Shown: in pieces, positions 1 to 60,973 of the stretch | Position numbering within the stretch: the first letter of the stretch is position 1 | Layout: the number at the start of each line of letters is the position of its first letter | DNA from: Trueperaceae bacterium | GTDB taxonomy: Bacteria > Deinococcota > Deinococci > Deinococcales > Trueperaceae | NCBI GenBank assembly: GCA_002707365.1 | Contig: PAMQ01000004.1 | Coordinates: 54,192-115,164 of the forward strand | DNA length: 60,973 nt | Reading direction: 5' to 3' | The notes under the pieces: model-generated | What the model was told of the DNA's origin: nothing | Databases searched by the model: none | The model's input: only the letters and a program-made list of their open reading frames with translations | Position numbers and translations under genes: made by a program

Positions 1-449
1 GCTTCGACCAGCGGGTGCCTTACGCCGTATTCCTGCGCTGCGGTTAGCCCAGGACGAAAATCTTTGAGATCATCCAAATTGGCGCCAGAAAGTAATTGAG
101 CATCCGTGTGTTCAGCCATCGCCCCGTAAAGATTGGTCTTACAGAAGAAGCAACGGTCAATTGGGTTCGCGAGGTAGCGAGGGTCACTAAACTCACCAGC
201 ATCGATCACCTTTAGATTCCAGCCCTCTTCAGTGGCGAGGCGACGCACCCGCTCGGTGGCTTCTCGTGGTACGGCAGGCGAAATCGCGTGGATCATAAGA
301 GCAGCAGAGCCAAGGGCCTGTTGTGCATGATGTGCAAGTGTCGTACTGTCGACCCCTCCACTCAGTGCTACTGCCACATTTTCAATTTCTATTAGGTTTG
401 CTTCGAGACGTTTCTTGGCATTTTCAATGGGATTGGCTCCGTCAGTCAT
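1..449 (-). CDS. larE: LarE, pyridinium-3,5-biscarboxylate sulfur transferase (3' end off window)
   Basis: Translated from the reverse strand, the start at 449 gives a PP-loop ATPase domain with SGGVDS at about residues 29-34 and a CFFCK motif near residue 94, where LarE proteins carry the cysteine that donates or coordinates sulfur. LarE sulfurates the carboxylates of the nickel-pincer nucleotide precursor; this is family knowledge. The ATG overlaps the larC stop by 8 nt, so the two genes are translationally coupled. Only about 149 codons are present; the family is about 270 residues, so the C-terminus lies beyond the left edge. A generic ExsB/TilS-like PP-loop protein is the alternative, but the larC neighbour makes LarE much more likely. 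Confidence 0.9.
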   Translation of the reverse strand, partial: MTDGANPIENAKKRLEANLIEIENVAVALSGGVDSTTLAHHAQQALGSAALMIHAISPAVPREATERVRRLATEEGWNLKVIDAGEFSDPRYLANPIDRCFFCKTNLYGAMAEHTDAQLLSGANLDDLKDFRPGLTAAQEYGVRHPLVE

Positions 450-1680
450 TGTTGATTTCCTCCGTACCGATATCTTCGACCTTACGCCGTAGGGCTGACC
501 GATCGGCCTCAGGCCCAGCACTCTCCGAGATGGAGTCTGCTTCTGCTTTTACGGTCCGGCTTCCGCCAGGCCGTAGGACTTTTTTGACTCGTACCGGAAA
601 ACCGTTTACTAGAACACTACTAGAAGTGCGGTCCAACACTGTTCGTTCTTCTATACGACGTCGCAAGCCAATCGTGGTGGTTTCTAAGAAACACATTCTT
701 CCTACGGCGTCAAGGGCCTTATCCTCGCACAAAATCTGGATAGCAGTAGATATTCGACCTTTTTTCCCGTAAACGGGCCACTGTTTGACATCATGGACAG
801 TTTCCATGTCCGAAATACGCTGGAGTCCAATGGCGAGATCTTCGGGAGTCTGATCATCGATTTCGAAGCAGATCACGCCAATAGTTTCAGCCGAGCCATT
901 TCTAGCTTTAGGGGTTTTGGGGTCATGAAAGGCTAGGACGCGGAGGGCATTAGCGATGCCTGGGATAGTTCGGGTGCCAAAGCCCGTTCCAATATGGGAA
1001 ATCTCAAGTGTCCTTCCCTCAGGTCGCGAGATAGGTGTTAGTGACCGTGCTATTGCTGCTCCTGTTGGCGTGACTCTCTCCCCGCCTATACCGTCGTCAA
1101 TAACAGGCAAGCCTTGTAAGAGGAGAGTGGTCGCTGGTGCTGGTACCGGGAGAGGCCCGTGCTCTGTATCGACTCGACCATTACCGAGCGGTAGTGGTCC
1201 GATTGACCACGAAGCTTCACGAAGAACTTCAATCACGTGAGCTGCTCCGACTATATCGGCTACAGAATCCCAGTCCGCAATCTCATGAAAGTGGATTTCG
1301 TCTACAGAGACGCCGTGTACTTTAGCTTCTGCCTCCGCGAGGCAAGTAAAGATGCGTAAGGCGCCTGATTTCACACTATTTCTCATGGGCGAGTCTTCTA
1401 GCCGTTTTCGGATTTTTCTGAAGCTGCCGGTTGGTCTCGATTTACCCTCTTTAGGAGGAATAATGTTAAGACGACTGCCAGTGAGACCGTGGTCTTTAGC
1501 AGCTACATAGTCGATCAACCAATTGTTTGGAAGGCCAGCAGCTCGCATCGCTTCTACTGTTCCTTCTATCATGTCTGGCCAGGTATCAAGTACTGCTGCT
1601 AAAAACATATCACCCGATAGGCCGCCAAGAGGATCGAGGTGGATGTGGATAATCCCAGATTGAGAATCAGTTGGTACCAT
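442..1680 (-). CDS. larC: LarC, nickel insertion protein of the nickel-pincer cofactor pathway
   Basis: The 412-residue product begins with the LarC signature HLDPLGGLSGDMFLAA (about residues 14-29) and has HFHEIADWDSVADI in the middle, a conserved metal-rich stretch of the family. LarC inserts nickel into the dithiocarboxylated pyridinium mononucleotide using CTP, making the cofactor of LarA-type racemases. In Lactiplantibacillus larC is expressed through a programmed frameshift (larC1/C2). Here it is one continuous frame. It directly precedes larE. No larB or larA lies upstream, where an aldo/keto reductase starts 12 nt away, so those genes must be beyond larE or elsewhere. Confidence 0.92.
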   Translation of the reverse strand: MVPTDSQSGIIHIHLDPLGGLSGDMFLAAVLDTWPDMIEGTVEAMRAAGLPNNWLIDYVAAKDHGLTGSRLNIIPPKEGKSRPTGSFRKIRKRLEDSPMRNSVKSGALRIFTCLAEAEAKVHGVSVDEIHFHEIADWDSVADIVGAAHVIEVLREASWSIGPLPLGNGRVDTEHGPLPVPAPATTLLLQGLPVIDDGIGGERVTPTGAAIARSLTPISRPEGRTLEISHIGTGFGTRTIPGIANALRVLAFHDPKTPKARNGSAETIGVICFEIDDQTPEDLAIGLQRISDMETVHDVKQWPVYGKKGRISTAIQILCEDKALDAVGRMCFLETTTIGLRRRIEERTVLDRTSSSVLVNGFPVRVKKVLRPGGSRTVKAEADSISESAGPEADRSALRRKVEDIGTEEINND

Positions 1681-1691
1681 GTTCGAATTAC

Positions 1692-2552
1692 TTATTCCGT
1701 AAATAAGGGCTCTAATTGCCGGCCCTTAAGGACGTTTTCCATTGCTTCATCCGTTTTAGGAATTCTGTACCGGGAGGCAGCATTGAGTACTAAGGGGAGT
1801 AAATGGATGTCACCAACTGTGTTAAGAAATATTCTTTCATGACCAAGTGCCCAATGTACGGCAGTGTCAATTGATTCTTGGTCTTCCAATGGTTGATACC
1901 AGGTTGCTCGGTTTTGGAGTCTTTCACCCCAAGGCCGCCGAAGTAAAGTCTTTATGGTTTGTATCGCGACTCCGCGTTTTGTGCACATGGCATATAGCTT
2001 TTCAAAGTCACTCAGGTATTGTGGGTTTTTTGCCATGATGTAGTTGTATGGCAATAGTACTGAGTCGAATTCGAAGTGCTTGAGGCTTTGTAGATGACGG
2101 GCTGCTACAGTTAGGCCATGACCCGTTACGCCAATGAATCTAACGATTCCCTGGTCTCGCGCCTCTATTGCTGCTTTTAGGGCTCCGTCGGGGCCCATAG
2201 CTACTTCCCACTCGTCTAAATTGACTAGGTTGTGGAGCTGGATGAGGTCAATAAAGTCGACTCTCATGCGTTCAAGTGATCGATGGATTTCATCGCGAGC
2301 TGCTTTGTAGGTTCGTTCTCCCGTTTTGGTGGCAAGAAAAAAGGTCTTGCGGTGTTCTCGCATCCATGGTCCGATGCGAATCTCAGCATTTCCGTAACTA
2401 GCTGCCGTATCGATGTGGTTTATGCCGTATTCGAGTATTAGTTCAAGGGTTCTGTCAGCTTCGTCTTGCGTTACGTTCCCTAGGGCTGCTGCACCGAATA
2501 ATGTGCGAGTACTTTTGTGTGCAGTCTCACCAAAGGGGTATTTTGAGATCAT
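1692..2552 (-). CDS. Aldo/keto reductase
   Basis: This is a 286-residue (alpha/beta)8 NADPH-dependent oxidoreductase. The catalytic tetrad is visible: Asp in HIDTAASYG, Tyr in the same motif, Lys in LATKTGERT and His in IQLHNL. It probably reduces an aldehyde or ketone, or oxidises a sugar lactol; the substrate cannot be read from sequence. An AGGAG lies 7 nt before the ATG. It is co-directional with larC and separated from it by only 11 nt, so it may share a transcript with the lar genes. A link to a LarA-type substrate is inference only. The C-terminal coenzyme-binding region is shorter than in classical AKRs. Confidence 0.85.
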
Positions 2553-2904
2553 CGTTAGACTCCTTATTCTGAGGAGAAGTGGACTTACAAGGTTATCCTG
2601 TTCGAGTCTAGCAGTTAAGGCATAAGTAGAGGTCCATGTATGTCATAGCGGTAGGACAAAAGCTGGATAAGGACTTCGATATTATTGATGTGGTTTCGCC
2701 AAACCCTATTTTGCGATTAAAACCGACCACTTTCGACTCTGCTGGTATTTTCGGTGAATCGTCGTTAGGGATTCGATGTATAAGTGCTTACTTTTTTGGT
2801 TTCTTAGCGCTAATGAGGGTACGAAATAGTATTGTCTTTCGTAGTGTTATTACCACATACCCTACAAACAGTACCTTGGATAAAAGATGTGCTGGGAAAC
2901 CCTC
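2553..2904. other. Intergenic gap between two minus-strand operons
   Basis: This 352-bp stretch has no convincing gene. It contains one short inverted repeat, TACGAAA/TTTCGTA (2820-2826 with 2837-2843), just past the end of the MFS gene. It could help terminate the minus-strand MFS transcript but has no T-run after it. The rest presumably holds the promoter of the aldo/keto reductase-larC-larE transcript, though I could not pick a clear -35/-10 pair. Confidence 0.4.
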
Positions 2905-4167
2905 TTAGAGCTTTGCCTTTCGCATCTGGTAAAAAATCCATATGGTCCACAACGTTCCAGGCAAAACAATGATTGTGGCGAGACCAGCAATTACGTTGGA
3001 GATCGAGAAGGTATCCAACGCTTGGCCTACCAGGAAGGCTCCAATTGAGGCTATCAGCATGAACGTTGCGAATTCGGTAGCGAATACGCGACCGCGCATA
3101 TGGGAAGGGACCTGTTGAAGGAGCAGCTGGGAGGAAAAGGCCCAGATCATGCCACCACCAAAGCCGCGCAGGGCAATACCCAACAAAGTGAGGCCGAAGT
3201 TTGCTAACGGAAAGACGACTATGTAGCCGATCGCTACTGTGGCATAGCCTGCGGCAATTGCCCAACTGAGCCGGTGATTACTATCGCCTGTAAAGATCCG
3301 GGCCAAGATCGGACTAATACCAGAACCTAGTCCCGTCATCATGAACATTAGGCCGAGGCCGAGACTGCCGCCCACACCAATAGAAAAGATCTCCTTAGCT
3401 ATCGCGACTTGGACAATTTCAAAGGTTGAGCCGGCAATTGCAGCTACCATTGCCTTATGCAGTGTGATGAAAAGGATCCCGCGATTACCCCAAAGATAGT
3501 TGAGCCCCTTGAGATACTTACTTAAAGCGCTGTTTAACGCACTCTCTCCGCGTTCAACAGCGTCAGGTGATGGCTCAGAACGAATTTGGAGGATAAATAG
3601 TGCAGAAACCAAGAATGTAGCACTATCGATAATGAAGGCTGGATAGATTCCCCAAAGGCCAGAAACAAGGCCCCCGAGTGCTGCGCCCACCGACAGCATA
3701 ACTGACCATGTAGAGGCGCTTATGGCATTAGCAGCGCCAAGCTCACGTTTACTGACTAAATCACCGAGAAAAGCTGTCCGCGTAGGGGTAAAAAAGCCAC
3801 TGATGCCCATTTGTATAGCTGTTAAGACATATAGCAACCAAATGTCGCCTGGGTCACGAATGAGCAGGAAACAAAGTAGAGTGACTGAACGAACGATGTC
3901 AGTAGCAACTAGAATGTTCTTCCTATTGAAACGATCTGCGACCACTCCGGCTATCGGGCTGACCAGGAATGGCGCAAGCATACGCACTATGAAGAGGCCA
4001 CCCACTGCAAGGCCCGACTCGGTCAGTATGGCAATCAAAGTGGCTGATGCGATCAGGTTGAACCAATCACCGAGTAGGCTTACCAACTGACCCAGCCACA
4101 AGAAACGAAAATTGCGGTTGTTTCGGACTAACTCCACATAGCCGACTGTTGACTGTTGATTATTCAA
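2905..4167 (-). CDS. MFS transporter, MFS_3/macrolide-efflux-like
   Basis: The 420-residue protein has about 12 hydrophobic segments and the MFS loop 2-3 signature GVVADRFNRKNIL near residue 78. The N-terminal layout (NFRFLWLGQLVSLLGDWFN) is typical of EntS/MefA-like exporters that extrude siderophores or drugs; the substrate here is unknown. The TTG start overlaps the TGA of the upstream MFS gene (TTGA, 4 nt), indicating an operon and coupled translation. The ribosome binding site is weak, consistent with coupling. A downstream gap separates it from the aldo/keto reductase. Confidence 0.85.
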   Translation of the reverse strand: MNNQQSTVGYVELVRNNRNFRFLWLGQLVSLLGDWFNLIASATLIAILTESGLAVGGLFIVRMLAPFLVSPIAGVVADRFNRKNILVATDIVRSVTLLCFLLIRDPGDIWLLYVLTAIQMGISGFFTPTRTAFLGDLVSKRELGAANAISASTWSVMLSVGAALGGLVSGLWGIYPAFIIDSATFLVSALFILQIRSEPSPDAVERGESALNSALSKYLKGLNYLWGNRGILFITLHKAMVAAIAGSTFEIVQVAIAKEIFSIGVGGSLGLGLMFMMTGLGSGISPILARIFTGDSNHRLSWAIAAGYATVAIGYIVVFPLANFGLTLLGIALRGFGGGMIWAFSSQLLLQQVPSHMRGRVFATEFATFMLIASIGAFLVGQALDTFSISNVIAGLATIIVLPGTLWTIWIFYQMRKAKL

Positions 4168-5372
4168 GTCGCTATGTCAATCCGCTGCTCTCTGCGGGTT
4201 ATCGCTTCGTGGACAAGGACTTGGGCGAGGGCCATTAAAGTCATGCATATTGGGATTACTTCAAAGCCGATGCGGTCACCAAGGACACCGGTCAGGCTTG
4301 GGAGAATTGCTACGCCAAGGGCAGCACCTGCTCCTTGGAAGCCGATTACATTCGGGCTGTGCCAAATTCCTACAAGACGTGGCGTCCTGGAAACCGAGGA
4401 GGGGAATACAGGGGCTAGGGTCAAACCCATTAGAGCCAAGCCAAGATAACTCACGGTATTTGCGGGGTTCCACCACAATAGCAATGTTCCGACAACCGTT
4501 CCCAGAGTGCAGACCCTTAAGACCGGGGCAATGCCAATCCGATCGCTCAAGCCTCCGAACACGACCCGGCCAAGTGTAATAAACCCCCAGAAAAATCCGA
4601 TCCATAAACCCGATAGACCCGGATCTATCCCTCTTGACTCTACAAACAAATTGTTTGTTAGTTGCCCTGCACTAACCTCGAGACCTGTATGAATTGCAAA
4701 CAGGCCGATACAGAGCCAGACCATGCCAAGCTTGAGACTCTCCTTAGCCGAGGGGCTCCTCATCTCGCCTACACCCCTCGGTTGACTTCTGTAGTCAAGG
4801 TCCCAGTTCTTGCGCGTAACGCCGAAAAGGGCTGTAATAACAAGTTGAAAGGTTGCTAATGCAGCGTAACTGACTTGCCAAGTTAGTGGCAACGTGATCA
4901 CGAGAAAAATCACCAAAAGGGGACCTAAGAACGAGCCAATACCAAAAGTCGCATGGAGCCAGTTCATGCTAGTGGTGGAGTAGTTCTGTGCTACGAAGGT
5001 GTTGACGCCGGTGTCAATAGCTCCTCGGCCTAAACCAACGATTAGAGTTGAAATTACTAAACCCACCCATGTTGGCGTTAGGCTGATTGCGACTAGGCCT
5101 ATCAGACTAAGAAGAGCACCAATTAAGCAGTACCAACCGACCCCAGTTACGGCAACAATTCGGCCGCTCCAGAAGCTGGCGAAAAAGCCCCCTACAGTTG
5201 TTGCTAAGAGCAAGATGCCTAGCGATTCAAGGCTTCGGCCGAAAGTGTCTTGCATTTGTAGCCAAGCCACGCCCAAAGCCCCACCTTGCATGCCAATAGC
5301 AATGAAGCTGAGGCAACCAATAGCAAGAAGAGACATCCGCAATCGCGGTCTTATAGGAGGCTGCATTCGCAA
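4164..5372 (-). CDS. MFS transporter, sugar-type (FucP/GlcP-like architecture)
   Basis: The 402-residue protein has about 12 membrane segments. It carries NWLHATFGIGSFLGPLL near residue 140, a motif seen in MFS sugar and multidrug transporters of the FHS-like group, and a second half that restarts with GLFAIHTGLEVSAGQ. A TTG start at 5372 has AGG 7 nt upstream; an ATG at 5366 is the alternative. It is the first gene of a two-transporter operon. Having two unrelated MFS proteins translationally coupled is somewhat unusual and may mean uptake and efflux of related compounds, which is inference. Confidence 0.83.
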   Translation of the reverse strand: MRMQPPIRPRLRMSLLAIGCLSFIAIGMQGGALGVAWLQMQDTFGRSLESLGILLLATTVGGFFASFWSGRIVAVTGVGWYCLIGALLSLIGLVAISLTPTWVGLVISTLIVGLGRGAIDTGVNTFVAQNYSTTSMNWLHATFGIGSFLGPLLVIFLVITLPLTWQVSYAALATFQLVITALFGVTRKNWDLDYRSQPRGVGEMRSPSAKESLKLGMVWLCIGLFAIHTGLEVSAGQLTNNLFVESRGIDPGLSGLWIGFFWGFITLGRVVFGGLSDRIGIAPVLRVCTLGTVVGTLLLWWNPANTVSYLGLALMGLTLAPVFPSSVSRTPRLVGIWHSPNVIGFQGAGAALGVAILPSLTGVLGDRIGFEVIPICMTLMALAQVLVHEAITRREQRIDIAT

Positions 5373-5503
5373 TAGCTTACCTGCTTATTCAAGGGACAAC
5401 ATTTCGATCTGAGAACAAGGTGCTAGGTGACTTACTCTGGAGGCTTAAAGGGTGAATGAAAAGGTTACGTTTTTAATCAATCTCTTTCCGATTGATTGTG
5501 GGT

Positions 5504-5509
5504 TATAAT
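5504..5509 (+). promoter_or_regulatory. Probable -10 element for the ether-lipid operon
   Basis: A perfect TATAAT sits 98 nt before the fatty acyl-CoA reductase start, in the divergent gap between the MFS operon and the lipid operon. The -35 region is poor (only T-rich matches around 5481-5490), so either an activator is needed or the call is wrong. Nothing else in the gap looks like a plus-strand promoter. Confidence 0.5.
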
Positions 5510-5606
5510 TAAGGGCTTTAGGAGGGTGATTTACGGGGTTCAGTTTTAGCCGGCGAGTTTCGTCCCAGCGAGATTCCAGGCCACCTTCGGTGCCCGGACA
5601 TCTGAT

Positions 5607-7337
5607 ATGAGTAAAGTAGTAGATTTCTTGCAGGGGAAGACCTTGCTGATTACTGGTTCCACCGGGTTCCTTGCTAAGGGGTTGGTGGAAAAGATCCTTC
5701 GTGTAGTCCCAGATGTTGAGCGCATTTATTTGCTTATCCGATCTAGAGGTGGGGAAAACGGGGGACCTGTCTTAACTCCTACTTCTCGACTTGAACGAGA
5801 GATTCTTAGATCTAGTGTTTTTGGAAAGTTGCGAGAGATACACGGTGATAGCTTCGAAACTTTTGCGAGAGAGCGTTTGGTTGCTATTGACGGAGATCTC
5901 ACGAAGGACGGGTTAGGGCTTGATCCGCAAGAGTTGGCTCGACTTTCCAGCGAGGTGCAGATTGTCATTAATAGCGCAGCTACTGTTGTTTTCGATGAGC
6001 AAATAGACGAAGCGATTAACTTGAACACCTTGGGACCACAGCGGCTACTCAAAGTGGCAAAGACTTTTGAGAAGCAACCACTGTTTGTGCATGTTTCTAC
6101 CGCATATGTTAGTGGCCAACAGCGCGAGCCATTAAAGGAAAAGCCTCTACCTACTGACCGGACTTTGGCCCAAATAATGGGTAGGGGTCTGAATAAGCCG
6201 TTCAACCCAGAGATGGCTGTTGAAAGAATGCTGGGTGTGTGCCGGGATATTGAAAGAGATTCAAGGAAACTGTTTCGAATGAAGAGATTCCAACGAAAGG
6301 CTGCTCGCAGTAGAGGTGGTAGTCAAGGTGGGAATGGAGACATAGCTTCGGCTGAAAAACTTCGTTTCAAGTGGCTGCGGGAGCAATTGGTCAGTTATGG
6401 AATGCGCTGTGCCAGGCAAATGGGTTGGCACGATAGTTATACTTTGACTAAAGCGCTTGGCGAACAATTAATTTCTTTAACTAAAGGAGATCTACCAACG
6501 GTTATCATTCGCCCATCGATTATTGAGAGTAGCTTGTCAGAACCTGAGCCCGGATGGTTGGATGGCCTCAAGGTGGCAGACGGTATTATCGCGCCATTCA
6601 GCAAGGGCAGATTACCGGATTTTCCAGGTAATCCCAAAACCACTATCGATCTTATCCCAGTTGATTTTGTTGTCAACGCTATCCTGGCATCTATCCCACA
6701 AATAGCAGCCCAGGGTGGAATCAATTTCTATCATGTTAGTAGTGGGATTAAAAATCCTATACGACTCAGGGAATTGGTCGATCTGTGCCACGATTATTTT
6801 AAGCGGTTTCCCATGCGGGGACGTAAAGGAGAGCCTATTCGCACGGGACGTTGGACTTATCCTTCTCCTTGGCTGTTTCGCCGCTGGATATTCATGCGGT
6901 ACCAATTTCCACTCAGTAGCTTGCAGTGGCTTTTGGAAAGATTCCCAACGTTACCTGGCGCAAAGCGTTTAAAGCGTCGCGTGACTTTACTAAGAACGAT
7001 TTATGACCGTGCTATTTACTACTGTAGTATCTACAGCACGTATACCCGCTTCAATTTTGAGTTTAAAACTGATAATACGACTGCGCTTTTCCGATCACTT
7101 TCATGCGAAGATCAAGGAATGTTTGGTTTTGATGTGAAACGCATTAATTGGCCCAAATACATCCAGGAGGTTCACATACCTGGGCTCAAAAAACATGTTT
7201 TACAAACGAGAAGCGAAAGTATAGCTGACAACCAGGCATTTCAAGAAGGGAAAATAGATAACATCTCGGGTGCTATTGCGGGGTCCGCCATCGATCAAAG
7301 GGCTGTTGCTGATAATGTACCCACGCGAGGAGGTTGA
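5607..7337 (+). CDS. Fatty acyl-CoA reductase, alcohol-forming (FAR / male-sterility type)
   Basis: This is a 576-residue extended SDR. The NAD(P)-binding TGSTGFLAKG motif lies at residues 16-25, with the following LLIR strand typical of FAR proteins, and the catalytic YxxxK is Y278-K282 (SYTLTK). A C-terminal sterile-like domain follows. Alcohol-forming FARs reduce long-chain acyl-CoA to fatty alcohol with 2 NADPH. It is first in a four-gene operon and the next gene starts 7 nt after its stop. Its neighbours need a fatty alcohol as co-substrate, which fits exactly. Alternative roles are wax-ester or alkyl-lipid synthesis, but no wax synthase is nearby. An insertion of basic residues (RFQRKAARSRGG, about residue 230) is unusual. 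Confidence 0.88.
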   Translation: MSKVVDFLQGKTLLITGSTGFLAKGLVEKILRVVPDVERIYLLIRSRGGENGGPVLTPTSRLEREILRSSVFGKLREIHGDSFETFARERLVAIDGDLTKDGLGLDPQELARLSSEVQIVINSAATVVFDEQIDEAINLNTLGPQRLLKVAKTFEKQPLFVHVSTAYVSGQQREPLKEKPLPTDRTLAQIMGRGLNKPFNPEMAVERMLGVCRDIERDSRKLFRMKRFQRKAARSRGGSQGGNGDIASAEKLRFKWLREQLVSYGMRCARQMGWHDSYTLTKALGEQLISLTKGDLPTVIIRPSIIESSLSEPEPGWLDGLKVADGIIAPFSKGRLPDFPGNPKTTIDLIPVDFVVNAILASIPQIAAQGGINFYHVSSGIKNPIRLRELVDLCHDYFKRFPMRGRKGEPIRTGRWTYPSPWLFRRWIFMRYQFPLSSLQWLLERFPTLPGAKRLKRRVTLLRTIYDRAIYYCSIYSTYTRFNFEFKTDNTTALFRSLSCEDQGMFGFDVKRINWPKYIQEVHIPGLKKHVLQTRSESIADNQAFQEGKIDNISGAIAGSAIDQRAVADNVPTRGG

Positions 7338-7344
7338 GCAGTAG

Positions 7345-9321
7345 ATGGCTGTTGAAGATACCCCTGGCCGAATCCCTCTTGTAAAAGACGGCGCGGTAGG
7401 TACAGAGGCAACACAATCAACTGAACAACTCCCAATTGGTTACGATGCCGTAGCCCAAGTGATAATTGATGAATTAGGTAGTGCTGGTTGTTTTCAAGGG
7501 TGGGATGCTGAGGAGTTGGTTTGGCCCACTGCTACTCAATCTACCGATCATGTTAAGGATCTCGAACGGCGTGTGGAACTGGTCGTAGCTATACAACGTG
7601 GGGTCCCTTCACTCCGTGATCGGCGCCTAAATGAAGCTTACGGGGACTTCCTAAATGCTGAAGGTGTTTATCATCAAGGAACCCTTATCTATCTACAACT
7701 CAAGAGATTATTTGTAGAGAGAGATTTGGGCGATGAAGAAGAATTCCTTGGTCTTTATCAAAGTATTTTGATTGACACCCTTGCCAATAGGGAGCCCGGT
7801 GGTGAAGCGTTTGGTGAGGGTGTTATTCATAAATTGGGGTTAGCACGAGTGCCCTTAGAGCACGCCCAGCAGGCTGCTTTAACACTACCGGGCGTTATTC
7901 TTGATGACCCACGTTGGTCGGAAGCCTTTTTAATTGTTGTTGACGGAGTGGAAGTTGAGCTTCCGCTTCAATCAGGACTCTTTGAAGTTGCTCGTCGTAC
8001 CCTAGATTACTTAGCTGCTGGTGACCTCCTAAGTACCCGCTACAACGTGTACAGTAACTTTGCTTGGCTTGGAAGTTCAGTCTGGCGCGTGATGGTCGAG
8101 GGAGACCTCTTACAGAGGAAGCTCAGCGGTATCGACGGTGCTAGTCAAAAATCCTTGCAACGGCTTAGTCAGGATATCCATCTTTGCGAGGAGATGTTGT
8201 TTAAGTTTTACAAGGCCCATCGGGAAGACCCAGGTCGAATCAAACCTAAAGATTACTGGTACGGTCAACCGTATAGCTACCTCACCAGAGACATGATCGA
8301 TGTTGCCGTTAATGTTGTGGATCGTTGCAAGGATTTGGTGGCTGGCTTACCAGGGTGTGGATTAGTAGCTCCAGAATTGCCAGAGTTGCTCAAGGGTGAT
8401 ATCGACCGAGGTAGCTTCTTAGAGCACTCTTCCTCTGGTCGAGAAGTAATTCTAGGTCGGTGGCATCGCTTAATAAAAATGGCGGGTTGGTTAGTTGCCT
8501 CATGGCGCATTGGTTCAGAAAAACGAAAATTAGCGCGGGCTCGAGTAAACCGCCATACTCGACTCGAACTTGGTTGGCGCCAATGGCTCGGCTGGGCTGA
8601 AGAGACTCTTCAACGATTTGGTATTGAAGTGAAGGTTACGATCGACCCAGGTTTCTACGAAATTGTGGAAAATTTAGACCTGACCCCAGGCAAGACAAAG
8701 GTTCTGTTTCTGCCTACCCATCAGAGTCTTCTCGACCACCCGGTGATGTACCAAGTCCTTAATTCGGAAGAACTCCGAGGAGCTATGGGTTGGGAGGGAT
8801 CTCAGCCCTGTGTGATGTTAGCCCGGCGGAACCTTGCCGCTTCAGGGGTAAAATTAGGACCTTGGTCGATGACTATGTTTGGCGTAACTTCAGACGATTT
8901 CGATGAATTGCTTGAGGAGGTGGATGGTTACGTTACTCGCGATCTTAGTGGCGAAGCTGGTTCACCCCTGAAAAGGGTAGTAGATGCGCTCAATGAGCGT
9001 CCAGCAGTCATTTATCCGATGGCAACTACAGCCGCCTTCGGGACACAGCTGTTTCCTTTGCAACATCCCTTATTCGCCAGTCTCCCGCAAGATGTGATGA
9101 TCATTCCGATTGCCTTACGTGGTATCCATTCGTTATGGCCGAAAACACCAAGGGGAAACATGAATCTTAACCCAGGAATGGTAGAGGCTGTGATCTCTCC
9201 ACCTTTACTTGGCGAAACCACCCTTATGCCAAAACGGCGGTCACTGCGATTCCAACTCGAGACAGCTGCTCTTGTTCAAGCTGTTCACATTACAAGCCTA
9301 TTGAATCCGGAGCCTCAGTAG
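7345..9321 (+). CDS. Glycerol-3-phosphate/DHAP acyltransferase (PlsB/GNPAT-like)
   Basis: The 658-residue protein ends in a PlsC/LPLAT acyltransferase domain. Motif I, HxxxxD, is H459-D464 in FLPTHQSLLDH, and a later strand, MIIPIALRG, fits motif IV. The first 440 or so residues are not recognised beyond a helical PlsB-like N-terminal region. Length matches animal GNPAT (about 680) better than E. coli PlsB (about 800). The position between an acyl-CoA reductase and an alkyl-DHAP synthase argues that the acceptor is dihydroxyacetone phosphate, giving 1-acyl-DHAP; glycerol-3-phosphate is the alternative. A GGAGG lies 11 nt upstream of the ATG, inside the end of the FAR gene. Its stop overlaps the next start by one base. 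Confidence 0.82.
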   Translation: MAVEDTPGRIPLVKDGAVGTEATQSTEQLPIGYDAVAQVIIDELGSAGCFQGWDAEELVWPTATQSTDHVKDLERRVELVVAIQRGVPSLRDRRLNEAYGDFLNAEGVYHQGTLIYLQLKRLFVERDLGDEEEFLGLYQSILIDTLANREPGGEAFGEGVIHKLGLARVPLEHAQQAALTLPGVILDDPRWSEAFLIVVDGVEVELPLQSGLFEVARRTLDYLAAGDLLSTRYNVYSNFAWLGSSVWRVMVEGDLLQRKLSGIDGASQKSLQRLSQDIHLCEEMLFKFYKAHREDPGRIKPKDYWYGQPYSYLTRDMIDVAVNVVDRCKDLVAGLPGCGLVAPELPELLKGDIDRGSFLEHSSSGREVILGRWHRLIKMAGWLVASWRIGSEKRKLARARVNRHTRLELGWRQWLGWAEETLQRFGIEVKVTIDPGFYEIVENLDLTPGKTKVLFLPTHQSLLDHPVMYQVLNSEELRGAMGWEGSQPCVMLARRNLAASGVKLGPWSMTMFGVTSDDFDELLEEVDGYVTRDLSGEAGSPLKRVVDALNERPAVIYPMATTAAFGTQLFPLQHPLFASLPQDVMIIPIALRGIHSLWPKTPRGNMNLNPGMVEAVISPPLLGETTLMPKRRSLRFQLETAALVQAVHITSLLNPEPQ

Positions 9322-11093
9322 TGACCCAAAGTAACCGTTCTATGGATGCAAATTACGACCCATCGCCTGGAAAGCGTAACCCACACAAGTGGGGGTATAC
9401 AGATACCCGCTTTGAGTTTGATGGAGATACTACGGTTCGTTTAACGGGAGATCGGTATCCCTTGGCAGGATACGCGCTGCCGGCGTTTGTTCCATTTGTT
9501 GAAGAGATGTTAGGCATTTCGGTTCGTCGAGAAGATCTACAGGAAGAAAATTACGATACTGAGATTCCTACAGCTAATTTATCAGAAGAATTTATAACTA
9601 GTCTTCTCAAGGTGATGGACTCTAATCAAGTGTCTCAGGATGACCGAGACCGCCTGATTCATAGCCATGGGCAACTTAGTGTTGATGAGGTTTATCGGAT
9701 CCTTTATCGAGACGCTCTTAAACGGGTTGTTGATCTAGTGGTTTACCCTGAGACCGACCAGGATGTACAAGCGCTTATTGAGTTGGCTGGTCAGTGGGAC
9801 GTTGTTCTGATCCCCTACGGTGGTGGTACTAATGTAAGTGGTGCCTTGACAGTCCCCCGCGAGGAGCGCAGGACCGTAGTTTCTGTCGACATGAGGCAAA
9901 TGGATAAGATCCTCTGGATCGATGAAGAGAATGGCCAGGCACATGTTCAAGCCGGTATTTCTGGCAAGGCATTAGAGGCGGCTCTTGGTGCCAAAGGCTA
10001 CACTTCGGGACACGATCCAGATAGTGTTGAACTATCCACTTTGGGTGGCTGGATTGCTACAAACGCTAGTGGCATGAAGAAGAACCGTTACGGAAATATT
10101 GAAGACATCGTCATAGAAGCTACTTTAATTACACCAGCAGGCATTATTGAGACTCATCAAGTGACCCCGCGAAATGCAATCGGAATACAACCACGTTTAC
10201 TCTTATTCGGCAACGAAGGTAATTTTGGGATTGTGACCCGAGCAGTGATTAAGATTCATCCTCTGCCTGAAGTGCAGGCGTATGGGTCACTAGTTTTTCC
10301 TACGTTTGAGCGCGGCGTTGAATTCCTTTACGAGTTACGAAGGTCTGGTGGATTGCCCGCTAGCATTCGGTTAGTGAACAACAATGAATTCCGGTTCGGC
10401 CGGGCTCTACGTGGCGAAGAGACCCTTTGGGCTAGTCTCCAGGGACGTCTCCAGAGTTTTGTTCTCTTCCAACTAAAAGGGTACGACCCAAAGAAAATGG
10501 TGGCCTGTACGATCTTAATGGAAGGCAATGCTGCAGAGGTAAAACAGCAACGGAGGACAATCTTTCCACTAGCACGTCGTTTTGGTGGTCTCAGCGGAGG
10601 CTCTAGTGGAGGTAAACGTGGATACATGCTTACATTCGGTATTGCTTACATTCGCGATTTTTTTAGTCAGTTTCAGATTTTAGGGGAAACTTTCGAAACG
10701 TCGGTTCCTTGGAACCGCATTCATGATGTCACTAGATCAGTAAAAGAGGAGCTGGGTAAACAGGCGCTAGAGCACGGTATTAGAGGACGCCCTTACTTAG
10801 CTTATCGTGTTACCCAGACGTACCACACAGGCGTCTGCATCTACTTTACTATGGGGTTTAGTGGAGTCGGTTTACAGGATCCCGATAAGGTGTATCACCA
10901 GGTCGAGCAGCGCCTCCGTCAAGTAATTCTTGATAACGGAGGTTCCCTTTCTCATCATCATGGCGTTGGTAAGATACGGCAGAAGTTCTTGCCACAGATT
11001 CAGACAGAAGGTAGTACCGCAGTGCTTCGTCAGGTAAAGAATGCCGTTGATCCAAAGAATATCTTTGCTGTTCGTAATGGCACCTTCGACTAA
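9321..11093 (+). CDS. Alkyldihydroxyacetonephosphate synthase (AGPS-like)
   Basis: This is a 590-residue VAO-family flavoprotein. The FAD-binding loop PYGGGTNVSGAL is near residues 164-175, followed by the strongly AGPS-like GHDPDSVELSTLGG, ASGMKKNRYGNIED and RVTQTYHTGVC. The catalytic His triad SLSHHHGVGK has its histidines at 545-547. AGPS replaces the acyl chain of 1-acyl-DHAP with a fatty alcohol, forming the ether bond without net redox change. I judged the match from memory of the animal enzyme; it extends along the whole domain, well beyond general GlcD similarity. Start is GTG, sharing the G of the preceding TAG. No peroxisomal-type N-terminal extension is present. A D-lactate/glycolate dehydrogenase is the fallback reading. 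Confidence 0.87.
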   Translation: MTQSNRSMDANYDPSPGKRNPHKWGYTDTRFEFDGDTTVRLTGDRYPLAGYALPAFVPFVEEMLGISVRREDLQEENYDTEIPTANLSEEFITSLLKVMDSNQVSQDDRDRLIHSHGQLSVDEVYRILYRDALKRVVDLVVYPETDQDVQALIELAGQWDVVLIPYGGGTNVSGALTVPREERRTVVSVDMRQMDKILWIDEENGQAHVQAGISGKALEAALGAKGYTSGHDPDSVELSTLGGWIATNASGMKKNRYGNIEDIVIEATLITPAGIIETHQVTPRNAIGIQPRLLLFGNEGNFGIVTRAVIKIHPLPEVQAYGSLVFPTFERGVEFLYELRRSGGLPASIRLVNNNEFRFGRALRGEETLWASLQGRLQSFVLFQLKGYDPKKMVACTILMEGNAAEVKQQRRTIFPLARRFGGLSGGSSGGKRGYMLTFGIAYIRDFFSQFQILGETFETSVPWNRIHDVTRSVKEELGKQALEHGIRGRPYLAYRVTQTYHTGVCIYFTMGFSGVGLQDPDKVYHQVEQRLRQVILDNGGSLSHHHGVGKIRQKFLPQIQTEGSTAVLRQVKNAVDPKNIFAVRNGTFD

Positions 11094-11108
11094 GGTGCGT
11101 TCGGAGAC

Positions 11109-11930
11109 TTGACGAGAGTGACGAGAGTTTCTGGTAAGACAGTAGTCATAACTGGTGCTTCGTCGGGCTTAGGCGCGGTTTTGGCACACGAGTTTGCTGT
11201 CGCTGGAGCTAAGCTAGTGCTTTTTGCCCGTCGTGAAGAGGAACTGCTGGTAACGGCAGACGCTTGTGAGGCTGTAGGAGCTGAGGTGCTGATCGTGCCC
11301 GGTGACGTCGTTAAACCCCATGATTGCGCAACTCTAGTCGAACGCACCGTAGATCATTTTGGCTCTATTGATTACCTTATTGCCAATGCGGGTTTGAGCA
11401 TGTGGGCTCGTTTCGATGAGATAACTAACCCCGGTCTTTTCTGGGAACTTATCGAGACAAACTATTTAGGTGTGGTCCACTGTCTAATGCCAGCACTACC
11501 TCACTTAGTTCGTAATAAGGGGATGATTGTAGCGATCTCCTCAATCCAGGGTGAGATTGGTGTCCCACTTCACAGTGGTTACGTTGCCTCTAAGCATGCT
11601 GTTCAAGGACTCCTCAAAACCCTACAAATGGAGCTTGAAGACACAGGTGTTGATATTCTTACGGTACTCCCACACTGGCTGAGGGGGACGGATCTTCGCC
11701 ATAAGGCCTTAGGTGCTGACGGTCTACCAATTGGTAATAGTTCACGTAGTTACAGTCGCGAGTCGATTTCGCTCCAAGTTTGTAGCAAAGCCATTCTGCA
11801 GGCAGTTGCCCAGCGGAGGAGAAAACTAGTAATCCCTTGGAAATTAAGGTTACTACCGTGGTTAGAACAGATCCATCCGAAGCTTGTTGAATATATTGTC
11901 GGCCGAGCAATCAAGAAACAGCACGATTAG
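11109..11930 (+). CDS. Short-chain dehydrogenase, probable acyl/alkyl-DHAP reductase
   Basis: This is a 273-residue classical SDR. Cofactor motif TGASSGLG is at residues 15-22, NAG is present, the catalytic Ser lies in AISSIQG, and YVASK has Y158 and K162. The long basic C-terminal tail after the Rossmann core (RRRKLVIPWKLRLLPWLEQ) resembles DHRS7B/PexRAP, the animal reductase that turns 1-alkyl-DHAP into 1-alkyl-glycerol-3-phosphate and is membrane associated. Operon position, 15 nt after the alkyl-DHAP synthase, supports this step. The TTG start is close to a GGAG; GTG at 11118 is an equally good start. As a lone SDR its substrate would be unassignable, so the specific role rests on context. 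Confidence 0.75.
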   Translation: MTRVTRVSGKTVVITGASSGLGAVLAHEFAVAGAKLVLFARREEELLVTADACEAVGAEVLIVPGDVVKPHDCATLVERTVDHFGSIDYLIANAGLSMWARFDEITNPGLFWELIETNYLGVVHCLMPALPHLVRNKGMIVAISSIQGEIGVPLHSGYVASKHAVQGLLKTLQMELEDTGVDILTVLPHWLRGTDLRHKALGADGLPIGNSSRSYSRESISLQVCSKAILQAVAQRRRKLVIPWKLRLLPWLEQIHPKLVEYIVGRAIKKQHD

Positions 11931-12029
11931 TATAGGTCGTTCGGGTTTTTATTCACCAAAATTTCCAATTATGTGGTGTTTGCGAATACCGGCCGAAGAA
12001 GTTACCCCATGTATCTTACGTAACTTAAA

Positions 12030-12067
12030 GCGAAAGAATGGGGCGAGAGCTAAGACCATTCTTTCGC
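12030..12067. terminator. 12-bp perfect hairpin between convergent genes
   Basis: GCGAAAGAATGG (12030-12041) pairs perfectly with CCATTCTTTCGC (12056-12067) around a 14-nt loop. It lies between the end of the ether-lipid operon and the convergent dehydrogenase gene, the usual place for a bidirectional terminator. Neither side has a strong T-run, so it may work as an RNA 3'-end stabiliser instead. Confidence 0.55.
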
Positions 12068-12134
12068 GCAGTGCATTCCGATGAGGCTTAATTAATCATT
12101 AGCAGTGTAGCAAGTTTGTAGTAATCACTGGAGC

Positions 12135-13172
12135 CTAGGAAGCTTTGCCTCTTAACTGGATCAATTCCGGTTCGGCAACCTGTAATTGCGTTGGGGGTAA
12201 TCCACGAGCCATGAGTTCAAGGTCGTCCACCACCATCCTTCCGATAGCCCGGCGTTCAAGGCGGATTGAAGCTGCCCTATGGGCAGAAAGGATTACACCT
12301 GGCACCTTTCGGATTGGATGGTCCGCTGGAAAGTGGGGTTCTTCAGGGAAGACATCGATCGCAGCCTGGAAGCAGCCTTCTTGAAGTAACTCGGTAAGGG
12401 CATCGAAATCTACCAGGTGCGAGCGGCTAATTAATAAGAGGAGGGCGTTTCGTTGTAACAAGCGAAGCTTCTCACGTGATAACAAACCTCGATTAGTGGG
12501 TGTTGGTACGGCCAGTACAAATACCACTCGACTTTCCGAGAGAACCTCGTCAAGACTAGCTGGTATGCAGCCAAGCTTAGTTACGGCAGTATCAGGAAGC
12601 CACGGGTCGAAGGCGCGCACACAAACGCCAAAGGGCTGCAACAAAGGTAATAGGTTTCGTGCGAGTGAACCAAACCCGACGAATCCCACGTCCTTGCCAT
12701 AAAGACTGAAGTCCCTCTCAGGCAGGTCACTCTGCCACACTTCGTTGCCTTGTCGAAACGCTTCGTGTTCAGTGACCAAGCCTCGTCCACCTGCTATTGC
12801 CATACCAAGAGCCATCTCAGCGACCTGTGGGCCGAAGGCGGGCGCGCAACTAAGGACACGTATTCCACGCTTAAAGCACTCGGCATAGTCGATGCCTCCA
12901 GGGAATCCCCCGGATACCTCTATGAGCGCCCGGAGTTTCGGGGCTCTGGCCAGCCTTTCAGAGTTCATTCCGCCTGAGTACGGAGCGTGACGAGTGCTCA
13001 CATAAGCCCAAGTGTCCGGTAGAAGGATGTCGAACTTATCTTCTGGAAGAGGTTCATCACGACCCCACGCTATGTGACTGAATGAAGCAAGACGCTTAAG
13101 GTCTATCGGGTCGAAAATCTCATCTATGGTACGGAAATGAGGGGATAGCAAGACAGTTGGTTTTTTAGACAT
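12135..13172 (-). CDS. D-isomer-specific 2-hydroxyacid dehydrogenase family protein
   Basis: The 345-residue protein has the two-domain layout of the D-2-hydroxyacid dehydrogenases. The NAD motif GFGSLAR is near residue 168. The catalytic Arg is in LISRSHLVD, the Glu in DVFPEEPHFP and the His in LSAHRAAS. It probably reduces a 2-keto acid, or oxidises the hydroxyacid, with NAD(H). Residues next to the catalytic Arg (RSHLVD rather than the common RGxxVD) are somewhat divergent. GGAGGT precedes the ATG. It stands alone, convergent with the lipid operon and divergent from the ABC importer, so the importer's ligand might be related; that is a guess. Confidence 0.83.
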   Translation of the reverse strand: MSKKPTVLLSPHFRTIDEIFDPIDLKRLASFSHIAWGRDEPLPEDKFDILLPDTWAYVSTRHAPYSGGMNSERLARAPKLRALIEVSGGFPGGIDYAECFKRGIRVLSCAPAFGPQVAEMALGMAIAGGRGLVTEHEAFRQGNEVWQSDLPERDFSLYGKDVGFVGFGSLARNLLPLLQPFGVCVRAFDPWLPDTAVTKLGCIPASLDEVLSESRVVFVLAVPTPTNRGLLSREKLRLLQRNALLLLISRSHLVDFDALTELLQEGCFQAAIDVFPEEPHFPADHPIRKVPGVILSAHRAASIRLERRAIGRMVVDDLELMARGLPPTQLQVAEPELIQLRGKAS

Positions 13173-13303
13173 GACACCTCCATGGCATATATTTTATAGT
13201 GCTACGTGCTATTGCCAAACCTACAGTTATTGCAATCTTATAATTTAGTTCATTCGGTGTACGATTAAGAGCCTCACGATCGTGTCGGCTTAGACCTTCA
13301 CAT

Positions 13304-13332
13304 TTGACTGTCCCCACAGGATCAAGTATCCT
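13304..13332 (+). promoter_or_regulatory. Sigma-70-type promoter of the ABC importer operon
   Basis: TTGACT (13304-13309) and TATCCT (13327-13332) are separated by exactly 17 bp. Predicted transcription starts near 13339, leaving a leader of about 137 nt before the GTG at 13476. The remaining divergent gap, back to 13173, should contain the minus-strand dehydrogenase promoter, which I could not define. Confidence 0.55.
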
Positions 13333-13475
13333 TCCACAACAGACTTAATAAACCCGTCATGGAGAGTGCGATCGGTGGGAGAACGACGTTTCTCTTATTC
13401 ATTGGGTATTATGAGCTGGTTAGTGAGTAAGATGTTTGATTTTTTAGTAAGTCCAAATTTGGGGAGGTATTACAG

Positions 13476-15449
13476 GTGAGAAAAGTTTTGCAAGGTGCCG
13501 CGGCATTAGTTGTCGTTGGTTTGCTTGGTACGACTGCTTGGGCGCAGTATTCGGAAGCGCCGGAGTTAGCTGCGAAGGTTGCTGCAGGTGAGCTTCCTCC
13601 AGTAGCTGAGCGACTACCAAACAATCCAGCGGTATTGATGCCACTCGAAGAGAACGGTCAGTACAATGACATTATTTACGTTTTTGTGCCTGATGACTCA
13701 CCGTGGAACACGCTGCAGGAAGAGACCGAGCGTGTCAGTAACCTAGGTTACGTAGATAGAGACCAAGTAACTCACCCTCATTTGGCCGAGAGTTTTGATG
13801 TTGCCGATGACTACCGGAGCATTACCATCACCACGCGTGAAGGTGCGAAGTGGTCTGATGGGGATCCGTTCGATGCTAACGACATCCTGTATGCCATGAA
13901 TAACTGGCACTTTGACACTCGAGTTGGTGGAGGATCACCATTCTGGCTCAGTGCTGCTCGTCGGGCAATCAAGATAGATGATCACACTGTGCGTCTTGAG
14001 TCGGATGATCCTTTCCCGCAATGGATCTTCACCATGGGTGAACCAGCTGGTGGTGACTGGCACGCGTACTTGCCTTCCCACTACATGCAGCAATTCCATA
14101 TTGACTTCAACCCTGATGCTGACGCGTTAGCTGAAGAGCTAGGCTTTGCAGGATGGGCAGAAGCTCACCAATCAAACGATTGGGAGTACCAGAATGGTTT
14201 TGTTCACCTAATTGAGGATGGACCAGTTTCTGGACCGCGCCCAGTGATGCAGCCGTGGGGACTTGTTGAGGTTACAGACTCCACTAAGGTTCACGAGCGT
14301 AACCCGTACTTCTGGAAAGTTGATGAACTCGGTCAGCAGTTACCGTACATCGGCCGTATTGTTGCCGGTATAGCTGATCCCGAGACCATTAAGCTTAAGA
14401 TCATTGCTGGTGAAGTTGACTTGGAGTGGAACCCCCAAGTAGCTTCAGTTTCCGATTACGCTCTGTTCAAGCAGAACGAGGAAGCTGGCGGCTATACGGT
14501 GCAAGAGATTTACCAGCAAGGCCGGTCTGAGCTGTCCTATGCGGTCAACCAGACTATTGATGATCCGTTCAAACGCAAAATGTTCCAAGATGTTCGTTTC
14601 CGCAACGCTTTGTCACTCGCAATTGACGCTGAAGAGATCAACCAAGCCGTGTTCTTTGGTCTTGGTCAACCACTTAACTTCGCGGTTTTAGACACCACAT
14701 TCCAAATGGAAAAGTGGAACAACAACCCGCTGGACGCCTACGATCCTGAGCAAGCCGCAGCTCTACTAGATGCTGTTGGTCTTGCAGAAAGAAACAGTGA
14801 CGGTTGGCGGTTAGGTCCTGATGGCGAACCCTTTACACTTACTGTTGAAGGACGTCTCGTTGGTGAGGGAGTACCCCCACCCGAAAGTGTCGAGCTCCTG
14901 AAGGAGTACTGGGACGAAGCAGGTATCTCCACCACGATCAATCTCACAGAGGGTGCCCTTTGGAGTGAACGGCGTAATGCCAACCTGATTGAAGTCAACA
15001 CTCTAGGCTTCGGTCTTGGTTCCGAAGGACGTCAGCACGGGATTGCTCGGGAAGCGTTCGCGCACGGTAGTCACGACATGAACTGGGCTACCAACTGGGG
15101 CGACTGGTTACTTGCCGACGTTGCGATTAAAGAAGGTAGAGCCTCTGCTGATGATTATGTAGATGGCCAGCTTCCTGGTGAAGAGCCCCCGCAATGGGCC
15201 AAAGACTTGTTCGACTGGGCTGAATTGCGCTACAAGTCTGAGCGTGGTTCTCCTCAGTACAAACTAGTTTCCCAACAGATCTTCGACCTGCACTATGAGA
15301 ACAACCTCATTAGTGGGGTAGTTGGTCAATTACCAGCCCTGGTAATTGCCAAGAAGAACTTGGTTAATGTGCCGACCGGATTTTTTGGCACCGCCATTTG
15401 GTTCGGCGATCTGACTCTCGAAGCTGATCAACTGTTCTTCCGGGAATAA
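13476..15449 (+). CDS. ABC transporter substrate-binding protein, family 5 (peptide/oligosaccharide type)
   Basis: The 657-residue protein opens with a signal peptide: MRKV, a hydrophobic core AALVVVGLLGTTA, and an Ala-type cleavage region TAWAQ near residue 23. It continues with SBP_bac_5 features: TTREGAKWSDGDPFDANDILYA, DPETIKLKIIAGEVDLEW and FRNALSLAIDAEEIN. No lipobox cysteine is present. At 657 residues it is longer than DppA/OppA (about 540), a size seen in oligosaccharide-binding members. A GGGGAGG lies upstream of the GTG start. Two permeases follow. The ligand is not deducible; peptides and oligosaccharides are both possible. Confidence 0.9.
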   Translation: MRKVLQGAAALVVVGLLGTTAWAQYSEAPELAAKVAAGELPPVAERLPNNPAVLMPLEENGQYNDIIYVFVPDDSPWNTLQEETERVSNLGYVDRDQVTHPHLAESFDVADDYRSITITTREGAKWSDGDPFDANDILYAMNNWHFDTRVGGGSPFWLSAARRAIKIDDHTVRLESDDPFPQWIFTMGEPAGGDWHAYLPSHYMQQFHIDFNPDADALAEELGFAGWAEAHQSNDWEYQNGFVHLIEDGPVSGPRPVMQPWGLVEVTDSTKVHERNPYFWKVDELGQQLPYIGRIVAGIADPETIKLKIIAGEVDLEWNPQVASVSDYALFKQNEEAGGYTVQEIYQQGRSELSYAVNQTIDDPFKRKMFQDVRFRNALSLAIDAEEINQAVFFGLGQPLNFAVLDTTFQMEKWNNNPLDAYDPEQAAALLDAVGLAERNSDGWRLGPDGEPFTLTVEGRLVGEGVPPPESVELLKEYWDEAGISTTINLTEGALWSERRNANLIEVNTLGFGLGSEGRQHGIAREAFAHGSHDMNWATNWGDWLLADVAIKEGRASADDYVDGQLPGEEPPQWAKDLFDWAELRYKSERGSPQYKLVSQQIFDLHYENNLISGVVGQLPALVIAKKNLVNVPTGFFGTAIWFGDLTLEADQLFFRE

Positions 15450-15488
15450 GATTAGACGAAAGAGCTAAAGCAAGATAGTTAAGTCTGT

Positions 15489-15508
15489 GGGTGGAAATCT
15501 TTCCACCC
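15489..15508 (+). terminator. Hairpin between binding protein and permease genes
   Basis: GGGTGGAAA (15489-15497) pairs with TTTCCACCC (15500-15508), a 9-bp stem with a very tight loop followed by a moderately T-rich stretch. Its position directly after the binding-protein gene is typical of the mRNA-stabilising or attenuating hairpins that let the binding protein be made in excess over the membrane subunits. Confidence 0.6.
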
Positions 15509-15611
15509 CCAGTTTCTATTGGTCAGCTACTGGTCTTGTTGTGTTCGTGAGCTAACTTGCCATGTGAATGCTGTAATTAGGGTATTTTGTTGAGCAGGTG
15601 CAGGTGATCTT

Positions 15612-16604
15612 TTGATTAGTTACATAATTCGCCGCTTAGTTTATATGGCTGTTTTGCTGGTCATGCTTTCTTTTGTTAGCTTTTTGATCATTCAGTTGCC
15701 TCCTGGTGACTACTTAACTACGTACCTGCAGCAACTCGAAGCACGGAGGATCGTAGTTACAGAGGATATGAGGCAACAGCTTGTCGACCGTTATGGTCTT
15801 GGTGATCCCTTTATTATTCAGTATGTTAATTGGGCTAAGGGTCTCTTAGTAGGAGATTTTGGCGAGTCTTTCTTGATGGACAGGCCTGTCGCCTCAGTAG
15901 TGGGTACGCGCTTGGCCTTATCAGTTACGATATCGCTCTCTACTTTGTTTCTGGTTTATCTCATAGCCATCCCTATAGGTATTTACTCCGCTACTCACCA
16001 GAACTCTATCGGGGACTATATAGTTACCGTTCTAGGCTTTCTCGGGCTAGCCACACCCAATTTCTTATTGGCGTTGATCCTGATGTTCCTCGCTTTGAAC
16101 TTCTTTGGTTGGAGCCCCGGCGGGTTGTTCTCGCGGGAATACATAGCTGCTGATTGGAGTTGGGGTAAGGTCGTTGACCTTATGAAACACCTACCAGTTC
16201 CTCTTATCGTGATTGGTACCGCTGGGACAGCTGAGATCATTCGTATTCTTCGCGGGTCGCTCCTCGATGAGCTTAATAAACAATACGTTGTAACTGCTCG
16301 CACCAAGGGTCTGGATGAAAGGCGACTTTTAATTAGGTATCCAGTCAGAGTGGCGTTAAATCCAATCATGAGTACCGTCGGTTACCTACTCCCAGCAATA
16401 GTGTCGGGAGCTGCTCTAACAGCTATCGTGCTGAGCCTACCCACAATAGGCCCGTTGTTACTCCAGGCATTAAAGGCTCAGGACATGTATCTAGCTGGTG
16501 CCATTATCATGCTGCTAAGTGCTCTCGGTCTAGTTGGAACTCTTATTTCCGATATGCTCCTGGTGATCCTTGACCCGAGGATTCGATTCGAAGTGCAGGG
16601 ATGA
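15612..16604 (+). CDS. ABC transporter permease, DppB-like
   Basis: The 330-residue inner-membrane subunit has about six membrane segments. Hallmarks are YIIRRLVYMAVLLVMLSF at the N-terminus, RYGLGDPFIIQYVNW, and the EAA-type cytoplasmic loop VTARTKGLDERRLLIRYPVR that contacts the ATPase. The start is a TTG preceded by a GCAGGTG ribosome site; there is no ATG in frame nearby. It should pair with the next gene to form the translocation channel. The family is about 310-340 residues, so it is full length. Confidence 0.9.
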   Translation: MISYIIRRLVYMAVLLVMLSFVSFLIIQLPPGDYLTTYLQQLEARRIVVTEDMRQQLVDRYGLGDPFIIQYVNWAKGLLVGDFGESFLMDRPVASVVGTRLALSVTISLSTLFLVYLIAIPIGIYSATHQNSIGDYIVTVLGFLGLATPNFLLALILMFLALNFFGWSPGGLFSREYIAADWSWGKVVDLMKHLPVPLIVIGTAGTAEIIRILRGSLLDELNKQYVVTARTKGLDERRLLIRYPVRVALNPIMSTVGYLLPAIVSGAALTAIVLSLPTIGPLLLQALKAQDMYLAGAIIMLLSALGLVGTLISDMLLVILDPRIRFEVQG

Positions 16605-16613
16605 GAATGCTTA

Positions 16614-17750
16614 ATGACTAGTAACGCTAACGAAGCCAACTCGATTCCCAGCCTTAAAGAAACCGAAGCAGAAGAACGTTACTACATGGCTTCCAGCTGG
16701 GCATTAATGCGCCGCCGATTTTCGAAGCACAAGTTGGCGGTATTCGGCGTGGTTGTCCTCTCGATCGCCTACGTGTTAGCTATTTTTGCGGGTTTCTTTT
16801 CTACGGCTGATCCTGCTTACCGGCATAAGAAACACTTGTTCGCGCCACCTACGGCAATTCGAATCATTCATGACGGTAAACTTCATCGACCCTTCGTGTA
16901 TGGCCTGAAAAGTTCAAGGCATCCGGTGACACGTGCAAATATGTTCGAGCTGGATAAAGAACAGATCCATCCATTGAAGGTTTTTGTGACGGGTTACGAA
17001 TACAGTGTTCTTGGTTTGTTTTCAAGTCGAATTCATCTTTTGGGTGTGGAGGATCCTGGGGTTATTTTCTTGTTTGGAACTGAGAGTCTTGGCCGCGATA
17101 TGTTCTCGCGAGTTCTTCACGGCGCTAGAGTTTCTCTATCCATTGGTCTTGTAGGTGTTTTTCTCAGCTTTATCCTTGGTTCTCTCCTAGGCGGTTTATC
17201 AGGTTATTTTGGTGGCTGGGTCGATATGTTTTTGCAGCGCGTGATTGAATTCTTACAATCGATACCAACCCTCCCGCTTTGGATGGGACTTGCTGCTGCT
17301 GTTCCCATTACTTGGCCACAGACGCGAACCTATTTCATGATCACCATTATCCTATCAATCCTGGGTTGGACTGGCCTGGCACGGGTCGTTCGAGGAAAAC
17401 TACTGCAACTTCGTAACGAGGATTACGTTATGGCGGCCCAAGTGTATGGAGCTTCAGATATCCGCATAATTACGCGGCACTTGCTTCCAGGGTTCATGAG
17501 TTATCTCATTGTTCATCTAACGTTAGCTATTCCTTACATGATCCTTGGTGAAACAGCACTATCGTTTCTAGGTATTGGCTTGCGGCCCCCGGCCGTTACT
17601 TGGGGAGTGATGTTGCAGCAGGCTCAGAACGTACGTACTGTGGTAATGAGCCCATGGCTTCTTTTGCCAGGTTTATGTGTCGTGATCGTGGTGCTTTGCT
17701 TTAATTTCGTAGGTGACGGTCTTCGTGACGCCGCCGATCCATACAAGTAA
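16614..17750 (+). CDS. ABC transporter permease, DppC-like, with long periplasmic insertion
   Basis: The 378-residue permease contains [20 protein letters not shown], the classic DppC motif, the EAA loop [20 protein letters not shown], and the C-terminal [10 protein letters not shown] signature. Between membrane segment 1 (about residues 43-62) and the GTESLGRD motif there is an insertion of some 90 residues compared with DppC, a feature of the longer oligosaccharide-type members. It begins 9 nt after the dppB-like gene. No ATPase genes follow: floA starts 250 nt later, so the importer must use ATPases encoded elsewhere. Confidence 0.88.
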
Positions 17751-18000
17751 CTAAAATAGTTGATCTGTGGGAAATTCATAGAGAACCTCTTACGAAATTA
17801 ATCTTCCGACGGTATTAGAATTCGTTAAGACAGCTTCTTGGCGTAAGGCTAAAGAGTAGCCAAAAGCTCTCGGATGCAAATAGTGGGCCAAATGTGAGAT
17901 AATCACGCATGATTAAATGCAATTGTTTCACCCGAAGGACGAGAGCATGTCCAAACCCCCCAAATATGTCCAGGAGTAATGGACTAGCCGGTGCAATACG
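17751..18000. other. Gap between the importer operon and floA
   Basis: This 250-bp gap contains no gene. A small ATG after an AGGAG at 17973 reads only two codons before a stop. A TGTGA-type half-site with nearby TCACG occurs around 17897-17910 but the spacing does not fit a CRP/FNR site. A floA promoter presumably lies here; I cannot define it. Confidence 0.35.
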
Positions 18001-18915
18001 ATGATGGAAGGTGGATCAGGTGCTCTACTAGTTATAGCTGGAGCTGCAATCCTTTTCTTCATCATCCTTTTGAATATAGTGCCAGTTGGATTATGGATTT
18101 CAGCATTAGCTGCCGGTGTGCGCGTAAGTCTCACCAGCATGGTTGCTATGCGTCTTCGGCGAGTACCCCCACGCGTCATTGTTCTCCCGATGATTAAAGC
18201 TGATAAGGCGGGCATAGATGTAGAGCAGAACCAACTTGAGGATCATTACCTTGCTGGCGGGAACGTTGACCGTGTTGTTGATGCTCGAATCGCGGCCGAC
18301 AAAGCCAATCTGAACCTAACTTATGACCAGGCGGCTGCAATTGATCTCGCAGGACGCGAAGTACTCGATGCTGTTCAGGTGTCAGTAAACCCTCGCGTGA
18401 TTCAGACCCCAAATATCTCTGCTGTAGCAAAAGATGGCATTGAGCTTATCAGTACCGCCCGCGTAACCGTCAGGGCTAGCCTTGAACGTCTAGTGGGGGG
18501 CGCTGGTGAGGAAACCATCATTGCTCGTGTGGGTGAAGGTATTGTATCTTCTATTGGTTCTGCAGACAGTCACAAGGAAGTCCTAGAGAATCCCGACTCG
18601 ATTTCTAAAACGGTTCTTGCCAAAGGCTTGGACAGTGGGACAGCGTTTAATATTCTGTCGATAGACATTGCAGACGTGAACGTTGGTCGTAATATAGGCG
18701 CAACGCTACAGACGGACCAAGCAGAAGCAGACAAGAAAGTAGCCCAAGCAAAGGCTGAAGAGCGACGAGCAATGGCAGAGGCGCGAGAGCAGGAAATGAG
18801 AGCCCAGGTTGAAGCTATGCGCGCCAAAGTGGTTGAAGCTGAAGCTGAAGTCCCGAAAGCCCTCGCTCAATCATTCCGTAACGGTAACTTCCACCAAACG
18901 AGTAAAACTTCTTAA
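18001..18915 (+). CDS. floA: Flotillin-like protein FloA
   Basis: The 304-residue protein has an N-terminal membrane hairpin (about residues 8-40, [14 protein letters not shown]), then a SPFH/PHB domain matching FloA very closely: [57 protein letters not shown] and [20 protein letters not shown]. It ends in the Ala/Glu-rich coiled coil [19 protein letters not shown]. FloA oligomerises in functional membrane microdomains and influences membrane fluidity and protein assembly. Family members are about 330 residues; this one stops about 30 residues early after the coiled coil, so the C-terminal tail is short. It is transcribed alone. Confidence 0.93.
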
Positions 18916-19117
18916 CGGGTCATTAGGGATCTCTCGGCAGACCGTGACACCGTTATCTTGGCTTGCCCAATAATTGACTTCTCTAATAGGAGTATGGCTA
19001 TACAAAATGGGGTACGTCCTGGTAACAGTTTAAATAGTAATTATTCACTTAGAATACGTGCAATTAAAGGCTGATCTTTGCATGGTGTTTAGCGAAGTAA
19101 AAACATCGAGTTACGAT

Positions 19118-19355
19118 TTTACCTGTAGGTAAACATAAAAATGGGTCCCGCTGAACACGAAGTTCATTCCGGGACCCTGCGACGAAAGTCGCTTGGCTCG
19201 CGCGAGCTAACTATAAGCCAATAACTCAGCATAGTGATCGCAGGTATTTGGGTACGAGAAAAACTTCTCATTATTGGTTGAGTAGAGCTAGATCAACAAC
19301 ATGAATACTTTTGATCTAAAGCGGACCTTAATAAATTTGGTTGGTCGTAACCAAA
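19118..19355. ncRNA. Candidate structured RNA: cluster of seven hairpins, strand uncertain
   Basis: No gene lies between 18916 and 19590, but this part is packed with perfect short inverted repeats. TTTACC/GGTAAA is at 19118-19133. GGGTCCCG/CGGGACCC (19143-19150, 19170-19177) encloses TGAAC/GTTCA. GCGAC-GAAA-GTCGC is at 19179-19192 and the palindrome GCTCGCGCGAGC at 19196-19207. CCAATAA/TTATTGG (19218-19224, 19271-19277) encloses GAGAA/TTCTC. TAGATCAA/TTGATCTA is at 19289-19318 and TTTGGTT/AACCAAA at 19336-19355. The GAAA tetraloop favours the plus strand; the run ATTTTT after the GGGTCCC stem favours the minus strand. I recognise no known RNA family (not tmRNA, RNase P or SRP by their conserved motifs). 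Confidence 0.45.
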
Positions 19356-19590
19356 ATGTAGAAGAAAAAACTTAAATCAGTTGTTGCGAGAGGCAGACTA
19401 CATTGCGTACTAAAGTTTGCTTTTAATGACCTGAAGATTTTGATTGAGATGTGATTCGGTCTGGTAGTTCGGTATGCCAGTCTAATTCCGTAAAGATTAT
19501 TAGCCCAGACAGATTTAGAACTAGTGGGGTCACTTTAGGTTTCAGGTGCTGGTTGTTTTATACAGCAACTATCGGACTATCCAGTTATGA

Positions 19591-20100
19591 GTGATAATAA
19601 GAAAGATCGTGATCAGATATCTCTTTTTCATTCTCATTTCTACTCTAGCGTGGTGGCTTTTCCGAAGATTATTGCAGGAGTTGCGAAAAGGACCAAGAAA
19701 CCAACAATATTTCGAGGGCCTTACCAGCGTGTGCTATAGGGTTTCAGAAATCATTACTAATGCAGTTGAAGGTTTGATAAATGAAGATTTCAAAATAGTG
19801 TTTGTACGTTTTGAGAAGGAAGTAAGTCAACTCGAAGAAACCTTTATCGCAATCGGTGATCAAGGTGATTCTTGGCGAGACCTTAAGAAACAGGTTGAAG
19901 AAGATCTTGATGCTATTCGGGATAAGCTGTTTGCGTATCGCGAGATTTTCACTAAACAGCAAGTAGCTAAAGAGCGTAACGATGTTGATGAGGTACGCGA
20001 GTTAACCGTGCACCTAGATAGGGAACTAGATTTACTTCGGCAGGCAGCATTAATGTGGTTAACTCGTCTCGATGAGACATCAAAGCGACTCAACAACTAA
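19591..20100 (+). CDS. Hypothetical membrane-anchored coiled-coil protein
   Basis: The 169-residue protein has one N-terminal membrane anchor (IVIRYLFFILISTLAWWLF, about residues 6-24) with a positively charged flank. A long helical, charged region with heptad-like spacing follows (DLKKQVEEDLDAIRDKLFAYR and DEVRELTVHLDRELDLLRQ). I do not recognise a family. The start is GTG; an overlapping ATG at 19587 opens another frame of only about 50 codons, which I reject. It stands alone, downstream of the structured stretch and upstream of a large palindrome. A scaffold or membrane-stress role would be pure speculation. Confidence 0.6.
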   Translation: MIIRKIVIRYLFFILISTLAWWLFRRLLQELRKGPRNQQYFEGLTSVCYRVSEIITNAVEGLINEDFKIVFVRFEKEVSQLEETFIAIGDQGDSWRDLKKQVEEDLDAIRDKLFAYREIFTKQQVAKERNDVDEVRELTVHLDRELDLLRQAALMWLTRLDETSKRLNN

Positions 20101-20237
20101 AGGTTGGTGGGGCAGAGATGCTTAGCGATGGCTAGATTTACGTCTCTATAACCGAGATATTCATTGAACCGTCAAATGGCAGAGAGTGTTTGTCAATATA
20201 CCTGCAATTAATAAACCCTGTAACATTGCCAAAAATC
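20101..20237. other. Gap before the palindrome
   Basis: Together with the palindrome and its flank this makes a 303-bp gene-free interval between convergent genes. This first part shows no structure that I can support. Confidence 0.3.
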
Positions 20238-20326
20238 ATAGGTATAAGAAAGGCGCGGGAGCCCGCGTTCTCTTCCAGTCTTAGTGGGATCCCACTAAGA
20301 CTGGAAGAGAACCCATAAATACCTAT
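20238..20326. repeat. Nested inverted repeat with a perfect 46-bp palindrome
   Basis: The core 20267-20312 is a perfect palindrome of 23+23 bases centred on GGGATCCC, with no loop. Immediately left is a second hairpin, CGCGGG/CCCGCG (20254-20259 with 20262-20267). Both are enclosed by an outer perfect 8-bp stem, ATAGGTAT (20238-20245) with ATACCTAT (20319-20326). The element lies between convergent genes, so a strong bidirectional terminator is the simplest role. The three-level nesting and zero mismatches over 46 bp are more than a terminator needs, and a MITE/REP-like mobile repeat or an assembly artefact is also possible. Confidence 0.75.
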
Positions 20327-20403
20327 TAACCATCGGGCCGACCCCAGGAAATCAAATCCAAGGGTCCTCTATGAATTGCGTAATCTAAAGTTGGTCTTTA
20401 GTT

Positions 20404-20634
20404 TTAGTAACGTTCAGCGCGCGGGGCAGCGTTGGTAACTGTCACGTTAGCTGCTTGCAGGCCCTTTTGGCCCTGTTCAACCTCGAATTCAACCTCGTCG
20501 CCCTCGTTAAGACTTCGGAAGCCGTCACCTTGGATGGCTGAGAAGTGAACAAAGACATCCGGCTCGCCTTCACCCTGTTCTATAAAACCAAAACCTTTTT
20601 CGTCACTAAACCATTTTACTTTTCCTGTAACCAT
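20404..20634 (-). CDS. Cold-shock domain protein (CspA family)
   Basis: This is a 76-residue single cold-shock domain. RNP1 is KGFGFIEQ (residues 13-20) and RNP2 is DVFVHFSAI (residues 26-34), with the usual GKVKWF start. CSD proteins bind single-stranded RNA and DNA and melt mRNA structure. The C-terminus carries a short extension (APRAERY) beyond the roughly 67-residue E. coli CspA. A GTGAGG ribosome site precedes the ATG. The gene has a long structured leader described separately, typical of cold-shock genes that control their own translation. Confidence 0.95.
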
Positions 20635-20767
20635 GTTTTACACGTTTCCTCACCGTCGGACGAGAGTCCGACATCAGACTTTTCGGGCGAATGCCCGAGT
20701 TTCGAAAAGTTCCTCGAAATTTTTTCGGAACCAGGCGACTATACTTTAAATGTTCCCTAAAACACAA
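20635..20767 (-). promoter_or_regulatory. Promoter and structured 5' leader of the cold-shock gene
   Basis: On the minus strand TTGTGT (20762-20767) and TATAGT (20738-20743) are 18 bp apart. This places the transcript start near 20731 and the leader at roughly 95 nt. The leader contains hairpins GTCGGAC-TCTC-GTCCGAC and CGGGCATTCGCCCG, plus a TTCGAGGAAC/TTTTCGAAA region. Structured leaders of this sort act as cold-responsive switches in cspA-like genes; that behaviour is inferred from the family. Confidence 0.6.
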
Positions 20768-20785
20768 GTTTTAGTGCAGGAGTTA

Positions 20786-21775
20786 CTATTTTGGGGCTAA
20801 GTTGTTCGTTGGTCTTGAGCTACGGCGTAGGGGTGCGCTGACTCGGTGATAGGACGATAGAATTTCCCTATAAGAACCAAGAATGCTTGTCGAATAGTAG
20901 GAAATATTATTCTCCTGGCAGAAAGTCATGACAACTTCACGAGCCTGTTTTAGCCGATTACGGGCTAAGCCGGGAAACAGATGGTGCTCAATTTGATAAT
21001 TGAGACCTCCATACCAGTAATCCGTCAGTGGGTGTGGGTGGATATTACGAGCAGTAAGTACCTGCAGGTGCAGGAAATCAGGTTCTTCTTTTTGGCTGAC
21101 TACTGGCATTCCCTTATGATTGGGAGCAAAAACTGAACCCATGTAAAACCCAAATAGAGCTTGTTGAATTACGATGAACAACAGTCCCTTAGCTGCCCCC
21201 AGCGCAAAGAAAATCACTCCTGTAAACCAAACTAAATTCAGCAATATGAGAACTATTTCTAATGCCCGATATCGTGACCTATGCCGCATCACGAAAAGTA
21301 GACTACCAATCCGAAGGCTGAGTCCCTCGAAAAGGAGTAGCGGGAATAGGAAAATGGCCTGGTAGCGAACCATAAAGCGGTTAAAACCACGTTTTGCGAG
21401 GGCATCTTCTTCGGTGAACGCCATAATGACCATGCCGATGTCGGGGTCAAGATCACTATGGTTCGGGTTAGCGTGGTGGCGGTTATGTTTTCTGACCCAC
21501 CACCCTTGACTCATGCCCAGCAATAAATTTGCATGTAGCATGCCTACGAGGTCGTTAGTAGCTGGTGAACCGTAAGCCTGGCGGTGGCCAGTGTCATGAG
21601 CTACAAACCCTATTTGCCCAAAGACGAATGCCATAAATGCTGCGTTGGCAACTTGAAGCCAAATGTTATCCGAGATCAAAAGAACAGTTAAACTTAGGAG
21701 GAGAAGTGCAAGGTTACTAAGTATTCGCACAGTTAAGAAACCAGGTTGTTTCTTAAGGAGTCCAAGCCGTTGCAC
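20786..21775 (-). CDS. Membrane fatty acid desaturase (acyl-lipid type)
   Basis: The di-iron membrane desaturase has all three histidine boxes: HDTGHRQ, HNRHH (in WVRKHNRHHANP) and QIEHHLFP, the last with the Gln typical of front-end/acyl-lipid enzymes. Four hydrophobic segments are visible. The GTG at 21775 gives 329 residues, but about 25 in-frame codons upstream read like genuine protein (GENFRDGSYSQLKSR) with no ATG, GTG or TTG. The true start may be a rare codon such as ATC near 21853, which follows a GGAACGGGG sequence. It presumably introduces double bonds into membrane lipids, and the cold-shock gene next to it suits a temperature response. Confidence 0.88.
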   Translation of the reverse strand: MQRLGLLKKQPGFLTVRILSNLALLLLSLTVLLISDNIWLQVANAAFMAFVFGQIGFVAHDTGHRQAYGSPATNDLVGMLHANLLLGMSQGWWVRKHNRHHANPNHSDLDPDIGMVIMAFTEEDALAKRGFNRFMVRYQAIFLFPLLLFEGLSLRIGSLLFVMRHRSRYRALEIVLILLNLVWFTGVIFFALGAAKGLLFIVIQQALFGFYMGSVFAPNHKGMPVVSQKEEPDFLHLQVLTARNIHPHPLTDYWYGGLNYQIEHHLFPGLARNRLKQAREVVMTFCQENNISYYSTSILGSYREILSSYHRVSAPLRRSSRPTNNLAPK

Positions 21776-21853
21776 TCTACTTTTGAGTTGTGAGTAGCTG
21801 CCATCACGAAAGTTTTCTCCGGTGAGTTGTTTAGTAGTCGTGACCTCGATGGC

Positions 21854-22096
21854 TTACCCCGTTCCTGTTTCTTAATATTCAGTTCCAATCGAAGGGTAAC
21901 ATGATCAGCTTTACCGCCAGTATTATTTTTGGATAGAGGCTAAGGAGAACTTATAGAAATCAGGATTTAGAACTCGTTTGACTATTCAGTTATCCGTAAC
22001 ATCTGGGGCCCGTTAAATGATCTCTATCTACGCCATCTGCCACGTAAACGGAACACCCCCTTGGCATTGTTGTTGCAAAGGAGGTATCCTTCTTGA
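21854..22096. promoter_or_regulatory. Divergent gap with a strong plus-strand ribosome binding site
   Basis: Between the desaturase and the next gene there is no other reading frame of note. AAAGGAGGT (22077-22085), a full anti-16S match, precedes the ATG at 22097 by 11 nt. No clear promoter is visible. Confidence 0.5.
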
Positions 22097-22912
22097 ATGC
22101 CGAAGACGAAAAAATCTGGTCAGGATAAAGCCTTTCTCAGATCGGGCAGATTTGAGTTTGATCTGACGCGCCAGTGCCTTCGTAGTGGTGCAGTGCAGCT
22201 CCCGGGAAGTATGTTAGGTCTTTTCGAGTCCGGTGAAGTAGTTTTGCGAGACTCGACTAACAAGAAGACTCATGCTCTCAATTTCTCGCCACCACGTCTT
22301 TTGGGTGGGCTAGAAGAATTTTTCGCGGAACACTCTCTTGAGCCGAATGACAAGATTGTCCTTGTTTTGAGTGGTAAGGGCGGTGAAATTCAACCGCTTA
22401 AACGTCCTGTGAAAAAATTGCAGGAACGTGAAGTTGAAGGGGAAACTACCACTGAGATAGCTGAAACTACTTCTGAATTAATAGTTGATGGACCCGTGCA
22501 AGTGCGTGAGGTAAGGCGGCGGAAAGAGCCTGAGGTAACTAGCATCCCTTTATTTGTGGCTTCTGAAGTGTTGCCTAATGCGGGTCGTAATGAGGTAACG
22601 GAAGAGGCTCCTACTCAACATTTTGATGATATCGACGACTCAGTACAAGATGCTAATGAGCCTATCCTAGTACCGGTTGAACACAAGGAGCTATCTCCCG
22701 AACAGACTTTAGGATTCACAGAACAAATAGTGAACTTTCTTTTAGATCCGGCAACTCCCACGATTTTAAGAGTCGAAGATGTTTCTGAAACGCTTCAACT
22801 TCCTGGTGATTCGACGCTTGAAACTTTCGAGCGTTTAGCACAGGACCCAGATAGTGGATTGGTTTTTATCCGCCCTGGTGTTTATCGAATGAACCGGCCA
22901 GTCCATAGTTAG
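22097..22912 (+). CDS. Hypothetical two-domain protein
   Basis: The 271-residue soluble protein has three visible parts. An N-terminal beta-rich module (about 1-100) contains LGGLEEFFAEHSLEPNDKIV. A charged low-complexity linker (about 105-205) is rich in Glu, Val and Thr. A C-terminal helical module (about 205-271) ends in FIRPGVYRM and looks like a small winged-helix or adaptor fold. I cannot assign a family. The N-terminal pattern loosely recalls B3/AbrB-like beta-barrel DNA-binding domains, an uncertain analogy. The excellent ribosome site argues that it is expressed. It may be lineage-specific. Confidence 0.6.
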   Translation: MPKTKKSGQDKAFLRSGRFEFDLTRQCLRSGAVQLPGSMLGLFESGEVVLRDSTNKKTHALNFSPPRLLGGLEEFFAEHSLEPNDKIVLVLSGKGGEIQPLKRPVKKLQEREVEGETTTEIAETTSELIVDGPVQVREVRRRKEPEVTSIPLFVASEVLPNAGRNEVTEEAPTQHFDDIDDSVQDANEPILVPVEHKELSPEQTLGFTEQIVNFLLDPATPTILRVEDVSETLQLPGDSTLETFERLAQDPDSGLVFIRPGVYRMNRPVHS

Positions 22913-23172
22913 GTCGAGCAGGCCCAGGATAAATATTAAGGAACTAAAGGATAGATAAATTTTATTGACTTGATGCCACCGACCTAAAGTTTAATAGGTT
23001 GGGTAATGAGGCCTGTAACTGTTGCCCTTTGGTTTGTCGTTGTTCAACACAAAGCTATACTTAAATAAAGTTAGCCGTTGCTGAAGTTATTTTTGCATCA
23101 ACTAATACTGGTCAAAGCCGTTTGTTGGTCAAGGTATCTTGTATGTTTTAATTCCTGCTTAGTATGCGAGTG

Positions 23173-24813
23173 TCAGCTGTCACGTAGGGTCTTGTAACGG
23201 TTTATTAGGCCATTAGTTGAGCTGTCATGACCTGTTACCAGAGTAGGACCTTTAAGTTCCGACTGTACTGTCTTAGCAAGGTGTTTACCGAGTTCCACAC
23301 CCATCTGGTCAAACGAATTTACTCCCCATACCACTCCCTGAACGAATATCTTGTGTTCATAAATCGCAATCAACGAACCTAACGTCTTAGGTGTAAGTTG
23401 TCGATATAGTAAAGAATTTGTAGGTCGATTACCTTCAAACGATTTAGCAGCTGTAAGTAGTTGAAGACTATCGCCGGTTATTCCTTCGGCTATTAGTTCA
23501 GCTTGAGTCTCCTTTGGTGTACGTCCTGTCATTAGCGCCTCGGTTTGAGCAAAAAAGTTAGCTAGGAGCTTCTCATGATGATCTCTAAGTGGGTTGTGAC
23601 TGACTGCACCTGCAAGGAAATCGCAGGGAACTAGCTTGGTCCCCTGATGGATTAGTTGGTAAAAGGCGTGCTGACCGTTAGTTCCTGGTTGACCCCAGAT
23701 GACGGGACCTGTAGCAACATCCACTAAATCCCCCTCTAGGTTGGTCCGCTTGCCGTTAGACTCCATGTCTCCCTGCTGGAAGTAGTTAGAGAAGTGCTCG
23801 AGATAATGGTCATAAGCCAAAATAGCGTGGGTTTGTGCATCGAGGAAGTTGTTGTACCAGATACCTAGCATGGCTAAGATAACTGGTGCGTTCTTTTCTA
23901 AGGGAGCGTGATAAAAGTGTTCGTCGACCTGATGTGCACCCTCAAGCAGTTCCTCAAAGGCATCCATACCTATGAACAATGCAATTGACAGTCCGATGGC
24001 CGAACACAGCGAATAGCGACCTCCGACCCAGTCCCAGAATTCAAACATGTTTTCCAGGTTAATTCCGAATTCTTCAACCGCACTGCGATTGGTTGACAGG
24101 GCTGCAAAGTGCTTCTCAACCGCGTCTTCATTGGGAGCATTAGTTAGTAACCAGGCTCGTGCAGTTGCTGCATTGGTCATTGTTTCCTCAGTGGTAAATG
24201 TTTTGGATGCTACCAAGAATAGTGTAGTTTCCGGATTCACCTTTTTAAGAGTCTCAATAATGTCCGAGCTGTCTACATTAGATACAAAATGGACCTGTAA
24301 GTTCCCGCCGTATGGAGTCAATGCGGTTGTCACCATCTTTGGTCCTAGGTCTGAGCCACCGATACCAATATTTACGACGTCTTGTATAGGCTTACCACTA
24401 TAGCCACGCCATGTTCCATCCCGCACTTCTGTACTAAAGCGTCGCATATTGTCGAGCACTCGATTCACTTCCGGCATTACATCTTTTCCATCAACTTTGA
24501 TTGGTCGGTTGGTTCGATTTCTTAACGCTACATGCAGAACTGGTCGGTTTTCAGTAGTGTTGATCGGTTTACCGGCGAACATTGCTTTCGTGGCATTCTG
24601 AATATTAGATTCTTTCGCGAGTTGAAAAAGCAAGCGCATCGTTTCCTCGTTGACAAGGTTTTTAGAATAGTCAACAAGTATCTCTTCTACGGTGACAGAA
24701 AAGTGATCGAAGCGATGAGGGTTTTCTTCAAAGAGATGTCGCATGCACAACGCTTCAGCGTCCTTTGCATGTTTTACAAGGGCGTCCCAAGCTGGGAGAG
24801 TAGTGGGGTTCAT
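23173..24813 (-). CDS. pgi: Glucose-6-phosphate isomerase
   Basis: Full-length PGI of about 546 residues, of the E. coli/eukaryotic type. Signatures are [38 protein letters not shown] with the catalytic Glu, [14 protein letters not shown] with the catalytic His, and a C-terminal [21 protein letters not shown] bearing the active-site Lys. It interconverts glucose-6-phosphate and fructose-6-phosphate in glycolysis and gluconeogenesis. I chose the ATG at 24813, eight bases after GGTAGGA; a TTG two codons earlier would be too close. It is downstream of, and co-directional with, the M20 peptidase. Confidence 0.96.
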
Positions 24814-24871
24814 GGACAATATCCTACCTCTCCAAGAGTCCCGATACGATAGAGAGAGCTTATAGTTTTTA

Positions 24872-26257
24872 TCACTTCACGCTTAGGCCTTTTTCGCCAA
24901 TGGTTTGTAGTAGACGGATGTAAGCATTTTGACCTCGATGGAAATTAGCAAGTCGCATAAATTCATTAGGTGCGTGGAGTTGTTCATCTTCTAGCTGGAA
25001 GCCAAAGTTGACCGTGTAAACGCCTAGTTGTTGGAGCATCAATGCGCAAAATGGGATGGTGCCTCCTGTCCAAACGTAATACGGTTCCTTACCGTAAACT
25101 TCTTCAAGCACAGTGTGGGCGATTTCGTTTCCAGGATGGTTTGTGGAAATCCGGTATGGACTAGCACCTTCGCGACCTGGTTTTACTGACACGGTCACGC
25201 CCGGTGGCACACGTGATTCTAGGTGTTGTTGAATCGCTTCTATCGTTTCGATCGGATTCTGATTCGGAACTAATCGACAAGTAATTTTGGCGTGCGCTGT
25301 GTTGGGAAGTACCGTCTTGGTGCCGTCACCTTGATAACCGCCCCAGATGCCATTAACCTCAACTGTGGGTCGTGCCCAAGCATGTTCCTGAGGAGTGTAG
25401 CCTGGTTCAGAAACGAGGGAATTAATACCCAGGCGTTTGGCCTCATCTTCTGCTGAAAAAGGAACCAAAGCCATCCTTTTACGATCCCCTTCTGTAAGGT
25501 CCAAAACACTATCGTAAAAACCTTCGATGGTGATCTTACCTTCAGAATTGCGCAAGCTGGCAATAAGGTCAGCGAGTACATGTATGGGGTTTTGTACCAT
25601 TCCTCCATGGATGCCTGAGTGGAGGTCTTGGTTGGCACCCCTCACATCTATTTCCAGTGAGCAGAGACCTTTCAGTCCGACCCAGATAGCTGGGTTATTG
25701 ACATCCCACTGCATTCCGTCGGCACTTATCACTAGGTCGCAGGCGAGGCGTTCTCTTTGAGCTGTTAGGAAATCCAACAGATCTGGGCTTCCGATCTCTT
25801 CTTGCCCCTCAAATAAGAACTTGAGATTGACTGGTAATACTTCCTCCGTTGCTAATAATGCCTCCACTGCCAATATGGGAATAAGCATGCTACCTTTATC
25901 GTCAGTTGCTCCCCGTCCATATAGCCGCCCGTTAGAGAGATGGGGCTCAAATGGTGGGTGATCCCACAGTTCTATTGGGTCAACAGGTTGGACATCGAAG
26001 TGCCCATAAATAAGCACTGTCGGCATTTCGTTTGTTTCCAGGTGTTCTCCGTAAACGATTGGATGGTTGCCAGTCGGTAATATTTCGACATTGTCAATTC
26101 CACTTTTTGTTAATCTATTGGCAACCCATTCGGCAGCTCTAACGACATCAGAGAAATGTTCCTGGGAGCTCGAGATGCTCGGTATCCCAACAAAATCAAT
26201 TAAGTCTTGCAAGAAGCGGTCCTGATTATCGTCTAGATAGTGTTTCCAGTTACTCAA
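24872..26257 (-). CDS. M20 family metallopeptidase (dipeptidase/carboxypeptidase)
   Basis: The 461-residue protein contains the di-zinc site of the M20 family: His-Asp in YGHFDVQPV, the bridging Asp in [10 protein letters not shown], the general-base Glu pair in EGQEEIGS, Asp in VISADG, and the C-terminal His in EQLHAPNE. A dimerisation lid domain lies in the middle. It resembles the long M20 dipeptidases (ArgE/CNDP-like) that cleave di- or tripeptides. Start is TTG following AGGAGGT. It lies 52 nt upstream of pgi on the same strand, and the two may be cotranscribed. Confidence 0.9.
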
Positions 26258-26431
26258 GAGTACCTCCTAATCGATGAAACGAGAATAACCCACACTGTGC
26301 CATCAAAGCATCTCGCTGTAGGCTCTATTATTTCTTCAACTTTATGAACAGATATACTCATTTAGCCTTAGCCGTAGTTGTTTCTTGTTACTGGAAGATG
26401 AGGTAATGTGGTTAAATTTTGTTGTAGTTAG

Positions 26432-26460
26432 ACCCCAGTACACTCGGGGTACGTGTTTTT
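26432..26460 (+). terminator. Terminator-like hairpin in the BKACE leader
   Basis: ACCCC (26432-26436) pairs with GGGGT (26446-26450), with partial AGT/ACT pairing inside, followed by ACG TG and five T. No plus-strand gene lies upstream, since the M20 gene runs away from it. It therefore sits within the leader of the next gene, 49 nt before its start, and could be an attenuator. Confidence 0.4.
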
Positions 26461-26508
26461 CGGAGTGAGGGTCTCTTAGCATCAAGCAGGAAAAAGAGAG
26501 GAGATTAT

Positions 26509-27438
26509 GTGAGCCCTAATAAGGTAATCATTAGCTGTGCTGTCACCGGTGCGATCCATACGCCCTCGATGTCCCCGTACTTGCCAGCTGACCCAGACGC
26601 AATCCGAGATGCAGCTATCGGTGCTGCCGAAGCAGGTGCAGCGATTCTTCATGTGCACGCGCGTCATCCGTCTGATGGTCGTCCCAAGCAGGATCCTGAC
26701 CTCTTTCGTAGGTTTTTGCCCGCTATTAGCCAAGCAACTGACGCAGTAATCAACATCACTACTGGCGGCAGCCCACACATGACTGTGCAGGAGCGTATTA
26801 AACCTGCAGCTACACTCTCACCTGAGCTAGCATCTCTCAATATGGGTTCGATGAATATGGGTCTATACCCGATGCTTAGGCGCTTCAAGGAGTTCCGTCA
26901 TGACTGGGAGCGCGAACATCTTGAGAATAGTCGTGACATGGTTTTTAAGAATACTTATGCTGATATGGAGCAAATTCTTGGGACCTGCGGAGGGAATGGT
27001 ACCCGTTTTGAGTTCGAGTGCTACGACGTAGGGCATCTCTACAATCTCGCCCACCTCCTCGATCAGGAATTAGTCGAACCACCCCTCTTCATTCAAACGA
27101 TCTTTGGATTACTTGGCGGTATTGGTTCCCACCCAGAGGACCTAATCCATATGCGACGTACCGCCGACCGATTATTTGGTAGCGATTACGAATGGTCAGT
27201 ACTTGCCGCGGGTCGATTTCAAATACCATTGGGCACTATGGGCGTAACCATGGGCTCTAACGTGCGGGTTGGGCTAGAGGATTCCCTATGGTTGGGCCCT
27301 GGGAAGCTAGCCGAGTCAAATGCAGCCCAGGTCAGGCAGATCCGAAGTGTTCTGGAGGGTTTGTCCCTAGAGGTGGCCTCGCCAGATGAGGCAAGAGAAC
27401 GATTACGACTAAAGGGAGCTGACAAGGTAGCCTTCTGA
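26509..27438 (+). CDS. Beta-keto acid cleavage enzyme (BKACE, DUF849)
   Basis: The 309-residue TIM-barrel protein has the BKACE zinc motif HVHAR (H48, H50), an N-terminal VIISCAVTGA, GGSP, and LNMGSMN in the family positions. BKACEs condense a beta-keto acid with acetyl-CoA to give acetoacetate plus a new CoA ester, as in lysine fermentation (Kce) or carnitine and other keto-acid breakdown. The substrate here cannot be specified. Start is GTG after a GAGAGGAGATT ribosome site. It is monocistronic by layout, with a possible attenuator in its leader. Confidence 0.9.
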   Translation: MSPNKVIISCAVTGAIHTPSMSPYLPADPDAIRDAAIGAAEAGAAILHVHARHPSDGRPKQDPDLFRRFLPAISQATDAVINITTGGSPHMTVQERIKPAATLSPELASLNMGSMNMGLYPMLRRFKEFRHDWEREHLENSRDMVFKNTYADMEQILGTCGGNGTRFEFECYDVGHLYNLAHLLDQELVEPPLFIQTIFGLLGGIGSHPEDLIHMRRTADRLFGSDYEWSVLAAGRFQIPLGTMGVTMGSNVRVGLEDSLWLGPGKLAESNAAQVRQIRSVLEGLSLEVASPDEARERLRLKGADKVAF

Positions 27439-27478
27439 TAGTAATTCCAATCCTTGAAGACCTTTCTTAGCGTCTTGA

Positions 27479-28231
27479 TTAATTATTTAGTCCGCCTGCT
27501 GCAAGGTCTTGCGCAATGATCATGCGGGCGTAAACGCCGCCAAGCGCTAAGAGTTCCTCATGTGTGCCGGTTTCAACTACTCGACCATTTTCAAGAGCGA
27601 TAATACGGTCAGCGTTTCGTACGGTGGAGAGGCGGTGTGCAATGACTAGGGTTGTTCGGTGCCGCATAAGACGCTGTAACGCCTCTTGAATCAACATTTC
27701 AGTATGGGTATCTACTGCTGAGGTAGCTTCGTCGAGAATTAGTACGGGGGCGTCTTTGAGTAAAGCACGAGCAATCGATAGGCGTTGTTTCTGTCCGCCA
27801 GAGAGTCGGACACCTCTCTCTCCGATGGGCGTGTCGTAACCTTCGGGGAGATTTAGGATAAACTCGTCCGCGTTGGCTGCCCTGGTCGCTTCAATTAGGG
27901 CAGTTTCGCTTGCATTGGGTAGGCCGAAAAGGATGTTTTCACGGACTGTACCGTGGAACAGAAAAACTTCCTGGTCGACAGAAGCGATGTGGTTCCGGAC
28001 GAAGTCTAGATGTAATCGTCTTAGGTCGTGACCTCCCAGAAGAACCGTTCCCTCTTGTGGGTCGTAATAGCGGGGTAAAAGGTGAGATATCGTAGACTTG
28101 CCGGCGCCGGTATGTCCCACGAGTGCGACGACGGTAGATTCTTCAACCGCAAAGTTTATTTCGTGAAGAACCGGGCCCGCTGCCTTGTCGTAAGCGAACG
28201 TAACATTTTCAAAACGCAGATCCCAGGTCAT
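27479..28231 (-). CDS. ABC exporter ATPase domain (C-terminal half of a split exporter)
   Basis: The 250-residue nucleotide-binding domain is complete: Walker A GHTGAGKST, Q-loop SVDQEVFLF, signature RLSGGQKQRLSIARAL, Walker B VLILDEATSAVD and H-loop VIAHRLST. Its first residues (WDLRFENVTFAYD) match the point where single-chain ABCB/MsbA-type exporters pass from membrane to ATPase domain. The ATG follows the upstream TAG with no gap and in the same frame, so this is the second half of one exporter gene interrupted by a stop. No Shine-Dalgarno sequence is present, so it would need reinitiation or readthrough. Confidence 0.88.
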   Translation of the reverse strand: MTWDLRFENVTFAYDKAAGPVLHEINFAVEESTVVALVGHTGAGKSTISHLLPRYYDPQEGTVLLGGHDLRRLHLDFVRNHIASVDQEVFLFHGTVRENILFGLPNASETALIEATRAANADEFILNLPEGYDTPIGERGVRLSGGQKQRLSIARALLKDAPVLILDEATSAVDTHTEMLIQEALQRLMRHRTTLVIAHRLSTVRNADRIIALENGRVVETGTHEELLALGGVYARMIIAQDLAAGGLNN

Positions 28232-29245
28232 CTACGCTGGAACCGGTGAAAGAGCATCAGGAGCATTATGGATATCGCTTTTTACTGCCAGTAATTGGAA
28301 CACGCGGTCGGTACTTACTGCAGCACGTGAAAGCTCGTCAGTAATGGAGGCTAGTTGCAAAAAGGGCTGGTAGATATAAGTAAGATAAACGATGAATAGG
28401 AATAGATCTGCCACACTGATGTCACCTTGCAATGCCGAGGCCCCACCAACCCAAATTACTAGCACTACACCGATTCCTCCGGCCGCCTCAACGAGCCCAC
28501 TGGGTAGCAACGAGATGTTGTTGGCTTTCACAGAACGGTCTCTAAATGCTCTGGATTGACCTTCAATTTGGTTTGCGGCCTCACGCTCTCGGACGAAAGA
28601 TTTAATTACCGAGATGCCGGAGTAGTGCTCCTGTACTTGCGCGATTAGCTCAGCGATGCTGGAACGTACCTGCCTCCAAAGCTTCTGCACCTTCGCATAG
28701 AAGCGATAAATCAAGAACGCAACTACCGGAACAGGAGACAATGTGATGAGGGTAAGCTTCGGGTCTATTCCCAGTAGAACACCGATCATGGCTGTAGGAA
28801 TGATTAGTGCTAGGGTCGTCTCAGGTACACCGTGTGCGACAAAGTCCTCAACTGCCTCTATATCGCTAACGGACCTGGAGATGAGATTCCCCGTGCGTTC
28901 ACCACTGAAGAAGCGGTGCGGAAGTGATTGTACGTGTCGATAAACCCGCAACATTAGGTCGTGCAAGACCTCGTAAGCCGCAACGTGGGAGAAGCGCCCG
29001 TAACCGTACCGAGCTAAACCACGCACTAAGTAGACAGCCAGCAAACTGCCGGTTAAAAGAAAAAGAGCCCGTTGATCACCCCCCCCTTCTGTAAGCCAGC
29101 GGATTAATTCACGGATCAGGAGTGGTGGTACAAGATTAGACCCAGCGAAGACAAGCCCAGAGACGATTGAAAGTCCAAGTAGGGGGCGGTGTTTGCCTAA
29201 AAGGTTCCAGAACTGGCGCAAAAAGTTCACAGATTGGTTAACCAT
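28232..29245 (-). CDS. ABC exporter membrane domain (N-terminal half of a split exporter)
   Basis: This 337-residue ABC type-1 membrane domain has six segments and the coupling and peripheral motifs of MsbA/LmrA-like exporters (LPHRFFSGERTGNLISRSVSDIEAVEDF). It ends at DALSPVPA followed by TAG, exactly where the linker to the ATPase starts. It forms a half-transporter with the next frame; active exporters are dimers of such units. Cargo is unknown; lipid or drug export is typical. Its ATG lies 72 nt from the divergent DegT start. Confidence 0.87.
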   Translation of the reverse strand: MVNQSVNFLRQFWNLLGKHRPLLGLSIVSGLVFAGSNLVPPLLIRELIRWLTEGGGDQRALFLLTGSLLAVYLVRGLARYGYGRFSHVAAYEVLHDLMLRVYRHVQSLPHRFFSGERTGNLISRSVSDIEAVEDFVAHGVPETTLALIIPTAMIGVLLGIDPKLTLITLSPVPVVAFLIYRFYAKVQKLWRQVRSSIAELIAQVQEHYSGISVIKSFVREREAANQIEGQSRAFRDRSVKANNISLLPSGLVEAAGGIGVVLVIWVGGASALQGDISVADLFLFIVYLTYIYQPFLQLASITDELSRAAVSTDRVFQLLAVKSDIHNAPDALSPVPA

Positions 29246-29316
29246 AACTCATGGGAACAGCTTTTCGTTAAGTCCTAACCTTGTACTTTTGCTAAATGCA
29301 TGTAAGGGTTCTTAGT

Positions 29317-30528
29317 ATGAGCATCAATAAGGACTACCAACAACTTCGGACTACAGGGGAGTCCCCTGTCGTGCCTTGGAGTGGCAATGCGCTTCAGTAC
29401 CGGGACCTCAGGGAAGAGCTCGCTCCAGAGATAGAGAGGGTACTTTCGAGCGGGAAGTACGTTTTGAATGAGGACGTTGCTGCCTTTGAAGAAGAGTTTG
29501 CTGCTTACTGCGGAGTCCAACACGCAGTTGCGGTTCGCTCTGGATCTGACGCCATTGCAGTGCTTTTGCGGGCTTTAGGCATGCGAAGCGAGGACGAGGT
29601 TGTTTTGCCCGCTAACTCCTGTTCTAGTGAGCCTAACGCCATCCTACTAGGTGGCGGTAAGCCAATTCCTGTTGACATTCTTGCAAGCACCTATAATTTG
29701 GATCCAGATCAGATTGAAGGAGCTATCGGGCCGAGAACACGGCTGATACATGCTGTCCATGCTTACGGACAACCTTGCGACATGGAGTCAATAAACCGTA
29801 TTGCGAAACACCATGGTTTACCTGTGCTTGAGGATATTGCTCTTGCCCCGGGCGCTCGGATTAACGGCGAAAGGGTTGGGCGGTTTGGTGACTTTGCAAT
29901 TGCCAGTTTTGGTCAAGGCAAGATTCTTAACTCAGCTGGTAATGGTGGTGGGATCCTACTAACAAATGACGGAAGTGTTGCTGAACGAGCTCGGTCATTT
30001 GCCAACTATGGTGGAGGCGTAAATCCTGATCCTGAACACGTTCGTACAACATATCTCCCTCCCGGTCGCCAGCGCGTTTGGCTCCAGCCTGGGCTTAACA
30101 GCTCTCTTGATGCGATTCAGGCCGCAATTTTGCGGGTCAAATTACGTCATCTAGATCGTTTCGTGAAAGCACGTGCTGAACGAGCTAGGAGTTACGACTC
30201 ACAACTTGCAGGATTAGACGTAATTACACCGGTTATCTCTGATGGTGTCACTAGTGCATACCGGGGTTATATCATCCGCGTTAAGGATCGTGACCGGGTT
30301 CTGGCACACTTACAGGGTAGTGGTGTGGAGGCAGCCACAATGTATCTTCCTCCAGTACATCTTCAACCAGCCATGACACGCTTTGGGTATTCCGAAAGTG
30401 ATTTTCCCGTGACTGAGCAGGTGGCACGAGAATTGATTGTACTACCAATCTATCCTGAGTTAACTGAGGATCAAATAAATTACGTGACTCAAACGCTCGA
30501 GGAGGCATTATCGGGAGATATTATTTGA
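29317..30528 (+). CDS. DegT/DnrJ/EryC1 family aminotransferase
   Basis: This is a PLP-dependent fold-type I protein of about 403 residues. The pyridine-binding Asp is in VLEDIALAPGA, and the Schiff-base Lys is in ASFGQGKILNSAGNGGG. Canonical sugar aminotransferases have a Gln and His in the EDxAQxHG loop; here they are Leu and Pro, so substrate handling may differ. Family members aminate keto-sugars for cell-surface polysaccharides or antibiotics; a dehydratase variant also exists but needs His in place of Lys. I chose the ATG at 29317 because TAAGGG sits 8 nt before it; 29296 is the longer alternative. It is divergent from the split exporter and could be functionally linked to it. Confidence 0.85.
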   Translation: MSINKDYQQLRTTGESPVVPWSGNALQYRDLREELAPEIERVLSSGKYVLNEDVAAFEEEFAAYCGVQHAVAVRSGSDAIAVLLRALGMRSEDEVVLPANSCSSEPNAILLGGGKPIPVDILASTYNLDPDQIEGAIGPRTRLIHAVHAYGQPCDMESINRIAKHHGLPVLEDIALAPGARINGERVGRFGDFAIASFGQGKILNSAGNGGGILLTNDGSVAERARSFANYGGGVNPDPEHVRTTYLPPGRQRVWLQPGLNSSLDAIQAAILRVKLRHLDRFVKARAERARSYDSQLAGLDVITPVISDGVTSAYRGYIIRVKDRDRVLAHLQGSGVEAATMYLPPVHLQPAMTRFGYSESDFPVTEQVARELIVLPIYPELTEDQINYVTQTLEEALSGDII

Positions 30529-30650
30529 GGGGCATTAGTAACAGGACCTAGAGCAATTAAAAGCCCTCTGATACTAGTTGGCGGGAGTGACGATAAATCT
30601 ACTGTTAGTAAGTTACGGCGTAGCTTCTGGAAGATTAATCCTATTACTAG

Positions 30651-30689
30651 AATGTGAGTTTAACCAAGAAATCTCACATTGGCATTTTT
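30651..30689 (+). terminator. Rho-independent terminator downstream of the DegT gene
   Basis: AATGTGAGTTT pairs with AAAT-CTCACATT (one bulge), followed by GGCATTTTT. It lies 120 bp after the aminotransferase stop and points the right way. The rest of the 303-bp gap to the aldolase gene shows nothing further. Confidence 0.7.
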
Positions 30690-30831
30690 AGTCAAAACGT
30701 TACGCTGATATAGCAACATGAATCTAGACTAGAGTTGGTGAATTTTGAGATCCACGTTGCTTCTCTTTACTTGCCATCAACTAGGTCAAAAGTAGTCTAT
30801 TAATCCCTTCAGGGTTTAATCGTGACCTCTG

Positions 30832-31587
30832 TCAACGTAGTGTTTCGAGGTGGTGGTTCAGGGTTTCGATACCGTAATTAACTGGGTCGCCTACATTGAT
30901 AAATCGATAACCCCATTCAATCTTGCAGCGTACGTCATCAACGTCTGGGAGTGTGGTACCAGTAGCGATACCTGTTCCCTCTAAGCGGTACGGTACATCC
31001 TGCATGATCTTTTGGACAGCAGGATCGTGGACCTCCGTTACGATTCCGAGGGTGGCCGAAAGGTCCATCGGTCCAACAAAAAGCGCGTCTATACCAGGTA
31101 CTGAAGCAATCTCGTCGAGATTCTCGTAAGCCTTGACGCTTTCTATTTGTAGGATTAGTGCCGTTTTTTCGTTCACAGATTTAATGACCTCGGTTGTGTT
31201 GACCCCTGCAAGGGTTGGCCAATTCGGTGCAACACCACGGTTTCCTTTGGGTGGATAGAACGCGTACTCGACCGCACGAGCAGCTTCTTCAGCAGTCTCA
31301 ATTTGAGGTACCATTACAGCAACAGCACCAACATCGTAAGCTTTCTTGATTAGAGCTGGATCGTTCCATGCAACCCTGACAACTGGGGCGACACCACTCT
31401 GACGTGCTAAGACCGGTACCAATCCTAAAGATTCGCTAGCGTAGGGGTCATGTTCTGTGTCGATCCACAGGAAATCAATATTTGCCTGGCAACATAGTGC
31501 TGCTAACTTTGGATTTGGTGCGGTTAGGTGTGTGCCGAGCAGTAATTCGCCGTCGTTAAGTCTTTTTTTGAATGAGTTCGCGTCCAT
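30832..31587 (-). CDS. HpcH/HpaI-type class II pyruvate aldolase
   Basis: The barrel protein has about 251 residues. Family landmarks are WIDTEHDP, VVRVAWNDP with the substrate-binding Arg, MVPQIETAEEA and ILQIESVKA with metal-binding acids, and LFVGPMDLSATLG. Such enzymes cleave 2-keto-4-hydroxy acids to pyruvate and an aldehyde, using a divalent metal. The exact substrate (HKHD-, KDR- or KDGlc-type) is not evident. I start it at the ATG at 31587 after GAAAGGGAAAG; 18 extra codons upstream lack a family match. It stands alone on the minus strand. Confidence 0.88.
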   Translation of the reverse strand: MDANSFKKRLNDGELLLGTHLTAPNPKLAALCCQANIDFLWIDTEHDPYASESLGLVPVLARQSGVAPVVRVAWNDPALIKKAYDVGAVAVMVPQIETAEEAARAVEYAFYPPKGNRGVAPNWPTLAGVNTTEVIKSVNEKTALILQIESVKAYENLDEIASVPGIDALFVGPMDLSATLGIVTEVHDPAVQKIMQDVPYRLEGTGIATGTTLPDVDDVRCKIEWGYRFINVGDPVNYGIETLNHHLETLR

Positions 31588-31942
31588 AGCTTTCCCTTTC
31601 TCTGATCCCCCAATACTATTACACAGGTTATTGGACCGCATTCGGCAGTATTGGTAAAGAAGTGATTCTTATGACCCTAATTGGCGTTGCCATGGTGCTA
31701 AACAATATAGTCAAAAAAGGAACGACAGTTAGACCATAATCAAGATTGCTGGTGAAAAGCTAAATGACACAGGTGAATAAATTTTTGTGAGGTAACTCAG
31801 ATGGTTGTTTAGTAGGGAAACGCGTGCTCGTTCAATAGATTCTTAGTTACTTCTCGCAACCGAGACCGCCAGAAATATGCAAACCATCGCAGCAAAAACA
31901 ACCCTAGGGGCTTATGTGACTCCTACTTATAGTACCTGTTAC
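31588..31942. other. Gap without recognisable features
   Basis: This 355-bp interval between two minus-strand genes holds no plausible gene and no strong hairpin or promoter that I can identify. Confidence 0.35.
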
Positions 31943-32407
31943 TTAGGTTGCTACTTCAAGTTCTTGAGGTTCCTCTTTCAACAAAGTTACGGCCCAGAGG
32001 ATGATTCCTGAACCTAAAGCGAACCATGTGAGTGTTGACGGCATCTGGGAGATCATTACGTCTAGGCCCATCAGACATAACCCGATGGTAATAACTTGAA
32101 TACTTAAAACACGGACGAAGCGTCGTAAGAGATCCTTCCAGCTCTTTGCCCGTTTAAAGTAGTATTCAGCCAAAACAAACATTGCTAAGAACCCCACGGC
32201 AGCTAAAAGCCAAAAGACGTTATCTATACTTTTCACGATATAGGGAATATGGAAGGTTCGATCTCCACTGTTGTCATCTGTTAACAATGTAAAAAGAACA
32301 CTCCTTAACAAGTCTCTAGCAGGGACAATCCAAAGAGCGTAAACCGCCAGGTTTATGAACGCTAGCGGGTATACTGTTAAGGATTTAAACATTTCGATTA
32401 ATTTCAT
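31943..32407 (-). CDS. Hypothetical four-TM membrane protein
   Basis: The 154-residue protein has about four membrane segments: residues 11-30, 61-84, 97-116 and 124-144. Between the first two is a roughly 25-residue extracytoplasmic loop (LLTDDNSGDRTFHIPYIVK). I recognise no family. An AGGAG lies upstream of the ATG and a good promoter is present. It is divergent from the carbonic anhydrase gene, but no functional link can be drawn. Confidence 0.7.
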   Translation of the reverse strand: MKLIEMFKSLTVYPLAFINLAVYALWIVPARDLLRSVLFTLLTDDNSGDRTFHIPYIVKSIDNVFWLLAAVGFLAMFVLAEYYFKRAKSWKDLLRRFVRVLSIQVITIGLCLMGLDVMISQMPSTLTWFALGSGIILWAVTLLKEEPQELEVAT

Positions 32408-32427
32408 AAAACAGATCTCCTGGCTTT

Positions 32428-32455
32428 ATGTTACCTATTAAGACAATGTAGTCAA
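32428..32455 (-). promoter_or_regulatory. Promoter of the four-TM protein gene
   Basis: Read on the minus strand, TTGACT (32450-32455) and TAACAT (32428-32433) are 16 bp apart. The -10 lies 20 nt before the ATG, giving a short leader that still includes the AGGAG. Confidence 0.5.
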
Positions 32456-32600
32456 GTTGAGTGTTACGCTCGCCAATCTAAACATTTTGCAAAATTATAT
32501 TTTCATAATCTTGCTCAATTCTTTCTAGGTTGATACTAGCTTTTTACTTAGCCTTACCCGTGTAACGCTTGACACTAAATTGTAGTTGTAACATCAACTG

Positions 32601-33125
32601 GTGAAGACTCTAATTGATAAGAACCGTCGCTTTGCAGAATTTTTCGATTATGGTGACTTGACCATTGTGCCCCGTAAAAAAATCCTGATTTTGACCTGTC
32701 TTGATTCGCGGGTTGATCCGGCCCATACTATGGAACTTGAGCTCGGAGAGGCTTTTGTGATGCGCAACATTGGTGGGAGAGTTACAGACCAAATTGTGGA
32801 ACAGATCGCAATTCTTCGAGCGATGATTAAATCCGTTGATGGTAGTTCTCTGGATCTTGCAATTATTCATCACACGGACTGTGGGGTTTTCCGATTTGCA
32901 GATCCCAAAGTTAGGCAACGCCTGGGATTATTGGCCGGAACTGGTGAAGTCCCGATGAAAAAGCTGGCTATAAAGGACCCAGAGGCCGGCATTGCGGAGG
33001 ATTTAAGTCGACTCCGAGCTGCTTCGATCTTGCCAGATGGCTTGATTGTTTCTGGGTACCTCTATGATGTAAAAGACGGCAACCTACATGAGACTTTGGC
33101 TCCAGTACCTCTAAGAGGTTCATGA
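32601..33125 (+). CDS. Beta-class carbonic anhydrase
   Basis: The 174-residue protein has the beta-CA zinc site: CLDSR (C33, with the Asp-Arg dyad D35/R37) and HTDCG with the His and second Cys near residue 90. It also has MRNIGGRV. It hydrates CO2 to bicarbonate. It belongs to the short bacterial group (about 165-190 residues) rather than the roughly 220-residue CynT/Can type. Start is GTG; the ribosome site is weak. A TTGACA occurs at about 32569-32574 but I see no matched -10. Confidence 0.9.
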   Translation: MKTLIDKNRRFAEFFDYGDLTIVPRKKILILTCLDSRVDPAHTMELELGEAFVMRNIGGRVTDQIVEQIAILRAMIKSVDGSSLDLAIIHHTDCGVFRFADPKVRQRLGLLAGTGEVPMKKLAIKDPEAGIAEDLSRLRAASILPDGLIVSGYLYDVKDGNLHETLAPVPLRGS

Positions 33126-33281
33126 TGTCAGCTTTTTCCCGTCACTTACCATTAAGCGGCTTAAATATCAGTGCTGATATTATTCAAAGTTTTAGGGGTT
33201 CGAAAAAAGACTGTCAAATAGGGTTTATGTAATGGCTGAAGTATTAGGCTCTCTTTCTGCTCCTATTAAATCTTAGACTGA

Positions 33282-34541
33282 ATGTCATTGGACCAACAAG
33301 AGGCAGATAAAACAACTCAGAACTTTTGGCTCGGGGTGAGTAACGGAGTTTTCATGAAGGGGGCTGGCGCCTTTTTTCACCCTACACTGGTGTTGGCACC
33401 GTTTCTAGCAACCCTGGGAGCGCCAGCGACAGTTGTTGGACTGATGCCCGCAATGCTATTCGCTGGCTGGTTCTTGCCGCAGCTATTTGTCGCAAGTCGT
33501 ATTGGGCACCAACCAAGGAAGATCCTCTGGTACCGGTACATGACAGTGATTCGAGTATTTACTTATGCATTAATGGTAGCAGTTGTTTTCGCATTTCCAG
33601 ACTCTCCAGTTCTGTTAGTAGTAACCGTTGTTTTGGGCATAGGCATTGTGTCTCTAGCTAATGGAATTACTGGTATACCCTTCGCTGATATTGTTGCCAA
33701 GGTAGTTCCCCACTACAGACTCGGCACTTTCTGGGTGTTACGCAATGCAGTTGGTGGAGCTCTTGGATTTGGATCTGGTTTTCTTCTAACGTATCTCCTC
33801 GGTGGAGATATAGCGTTCCCACAGAACTTTGCGATTGTCTTCGTAATCGGAACTGTTCTCTCGGCTGCCGCTTATCTTAGTTTCAGTTTGGTCAAAGAGC
33901 CTTTGGGTTTAGCAAGTCAAAAGCAGCCGTTCCGTAGTGTCATCAGTAGAATCCCAGGCTTGTTGCGTAACAATCCCAATTTCTTCCATTACTTACGTTT
34001 TCGTTTCCTCGCCCGTCTAGCTATAGCTGCTGACCCATTTTTTGCTATTTATGCCCTAAAATATCTTGATGCACCCCCTAGTAGCCTAGGTCTCTTCGTG
34101 ATCGTAGCAACGTCATCCGCAATTGTTGCTAACCTGATGTTTCGAGCTCCAGCCAACCAAGGGAAAAATGTTTTGGTGTTTCAAATCGCAATTGCTTTTT
34201 TGATTGCTGCTCCCATCGCAGCACTAATAGCACCTTCCTGGCAGTCTTTTCTACTAGTTTTTCTCTTTTCAGCAGTCGGTCAGGCCGGATTAAACATTGC
34301 TTCCTGGAACTTGCTCTATGTTGTCTCACCGGCAGAAGAACGCAGCCTATATATTGGTACAGCTAACAGCTTACTTTCACTACCAGCTCTTGCTCCGATC
34401 TTAGCGGGAGTAATTATCGATTTGCTCGGTTTCGGACCGGTTTTCGTAGTTGCTGGGGTGTTAGGCGCTGCTGCACTGGTTTTTGCCCTACGGTCCCGAG
34501 AACTGGTCATTTTAGATAAGAAGGCCCTAGGTAAATCTTGA
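33282..34541 (+). CDS. MFS transporter
   Basis: The 419-residue protein has about 12 membrane segments but lacks the classical RxGRR loop; the equivalent reads ASRIGHQPRKILWYRY. It begins NFWLGVSNGVFMKGAGAFF, similar to a poorly characterised bacterial MFS_1 group. The substrate is unknown. It is 156 nt after the carbonic anhydrase gene on the same strand, possibly cotranscribed, and is followed by a clear terminator. Confidence 0.83.
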   Translation: MSLDQQEADKTTQNFWLGVSNGVFMKGAGAFFHPTLVLAPFLATLGAPATVVGLMPAMLFAGWFLPQLFVASRIGHQPRKILWYRYMTVIRVFTYALMVAVVFAFPDSPVLLVVTVVLGIGIVSLANGITGIPFADIVAKVVPHYRLGTFWVLRNAVGGALGFGSGFLLTYLLGGDIAFPQNFAIVFVIGTVLSAAAYLSFSLVKEPLGLASQKQPFRSVISRIPGLLRNNPNFFHYLRFRFLARLAIAADPFFAIYALKYLDAPPSSLGLFVIVATSSAIVANLMFRAPANQGKNVLVFQIAIAFLIAAPIAALIAPSWQSFLLVFLFSAVGQAGLNIASWNLLYVVSPAEERSLYIGTANSLLSLPALAPILAGVIIDLLGFGPVFVVAGVLGAAALVFALRSRELVILDKKALGKS

Positions 34542-34554
34542 CAATAATGTAGAT

Positions 34555-34580
34555 CGTCTTTAGCCCAAAGACGTATTTTT
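34555..34580 (+). terminator. Rho-independent terminator of the MFS gene
   Basis: CGTCTTT (34555-34561) pairs with AAAGACG (34567-34573) around a 5-nt loop, followed by TATTTTTAT. It begins 14 nt after the MFS stop. The remaining gap to 34802 shows nothing else. Confidence 0.8.
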
Positions 34581-34802
34581 ATGAATAACATCACGTCTTA
34601 GATCTTTGGTGACGATCCCTAAGAAATAAAGTTTGTTAAGAGTTATATACGCCTTTGTACCTTGATGCAATGAAAAAAAGATTGCTAGGTTTCTTAGATT
34701 AACGGTGGTTTATTCATATCTGTTACATTTTAGAGCCCAGACTAAAAATTTACAGTACCAGATTTCGTCTTGCGGCCTGCTTTTCGCTTTCACGCTACTT
34801 AT

Positions 34803-35834
34803 TTAACTAAGAGATTCTATTTTTACAGGTCTTCCTGTTTTTGCACTCTCCAAGGCCGCAAAAGTCATAGACATTGTAGATAAGTTGTCGCGACCACTGC
34901 ATTCTGGTTCACGTTGTTCAGTGATTGCTGAGAGAAATTCATCCAGAAGAGGGTCTTTTTGATGACGTGGATGATCAAAATCAACAGGTACTTCTTCCAA
35001 ATGTGGTGGGTTTGCACGATGTTCGTGACTAATTAAGATCTTATTTTCGTGCCAACTCATACTGCCAGCTGGGCCGTCTACATGCCAGTTTCCGAGCCAT
35101 GAAGTTTTTTCGCCGACAGTGCACCCGGTGGCCCGATGCACAACTTTTAAGCCGTCACAAAAGTCGAACACTGCGACATGACAAGCGTCACCTTGGTGCC
35201 AACCCCAAGGTAGATTCCAACTAATTACATGTACAGATTCAGGATCCATGCCAAGAAAATAGCGGATCATATCGAAGTGATGACAACCCATGTCAAGGAG
35301 GAACATAAACGGCTCAGTAACGTAATGCGTGCCCGGCCAATCTGCCCAAGGTACAGCAAAAGAAATGTCGACCTGTCCAGGCGGGCCTATGGTATCGCTG
35401 GTAAGTAATCGACGAGCAGTACGTATTAGGGGGTTAAAGCGCTGCTGTTGTGCCACCATGTGTATGCAACCAGCGGCTTCCCCTGCTTCAACGATTTCTC
35501 GGGCAGTTACTAAGCCATCACTTAGAGGCTTCTCACCTAGTAGCGGAAGACCAGCAGCAAAAGTATCAAGAGCCACCTGGCGATGTACCGACGGTGGAGT
35601 TACATCTAGGACGAAATCGGCCTGGCAAGAATTAATGGCCTCTGGCAGGGTGGCGTATACCTTATTATTCTCTACCCCCCACTCTGAAATAGCTAGTTGG
35701 CGTGATGTTTCAGATCGACCCACGAATGCTACGATTTCCACGTCTTCGCGGGCATTGCACACGTTGTTCCAGACCTGGCCATGGTTGCCTAAACCTACGA
35801 GGATACCCCTTAGCGGATGATTAGTCTTGTTCAT
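34803..35834 (-). CDS. Gfo/Idh/MocA family oxidoreductase
   Basis: This NAD(P)-dependent dehydrogenase has 343 residues from the ATG at 35834, which follows AAGGA at 8 nt. A Rossmann motif GLGNHGQVW is at the N-terminus, GEKPLSDG carries the catalytic Lys of the EKP motif, and a C-terminal substrate domain has LLDMGCHHFDMIRYFLG with the family His-Asp pattern. These enzymes oxidise or reduce sugars, inositols or related polyols. Substrate unknown. An upstream in-frame extension to 35882 lacks conserved features. It is convergent with the MFS gene and divergent from typA. Confidence 0.88.
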   Translation of the reverse strand: MNKTNHPLRGILVGLGNHGQVWNNVCNAREDVEIVAFVGRSETSRQLAISEWGVENNKVYATLPEAINSCQADFVLDVTPPSVHRQVALDTFAAGLPLLGEKPLSDGLVTAREIVEAGEAAGCIHMVAQQQRFNPLIRTARRLLTSDTIGPPGQVDISFAVPWADWPGTHYVTEPFMFLLDMGCHHFDMIRYFLGMDPESVHVISWNLPWGWHQGDACHVAVFDFCDGLKVVHRATGCTVGEKTSWLGNWHVDGPAGSMSWHENKILISHEHRANPPHLEEVPVDFDHPRHQKDPLLDEFLSAITEQREPECSGRDNLSTMSMTFAALESAKTGRPVKIESLS

Positions 35835-35882
35835 ATAAAGAATCCTTAACGGCGCTTTCCCTGTTAACCAAATTAGAGGCAC

Positions 35883-35921
35883 CTAATAGCGTAGAGCAGC
35901 GTTGCGACGCTATTAGTTTTT
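35883..35921 (+). terminator. Terminator-like hairpin with T-run in a divergent gap
   Basis: CTAATAGCGT (35883-35892) pairs perfectly with ACGCTATTAG (35907-35916), followed by five T. The T-run orients it to the plus strand, yet the gene on its left runs the other way, so no plus-strand gene precedes it. It may end an antisense or small RNA, or belong to a long typA leader. Confidence 0.5.
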
Positions 35922-36094
35922 CCCCTTTAGACAGTCTAACTCTCAATTTTTGACTAGTCCATCTATAGAGCCCCCGTGATCGTTGCTTTGTTAGGACCGT
36001 CTTACTGCCAAAAGACCAGCTGGTTGGTAGAATTTAGATTTCCTATTACCCTTATCAGTTTGATGTACCGCAGTTGTTTGTCGTGTATACCTTG

Positions 36095-36165
36095 CAAGGG
36101 TCCTTATCGTGTATGATCATGCTTTGCGTTGATCCGAACTGCGGAACGCCAGAACAGGACCCTTG
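36095..36165 (+). promoter_or_regulatory. Inverted repeat covering the typA ribosome binding site
   Basis: CAAGGGTCCT (36095-36104) is perfectly complementary to AGGACCCTTG (36156-36165). The right arm contains the AGGA ribosome site and the first base of the likely GTG start. If the left arm is transcribed the start would be masked. A TATGAT at 36112-36117 could be a -10 box, in which case the left arm would be outside the RNA. Confidence 0.4.
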
Positions 36166-37973
36166 TGGAATATCGAAATGTTGCTCTCATTGCCCATGTT
36201 GATCATGGAAAAACGACACTCGTTGACGCTATGCTCAAGCAGTCTAGCGTCTTTCGAGATAACCAGATTGTAGAAGAACGTGTGATGGATAGTGTCGACC
36301 TTGAACGCGAAAGAGGTATCACGATACTGGCAAAAAACACAGCTGTCGAATGGGGTGATGTAAAGATAAACATCGTTGACCCCCCTGGTCATGCAGATTT
36401 TGGGGGTGAGGTGGAACGAGCACTCGGTATGGTTGACGGTGTTCTTGTTCTCATCGATGCTGCAGAAGGGCCCATGCCTCAGACGCGTTTCGTCCTCGAA
36501 AAAGCACTGGCTCTTGGGTTAAGACCTATAGTGGTGGTCAACAAGGTTGACCGAACAGATGCTCGACCGAACGAGGTCGTTGATCTGACGTTCGATTTAA
36601 TGATTGACCTGGATGCAAATGAGGAACAACTCGATTTTCCAATCCTTTACGCTGTAGCTCGTGATGGTCGCGCCTGGCAAGTAGAGCAGGACCCTAAATC
36701 TGATCTGGAAGATCTCTTTCAAGCTATTGTTAATCACATACCGAAAGCCGCGTCCGATATGGATGCTCCTTTCCAGATGCAAGTGGCAAACCTCGATTAC
36801 TCTGATTATTTGGGTAGGATTGCTATTGGCCGGATCCTACGCGGGCAATTGCAAAAGGGAGAAACTGTTCTCAGAATTGAACGCGATGGGACTCACACAA
36901 AAGCACTAATCACCCGGGCTTACACCCATCTCGGCCTACAAAAAATTGAAACTGACCACATTGAGGCTGGCGATATCGTTGGTCTTGCAGGTCTTGAAGG
37001 GGTACAGATCGGCGATACCCTAACAGATCCGGCAGTAGTCGAAGCTCTCCCTGTTGTTCCAGTTGACGAGCCCACAGTAAGTATTAGTTTTAGCCCTAAC
37101 ACCAGCCCCTTATCTGGAACGGAAGGAAATTACGTCACCAGTCGACACATTAAAGATAGGCTCAATAGAGAACTCTTAACCAACATAGCTCTTCAGGTCG
37201 AAGAGTTGACGGGTGAACAATTTCGCGTCTCAGGTCGAGGAGAGCTTCACCTATCAATTCTTATTGAGCAAATGCGTCGTGAGGGCTTTGAGTTTAATGT
37301 TTCTCGGCCAGAGGTGATTATCCGTGAGGTTGATGGCGTGGCGCACGAGCCTTTTGAGCAGGTGGTTACTGATGTGCCAGTGGAAGCAATGGGGGCTGTA
37401 ATAGAGTCACTATCCAGCATCCAAGGTAACTTAACTAACCTAAGCCAAGACGATGTCCGGGCACGTCTCGAGTTTAAAGTACCAAGTCGGGCGCTCTTCG
37501 GCTACCGAACCCAATTTCTATCAATTACTCGCGGAGAAGGACTCTTGAGCCATGTCTTTGATAGTTATGCTCAGGTTGTGGGTAAGCCAAAGGCCAGGAG
37601 CACAGGATCATTAGTCTCAATGCAGGCGGGAAAGGCCCTCGCATATAGTCTATTCAAACTTCAAGACCGAGGTAGCTTTTTTATAGAGCCAGGTACGGAT
37701 GTATATGTCGGTATGATAGTTGGTACCAACGTTCGCACAGGTGACCTTAACGTGAACGTATGTAAGAACAAGAAGTTGACTAATGTCCGTGCAAGTGGCC
37801 GAGATGACAATATTTTACTTGAACCCCCACACCTAATGACCGTTGAGGACGCGCTTGAATACGTTGGTGAGGACGAGTTTGTCGAAATAACACCAAAAAA
37901 TATCCGTCTCCGTAAAGCAATACTCAACCCAACTGACCGTGAGGTAGCCGCAAAAAAAGTAGCTTCCCAATGA
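36165..37973 (+). CDS. typA: Translational GTPase TypA/BipA
   Basis: This is a full-length TypA of about 602 residues. G1 is AHVDHGKTT, the switch region is RERGITI, G3 is DPPGHADF, G4 is VVNKVDR, then an EF-Tu-like domain II, an EF-G-like domain V, and the TypA-specific C-terminal domain (GTDVYVGMIVGTN, NVCKNKKLTNVR). TypA is a ribosome-associated GTPase needed for ribosome assembly and growth at low temperature or under stress. I prefer the GTG at 36165, which gives the family N-terminus MEYRNVALIAHVDHGK and has AGGA 5 nt before; a TTG at 36129 would add 12 residues. It is transcribed alone. Confidence 0.95.
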   Translation: MEYRNVALIAHVDHGKTTLVDAMLKQSSVFRDNQIVEERVMDSVDLERERGITILAKNTAVEWGDVKINIVDPPGHADFGGEVERALGMVDGVLVLIDAAEGPMPQTRFVLEKALALGLRPIVVVNKVDRTDARPNEVVDLTFDLMIDLDANEEQLDFPILYAVARDGRAWQVEQDPKSDLEDLFQAIVNHIPKAASDMDAPFQMQVANLDYSDYLGRIAIGRILRGQLQKGETVLRIERDGTHTKALITRAYTHLGLQKIETDHIEAGDIVGLAGLEGVQIGDTLTDPAVVEALPVVPVDEPTVSISFSPNTSPLSGTEGNYVTSRHIKDRLNRELLTNIALQVEELTGEQFRVSGRGELHLSILIEQMRREGFEFNVSRPEVIIREVDGVAHEPFEQVVTDVPVEAMGAVIESLSSIQGNLTNLSQDDVRARLEFKVPSRALFGYRTQFLSITRGEGLLSHVFDSYAQVVGKPKARSTGSLVSMQAGKALAYSLFKLQDRGSFFIEPGTDVYVGMIVGTNVRTGDLNVNVCKNKKLTNVRASGRDDNILLEPPHLMTVEDALEYVGEDEFVEITPKNIRLRKAILNPTDREVAAKKVASQ

Positions 37974-38032
37974 CTCATGTTCAGAGATAGACTTTCTAAA
38001 GCCTGCTAACCCAGTTCTTCTACCGGCAACAA

Positions 38033-39016
38033 CTATTTTCCTTTTGGTAACTGCTCTTCTCGTCTATCATGCGCAGGGGCGATCTCCGGAGTGAGAGCAG
38101 TAATTTCGTTACGCATTTCGGCCGTCATTTTGAAGTTAGAAGCAGCCAGTGAAGGTTCCAGTTGCTCGACGTTCCGAGCTCCTATGATTGGCGCAGTTAC
38201 AGCTGGGTGAGACCCTACCCAAGCCACCGCAAGAGTGGTTGGGTGAATGGACCTCTCACTCGCATAGGCTGTGAAACGTTCAGCAATATCGTAATAGTCG
38301 TTCCTGCCGTAGCGTTTCATGTACATGGAGTTTTCCACCAGACGACCTGTTTCTGGCCGAGATCCCGAACCGTATTTACCAGAAAGTAATCCACCACCAA
38401 GAGGACTGTATGGAATTATGCCCATTTGTTCGGACGCTGCCATCGGGAGGATTTCGACCTCTGCCTGACGCTTAGTTAGGTTGTACATAGGTTGAGCGAG
38501 TTCGAAACGAGCCGAGTGATTTAACTGGGATATTCCTAGGGCTTTCGTAATTTGCCAAGCAGCCCAATTACTCACTGCAGGGTAGAGGATGAGACCCCGT
38601 CTCACAAGTTCGTCCAGCGCCTTTATGGTTTCCTCCATTGGAGTTTCATAATCGTACTGATGGACAAAATAAAAGTCCAGTCGATCGGTCTTCAACCGCT
38701 TTAAAGTATCCTCAACAGCTTGTACAATATGACGTCGGGATAAGCCCCGGGAATTGACATCAGGTCCGACAGGTCCGAAAACTTTGCTGGTAATAACGAG
38801 CTCATCACGCAGTTCAGTCATGAGTTCGCCAAGGATTTCCTCTGAACGTCCTCCTGCGTAGACGTTAGCGCAATCAAAGAAGTTGATTCCACTGTCTAAG
38901 CAGCGGCCAAACATACGAGTTGATTCAGCCTCATCTGCAGTATCCCCAAAAGACATTGTGCCGAAACAGAGGTTAGATACCCTAACTCCGGTGCGACCTA
39001 CAGTGCGGTAGTCCAT
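38033..39016 (-). CDS. Aldo/keto reductase (potassium-channel beta/YajO-like group)
   Basis: The 327-residue AKR starts at the ATG at 39016 (GGAGG 5 nt upstream), giving MDYRTVGRTGVRVSNLCFG. The catalytic Asp and Tyr are in FFDCANVYAGG, Lys in VITSKVFG and His in YFVHQYD. C-terminal cofactor residues GARNVEQLE match NADPH-binding AKRs. Substrate cannot be deduced. It is convergent with typA and followed on the left by a 59-bp gap. An upstream aminotransferase starts on the same strand, but the 83-bp gap between them leaves cotranscription uncertain. Confidence 0.88.
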   Translation of the reverse strand: MDYRTVGRTGVRVSNLCFGTMSFGDTADEAESTRMFGRCLDSGINFFDCANVYAGGRSEEILGELMTELRDELVITSKVFGPVGPDVNSRGLSRRHIVQAVEDTLKRLKTDRLDFYFVHQYDYETPMEETIKALDELVRRGLILYPAVSNWAAWQITKALGISQLNHSARFELAQPMYNLTKRQAEVEILPMAASEQMGIIPYSPLGGGLLSGKYGSGSRPETGRLVENSMYMKRYGRNDYYDIAERFTAYASERSIHPTTLAVAWVGSHPAVTAPIIGARNVEQLEPSLAASNFKMTAEMRNEITALTPEIAPAHDRREEQLPKGK

Positions 39017-39099
39017 GCCAGCCTCCAAAGGTCCTCACGGCAAGAAAGATCTTATGGCCTTAAGAATTGACCAAATACTCTGGTATTTTACCGCGATTG

Positions 39100-40269
39100 T
39101 CATGTTATTAACAGCAATATTCTACTCAGCGCTTCAGTGAGTTGGGTATCAGATTTAGCAAAGCACAGGCGGAACCAGTCCTCAGCGTTACGTTCAAAGG
39201 CAACACCAGGAGCAATACCGACATCCACTTTGTCAATTAACTTTTTAGCAAAAGCAATGCCATCAACTACACCGTCGACACGAAAGTAGGCGTAAAAAGT
39301 CGCTGCGGGTTTATGGAACTCTATGCGATCAGATTGAGTAAGAAGCGCCTCTGTCAAGTTGAGTGATCTTTTAAGGTCATATACCTGCTGTTGTACGAAT
39401 TGCTCACCGTGTTCGAGAGCAGCGACGCCTGCGCGTTGGGTGAAAGGTGGAGCACATGACACTGAGAACTCAATAATTTTTTCTAAAACTGGTGTTAATG
39501 ATGATGGCAGGGTTAGCCACCCGAGACGCCAACCGGTCATTGCCCAGGATTTAGAGAAGCTGTTGATGACGATTAGTCTGTCTTCGGGTTCAGCGACCTC
39601 CAAGAATGATGGAGCAGCACGGTCAGAGAAGCAGAGTCGAGCGTACACCTCATCTGCAATAAGCCAGGTACCGCGCTCTCGCATTGTTTCGAGTAAGTAT
39701 CTCTGCTCGGCACTATTCATCATCCAGCCGGTAGGGTTAGCTGGGGAGTTGATCAAGACGCACTTAGCGCCGGCGGTAGTTTCGAGGAATTGCTCGAGGT
39801 CGATACCCCAACCGGTGGAACCAAAGGAGAGAGATTGTGTTTCTACCCTTGCACCCTGGAGGGCCGGCACTGACAGGATATTAGGCCATGTTGGCGTGGG
39901 AGTTACAACTAGATCTCCTTCCTCTAGAACACATTGGAAAGCAAGGTTTAAGGCATTAAGGCCCGATACAGTGACCGCCACGCGGTCACTCGGGATGTCC
40001 ACCCCGTAGAGATCAGTAGTGTATTTTGCGATAGCTTCTCGTAAGAATGGTCGACCCAGACCTTCCGAGTAAAAGCTTTCACCCGCTTGAATGGCTTTGA
40101 TAGCAGCGTCCTTAATGAAGTCAGGCGTCTCTAGATTCGATTCACCGAACCAAAGTGAGATAAGTTCGGGGCGGTGCATGGCAGCGTTTGCTAGCTTACG
40201 TATTATTGATTCCGGTACATTTGTTGCCCGGCTCTCGAGCCCTGAAGTTGCTGGGACGTGCCTGTTCAT
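39100..40269 (-). CDS. Class I/II pyridoxal-phosphate aminotransferase
   Basis: The 389-residue fold-type I enzyme has NSPANPTGWMM (Asn for PLP), IADEVYARLCF (Asp-Tyr) and the Schiff-base Lys in NSFSKSWAMTGWRLGW. The C-terminal Arg for the substrate carboxylate lies in WFRLCFAK. This pattern belongs to the aspartate/aromatic aminotransferase group Ib-c. It transfers an amino group between an amino acid and a 2-keto acid. The precise substrate is open. It stands 148 bp from nfo and on the same strand. Confidence 0.9.
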   Translation of the reverse strand: MNRHVPATSGLESRATNVPESIIRKLANAAMHRPELISLWFGESNLETPDFIKDAAIKAIQAGESFYSEGLGRPFLREAIAKYTTDLYGVDIPSDRVAVTVSGLNALNLAFQCVLEEGDLVVTPTPTWPNILSVPALQGARVETQSLSFGSTGWGIDLEQFLETTAGAKCVLINSPANPTGWMMNSAEQRYLLETMRERGTWLIADEVYARLCFSDRAAPSFLEVAEPEDRLIVINSFSKSWAMTGWRLGWLTLPSSLTPVLEKIIEFSVSCAPPFTQRAGVAALEHGEQFVQQQVYDLKRSLNLTEALLTQSDRIEFHKPAATFYAYFRVDGVVDGIAFAKKLIDKVDVGIAPGVAFERNAEDWFRLCFAKSDTQLTEALSRILLLIT

Positions 40270-40417
40270 ATTGCAACGTTAGCATTTGCAATTCGAATTC
40301 TTGTGTCTAATTTGTTGACCTTACTAACGTCGAGAGAGTTTTGTACTGCGGTCATTCTCTTTAGTTACCTTGCAGAGTCTAAGGTTCTCTGAACTCCTTA
40401 TTTACCTAACTTTATCT

Positions 40418-41269
40418 TTAATTGTGTAGGGATCTTAGGGTTTCGAGGTCCCGTCGGTGCCCTTCACCATCGTCATCAAGTGGTGTTTCTAGCAGCATAG
40501 GGATCCCCGTGAATCGTTCATCAGCTATGAGCTGTCTAAAAAACTCTAACCCTATTTCGCCACCTCCAATAGTTGCATGACGGTCTTTACGTAATCCGAG
40601 AGGAAATTTAGAATCATTGAGATGTACAGCTTCGAGACGATTGAGTCCTATCTGTTCGTCGAAGTCTTCCCACACCGACTCGTATCCTTGCTCGTTGCGA
40701 AGGTCATAACCTGCTGCGAATGCGTGGCAGGAGTCAAAGCACACGCCAAGTCGTTCTGACTCGTCGACTAACTCTAAGATGCGTCCAATTTGTTCGAAAC
40801 GGTAACCAAGAACTGTCCCTTGTCCAGCAGTGTTTTCGAGCAGTACCTTCGTACTGAGGTTTGGGTTAGTAGCGAAAACAGCATCTAGTGATCGAGCGAT
40901 TGCTTCGATTCCCTTTTCCTCTCCCTCTTCCATATGTGCCCCGGGGTGTAGTACCAACCCTGGAACTCCTAATAACGTGCAACGTTCAAGTTCGTCAGCA
41001 AGTGCAAGGCGAGATTTACTATGAGTCTCCGCATTGACAGCGCAGAGGTTGATGAGATAGGCGCTATGAGCGACCAAAGGCATCGGGTGTTTCCCATGAG
41101 CTTCTTGGAAAAGCGTGACAGCATCATTCGTAAGCGGCTTGGCGTTCCATCGACTAGCGTTCTTTACGAAGATCTGGAGTGCTTCGCAACCAATCTTGAT
41201 GCCGCGATTAAAAGACTTGTGTAGGCCTCCCGCAATGGATACATGGGCTCCTAGTAAGGTGGTTATCAC
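40418..41269 (-). CDS. nfo: Endonuclease IV (AP endonuclease)
   Basis: The 283-residue TIM barrel has the nine metal ligands of Nfo in order: His in LVAHSAYLIN, His in VLHPGAH, Glu in LLENTAGQG, Asp-His in CFDSCHAFAAGYD, His in AVHLNDSK, Asp-His in KDRHATIGGGEIG, and Glu in LLETP. It incises abasic sites in base-excision repair using three zinc ions. Start is GTG with AAGG 5 nt upstream. Length is normal for the family. Confidence 0.96.
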   Translation of the reverse strand: MITTLLGAHVSIAGGLHKSFNRGIKIGCEALQIFVKNASRWNAKPLTNDAVTLFQEAHGKHPMPLVAHSAYLINLCAVNAETHSKSRLALADELERCTLLGVPGLVLHPGAHMEEGEEKGIEAIARSLDAVFATNPNLSTKVLLENTAGQGTVLGYRFEQIGRILELVDESERLGVCFDSCHAFAAGYDLRNEQGYESVWEDFDEQIGLNRLEAVHLNDSKFPLGLRKDRHATIGGGEIGLEFFRQLIADERFTGIPMLLETPLDDDGEGHRRDLETLRSLHN

Positions 41270-41388
41270 TTGGACCTTAGGGTTCTAAATAAGAAAAATA
41301 AGTTATTCAACATGGTTACCCGATGGGAGTGACCCAGTAGAATTTGAGGCCACGTGGACCGGTCATGTAGACAGTAAAGAAGCCACAG

Positions 41389-42321
41389 TTATAAGACTCG
41401 GTCTACAAACTCTCTGGTGTGGACTTTTACCGGAACTTGCATGAGCTCTAATACACCCCGAGCTACATGTTCGCCAAGTCGACGAAAAGATTCTTGACCT
41501 TTTTCTTTAGTTGCTCTGAGGGGATTACCGATGACGCCACTCTCAATGAACTCGTGATGGTCCATAGGGAAGTTGAAATAGGTGTAACCTTCGAATTCTA
41601 CGTCGGGCATTCCATCCTTTTTGGCAAAGGTTTGGGGCAGGAAGTCAGGGATGTGGGCCTTCGTAAAAGCTGCTCGATCCATGCGCACAATATCTTCATT
41701 CCAGGCTAGGTCTTGGGCGGTCTCAAGTTCACTAGCGTGCCAGCCAGGTGTTTCTTCAGGCGGATTCTCCATTAGGCCTGCTAGGATGCCTGTGTATCGC
41801 TCCATGTAGGGTTTAACAAAGCCTATTAACGCACCAGTTTCGTAACGCAGCTTTCGGAGTACTGGATCAACAACTTTGATGTTTGAACCGTGACCATTAA
41901 TAAAAATTATGCGATTAAAACCATGATGGATGAGGCTACGGGCTACGTCATGCATGACCGCGAGAAGAGTGCTGCTGCGGACAGTGATGGTGCCTCTACC
42001 TAGTCCAGGTTCATGCATGTGCTGGGGCGAGTATCCCATCCATATTGGTGGTGTATGCATTACTGCAATATGTTCGGCGACGCGACGAGAAATCTCCACC
42101 GCCGTGATGGTGTCAGTATAAATTGGGAGATGAGAACCGTGCTGTTCGAGGCTAGCTACGGGCACCAATATAATATCTTTCTGCTCTAGGTACGCCTGGA
42201 CGTCAGTGATGGTGAGATTCCCAAGGTCCCAAGAAAGGAATTTGTCTCGGAACTCTTCATCACCTTCAGTCAAGTGTGGCACACCCTTTAGTTTTAGTTG
42301 ATCGCTACTACTTGAAATCAT
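41389..42321 (-). CDS. Creatininase-family amidohydrolase
   Basis: The 310-residue protein has the family metal-binding motifs VPVASLEQHGSHLPIYTDT (Glu, His, Asp) near residue 56 and FINGHGSN near residue 143. Creatininase-like enzymes hydrolyse cyclic amides or formamides, and in MftE the peptide end of a cofactor precursor. Here it is the last gene of an oxidative catabolic-looking operon, 22 nt after a UPF0261 gene, suggesting hydrolysis of an amide, lactam or lactone intermediate. AAGGAG precedes the ATG at an ideal 6 nt. Confidence 0.88.
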   Translation of the reverse strand: MISSSSDQLKLKGVPHLTEGDEEFRDKFLSWDLGNLTITDVQAYLEQKDIILVPVASLEQHGSHLPIYTDTITAVEISRRVAEHIAVMHTPPIWMGYSPQHMHEPGLGRGTITVRSSTLLAVMHDVARSLIHHGFNRIIFINGHGSNIKVVDPVLRKLRYETGALIGFVKPYMERYTGILAGLMENPPEETPGWHASELETAQDLAWNEDIVRMDRAAFTKAHIPDFLPQTFAKKDGMPDVEFEGYTYFNFPMDHHEFIESGVIGNPLRATKEKGQESFRRLGEHVARGVLELMQVPVKVHTREFVDRVL

Positions 42322-42343
42322 AATGGTCTCCTTAAGTTTTTAT

Positions 42344-43558
42344 TTACAGTAAATCGATAAATAGTTCAGCAACTAAAATCCCGAAGTCTGGATCGTTTAC
42401 ATGGTTTTCAAACGTTACAACAGGGATGGTATCGCAGATCTCTCTCTGTAGTGTCGCTAGGTAAGCTTCATCAGCTGCAGGGTCCCAGAATGGTCCATCA
42501 GGCACATTAGGGATTGACAGGCCTTGGGTTGGCACGGCAATGACAACTGGTCCTTGTGCTCCAGCGAGCTTTTCAGCGAAGATTTGACCAAGTTGGATCA
42601 TTTCATCGTGGCTAGCGCGAACAAGATTATACTCCGGATTATGGTCGTAAACCGGACGATCAGCCAACTCTTGTGGCACCGTGCCAGCATTCCAAACGCT
42701 GAAATCTATGCAGCCAGGAACGACCACTTGAGGCAATCCGAGTCTTCCCACTACGGATAACCGATCAGCGCCACCATCATGTATGCCACCCACTAAGGGG
42801 TCATAAACTTCGTTGGTTGTAAAGTCTATAATTCCGACGAATTGCCCCTCAGCAGCGAGTTCCTCCATAGCTGGTCCACCGACACCGTTGGAATGGAAGA
42901 TTACAGCCTCGTAACCGGCTTTGGCGAGTCTTGCCTTGGCTGCCATTACCGAGGTGGTGGTGTTACCGAGCATAGTTATGCCGACGAACTGGTCTGAGGT
43001 GTTTGGTCTTGGAAGTTTATGGCCGTGGTCGAGCATTCCCTTGATAGTGGCAGCGACGTTGTCGAAAATTGTGCAGGCGATTGGGTTAAGCCCAAGGATG
43101 TCCACTACTGAGTGCACCACTGTCATGTCTTTGGTGCCGACTAGAGGATCGAAGAAGTGATGTCCTGACGCGATGGGAGAGACTAGGACTTTTGGTACGC
43201 CAATCGGCAGGACCATCATGGCAGCAGCACCCATTACTGCCCCCTCTGCACCGCCCATGCTGACGGCAGCATCAATACGCCCGTCAGTGTAAAGAGTAGC
43301 TACTAATTGGCGTAGAGCTCCGCGCATACCGTTGACTGCCCGGCCACGACTACCAGATTTCTGCAGCTCCTCGATAGTGGTTCCACCGTAAGTCGCTACT
43401 TCGGCGTGATCAATGTCAGGAGTTATACCCAAGGGGTCACCCAGGATGCCTGAGTCAACCACAATAGTGCCTAGTCCCAGTTTATTTAGGCGATCGCGAA
43501 GATAGCCTATTTCTGGCCCTTTGGTATCCAAAGTACCTATCAGTACTACAGTAGGCAC
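42344..43558 (-). CDS. UPF0261 / Tm-1-like ATP-binding protein
   Basis: The 404-residue protein matches UPF0261. Its start, VVLIGTLDTKGPEIGYLRD, is the family hallmark, followed by SMGGAEGAVMGAAAM, SGHHFFDPLVGTKDM and FHSNGVGGPAMEELA. The plant relative Tm-1 binds ATP and viral replicase; the bacterial role is undefined, though such genes often sit with a PEP-mutase-like TIM-barrel partner. No such partner is here; instead the neighbours are an epimerase and a creatininase homologue. Start is GTG with GGAAG upstream. Forty-one bases separate it from the epimerase. Confidence 0.87.
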   Translation of the reverse strand: MPTVVLIGTLDTKGPEIGYLRDRLNKLGLGTIVVDSGILGDPLGITPDIDHAEVATYGGTTIEELQKSGSRGRAVNGMRGALRQLVATLYTDGRIDAAVSMGGAEGAVMGAAAMMVLPIGVPKVLVSPIASGHHFFDPLVGTKDMTVVHSVVDILGLNPIACTIFDNVAATIKGMLDHGHKLPRPNTSDQFVGITMLGNTTTSVMAAKARLAKAGYEAVIFHSNGVGGPAMEELAAEGQFVGIIDFTTNEVYDPLVGGIHDGGADRLSVVGRLGLPQVVVPGCIDFSVWNAGTVPQELADRPVYDHNPEYNLVRASHDEMIQLGQIFAEKLAGAQGPVVIAVPTQGLSIPNVPDGPFWDPAADEAYLATLQREICDTIPVVTFENHVNDPDFGILVAELFIDLL

Positions 43559-43599
43559 CGAATTACTTCCACTCTGGCCTTAACCATGAAGGCTTCATC

Positions 43600-44487
43600 T
43601 CAGCGTATTAACGGGAGTAGAGTTTGGGCGGTTGATTCTACTAGCCAACTGTAAAACTCTTCGGATAAAATGCCACCGCCATGATCCTTAATGAATTTCA
43701 ATTGTTTTTCGGTTAAATCTGCTTCGGCGGCTGCTGTAGCATTCTGATAAGGATTAGCTGGGGTGCGGTCAAGTGGAGCCACAAACTCTACAGTTAGAGC
43801 ACCATCGTAACCAATATCTTCGAGGCATCTAACGATCTTGTGCCAGTCGAGTTGACCTTGACCGCAGGCCATCCGGTTATTGTCTGCGACGTGGAAATCG
43901 AATAACTTGTCACCAGCAGCTTGTAAAGCTGCGCCGAAGTCAGCCTCTTCTTGATTCATGTGGTATGCGTCAAGGCACACTCCACATTCTGGACCGACGG
44001 CCGAAGCTAACATCAAAGCCTGATCGTGACGGTTGAGGAAGTTAGTTTCAAAGCGATTGAGGGGTTCCAATGCAAGTTTGATCCCTTGTTTCATAGCATG
44101 CGTATAGACCTCTTTTAGGCCTTCAACAGCCCAATTCCATTCTGTTTCCTCATCCGTTTGGGCTGCGGTTTTACCAACCTCTGAAGGAACAATCGACATC
44201 ACCTCTCCATCAAGTTCTCCGACCATGGTGACACAGTCTTTCAAGTACTGAACCGTCTTTTCGCGACCAGCTTCATCCGCTTGAATAAGGTCTAGCCCTG
44301 TGAACATTAGGCTAATTGAACCCCAACACCGAAGATTATGCTCTCTCAGAAGACCCCGAACTTCAGAGGTGTTATAGACTTCGGGTTCTCCGCCAATTTC
44401 TATGCTTTTGTAGCCGTACTTGGCTAAACGTCGTACGGTAACCTCGAGCGGCTCTGCCCTCATCCAATTGTGCATAGAAAGATGCAT
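43600..44487 (-). CDS. Sugar phosphate isomerase/epimerase family TIM-barrel protein
   Basis: The 295-residue xylose-isomerase-like barrel has probable metal ligands Glu in LALEPLNRFE, Asp in CLDAYHMNQEE, His in DFHVADNNR and Glu in TVEFVAP, the pattern of ketose 3-epimerases (tagatose/psicose type). It probably epimerises a keto-sugar or sugar acid. GGAGG lies 10-12 nt before the ATG. It is the middle gene of the five-gene minus-strand operon, 32 nt after the Fe-S protein gene. Confidence 0.87.
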   Translation of the reverse strand: MHLSMHNWMRAEPLEVTVRRLAKYGYKSIEIGGEPEVYNTSEVRGLLREHNLRCWGSISLMFTGLDLIQADEAGREKTVQYLKDCVTMVGELDGEVMSIVPSEVGKTAAQTDEETEWNWAVEGLKEVYTHAMKQGIKLALEPLNRFETNFLNRHDQALMLASAVGPECGVCLDAYHMNQEEADFGAALQAAGDKLFDFHVADNNRMACGQGQLDWHKIVRCLEDIGYDGALTVEFVAPLDRTPANPYQNATAAAEADLTEKQLKFIKDHGGGILSEEFYSWLVESTAQTLLPLIR

Positions 44488-44519
44488 CGTGTATTACCTC
44501 CTCGGTACGATCTACTAGT

Positions 44520-45617
44520 TTAAGAACTCAGACTTGCTTCAAGCTTCTCGTAAAGACCCCTAATCTCAAGATTATACTCCTGGGCATGATTTTGTAGGTG
44601 AAACAAAGTGCTCGGATCTTCCGTGTAGAGTACTTCTATCCCACGACTTCGGGCGTCTTCAAGTCGACCCTGTGTTAGTGCCTTAGCAAGTTCAGGATGA
44701 GTAAATTGGAGTGAAGTATTACCGACCGGGTGTGTGCGCTTTTTCCGCCAAAATAACTCGAGTGGTGTCTCTGGCAGGATAGCTCTGAGAAGCAGTCGAG
44801 GAGACTCGTATCGATTCGGCGCCCGAGAAGCATGAGTCGGATCTACGTAAGCACTTGTTTTGTCAGTGACTGCTGGTTCAAAAGAAATCTCTCCTGAAGA
44901 AAGAGCGTTAGCTAAGAGGGTGATGAGATCAACAACCTCGACAGTATCGGGCCAACTTATACCCAAACGTTCATTGTAAAGATTTGAAAAAGTGAATGCG
45001 TCCCCAGGAGAAAGGACTACGAGTTTAGACGCACCTACAACCTCGAGCTCTTTGAGAATTGTACTGGCCTGTTTACGTGCAGTGTCTAGTAGGCCAAGTG
45101 AAGAAGCTAAAAAACCGTTACTTTTTCCTCGGGATATGAGGACCGGATTTTCGCCTAGCGCCTCGAGTAGTTTTACGGCAGCTTCTATAGCTTCAGGCCA
45201 TAAGAAGTGTGATTCATCACCAACAAAAAGGGCAGTGCTTCCCTTGTTAGTAGTAGTTTCTAAGGGATCTTGGCCAAATGGTGACGCTTGATTTTGGAGT
45301 TTCTTATCGAGCTTATAGACAGAGTCTGGAGCTAGTCCTGCCTTTACAAGGTCTGCCTTTACAAGAGCAACTGCATCAGAGAAAGGTTGATCAGTAACGC
45401 AATTGGCTTGGGCGATCCCTGCATCCACCTCACTGAAGATCACATCTACCCAATCTTCATTCCAGGTGATTAATCCACGCTGTTCTGATATGGCGGTTAG
45501 AGCAATTCCATGTGGGGTTAGTGTTTCGCGATGGAATATCTGGTCAAGCGGATCGACGTGACGACACATGAGGCAGTAGCGACAGTTTTCCAGAGTAAGA
45601 CGCGCTTTGTCGTTCAT
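44520..45617 (-). CDS. Degenerate GlcF/LutA-like Fe-S subunit
   Basis: The 365-residue protein begins with a ferredoxin-type half motif, NCRYCLMCRHVDP (C12, C15, C18); the fourth ligand position is Asp. It then follows the outline of a two-repeat CCG/heterodisulfide-reductase-like protein, but the usual cysteines are gone: LFVGDESH for xxxGCxxx, ISRGKSNGFL for the CCG, and VLSPGDAF for CPxC. YESPRLLLRAI keeps the sequence after the second repeat. GlcF-type subunits pass electrons from the flavin subunit to quinone. Translation is coupled to the FAD gene (TGATG overlap), so the pair is probably still a complex with altered cofactors. Confidence 0.75.
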   Translation of the reverse strand: MNDKARLTLENCRYCLMCRHVDPLDQIFHRETLTPHGIALTAISEQRGLITWNEDWVDVIFSEVDAGIAQANCVTDQPFSDAVALVKADLVKAGLAPDSVYKLDKKLQNQASPFGQDPLETTTNKGSTALFVGDESHFLWPEAIEAAVKLLEALGENPVLISRGKSNGFLASSLGLLDTARKQASTILKELEVVGASKLVVLSPGDAFTFSNLYNERLGISWPDTVEVVDLITLLANALSSGEISFEPAVTDKTSAYVDPTHASRAPNRYESPRLLLRAILPETPLELFWRKKRTHPVGNTSLQFTHPELAKALTQGRLEDARSRGIEVLYTEDPSTLFHLQNHAQEYNLEIRGLYEKLEASLSS

Positions 45618-47068
45618 CAGGATCCTTTCGTCCCAGGTCCGAAGCCGACTTTACCCGGGTTCATTATCCCGTTTGGATCGATTGTCTTCTTGATTGACTC
45701 TAGTAAAGGCCAAGCAGATCCGTATTGGCGCCTCATGAAGCGGGACAGTTTAAGGCCCACTCCGTGATGCTCATTAACCATTCCCCCATTATCTAGAACG
45801 GCTGTCATAGCTGTGTTCCAGACGCGATTATGGAGCAGTAAAGCTTCCTCAGGATCCTGAGGAGGATTCTGAATGATAAAGCGACTGTAAAGGGCAGTGC
45901 CCCAATGGAACCAATGCGAAAAATGCCCGATGAAGTCTATATCCCAATCAGCATAGGTGCTTTCGACTGCTTCTTTCTCTGCATGGTAGACCTGACTAAT
46001 CTTGTCGTAAGTGGTTACTGTTTCGGTAGTCCCGTACATCCAGGGAAATTTAAGGTTCTTTGGTGGATAGTAAAAGTCATAACGGTGTTTCCACCAGGCC
46101 TCCCCAGGATCACTACCTAAATCATCTGCTCCTAACTCAAGACAGATTTCAAGGGCTTTGCGTTCCTGCACAGATGCAATTTCCGGGTCACCATCAAAAA
46201 CCAGCACCATATAGGCACCCTCATATTCACGACCGAGTATTGCCTTGATTCGTGATGTTGTTGACTTTGGATCATATAGGCGTATAACGGTTGGATCTAA
46301 ACGGCGGGTCATCATGCGGCGACCGGCTTCTAGAGCATTATCAAGGTTATCGAAAAGAACTCCTCGGAAAAGCCGTGTTTCAGGAAGGTAATCGATCTGC
46401 ATTGTGGCTTCAGTAATGACACCAAGAGTGCCTTCAGAACCTAGGAACAGTCGATAGAAGTCGGGACCCGCAGCGTGGTTTGGAACGCGTGGTGTACGAA
46501 TTATATCCCCGTTCGGTAGTACTACTTCCATACCTAGTACCATGTCCTCAGCCTTACCGTATTTGGTGCTAATGGTACCTGAGCCGCGTGGGGCTAGGTA
46601 TCCTCCAAGTGTGGCACAGTTTGCTGAGGCTGGGTAGTGGGGAAGAGTAAGACCCTTTTCGTTAAGCGCCCATTCTAGTTGTGAGCCGTTTATGCCTGCT
46701 TGGGCAGTTATTGTGAGTGAAACCTCGTCAATTTCAATGATCTTGTTTAATCGTTTGGTGTCTAGCACAATTCCACCGAACATTGGGAGAGCACCACCCT
46801 GTGACCCAGAACCACCTCCCCATGGAATAACAGGAATTTTGTAATTGTTGGCAATACACAATATTTCGGATATTTCTTGTGCCGAGCCTGGGTGGAGAAT
46901 GTAGTCTGGTTTTCTAGGATTTTCAGCGCGGTCAAGCCACATTTGTGGGAGCCAGAACCAGTCTGTTGCGTAAATTAGTTTATCGGTTTCTTGTGTGGAA
47001 ATGTTTTCGGAGCCAACGACTTCCTCGAGCTCACTTCGGAGCATGTTGTGGTGTAGGTCTGGTCTCAT
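45617..47068 (-). CDS. FAD-linked oxidase (GlcD/VAO family)
   Basis: The 483-residue flavoprotein has PP-loop IPVIPWGGGSGSQGGAL near residue 78, GLTLPHYPASANCATLGG, GSEGTLGVITEATM, and a C-terminal NEHHGVGLK. Members oxidise 2-hydroxy acids, aldonates or lactones. The HH(G)VG motif is shared with alkyl-DHAP synthases, but the Fe-S partner and the epimerase/hydrolase neighbours point to a dehydrogenase. It is first in its operon; AGGCG is just upstream of the ATG. Confidence 0.85.
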   Translation of the reverse strand: MRPDLHHNMLRSELEEVVGSENISTQETDKLIYATDWFWLPQMWLDRAENPRKPDYILHPGSAQEISEILCIANNYKIPVIPWGGGSGSQGGALPMFGGIVLDTKRLNKIIEIDEVSLTITAQAGINGSQLEWALNEKGLTLPHYPASANCATLGGYLAPRGSGTISTKYGKAEDMVLGMEVVLPNGDIIRTPRVPNHAAGPDFYRLFLGSEGTLGVITEATMQIDYLPETRLFRGVLFDNLDNALEAGRRMMTRRLDPTVIRLYDPKSTTSRIKAILGREYEGAYMVLVFDGDPEIASVQERKALEICLELGADDLGSDPGEAWWKHRYDFYYPPKNLKFPWMYGTTETVTTYDKISQVYHAEKEAVESTYADWDIDFIGHFSHWFHWGTALYSRFIIQNPPQDPEEALLLHNRVWNTAMTAVLDNGGMVNEHHGVGLKLSRFMRRQYGSAWPLLESIKKTIDPNGIMNPGKVGFGPGTKGS

Positions 47069-47374
47069 GTTTCGCCTCTCATTATCAACTCGTTTCCAGG
47101 TTGCGGATCGAGATACGTTTCCTTCGATAAGAGTGTTGTGCCGAGCAAGTCATCTGAGAGCATCAATAACCCCTTGGTTTAAAATTCTACTTTAAGTTTA
47201 TACCGATCGTTTATGCTTTACGAGGCTCGATAAGGATCAGTTTAGAAGCGAAAAGCAAACGTCCTGGCCTCGAGAGCTAGGATAAACCAGATTCGTCAGT
47301 ATACAGTTGGTTGATGTAAATCTTAAAACAAAACTGGTTGTCCGTCACTCTGGCTAGGATCTCGGATACGGGTT

Positions 47375-47404
47375 TTGTTCTTTGGTAAAATGTTGAACTA
47401 TATT
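47375..47404 (+). promoter_or_regulatory. Promoter of the cupin gene
   Basis: TTGTTC (47375-47380) and TATATT (47399-47404) are 18 bp apart, 39 nt before the cupin ATG. The rest of the 374-bp divergent gap (47069-47442) must contain the promoter of the minus-strand catabolic operon; I could not identify it. Confidence 0.45.
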
Positions 47405-47442
47405 GCGTAAGCTAAAGACGGGAACCTTGGAGGAGGACACGA

Positions 47443-47847
47443 ATGAAAAAAATTGGTAATTGTTTCGTTACTCGTAATGAGGATGTTGACCGGCTAACCT
47501 TCGACTGGGGAAAGATTCACTTCCTCAGCGAGGAAAAGGTTACAGGTGGTAAGTCATTTAGCTTCGGATTAGTCGAGCTAGAGGAGGGTAAGGGTCACAT
47601 CCGTCACAATCACCCTACTGCTGATGAAGTAATTTACGTGGTGGAAGGTGAAGGAGACCAAATGCTCGATGACCAAGAGACTGTGCGTGTGAAGGCAGGA
47701 GATTGTATTTGGATTCCCCTAGGTGTATATCACTCGACTATTAATCGGGGCGCCGGTACTCTGAAGTTGATCGTGGTTTACAGTCCAGCAGGCGCTGAAC
47801 AGGCTCTGCGGGGGGATCCAGCGGTTCAGATTGATTCACCCAGTTAG
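47443..47847 (+). CDS. Cupin-domain protein
   Basis: The 134-residue single cupin has motif 1, RHNHPTADEVIYVVEGEG, with the metal-binding His-His-Glu, and motif 2, IPLGVYHSTIN, with the distal His. GGAGGAGG precedes the ATG. Such small cupins may be sugar isomerases, epimerases or dioxygenases. Divergent placement beside the FAD oxidase operon suggests a role in, or control of, that pathway, which is inference. A strong terminator follows. Confidence 0.85.
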   Translation: MKKIGNCFVTRNEDVDRLTFDWGKIHFLSEEKVTGGKSFSFGLVELEEGKGHIRHNHPTADEVIYVVEGEGDQMLDDQETVRVKAGDCIWIPLGVYHSTINRGAGTLKLIVVYSPAGAEQALRGDPAVQIDSPS

Positions 47848-47915
47848 AAGAACTTGCCAGGTGTCGACGGGAGCTTAGTTATATTTGGGTTCTCAAAATA
47901 ACCAAAGTTTTAGCC

Positions 47916-47947
47916 CAACCAACCCACCTCACGACGTGGGTTGGTTG
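47916..47947 (+). terminator. Rho-independent terminator after the cupin gene
   Basis: CAACCAACCCAC (47916-47927) pairs perfectly with GTGGGTTGGTTG (47936-47947), a 12-bp GC-rich stem with an 8-nt loop followed by TTAATTCT. It isolates the cupin transcript from the epimerase-dehydrogenase pair. Confidence 0.8.
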
Positions 47948-48042
47948 TTAATTCTAGCGACAGAAACTGATGTAACCAGGTAAGCTATATGCAACCGTGG
48001 CAACGAGGAACTAATTTTCAATAGATTGTGAGTGAGGAAACC

Positions 48043-49041
48043 ATGACTAGACCCGTTACACTCTTCACTGGACAGTGGGCCGACTTACCCCTCAAAGAGT
48101 TAGCACCTCTTGCAAGAAAGATGGGTTATGACGGTCTTGAACTTGCTTGTTGGGGTGACCACTTCGAAGTTCGCAGGGCAATTGAGGAAGACGATTACAC
48201 CGACAAAGTTTGGGAAGTACTCCGGGCCAATGATTTACAGTGTCTGGCTATAAGTAATCACCTAGTGGGTCAAGCCGTCAGTGATCCTATAGATGAACGT
48301 CACAAGGACATAGTTCCTGACTATGTTTGGGGTGATGGTGATCCGGAGGGAGTGCGCCAACGCGCAGCTCAAGAGATGAAAGACACAGCTAAGGCCGCTG
48401 CTAAGTTGGGTGTAGAGGTAGTTAACGGCTTCACAGGTTCGCCAATTTGGCATGCCCTATACGCTTTCCCACCAACTTCACAGGAATACTGGGATGCTGG
48501 CTTTGCTGATTTTGGTAGTCGTTGGATCCCAATCATGGACGCTTTTGATGACGCTGGAATCAATTTCGGACTTGAGGTACACCCTACAGAGATTGCTTTT
48601 GACATTGCTTCCTCCGAACGCGCGTTAGAAGCCGTTGGGCACCACATAAGATTTGGTTTTAACTACGACCCATCACATCTTGGTTACCAGGGAGTAGATT
48701 ACGTGAAGTTTCTGCGAACTTTCTCTGATCGAATCTATCACGCTCACATGAAGGACGTTTGGTGGGGTCGTGGTGACGGCACTGCAGGTGTTTTTGGCGG
48801 ACACACATCCTTTGGTGACGCTAGGCGTTTTTGGGACTTTCGCTCAGTAGGGCGGGGAGACATAGATTTCGAAGAGGTTATTGTTGCTTTGAATGATATT
48901 AACTACCAAGGTCCTTTGAGCGTCGAATGGGAAGACAGTCGGATGGATCGCGTTCACGGTGCTACTGAATCGGCAGCGTTCCTGCGGGAGCTAGATTTCG
49001 AACCGTCGGACATCGCCTTCGATGCCGCCTTCGAGGAGTAG
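48043..49041 (+). CDS. Sugar phosphate isomerase/epimerase family TIM-barrel protein
   Basis: This xylose-isomerase-like barrel has 332 residues. Likely metal ligands are Glu in [10 protein letters not shown], Asp in [11 protein letters not shown], His in [10 protein letters not shown] and Glu in [10 protein letters not shown]. It is clearly different from the other epimerase of this island. I chose the ATG at 48043 because GAGG lies 5 nt before it; a GTG at 48028 would place that site inside the gene. The Gfo/Idh/MocA gene starts 3 nt after its stop. Such pairs typically process inositols or 3-keto-sugars. Confidence 0.87.
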
Positions 49042-49044
49042 AAG

Positions 49045-50208
49045 ATGACAAAAAAGATTACTTACGGAATGGTTGGTGGAGGACGTGATGCCTTCATCGG
49101 TGAAGTTCATCGGCAGGCAGCAGCGCTCGATAGTAAGATCGAATTGGTTGCGGGGGCACTTTCGTCCACTGCGGATAAAGCCAAGGCATCTGGGCAAGAT
49201 TTAGGACTTCCTGAAGATCGTAATTACGGTAGCTGGGAAGAGATGCTCGAGCGTGAGATGAACCGTCCTGAAGACAAGCGCATAGATTTCGTTTCAATCG
49301 TTACACCTAATCACGTACATTTTCCCGTAGCTAAGGCCTTCGCAGAAGCTGGTATTAATGTGGTTTGTGATAAGCCGCTAGTCCATACAGTTGAGCAGGC
49401 ACGTGAGCTTATAGAGGTGGTTGAGCGCACAGGAATAGTCTTTGCGGTTACCTACAACTACACTGGTTATCCAATGGTTAAACAGGCTCGGCACATGATA
49501 AGTTCAGGCCAGCTTGGTGATGTGCGTAAAGTCATTGTTGAGTACAACCAAGGTTGGCTTGCAACCAAGTTAGAAGATGCAGACGTAAAACAGGCTGATT
49601 GGCGTACTGATCCAGCTCGTAGTGGTGCTGCTGGTGCCATAGGTGATATTGGTTCACACGCAGAGAATTTGGTCGCTTACGCCACCGGTCTTGAGATAGA
49701 TTCTATATGCGCAGATCTGACTACTTTTGTGCCGGGTCGTCGTTTAGACGACGATGGGAATTTGTTGATTCGTTACACTTCCGGCGCGAAGGGTGTCCTC
49801 ATTGCTTCACAGATTGAGGTCGGCGAGGAGAACGAACTAAGATTACGTGTTTTTGGTACTGAAGGTGCCATTAGCTGGCGCCAGGAAGACCCAAATGAGC
49901 TTTTCTACAAGACGCTTACGGGGCCTACTCAACGGCTTACTAGGGGTAACGATTACCTGTGTGAGGAAGCACAACGAGTCACTCGGCTCCCTACAGGTCA
50001 CCCTGAAGCCTTCATAGAAGCCTTTGCCAACGTATATGTGTCAGTAGCTGCCACCATCCAAGCTAAAAAGGAAGGACGCGAACCCGATTCATTCGAAACT
50101 GACTTCCCAAATGTAATCGATGGTGCCCGAGGGGTTCACTTCATAACTAAGACCGTGGAAAGCAGCCGTTCAGACGTAAAATGGTTGAAAAGTCGTTGGG
50201 AGCTTTGA
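49045..50208 (+). CDS. Gfo/Idh/MocA family oxidoreductase
   Basis: The 387-residue dehydrogenase has Rossmann motif [24 protein letters not shown] with the catalytic Lys, and [14 protein letters not shown] with the substrate-side Asp-His pair. The GGGRDAFIG variant marks a subgroup often found next to epimerase-like barrels, as here. It probably oxidises a sugar or cyclitol at C3 or C1 with NAD(P). It is translationally coupled to the epimerase by tight spacing. Confidence 0.9.
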
Positions 50209-50236
50209 ACAGACTGTTCCTTAGAAGGACCACCTT

Positions 50237-50995
50237 GTGCTCCGTGAAGCCTTAACGGATCCCTCGCCCGAGAACCTACTCAAGTTTCTAAATACTCATT
50301 TAGGAAATCGTGATTGTCTCATACAGGTGTTGAGTGAGTGTGAGGTTTTTTATCAAGGTCGGGCTGCTAGTGTCGCGGAAGCTGGCGATTTTCTAGTGTT
50401 AGTTAAATGTGACGGTAGTTTACAGGTGCATGGGGCTAAAGGGATTAAACCGATCAACTGGCAACCAAAAGTTGATGATACCCAAGTTTTAATTGAGGAC
50501 GGACGTGCCGTATTGCTAAGTGAGCGCTTTAACCCTCCTGAGTTGGTGCGGGTGGTTTTTCTCGAACCGGCTTTAGCTCAGGCGCTTGAGCTAGATGAGG
50601 TTAGCGGTTTCGTTTTATTCGGGTCAGAAGCCGAGATGCAAAAGGCTTTAACCCGGAATCCAGAAGCTATTGAGGCTGGCCTGACCCTAATAGATGCTGA
50701 GCTACCCACTGAAGTAGGTGATATCGACCTTTACGCTCGTGATAGCCAAGGTCGTTTAGTGGTGATTGAGCTTAAACGCGGTAAAGCTACACAGGAAGCT
50801 GTTTATCAACTAATGCGCTACGTTGAGCGAATTGGAGAAATCGGTGGTACTGATGTTCGAGGAATTCTTGCTGCACCTGCGATTACAAAACCAGCTTTGG
50901 AGAGGCTGCAAGCCCTTAAGCTAGAATTTCATGAGGTTCGAGCCCTTCCGGTTGAGGAAAAGCCGGAAGCCCAACCAACGTTATTCAGTTCTTGA
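50237..50995 (+). CDS. nucS: NucS/EndoMS mismatch-specific endonuclease
   Basis: The 252-residue protein carries the RecB-like nuclease core of NucS: GDIDLYARD with the catalytic Asp (D162-D164 region), VVIELKRGKA with E178 and K180, and AVYQLMRYVE. An N-terminal beta-rich dimerisation domain includes GAKGIKPINWQP. NucS cleaves both strands at mismatches and replaces MutSL in many Actinobacteria and archaea. The tail ends QPTLFSS, and Q246-F250 fits the QxxLF clamp-binding pattern. Start is GTG with AAGGA 7 nt upstream. The gene starts 28 nt after the dehydrogenase, probably by chance of layout rather than function. Confidence 0.92.
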   Translation: MLREALTDPSPENLLKFLNTHLGNRDCLIQVLSECEVFYQGRAASVAEAGDFLVLVKCDGSLQVHGAKGIKPINWQPKVDDTQVLIEDGRAVLLSERFNPPELVRVVFLEPALAQALELDEVSGFVLFGSEAEMQKALTRNPEAIEAGLTLIDAELPTEVGDIDLYARDSQGRLVVIELKRGKATQEAVYQLMRYVERIGEIGGTDVRGILAAPAITKPALERLQALKLEFHEVRALPVEEKPEAQPTLFSS

Positions 50996-51008
50996 TAGGA
51001 AGGTAATG

Positions 51009-51887
51009 ATGTCAGATAAGGCCAATTCGATTTTGAGCAAGATGGACATAAAAGGCGGTAGTCCTTCAGATCTAGAGATTTACCTTTTTGATCTCCATGG
51101 GTTTCTTGTTTTAGAGGGAGCTCTTTCGGTGGCTGAGGTCAGTGCGCTGAACCGTGATATTGATGCCCTATTGCCGTTAAAACCCGGTGAGTGGCGCGGT
51201 TACGTTCATGGTCATAACTTTGGAGATAATGATGGTTTGAACTTGCAGCAGATTTACGAGGGTGGTGAGTCTTTTGAGAGGCTTATTGATCACCCGTCGT
51301 GGATCGAGAAGGTTAAATATTTTGTTGGCGGTGAGGGCACATTTGATTACAATCATGGTCCTCTTTTTATTGATGAGTGTTTCGCTAACTTACGAGGTCC
51401 TGGTGAGGCTATCGGTTTGCATTCGGGCGGACATGCGGCTGCAAAGCGGAATCAGTTTTTTTTCCAACATGGACGTTTCATGGTTGGTCAGGTGAATATC
51501 TTAATCGCGTTAAATAATATTGGTCCTGGTGATGGTGGGACTATGGTAATTCCGGGTAGCCATAAGTCGAATTTTGAGCATCCAGCAATAGAAAAACACA
51601 GAATGCACGGTGAAGCTGCATCGGTCGATGGTGTTGATGGCGCTGTCGAGATACACTTGAAGGCTGGTGATGCTCTGTTGTTTGTTGACACCATTAGCCA
51701 CGGTTCAGCTGAGCGGGTGAATGCTGGTGAGCGGCGTAATATTGTTTACCGGTATGGCCCTTCTTGGGGTTATTTTCGTCGTGGTTATGGGGTTTCGCCG
51801 GAGTTGCTTGAACGTCTTACACCGAAGCGGCGTGAAATAATCATGCCTCATGTTCCGCTTCCGCGCGAACCTCAGAGGCATGATTGA
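51009..51887 (+). CDS. Phytanoyl-CoA dioxygenase (PhyH) family protein
   Basis: This double-stranded beta-helix protein has about 292 residues. The C-terminal facial-triad His is in ISHGSAER, with Arg in AGERRNIVYR for 2-oxoglutarate and TMVIPGSHKSNF in the family position. The first motif reads GLHSGGH where HxD is usual, so the carboxylate ligand appears to be Gly. A second ATG at 51006 is possible; AGGAAGG fits 51009 better. PhyH enzymes hydroxylate small molecules using Fe(II) and 2-oxoglutarate. Substrate unknown. It begins 13 nt after nucS. Confidence 0.83.
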   Translation: MSDKANSILSKMDIKGGSPSDLEIYLFDLHGFLVLEGALSVAEVSALNRDIDALLPLKPGEWRGYVHGHNFGDNDGLNLQQIYEGGESFERLIDHPSWIEKVKYFVGGEGTFDYNHGPLFIDECFANLRGPGEAIGLHSGGHAAAKRNQFFFQHGRFMVGQVNILIALNNIGPGDGGTMVIPGSHKSNFEHPAIEKHRMHGEAASVDGVDGAVEIHLKAGDALLFVDTISHGSAERVNAGERRNIVYRYGPSWGYFRRGYGVSPELLERLTPKRREIIMPHVPLPREPQRHD

Positions 51888-52010
51888 CCGTGAATATGTT
51901 GGGCTAGATCAACCTTAATTTAGATGAATAACTAAGATAGAGATTGCGTAATCAAGTAACATATAGCGTATCCAGACATCTGTTTTTACTTAGAGAAACT
52001 TGTATCAGTT

Positions 52011-53084
52011 TTAAGATCGACGATACTGGGGAGGACGAAGTTTATGGTCAAGGTCTGTTCCTAAAGAATTTGCAGCTTTGTGAGGCCAGTACGGGTCTCG
52101 CAGGAACTCTCGACCCAAAAGAACCAGGTCGGCTTTTCCCTTGACCAAAATCTCATTAGCCTGATTAGGATCGGTAATCAAGCCTACAGCACCCGATGCA
52201 ATGTTTGCTTCTTTTCGCACTCTTTCAGCAAAACAAACCTGGTAACCAGGCTCTACAGGAATCGAAATGCCAGGAGCTATGCCACCGGAGGAGCAATCGA
52301 TCAAATCCACACCCAGCTCCGTGAGCTTCCTAGCTAGGTGGAGAGTATCTTCAATATCCCAGCCATCAGGATGCCAATCCGTACTGGACAATCTTACGAA
52401 CAGCGGTAAGGTATCTGGCCAAACCTCACGAACAGCTGATATTACTTCCCGCAGTAGTTTGGTGCGGTTTTCAAAGTTACCGCCATAATTATCTTTGCGA
52501 TTATTAGTGAGTGGGGATAAGAAGCTATGTAGCAAATAGCCGTGGGCACTGTGAATTTCTATTACTTCGTATCCTGCATCAAGCGCTCGTCCTGCTGCTG
52601 ACTGGAATGCGGTTATTACCGCACCAATGTCTTCCGAACCAAGTGGCATTGGGGTAGGATCACCCTTCTCAAACGGCGTTGCGGTTGGTCCTTTTGGTTG
52701 CCAGCCAGCAGTCTCATTCGGGAATATCACACCCTGACGATCACCCCAAGGCCGGAAAGTACTTGCTTTGCGGCCAGCATGAGCCAGTTGGATTCCAGGT
52801 GAAGCACCCTGGTTTTTCAAAAAAGTAGTAATACATCTTTGCCCGGCCACATGATCATCGGTCCAAAGCCCCAGGTCTTGTGGGCTTATCCGGCCGTCTT
52901 TCTCAACTGCTGTAGCTTCAGTAAATACCAGGCTAGCCCCACCAACAGCACGAGCTCCCAGGTGCACGAGGTGCCACTCGTTAGCGAAACCTTCCTTAGA
53001 ACTGTATTGACACATGGGAGAAACAGCTATCCGATTACGCAGTTCAACGCTGCGAAGCAACAACGGAGAGAACAAATTAGTCAT
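52011..53084 (-). CDS. Old yellow enzyme, YqjM-type NADH:flavin oxidoreductase
   Basis: The 357-residue FMN barrel contains the YqjM-class Cys in SPMCQYSS, GIQLAHAGRKA, the substrate-binding pair in IEIHSAHGYLLHSFLSP, and a phosphate loop LITDPNQANEI. It reduces activated C=C bonds (enones) with NADPH and is often linked to oxidative or electrophile stress. It is convergent with the PhyH gene, 123 bp away, with no obvious terminator between them. Confidence 0.93.
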   Translation of the reverse strand: MTNLFSPLLLRSVELRNRIAVSPMCQYSSKEGFANEWHLVHLGARAVGGASLVFTEATAVEKDGRISPQDLGLWTDDHVAGQRCITTFLKNQGASPGIQLAHAGRKASTFRPWGDRQGVIFPNETAGWQPKGPTATPFEKGDPTPMPLGSEDIGAVITAFQSAAGRALDAGYEVIEIHSAHGYLLHSFLSPLTNNRKDNYGGNFENRTKLLREVISAVREVWPDTLPLFVRLSSTDWHPDGWDIEDTLHLARKLTELGVDLIDCSSGGIAPGISIPVEPGYQVCFAERVRKEANIASGAVGLITDPNQANEILVKGKADLVLLGREFLRDPYWPHKAANSLGTDLDHKLRPPQYRRS

Positions 53085-53689
53085 TTGGTTAGTATGTACA
53101 CGGATTTACGCGATTAAATGTGTTGGAAACTCCGTAATAACATTGATTTAGCTTGCTAGTTAAAGAAGAGTCATGCCCGAGGTCAACTTGTGTTTCTAGA
53201 TAGGGCGACCCTAGAAGTCATGAAGGTTAATCCCAGCTCCTTATTAGATCCCCAATAGAGTGTTTTTTAGGATCAGGGTTCTTACCGAAGGTAACTCATG
53301 GATTAAGTTGCTCACGTTAGTATTGCCAAGTAGGTTGGTAAACTACAGATACATGTCGGTCCTCAGCAATAGTCATTACGACTCTGCCTGGTCCCTGATC
53401 TTTACCAAAATAATTTCAAGGTGGCTGGTTCACTCAATACGAAAGTACAGGTTTAGAACCCTACTGAAGGTAGGGAGAGAAGCCTCTGATGATATTATGG
53501 TTAGCCGACGTCCTATTTCATTTCTCGTCATTTCCAACCAGGTGTGGATAGATCGCCAACAACACCCCAGTTGCTTAATCAAATTAATGGTCATCTTAGC
53601 TAAACGCTTGAAGAACCTATTAGAGAGTCACTTGAAACTCGCTAGTCAGACTAAAATGGGTTGTCGACTTGGGCTTGGAATGTGTTGAA
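53085..53689. other. Long gap without a supported gene
   Basis: About 600 bp precede the FtsB-like gene. One open frame (53260-53688, 142 codons) spans much of it. Its product is rich in Arg, Ser and Ile without a pattern of domains, it has no ribosome site, and it overlaps the next gene, so I do not call it. No strong hairpin or promoter is visible. Confidence 0.4.
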
Positions 53690-54043
53690 ATGACGATACA
53701 ATCACACACCGGTTCAGAAATTAAAGAATCCACCCCTGAGGGTGAAAATAAACAACCAGTAGACCGCGGATGGGGAGGCTCTCTGCTACTAGTGGTCCTT
53801 GCTGTTATTGGTAGTTTTCATGCCATGATAATGATCGGTATCGAAGCCTACCGAGCTTATACTACTCAGAAGGCTTTGACTCAACTCGAGGTGGAGATAA
53901 ATACTTTGGAATACGAACTGAACGGACTCAAGGTTATTCTGGAGTACGGTAATGATCCCCTCTACCACGAGCAGTTAGCTCGCAATCTCGGCTATATTTT
54001 CTCGGATGAGAAGAGAGTCATTACTTACCCCGAAGACCGGTGA
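53690..54043 (+). CDS. FtsB/DivIC-like septum formation protein
   Basis: The protein of about 117 residues has a polar cytoplasmic tail, one membrane segment (LLLVVLAVIGSFHAMIMIG, about residues 33-51), a short coiled coil (ALTQLEVEINTLEYELNGL) and the closing motif DPLYHEQLARNLGYIFSDE. That closing motif corresponds to the FtsB/DivIC signature (ARxxLGxxxPxE). These bitopic proteins join the divisome core with FtsL and FtsQ. I use the ATG at 53690; an upstream TTG at 53669 is possible. Identity as FtsB versus DivIC cannot be separated. Confidence 0.7.
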   Translation: MTIQSHTGSEIKESTPEGENKQPVDRGWGGSLLLVVLAVIGSFHAMIMIGIEAYRAYTTQKALTQLEVEINTLEYELNGLKVILEYGNDPLYHEQLARNLGYIFSDEKRVITYPEDR

Positions 54044-54112
54044 CCTAGGTGACAACCACTCGGGCGTGTTAAAACCAAATCTAGAGACCCCTACGTTTAT
54101 GGAGGAAAGATC

Positions 54113-54961
54113 GTGGATCTAAGTATAGATGGGCAACAGCTAAACTTTATCGGCTCGCTTGCGATCATGTGGGGTTCTCGTGTTCTTGGGGCCATCATCA
54201 CCCTGGTTGTTGGCTGGGTAGCAGCTAGCTGGCTCGCTGGTCTTGTTAGGAAGGTTGTAGCAAGAGTGGACCGTGTTGATAACACCATTGGTGGTGTTAT
54301 GGCACGTGTAGTAAGAATTGCTGTCATAGTACTAACGCTTCTGGCTGTGCTTGACCGGTTTGGTGTTGAAACAACCAGCATAGTGGCACTTCTTGGTGCT
54401 GCTGGGCTCGCAATCGGTCTTGCTCTTCAGGGAGCATTATCCAATGTAGCTTCTGGTGTGATGCTACTCGGGTTACGGCCCTTTAAGTTGGGTGATGCAG
54501 TGGATGTCGGCGGCACTGTCGGAATAGTCGAGGATATTGGGCTATTCCTTACCCGGCTAAAGACTTTTGATGGAGTTGCTGTTTACTTGCCTAATTCTCA
54601 GATTTGGGGAAGTGAGTTGAAGAACTTTACGGCGAACGAAAATCGGCGTCTTAATCTCATATTTGGAATTGGTTATGCAGATGATGCCAATAGGGCACTT
54701 GAGATCCTTCAAGAAATCGTTGATTCAGACGATCGGATCCTAAAGGAGCCAGAACCCCTAGTCGTTTTCGAATCGTTAGGGGAAAGTTCAGTCAACCTTT
54801 TAGTGCGCCCTTGGGTACATCGTACAAATTTACTCAAAGTAAGATTCGATCTAACTCAAGCTGTTAAGGAACACTTTGATCGAGAGGGTATTTCGTTCCC
54901 GTTTCCTCAGACGGATGTTCACTTGATTCCGCAAAATCCTACACCCGAGGAATCCAATTAG
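54113..54961 (+). CDS. Small-conductance mechanosensitive channel, MscS family
   Basis: The 282-residue channel has three membrane segments. The pore helix GAAGLAIGLALQGALSNVASG is diagnostic, followed by the beta domain (FKLGDAVDVGGTVGIVEDI, YLPNSQIWGSELKNFT) and the C-terminal cytoplasmic domain. It opens under membrane tension to release solutes after osmotic downshock. Start is GTG with GGAGGAAAG upstream. Length is close to E. coli MscS (286). Confidence 0.95.
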   Translation: MDLSIDGQQLNFIGSLAIMWGSRVLGAIITLVVGWVAASWLAGLVRKVVARVDRVDNTIGGVMARVVRIAVIVLTLLAVLDRFGVETTSIVALLGAAGLAIGLALQGALSNVASGVMLLGLRPFKLGDAVDVGGTVGIVEDIGLFLTRLKTFDGVAVYLPNSQIWGSELKNFTANENRRLNLIFGIGYADDANRALEILQEIVDSDDRILKEPEPLVVFESLGESSVNLLVRPWVHRTNLLKVRFDLTQAVKEHFDREGISFPFPQTDVHLIPQNPTPEESN

Positions 54962-55085
54962 CTTCTTACTGAAAGGTCCCCCTAAGGCGCACTTCTTTAC
55001 AGCTGCAGAGTTGGAAAAAGAGACTCGTTATTAAGACGATGCAAGTCTGTATGTTTGAGCTATATTTACTCCTTAGATAATAGAT

Positions 55086-55781
55086 TTAAGGTGGGTTTTT
55101 GTCGAGAAGGTAAAAGAGGGCCCAGAGATCACGAATCTCGTACGTAACCGGTAATTCGAGGACGTTTTGATTACCAGTAGGATTGAACCAGCAGGTGTCG
55201 ATCCCGTAATCAATTCCCCCACGCATATCTGAAGTTAAGCTATCTCCAATCATAAGGACCTCGCTCTTTGCCGGTTGCTTTAGGGCCTCGAAAGCGGCAT
55301 CAAAGATACCAGGGTTTGGCTTGGCGACACCAATCTCGTCTGATACCACGATCCCCGTTATAAACGGTGCGATAGCTGAGGTAGTAAAACGTGGTCTTTG
55401 CACTTCGCGAAGTCCATTAGTAACTATTAGTAACTTACGGTCAACAGCTAATTCCTGCACAACTTCAAGGGCGTCATCGAGCAGGAACGTGGCTTCGGAT
55501 AGGTGATTTAAATAGGTAGCGTTGGCCTCAAAAGGGTCAAGGGGTAAACCTGTCCTTTCTAGAAAATGTTCAAAACGACTTACCTTGATGTCCTGCTGAA
55601 TAATCTCTCCCCGCTCAAAGGCTAACCAAAGACGACGGTTTACCTCGTTATAAACCTCAAAGTAATCAGCGTCGAAATGACCGTGTAGCTCAACAATTGT
55701 GCTTTTTAAAGCGCGATCTTGAGCTTGGTCAAAATCGAAGAGAGTGTGGTCAGCATCGAATAGCAGGAAAGGGTAACGCAT
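55086..55781 (-). CDS. HAD-superfamily hydrolase, YjjG-like (noncanonical nucleotidase)
   Basis: The protein has 231 residues from the ATG at 55781. Motif I is LLFDADHTLFDFD, motif II LIVTNGLREVQ, motif III Lys in GVAKPNPGIF and motif IV MIGDSLTSDMRGG. The combination of DADHTLFDFD with DSLTSDMRGG is typical of YjjG, a pyrimidine nucleotidase that removes noncanonical nucleotides. In-frame sequence further upstream overlaps the neighbouring gene and lacks family character. Confidence 0.87.
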   Translation of the reverse strand: MRYPFLLFDADHTLFDFDQAQDRALKSTIVELHGHFDADYFEVYNEVNRRLWLAFERGEIIQQDIKVSRFEHFLERTGLPLDPFEANATYLNHLSEATFLLDDALEVVQELAVDRKLLIVTNGLREVQRPRFTTSAIAPFITGIVVSDEIGVAKPNPGIFDAAFEALKQPAKSEVLMIGDSLTSDMRGGIDYGIDTCWFNPTGNQNVLELPVTYEIRDLWALFYLLDKNPP

Positions 55782-55830
55782 GATTGATGGTACCGTTTCT
55801 AGGTGCTTAATAGAGAGGTAACTGGGTCGA

Positions 55831-56175
55831 TTACCCAACCTCTCGTAAATCTTCCATGATTTGCCAACCAACACCCTCAGGTGTTTTTTCAAGGGCAGAT
55901 TGGAGTGTTTCTGCTAACCATGGGACTAATCGGGATGGCTCTTCGGTCGTTGGTGCAATGGTCAGCACAGTGAACTGGTAGAACTGTTGACTTGAGGTGA
56001 GGGTACCGTCATCAAAGAAGACAAAGGGTGCCCGGGGCATTTCATCAACAAGTATGTGGATGTCTGGATCGAGAGTAGCTGGGACATAGTTGGTTAGGGT
56101 TATCTCTAACTCGATAGGGTGCCAGAGATAACCCTGAAGGATCTTGGTTGCCTTACGGTCGATTCGAGTGGTCAT
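55831..56175 (-). CDS. Hypothetical protein between two HAD genes
   Basis: The roughly 114-residue protein, which I do not recognise, has no membrane segment or signal. The region ELEITLTNYVPATLDPDIHILV suggests beta strands and the C-terminal third (WLAETLQSALEKTPEGVGW) is helical. The ATG at 56175 overlaps the TGA of the preceding HAD gene by 4 nt (ATGA), so it is coupled to it. The layout suggests a small accessory or unrelated enzyme of the same operon. Confidence 0.65.
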   Translation of the reverse strand: MTTRIDRKATKILQGYLWHPIELEITLTNYVPATLDPDIHILVDEMPRAPFVFFDDGTLTSSQQFYQFTVLTIAPTTEEPSRLVPWLAETLQSALEKTPEGVGWQIMEDLREVG

Positions 56176-56783
56176 GTGATTAATACCTCTGGCAAGGCAA
56201 CGTCCCAATTCACCCGGAAAGTCTCGTAGTTAGGGATATGGATACCGGTAAAGCCTATATTGTTGCATGCAGAAATATTTATGTCGTTGTCGTCAATAAA
56301 TGCGACTTCTTCTGGTAGTACCCCAAGAACGTCAATTAGGTGAGTAAATGCTAGTGGATCTGGCTTGCGAACACCAATTTCATTAGAGAACACGAAGTTA
56401 CGCCGACTTATACGACTTAGACGAGGATCGTCTCTAACCTGATCACAAAGGACAGGAACATTATTAGAAAGCATTCCTAATAAGTAAGTGTCAGGGATAC
56501 CATTTAGAACCTTAAACATTTCTGGACGGTCAACAACGGAGCTAAGAAAGGTCTTTTTGAAAATACCTACGTCGCTTTCAAGACTCGAATGCTCGCTAAA
56601 GAGGCGATGAAAATTCTTCATATCAAAAGAACCAATCTCGAATTCTGCCATTAGTGGGAAGTAGGTCGATGCGATTTTCTCTTCCGTAACGCAGAACAGT
56701 TTCGCAAGATTACGAACCGCGCTACTGTCAAACGTTCCATTGGTAAACACCCCACCCCAGTCAAAGACAACCGCCCGGATCAT
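56172..56783 (-). CDS. HAD-superfamily phosphatase, subfamily IA
   Basis: The 203-residue protein has motif I VVFDWGGVF (nucleophile Asp, with Gly where phosphatases usually have the second Asp), motif II MLSNN, motif III Lys in GVRKPDPLAF and motif IV FIDDNDIN. The DxGG form occurs in YihX-like glucose-1-phosphatases and in epoxide-hydrolase N-terminal domains. Its start overlaps the ctaG stop (ATGA), placing it in the oxidase operon. Confidence 0.85.
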   Translation of the reverse strand: MIRAVVFDWGGVFTNGTFDSSAVRNLAKLFCVTEEKIASTYFPLMAEFEIGSFDMKNFHRLFSEHSSLESDVGIFKKTFLSSVVDRPEMFKVLNGIPDTYLLGMLSNNVPVLCDQVRDDPRLSRISRRNFVFSNEIGVRKPDPLAFTHLIDVLGVLPEEVAFIDDNDINISACNNIGFTGIHIPNYETFRVNWDVALPEVLIT

Positions 56784-57601
56784 GAGGTTTTAGGCCTTTG
56801 AGAAAACCAGGAGCTGCGTCGTCCCGAATGTCGTTCCTCTCGATACCAGCGGAAGAAAATGATTATGAAAGGAATACCATAACCAAACAGACTTAAAACT
56901 TTCATTAACGCACCGCCTACTGCCTGATCGTTCACCGGTGACAACCATATTTGAGGGGCTGCAGAATAAGTCTCATACAACGACTGGCCAGCAAAAGTCA
57001 CCATCCCAAATAACGGGAGTTGTAGGAGAGGAGTAGCGAATAAGTAGAGGAGTTGTACTAGGCCACTGGCTCTAGGTAACTCAGGTAGCGGGCTCATGAG
57101 AGGCCACCAGAATAATACTGAGATGCCTAAGAATATTAGATGTTCAACGTGGTGTAAGTTGGTGTTTTGAAGGGCGCTGTCGTAAATCACAGGAATATGC
57201 CAAACAGAAAAGAGAAGATTAAACAGTATCAGGGCTACTAGTGGTTTGGTAATAAATCGAGAAATTGGGGCAATTGCACTATTAAGGAGCATTGGGCGAA
57301 GTATCCAAGTGGGAAGTCCCCAGATAATTAGGCTTGCCACGCAGTAATTAACGATTAAGTGTTGTAGCATGTGGGCACTAAAAAGATACCGTTCTGCAAG
57401 ATCATGTAGGGGAGAACCTTCAGCCAAATACATTACCCCTATTCCAGCGTAGAAAAATAATGCCTTACGCCAAGGAACCGGCGCTGCTGGTGCTAGACGA
57501 GAGCGAAGGGGACCGATTAGTAAGGTATAGCTAAAGGCAAGTGTCAGTAGACCGCCAAGTAAGACTGGGTCTAGTTGCCAGGTAAGGAATAGATCGGGCA
57601 T
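56780..57601 (-). CDS. ctaG: Cytochrome c oxidase assembly factor CtaG (caa3 type)
   Basis: The 273-residue membrane protein has about seven segments and conserved histidines in FSAHMLQHLIVNY, WHIPVIYD and LHHVEHLIFLG, the CtaG_Cox pattern, where they probably bind copper for oxidase maturation. It follows subunit IV-cytochrome c by 162 bp, matching the Bacillus order ctaC-D-E-F-G. It is distinct from the Cox11/CtaG of proteobacteria. Confidence 0.9.
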   Translation of the reverse strand: MPDLFLTWQLDPVLLGGLLTLAFSYTLLIGPLRSRLAPAAPVPWRKALFFYAGIGVMYLAEGSPLHDLAERYLFSAHMLQHLIVNYCVASLIIWGLPTWILRPMLLNSAIAPISRFITKPLVALILFNLLFSVWHIPVIYDSALQNTNLHHVEHLIFLGISVLFWWPLMSPLPELPRASGLVQLLYLFATPLLQLPLFGMVTFAGQSLYETYSAAPQIWLSPVNDQAVGGALMKVLSLFGYGIPFIIIFFRWYREERHSGRRSSWFSQRPKTS

Positions 57602-57763
57602 GATAATTACGATACGTCAGCTGGCAAATTCAAAGCGTTTTGTTCGATCGAAGATGGGGCTATAGTGCCATTTGGCGTAGTTGCATTCATAAGAGGTTTA
57701 TAACGAGACCTATAGTGGGGCCATATGTACTGGCAAGGTTTCATACGAATCGTTAGTTGGGAA

Positions 57764-58834
57764 TTATGGTATTTGGCGGCTTTGTCGTAATTCATACACG
57801 TCCGAAGCCGAGAGGGACTTCTCACGAATCTTTGCGACTTCATTCGGGAGAAATGGACTAAACGTATTTAACTTTTCAAGATTTCCCCAGGAAGTGACAG
57901 CGTGATTTAGAGCCAAAGCAATATCCTCGTTAGAGACCATTTGACGCCCCGCCATAACACCATTATAGTTTTTGCCCAAAACTTCGATAGGTCCCTGGAT
58001 CCCAAAAAGAGGAACGTGGATAAGGTACTCGCGGCCACCACTGGAGTTATATATATTAGCTACGTGCTCCGCTAGAGGTGGGAAAACTCCAGGTAGTCCA
58101 AGGCCAGTATTTTGGTGGCAAGCTGAGCAATTTTCATTAAAGCTTTTAAGAGCTAAAGCACTATCGAAGTTAGCAACATTATTATGGCTGATTGGTTGCT
58201 TCGCTTCTTCTTTACTTTCATCTCCATTTTGTGCGGGCGTAGAAGAATTGTTAACTTCTGGACCTTGGTTTTTATGCAATTCAGGTAAATGAGGTTTGAA
58301 GTTGATATCAAAGCCACCGGTGTTGGGAGTTGGCGGGGTAATCTTGAGGGCACCTTGGTTCTTAGGGCGAGGAGTATCTAGGATTACTTGAAGTGGACGC
58401 GAATAACCGTCAGTTTCAATCGTGGCTATTGTCTCTTCCGAAATTTCGTGCGGAATGCCGTGCCCACCTGAATGCTCTTCATTGTGACTGTCCTTACCCG
58501 TAATTACTTCAGGTGCGTTGTGGTTAGCCCAAACTGGTAGCACGCTTCGAAGTGTGAATAGAAAACCAAGGACTACAAAGGTACCAAGAGCAAGAACCAT
58601 ACCGGTTGTGAAGAATCCGGAGTACGTGTTTTCATCGTCCTTGAGGTGCATGAAGATGGCTACGACAAGGTAGAATTTTAGTACTGAGAGTGCGATGAGC
58701 CAAAACACTAACCAGCCTGTTGAAAGCCAGTCGGGGCGCCATTGAATAGCTGCAAACTCAATGAACGTTATTACACCCAGGACAAGTGCAATCAAGGTGT
58801 AAGTTGCTACTGAACTTCCTTTGTGTTCACTCAT
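57764..58834 (-). CDS. Fusion of cytochrome oxidase subunit IV and a cytochrome c domain
   Basis: The protein has about 356 residues. Residues 1-105 hold three membrane segments typical of prokaryotic subunit IV (IWRPDW-like LSTGWLVFWLIALSVLK, VVAIFMHLKDD, LGFLFTLRSVLPVW). Then comes a roughly 120-residue charged, Pro/Asn-rich linker, and a c-type cytochrome with CSACH (C236, C239, H240) and a probable Met ligand in YNGVMAGRQM. In caa3 oxidases the cytochrome is normally fused to subunit II. I start at the ATG at 58834; a TTG at 58855 would extend into the subunit III gene. It presumably tethers an electron donor to the oxidase. Confidence 0.83.
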   Translation of the reverse strand: MSEHKGSSVATYTLIALVLGVITFIEFAAIQWRPDWLSTGWLVFWLIALSVLKFYLVVAIFMHLKDDENTYSGFFTTGMVLALGTFVVLGFLFTLRSVLPVWANHNAPEVITGKDSHNEEHSGGHGIPHEISEETIATIETDGYSRPLQVILDTPRPKNQGALKITPPTPNTGGFDINFKPHLPELHKNQGPEVNNSSTPAQNGDESKEEAKQPISHNNVANFDSALALKSFNENCSACHQNTGLGLPGVFPPLAEHVANIYNSSGGREYLIHVPLFGIQGPIEVLGKNYNGVMAGRQMVSNEDIALALNHAVTSWGNLEKLNTFSPFLPNEVAKIREKSLSASDVYELRQSRQIP

Positions 58835-58841
58835 GGGTAAC

Positions 58842-59450
58842 TCACGCGAACTCAACTAGGTAAATTACTGTAAAGATTACGATCCAGACGATATCTACGA
58901 AATGCCAATAGAGACCAGTAACTTCGAGGAATAAGGAATCCTTACTGGTCATTGGTTTTACGTAGGAGAGGATTAGAATTGATAGAAGCATCAGAACTCC
59001 TATGGTTACGTGTATACCGTGGGTTCCGGTGAGCACAAAGAATGTTGACCCGAATAGGTTCTGGTTAAGAGTGAGTCCTTCCTGAACAAACGTACTGAAT
59101 TCAAAAACTTGGAAGCCAAGAAAGATGGCACCAAAAAATGCGACTCCAAAGGTCCATAATCTGAAACGAGGTATGTTGCCAGAACGTAACGCGTGAAGCG
59201 CCAAAACCATTAGGAAACTGGACATTAGTAGTACGAAGGAGCTTACGGTGGTTATGGGAATGTCTAGTACATCGATAGGGAATGGACCCTGAAGGCTTCG
59301 TCCCCTATAGACTAGGTAGGTACCGATTAGCGTACCGAAGAACATGCAATCTGAGGCGAGGAACAGCCACATAAATAGCTTTAAATCCGGTAATGGACTG
59401 CTGCGATAGGCTTTTGGTGCAACGTGGCTGGTTGCTGAAGTGTCGCTCAT
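58842..59450 (-). CDS. ctaE: Cytochrome c oxidase subunit III
   Basis: The 202-residue membrane protein has five segments. Family motifs are FLASDCMFFGTLIGTYLVY, FVLTGTHGIHVTIGVL (with the conserved Glu/His region) and TGLYWHFVDIVWIVIFTVIY. It stabilises subunit I and helps proton entry. The ATG overlaps the TGA of subunit I (ATGA) and its own stop lies 7 nt before the next start, so this is one operon. Five rather than seven segments is normal for the caa3 group. Confidence 0.93.
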   Translation of the reverse strand: MSDTSATSHVAPKAYRSSPLPDLKLFMWLFLASDCMFFGTLIGTYLVYRGRSLQGPFPIDVLDIPITTVSSFVLLMSSFLMVLALHALRSGNIPRFRLWTFGVAFFGAIFLGFQVFEFSTFVQEGLTLNQNLFGSTFFVLTGTHGIHVTIGVLMLLSILILSYVKPMTSKDSLFLEVTGLYWHFVDIVWIVIFTVIYLVEFA

Positions 59451-60973
59451 GCGATTCCCTCTGACTCCGGATTAATGTGTTTGCCTCCTACACCTTCTAA
59501 TGCCCAAGCGTAACAACTCACTAAGAGAATTCCTAGAAGTAGTAGAGCTAGCCACCAATTGTCGTAAATGAAAGCATAGCCGCCGAAGAAAATAGCGATA
59601 GCGGCTATGAACGGGAACCAAGATTGACCTGGGATGTGGATGCCGGCTCCCCCGTATTCGGCCTGATGGTTGGCCTCAGCTTCAGCTTGGTGGTCCACAT
59701 CAGCGTGGACAGATTCTGGATACTTCTTAGCCCACCATGAGTCGAGAGATGTGACAACGGGATCTTTAACAAAGTTGTAGTAAGGGGGTGGTGATGTTGT
59801 ACTCCACTCGAGGGTACGCCCATCCCATGGGTCATTACCTGCTAGTTTGCCATTTCTAAATGCCTGAAAAATGCTAATTAAAAAGATTAGGGCTCCAACC
59901 GACATAATCCAGGTTCCTGCAGTAGATAGTTGGTTATAAATTTCCCAACCCAGACCTGCTTCATAACTCTGCACGCGTCGTGGCATCCCTAATAGACCCA
60001 CAAAATGTTGTGGGAAGAAGACTAGGTGAAAACCCCCAACTACGAGTGCAAATACCCATTTGCCAACTCGCTCGTTAAGTAGACGTCCGGTCATTTTCGG
60101 GAACCAGTAGTAAACCCCAGAGAAGAAGGCTAGTAAAGCCCCACCTCCCATAACGTAATGAAAGTGAGCGACCACGAAATAGCTGTCTTGCGCCTGGGCA
60201 TCGAAGGGAGGTAGGGCTAACATGATTCCTGTTATTCCCCCTAATGTGAAAGTTACTAAAAAGGCTAGAGCAAATAGCATTGATGTGGTGAATTGAATTT
60301 TTCCTCCCCAAAGTGTGGCCAGCCAATTGAACACTTTGATCCCTGTTGGAATACCTATCACCACGGTCGTCAGGGTGAAAGCAGCATTGACTACCGGACC
60401 TAGACCAGTAGTAAACATATGATGGCTCCACACAGCAAAACCAAGGAATCCGATGAAGATACCAGATAAGACAATAACGGCGTAACCAAAAAGAGGTTTG
60501 CGGCTGAAGGTTGGAATGACTTCGCTAATTACGCCAAAGGCTGGGAGGATAATTATATAAACCTCTGGATGGCCGAAGATCCAGAATAAGTGTTGCCACA
60601 GGATCGCCATTCCTCCGCCTGCTGGATCGTAGAAAAGCGTACCAAAGGTACGATCCATAAGGATTTGGAATAGGGCAATGGTCAATGGGGGAAAAGCGAA
60701 CACGATTAGGAACATCGTGATTAAGATCATCCACACAAAAGCTGGCATTCGGAACCAAGTCATGCCTGGTGCACGCATGCTGACGATCGTGACTATGAGG
60801 TTCATTGCAGTTACTAAAGTACCCACGCCACTTATTAGAAGGCCAACCATGAAGTAGTCAACACCATTACCTGGATTGTTCGATAGTGATGTTAGTGGAG
60901 CGTAAGCGAACCAGCCAACATCAGGTGCACCGCCGAAGATGAAGCTCGAAAGAAGTAAAATACCGCTGAAGGC
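59447..60973 (-). CDS. ctaD: Cytochrome c oxidase subunit I (N-terminus off window)
   Basis: About 508 codons are present and the gene continues past the right edge. Visible sites are GGAPDVGWFAYAPLT near the edge, WIFGHPEVYIIILP with the CuB His and cross-linked Tyr, WSHHMFTTG with the two CuB histidines, and AHFHYVMGGG with the haem a3 and haem a histidines. The GHPEVY motif marks an A-type enzyme. The C-terminus is extended with extra helices. It reduces O2 to water and pumps protons. Subunit II is expected just outside the window. Confidence 0.96.
   Translation of the reverse strand, partial: AFSGILLLSSFIFGGAPDVGWFAYAPLTSLSNNPGNGVDYFMVGLLISGVGTLVTAMNLIVTIVSMRAPGMTWFRMPAFVWMILITMFLIVFAFPPLTIALFQILMDRTFGTLFYDPAGGGMAILWQHLFWIFGHPEVYIIILPAFGVISEVIPTFSRKPLFGYAVIVLSGIFIGFLGFAVWSHHMFTTGLGPVVNAAFTLTTVVIGIPTGIKVFNWLATLWGGKIQFTTSMLFALAFLVTFTLGGITGIMLALPPFDAQAQDSYFVVAHFHYVMGGGALLAFFSGVYYWFPKMTGRLLNERVGKWVFALVVGGFHLVFFPQHFVGLLGMPRRVQSYEAGLGWEIYNQLSTAGTWIMSVGALIFLISIFQAFRNGKLAGNDPWDGRTLEWSTTSPPPYYNFVKDPVVTSLDSWWAKKYPESVHADVDHQAEAEANHQAEYGGAGIHIPGQSWFPFIAAIAIFFGGYAFIYDNWWLALLLLGILLVSCYAWALEGVGGKHINPESEGIA

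Follow-up and report, generated by a model that had tools for sequence, protein, structure and literature searches.

Can a single bacterial operon hold the alkyl-ether lipid route that animals run in their peroxisomes? The question was raised by four genes in a 60,973-nucleotide stretch of Trueperaceae DNA (here called the window), which comes from a genome of 2.08 Mb that is 97% complete. The genes encode, in order, a fatty acyl-CoA reductase (FAR), an acyltransferase-like protein (AT), an alkyl-dihydroxyacetonephosphate synthase (AGPS) and a short-chain reductase (SDR). All four are on the plus strand between positions 5607 and 11930, and the open reading frame coordinates gave intergenic gaps of 7, -1 and 15 bp, just as the original prediction had it. 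Two MFS transporter genes lie upstream, the one next to FAR at 4164-5372, and a 2-hydroxyacid dehydrogenase gene follows SDR at 12135-13172. Because the genes on either side run along the minus strand, the unit consists of exactly four genes. When the locus was scanned for promoters and terminators, sites were no more numerous than in shuffled sequence. From the evidence of sequence, we consider it likely that the operon is a self-contained, aerobic-type module for making alkyl-ether lipids by the peroxisomal route of animals.

The first gene (5607-7337, plus strand) encodes 576 amino acids. Both FAR domains were found in the protein, NAD_binding_4 with a Pfam E-value of 7e-67 and Sterile (FAR_C) with 1e-15. 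Proteins of this architecture are established alcohol-forming enzymes. The FAR family profile matched a solved fatty acyl-CoA reductase, 7eoz, at E=2.2e-124, and carboxylic-acid and thioester reductases scored far lower. The motif TGSTGFLAKG (TGxxGFLxK) is present, and YxxxK was read out at Y278-K282, where it had been predicted. By these sequence tests the gene is firmly assigned as an alcohol-forming FAR, which would supply the fatty alcohol.

The third gene (9321-11093, plus strand, 590 amino acids) encodes the FAD enzyme that would form the ether bond. A phmmer search matched guinea-pig peroxisomal AGPS (4bby) at E=3.5e-157, with 527 bits over residues 23-586. In the same comparison Dictyostelium AGPS scored 292 bits and the next family, lactate dehydrogenase, 84 bits. 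BLAST identity to the guinea-pig enzyme was 43%. Guinea-pig Arg419, Arg515, Tyr578 and the HHH motif, which are the catalytic and disease positions, align to R350, R445, Y508 and H545-H547, and all are kept; the three histidines lie inside GGSLSHHHGVGK. By every available sequence test the gene is firmly assigned as a true AGPS (EC 2.5.1.26), predicted to replace the acyl group of acyl-DHAP by an alkyl group. A plasmid collection contained no close AGPS, the best match being a Streptomyces protein at 32% identity. The window also contains, at 45617-47068, a GlcD-like FAD-linked oxidase of the dehydrogenase type, whose fold is paralogous to that of AGPS.

The fourth gene (11109-11930, plus strand, 273 amino acids) encodes a classical SDR, in keeping with the prediction, though the DHRS7B-like tail that the prediction gave it is only putative. 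PF00106 matched at E=4e-46, and YxxxK is present as YVASK at 158. The best curated NCBIfam family was PRK06181, which scored over its cut-off and is a general SDR family, and the PDB matches included no DHRS7B chain. In mammals alkyl-DHAP is reduced by DHRS7B and DHRS7 (PMC13200781). Even where a genome has AT and FAR at other sites, the SDR gene adjoins AGPS. This adjacency is the best evidence that the SDR acts on the AGPS product, and from it we infer a candidate alkyl-DHAP reductase.

The second gene (7345-9321, plus strand) encodes a divergent protein of 658 amino acids. It had been called an HxxxxD acyltransferase of the GNPAT kind. H459 and D464 are both present, and the AlphaFold2 model (pLDDT 73.6, pTM 0.78, weak loops, from a nine-sequence alignment) has a helical N-terminal half and a C-terminal PlsC-like fold with HX4[D/E]. 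The best Foldseek match of the model was PlsC of Thermotoga maritima (5kym; prob 1.00, E=1.2e-3, TMt 0.64-0.68), and Foldseek returned no good match other than PlsC. With a PlsC-like fold modelled around its HX4D motif, as in the LPLAT superfamily, AT is an acyltransferase by predicted fold. The sequence matches were weaker than the HxxxxD label had implied. Pfam Acyltransferase (PF01553) gave only E=0.008 and 16.4 bits against a curated cut-off of 23, and searches found no NCBIfam match, no PDB sequence match and no Pfam match above the curated cut-off. H459 was invariant in the nine-sequence alignment, whereas position 464 was D or E, with E in several relatives.

The claimed affinity to GNPAT/PlsB was not borne out. 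PDB, Pfam and NCBIfam gave no sign of it, an outcome that had been named beforehand as speaking against the prediction. The EGTR block of known DHAP/G3P acyltransferases is replaced by PM[AG]TT, and its place reads [MT][AG]TT in every relative checked. The combination of HX4D and EGTR blocks is absent, as is a family match over cut-off. For these reasons the GNPAT step is assigned by position, and from its place in the operon we infer that AT is a candidate DHAP O-acyltransferase. Other Trueperaceae lend some help to this assignment, since the neighbour of AGPS and SDR there is a fusion of FAR with a canonical PlsC-type domain, which carries NHTSHVD and PEGTRS (domains shown for locus L020) and occupies the slot of AT. 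When AT was compared with that canonical domain profile to profile, only block III-IV was aligned, with a probability of 2%.

The strongest competing explanation is that alkyl ethers are made but AT performs some other acyl transfer, to sn-2 of 1-alkyl-glycerol-3-phosphate or into storage lipid, while another acyltransferase of the cell provides acyl-DHAP. The missing EGTR block and lack of kinship to GNPAT/PlsB would fit such a role, as would the persistence of AT beside an ElbD-type protein in a genome without detected AGPS. However, in 17 genomes AT is flanked by FAR on one side and AGPS on the other, the fused PlsC-type domain holds the same slot in other Trueperaceae, and the genome already has PlsC. 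We regard this explanation as rather unlikely and keep AT as the candidate DHAP acyltransferase. A bolder version of that assignment would make AT an undescribed DHAP O-acyltransferase family, with PM[AG]TT in place of EGTR, and also make FAR-AT-AGPS-SDR the stand-alone ancestor of the fused bacterial versions and possibly of animal AGPS. Taken as a whole, this combination seems doubtful.

In the proposed pathway, FAR would convert acyl-CoA to a long-chain alcohol and AT would acylate DHAP to 1-acyl-DHAP. AGPS would then exchange the acyl group for the alcohol to give 1-O-alkyl-DHAP, which SDR would reduce to 1-O-alkyl-glycerol-3-phosphate, the most likely product of the operon. The ordinary PlsC of the cell would complete the sn-2 acylation. 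Two PlsC-family and three PlsY matches were found in the host genome, which means that the cell would make ester lipids as well as ether lipids. Cytochrome oxidase genes are present in the window, which fits an aerobe. The original prediction noted the absence of a CarF/PEDS1-type desaturase, and none was detected with PF10520 in 13 genomes, though the control likewise matched nowhere. Alkyl (plasmanyl) ethers are more probable products than vinyl ethers.

Could the end product be some specialised ether metabolite, such as a 1-O-alkylglycerol in free or stored form, instead of a membrane phospholipid? 1-O-alkylglycerols have been found in sponges (PMC9319591), and the ether-lipid source of the sponge holobiont, which has Latescibacterota among its symbionts, has been described as unknown (PMC9426513). 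The operon, however, has no phosphatase, transporter or tailoring gene, and its neighbours are on the opposite strand. This makes such a product improbable, and 1-O-alkyl-glycerol-3-phosphate remains the preferred one.

A search of related genomes for this four-gene order, which the original prediction had proposed, found it in 16 others among those fetched: one Truepera (bin119) and 15 Latescibacterota, some of them titled Gemmatimonadota in their records but placed in Latescibacterota by the genome collection. Recurrence in this many genomes shows that the arrangement is not a product of chance. The Truepera genome is an independent MAG and carries the whole operon at 66-75% identity to the window. 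In bin119, a 162-amino-acid open reading frame with no Pfam match (L026:850-1338) runs 4 bp into the beginning of FAR; the window has no counterpart ahead of FAR. Among 64 Latescibacterota genomes, 41 had AT with AGPS, 44 had AT with FAR, and 17 had none of the three. Co-occurrence of AT, AGPS and FAR in this set gave a Fisher p < 1e-9, a value inflated by shared ancestry.

Other arrangements were also seen. Five Latescibacterota genomes kept AT with no AGPS detected, which counts against the proposed role of AT. In three of the five, FAR was part of a long open frame (about 1,400 amino acids). Another Latescibacterota set, including the L034 genome, had AGPS-SDR, an unlinked AT and FAR within such a frame. 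Both of the two frames examined, one of them from the three genomes lacking detected AGPS, were of the ElbD type (FAR-ACS-acyltransferase). These are L124:5097-9317 and L125:4154-8350, with FAR, AMP-binding and acyltransferase domains; the genome that is the source of L125 (G163) has AT and no detected AGPS. Upstream of AGPS-SDR in L034:2284-7885, and likewise in L037, L040, L044, L045 and L046, there is a conserved set of genes, which in L034 encode an FG-GAP/ASPIC-UnbV protein, a TPR protein, a PPIC-type rotamase and a 350-amino-acid protein without a Pfam match. At L065:4230-10600, also from Latescibacterota, FAR and AT are of the window type at 48-49% identity, followed by an AGPS at 45% and an SDR at 28%. 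The AGPS of L065 groups with those of a different family belonging to the window's order, and modules seem to have been swapped here within one gene order.

The AT family occurred in 46 of the 64 Latescibacterota genomes, but within Deinococcota, the window's own phylum, in only 2 of 111. Such a skew is what a mis-assembled or contaminating contig, foreign to the lineage, might produce. Against this, TypA, whose gene shares the contig with the operon at a distance of 25 kb, was mostly 62-71% identical to Trueperaceae proteins and about 50% to those of Latescibacterota, which places the contig in Trueperaceae. The independent Truepera MAG points the same way, and GC and third-position GC of the operon match those of its surroundings. 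Contamination is therefore very improbable. The pattern of AT distribution suggests horizontal transfer instead, and through transfer of an AT-containing unit this lineage probably shares its version of the operon with Latescibacterota. GC content gave no sign of a recent transfer.

Trees of AGPS, FAR and AT each joined the window and Truepera bin119 in one clade with full support. The window AGPS was 63-66% identical to those of many Latescibacterota, compared with 55% to other Trueperaceae. When a single Trueperaceae AGPS clade was set against several acquisitions in AU tests, the p values were 0.53, 0.39 and 0.40, and the single clade was not rejected. Guinea-pig AGPS and the bacterial operon AGPS formed a 100/100 clade, with Dictyostelium, the Streptomyces proteins and GlcD-type paralogues outside, in a tree that has long branches and thin sampling and from which the Myxococcus AGPS is absent. 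With bacterial proteins that sit closer in this tree to animal AGPS than the Dictyostelium AGPS does, wider sampling could address where the eukaryotic enzyme came from. The idea that the AGPS-like protein is a flavoenzyme of the GlcD/D-lactate or glycolate dehydrogenase type, in a cluster for hydroxyacid metabolism, has almost nothing left to recommend it, for the common FAD_binding_4/FAD-oxidase_C architecture and weak glcD matches are outweighed by a six-fold higher AGPS score, AGPS-specific residues and full-length alignment, and the predicted AGPS-type flavoprotein stands.

The novelty first put forward was overstated, since both a Myxococcus xanthus cluster (MXAN_1676-1674; PMC9131029) and AGPS in Latescibacterota (homologues in 67 of 92 Black Sea MAGs; PMC11868695) had already been published. 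With the chemistry known in the one and the enzyme in the other, the operon is a variant on a known route. In the open-access literature, to which the search was confined (subscription papers were outside it), the four-gene operon, the AT family and Trueperaceae ether-lipid genes were all undescribed. The stand-alone four-gene layout, the unusual acyltransferase and the presence in this lineage thus look unreported. The operon points to an acyltransferase family with no curated profile match, and on the evidence of sequence some Trueperaceae and most Latescibacterota are predicted to have ether lipids.

Compared with FAR1-GNPAT-AGPS-DHRS7B of animals, the operon would share the reaction order, and it has an orthologue-like AGPS and a FAR with the same two domains. 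The animal pathway is peroxisomal, whereas here the genes form one operon in a cell with no peroxisome, and AT shows no kinship to GNPAT. PlsA/PlsR and Ger, of the anaerobic reductive route, also yield ether or vinyl-ether lipids in bacteria. They reduce an existing ester, and FAR, AGPS and a DHAP step have no part in it (PMC11868695). The elb cluster of myxobacteria and sponge symbionts is likewise bacterial, has FAR and acyltransferase domains and makes alkyl ethers (PMC9131029, PMC9426513). ElbD differs in being a single large FAR-ACS-ACP-AT protein that works without AGPS, and some Latescibacterota combine an ElbD-type protein with AGPS-SDR and an unlinked AT.

A close likeness is to MXAN_1676-1675-1674 of M. 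xanthus, which has the same core activities within one bacterial operon. It encodes an AGPS about 42% identical to the human enzyme, a FAR1/GNPAT-like fusion and an NAD epimerase/dehydratase, and it has a minor role, contributing little ether lipid (PMC9131029), a point against the route proposed here. FAR and acyltransferase are fused there but are separate genes in the window, where AT belongs to another, larger family that has no Pfam match over cut-off. The reductase of the window is a classical SDR in place of the epimerase/dehydratase. M. xanthus has CarF, and none was detected in the case of the window. Other Trueperaceae are nearer to M. xanthus in layout: at L020:2044-7225, and also in L019, L018, L021 and L025, a fusion of FAR with a canonical PlsC-type domain adjoins AGPS, as in MXAN_1675/1676, and SDR is also present where the contig extends. 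The myxobacterial route is divided over proteins that are fused and in part redundant; the operon of the window would instead cover the whole bacterial alkyl-ether route with four discrete genes that could be transferred to a laboratory host.
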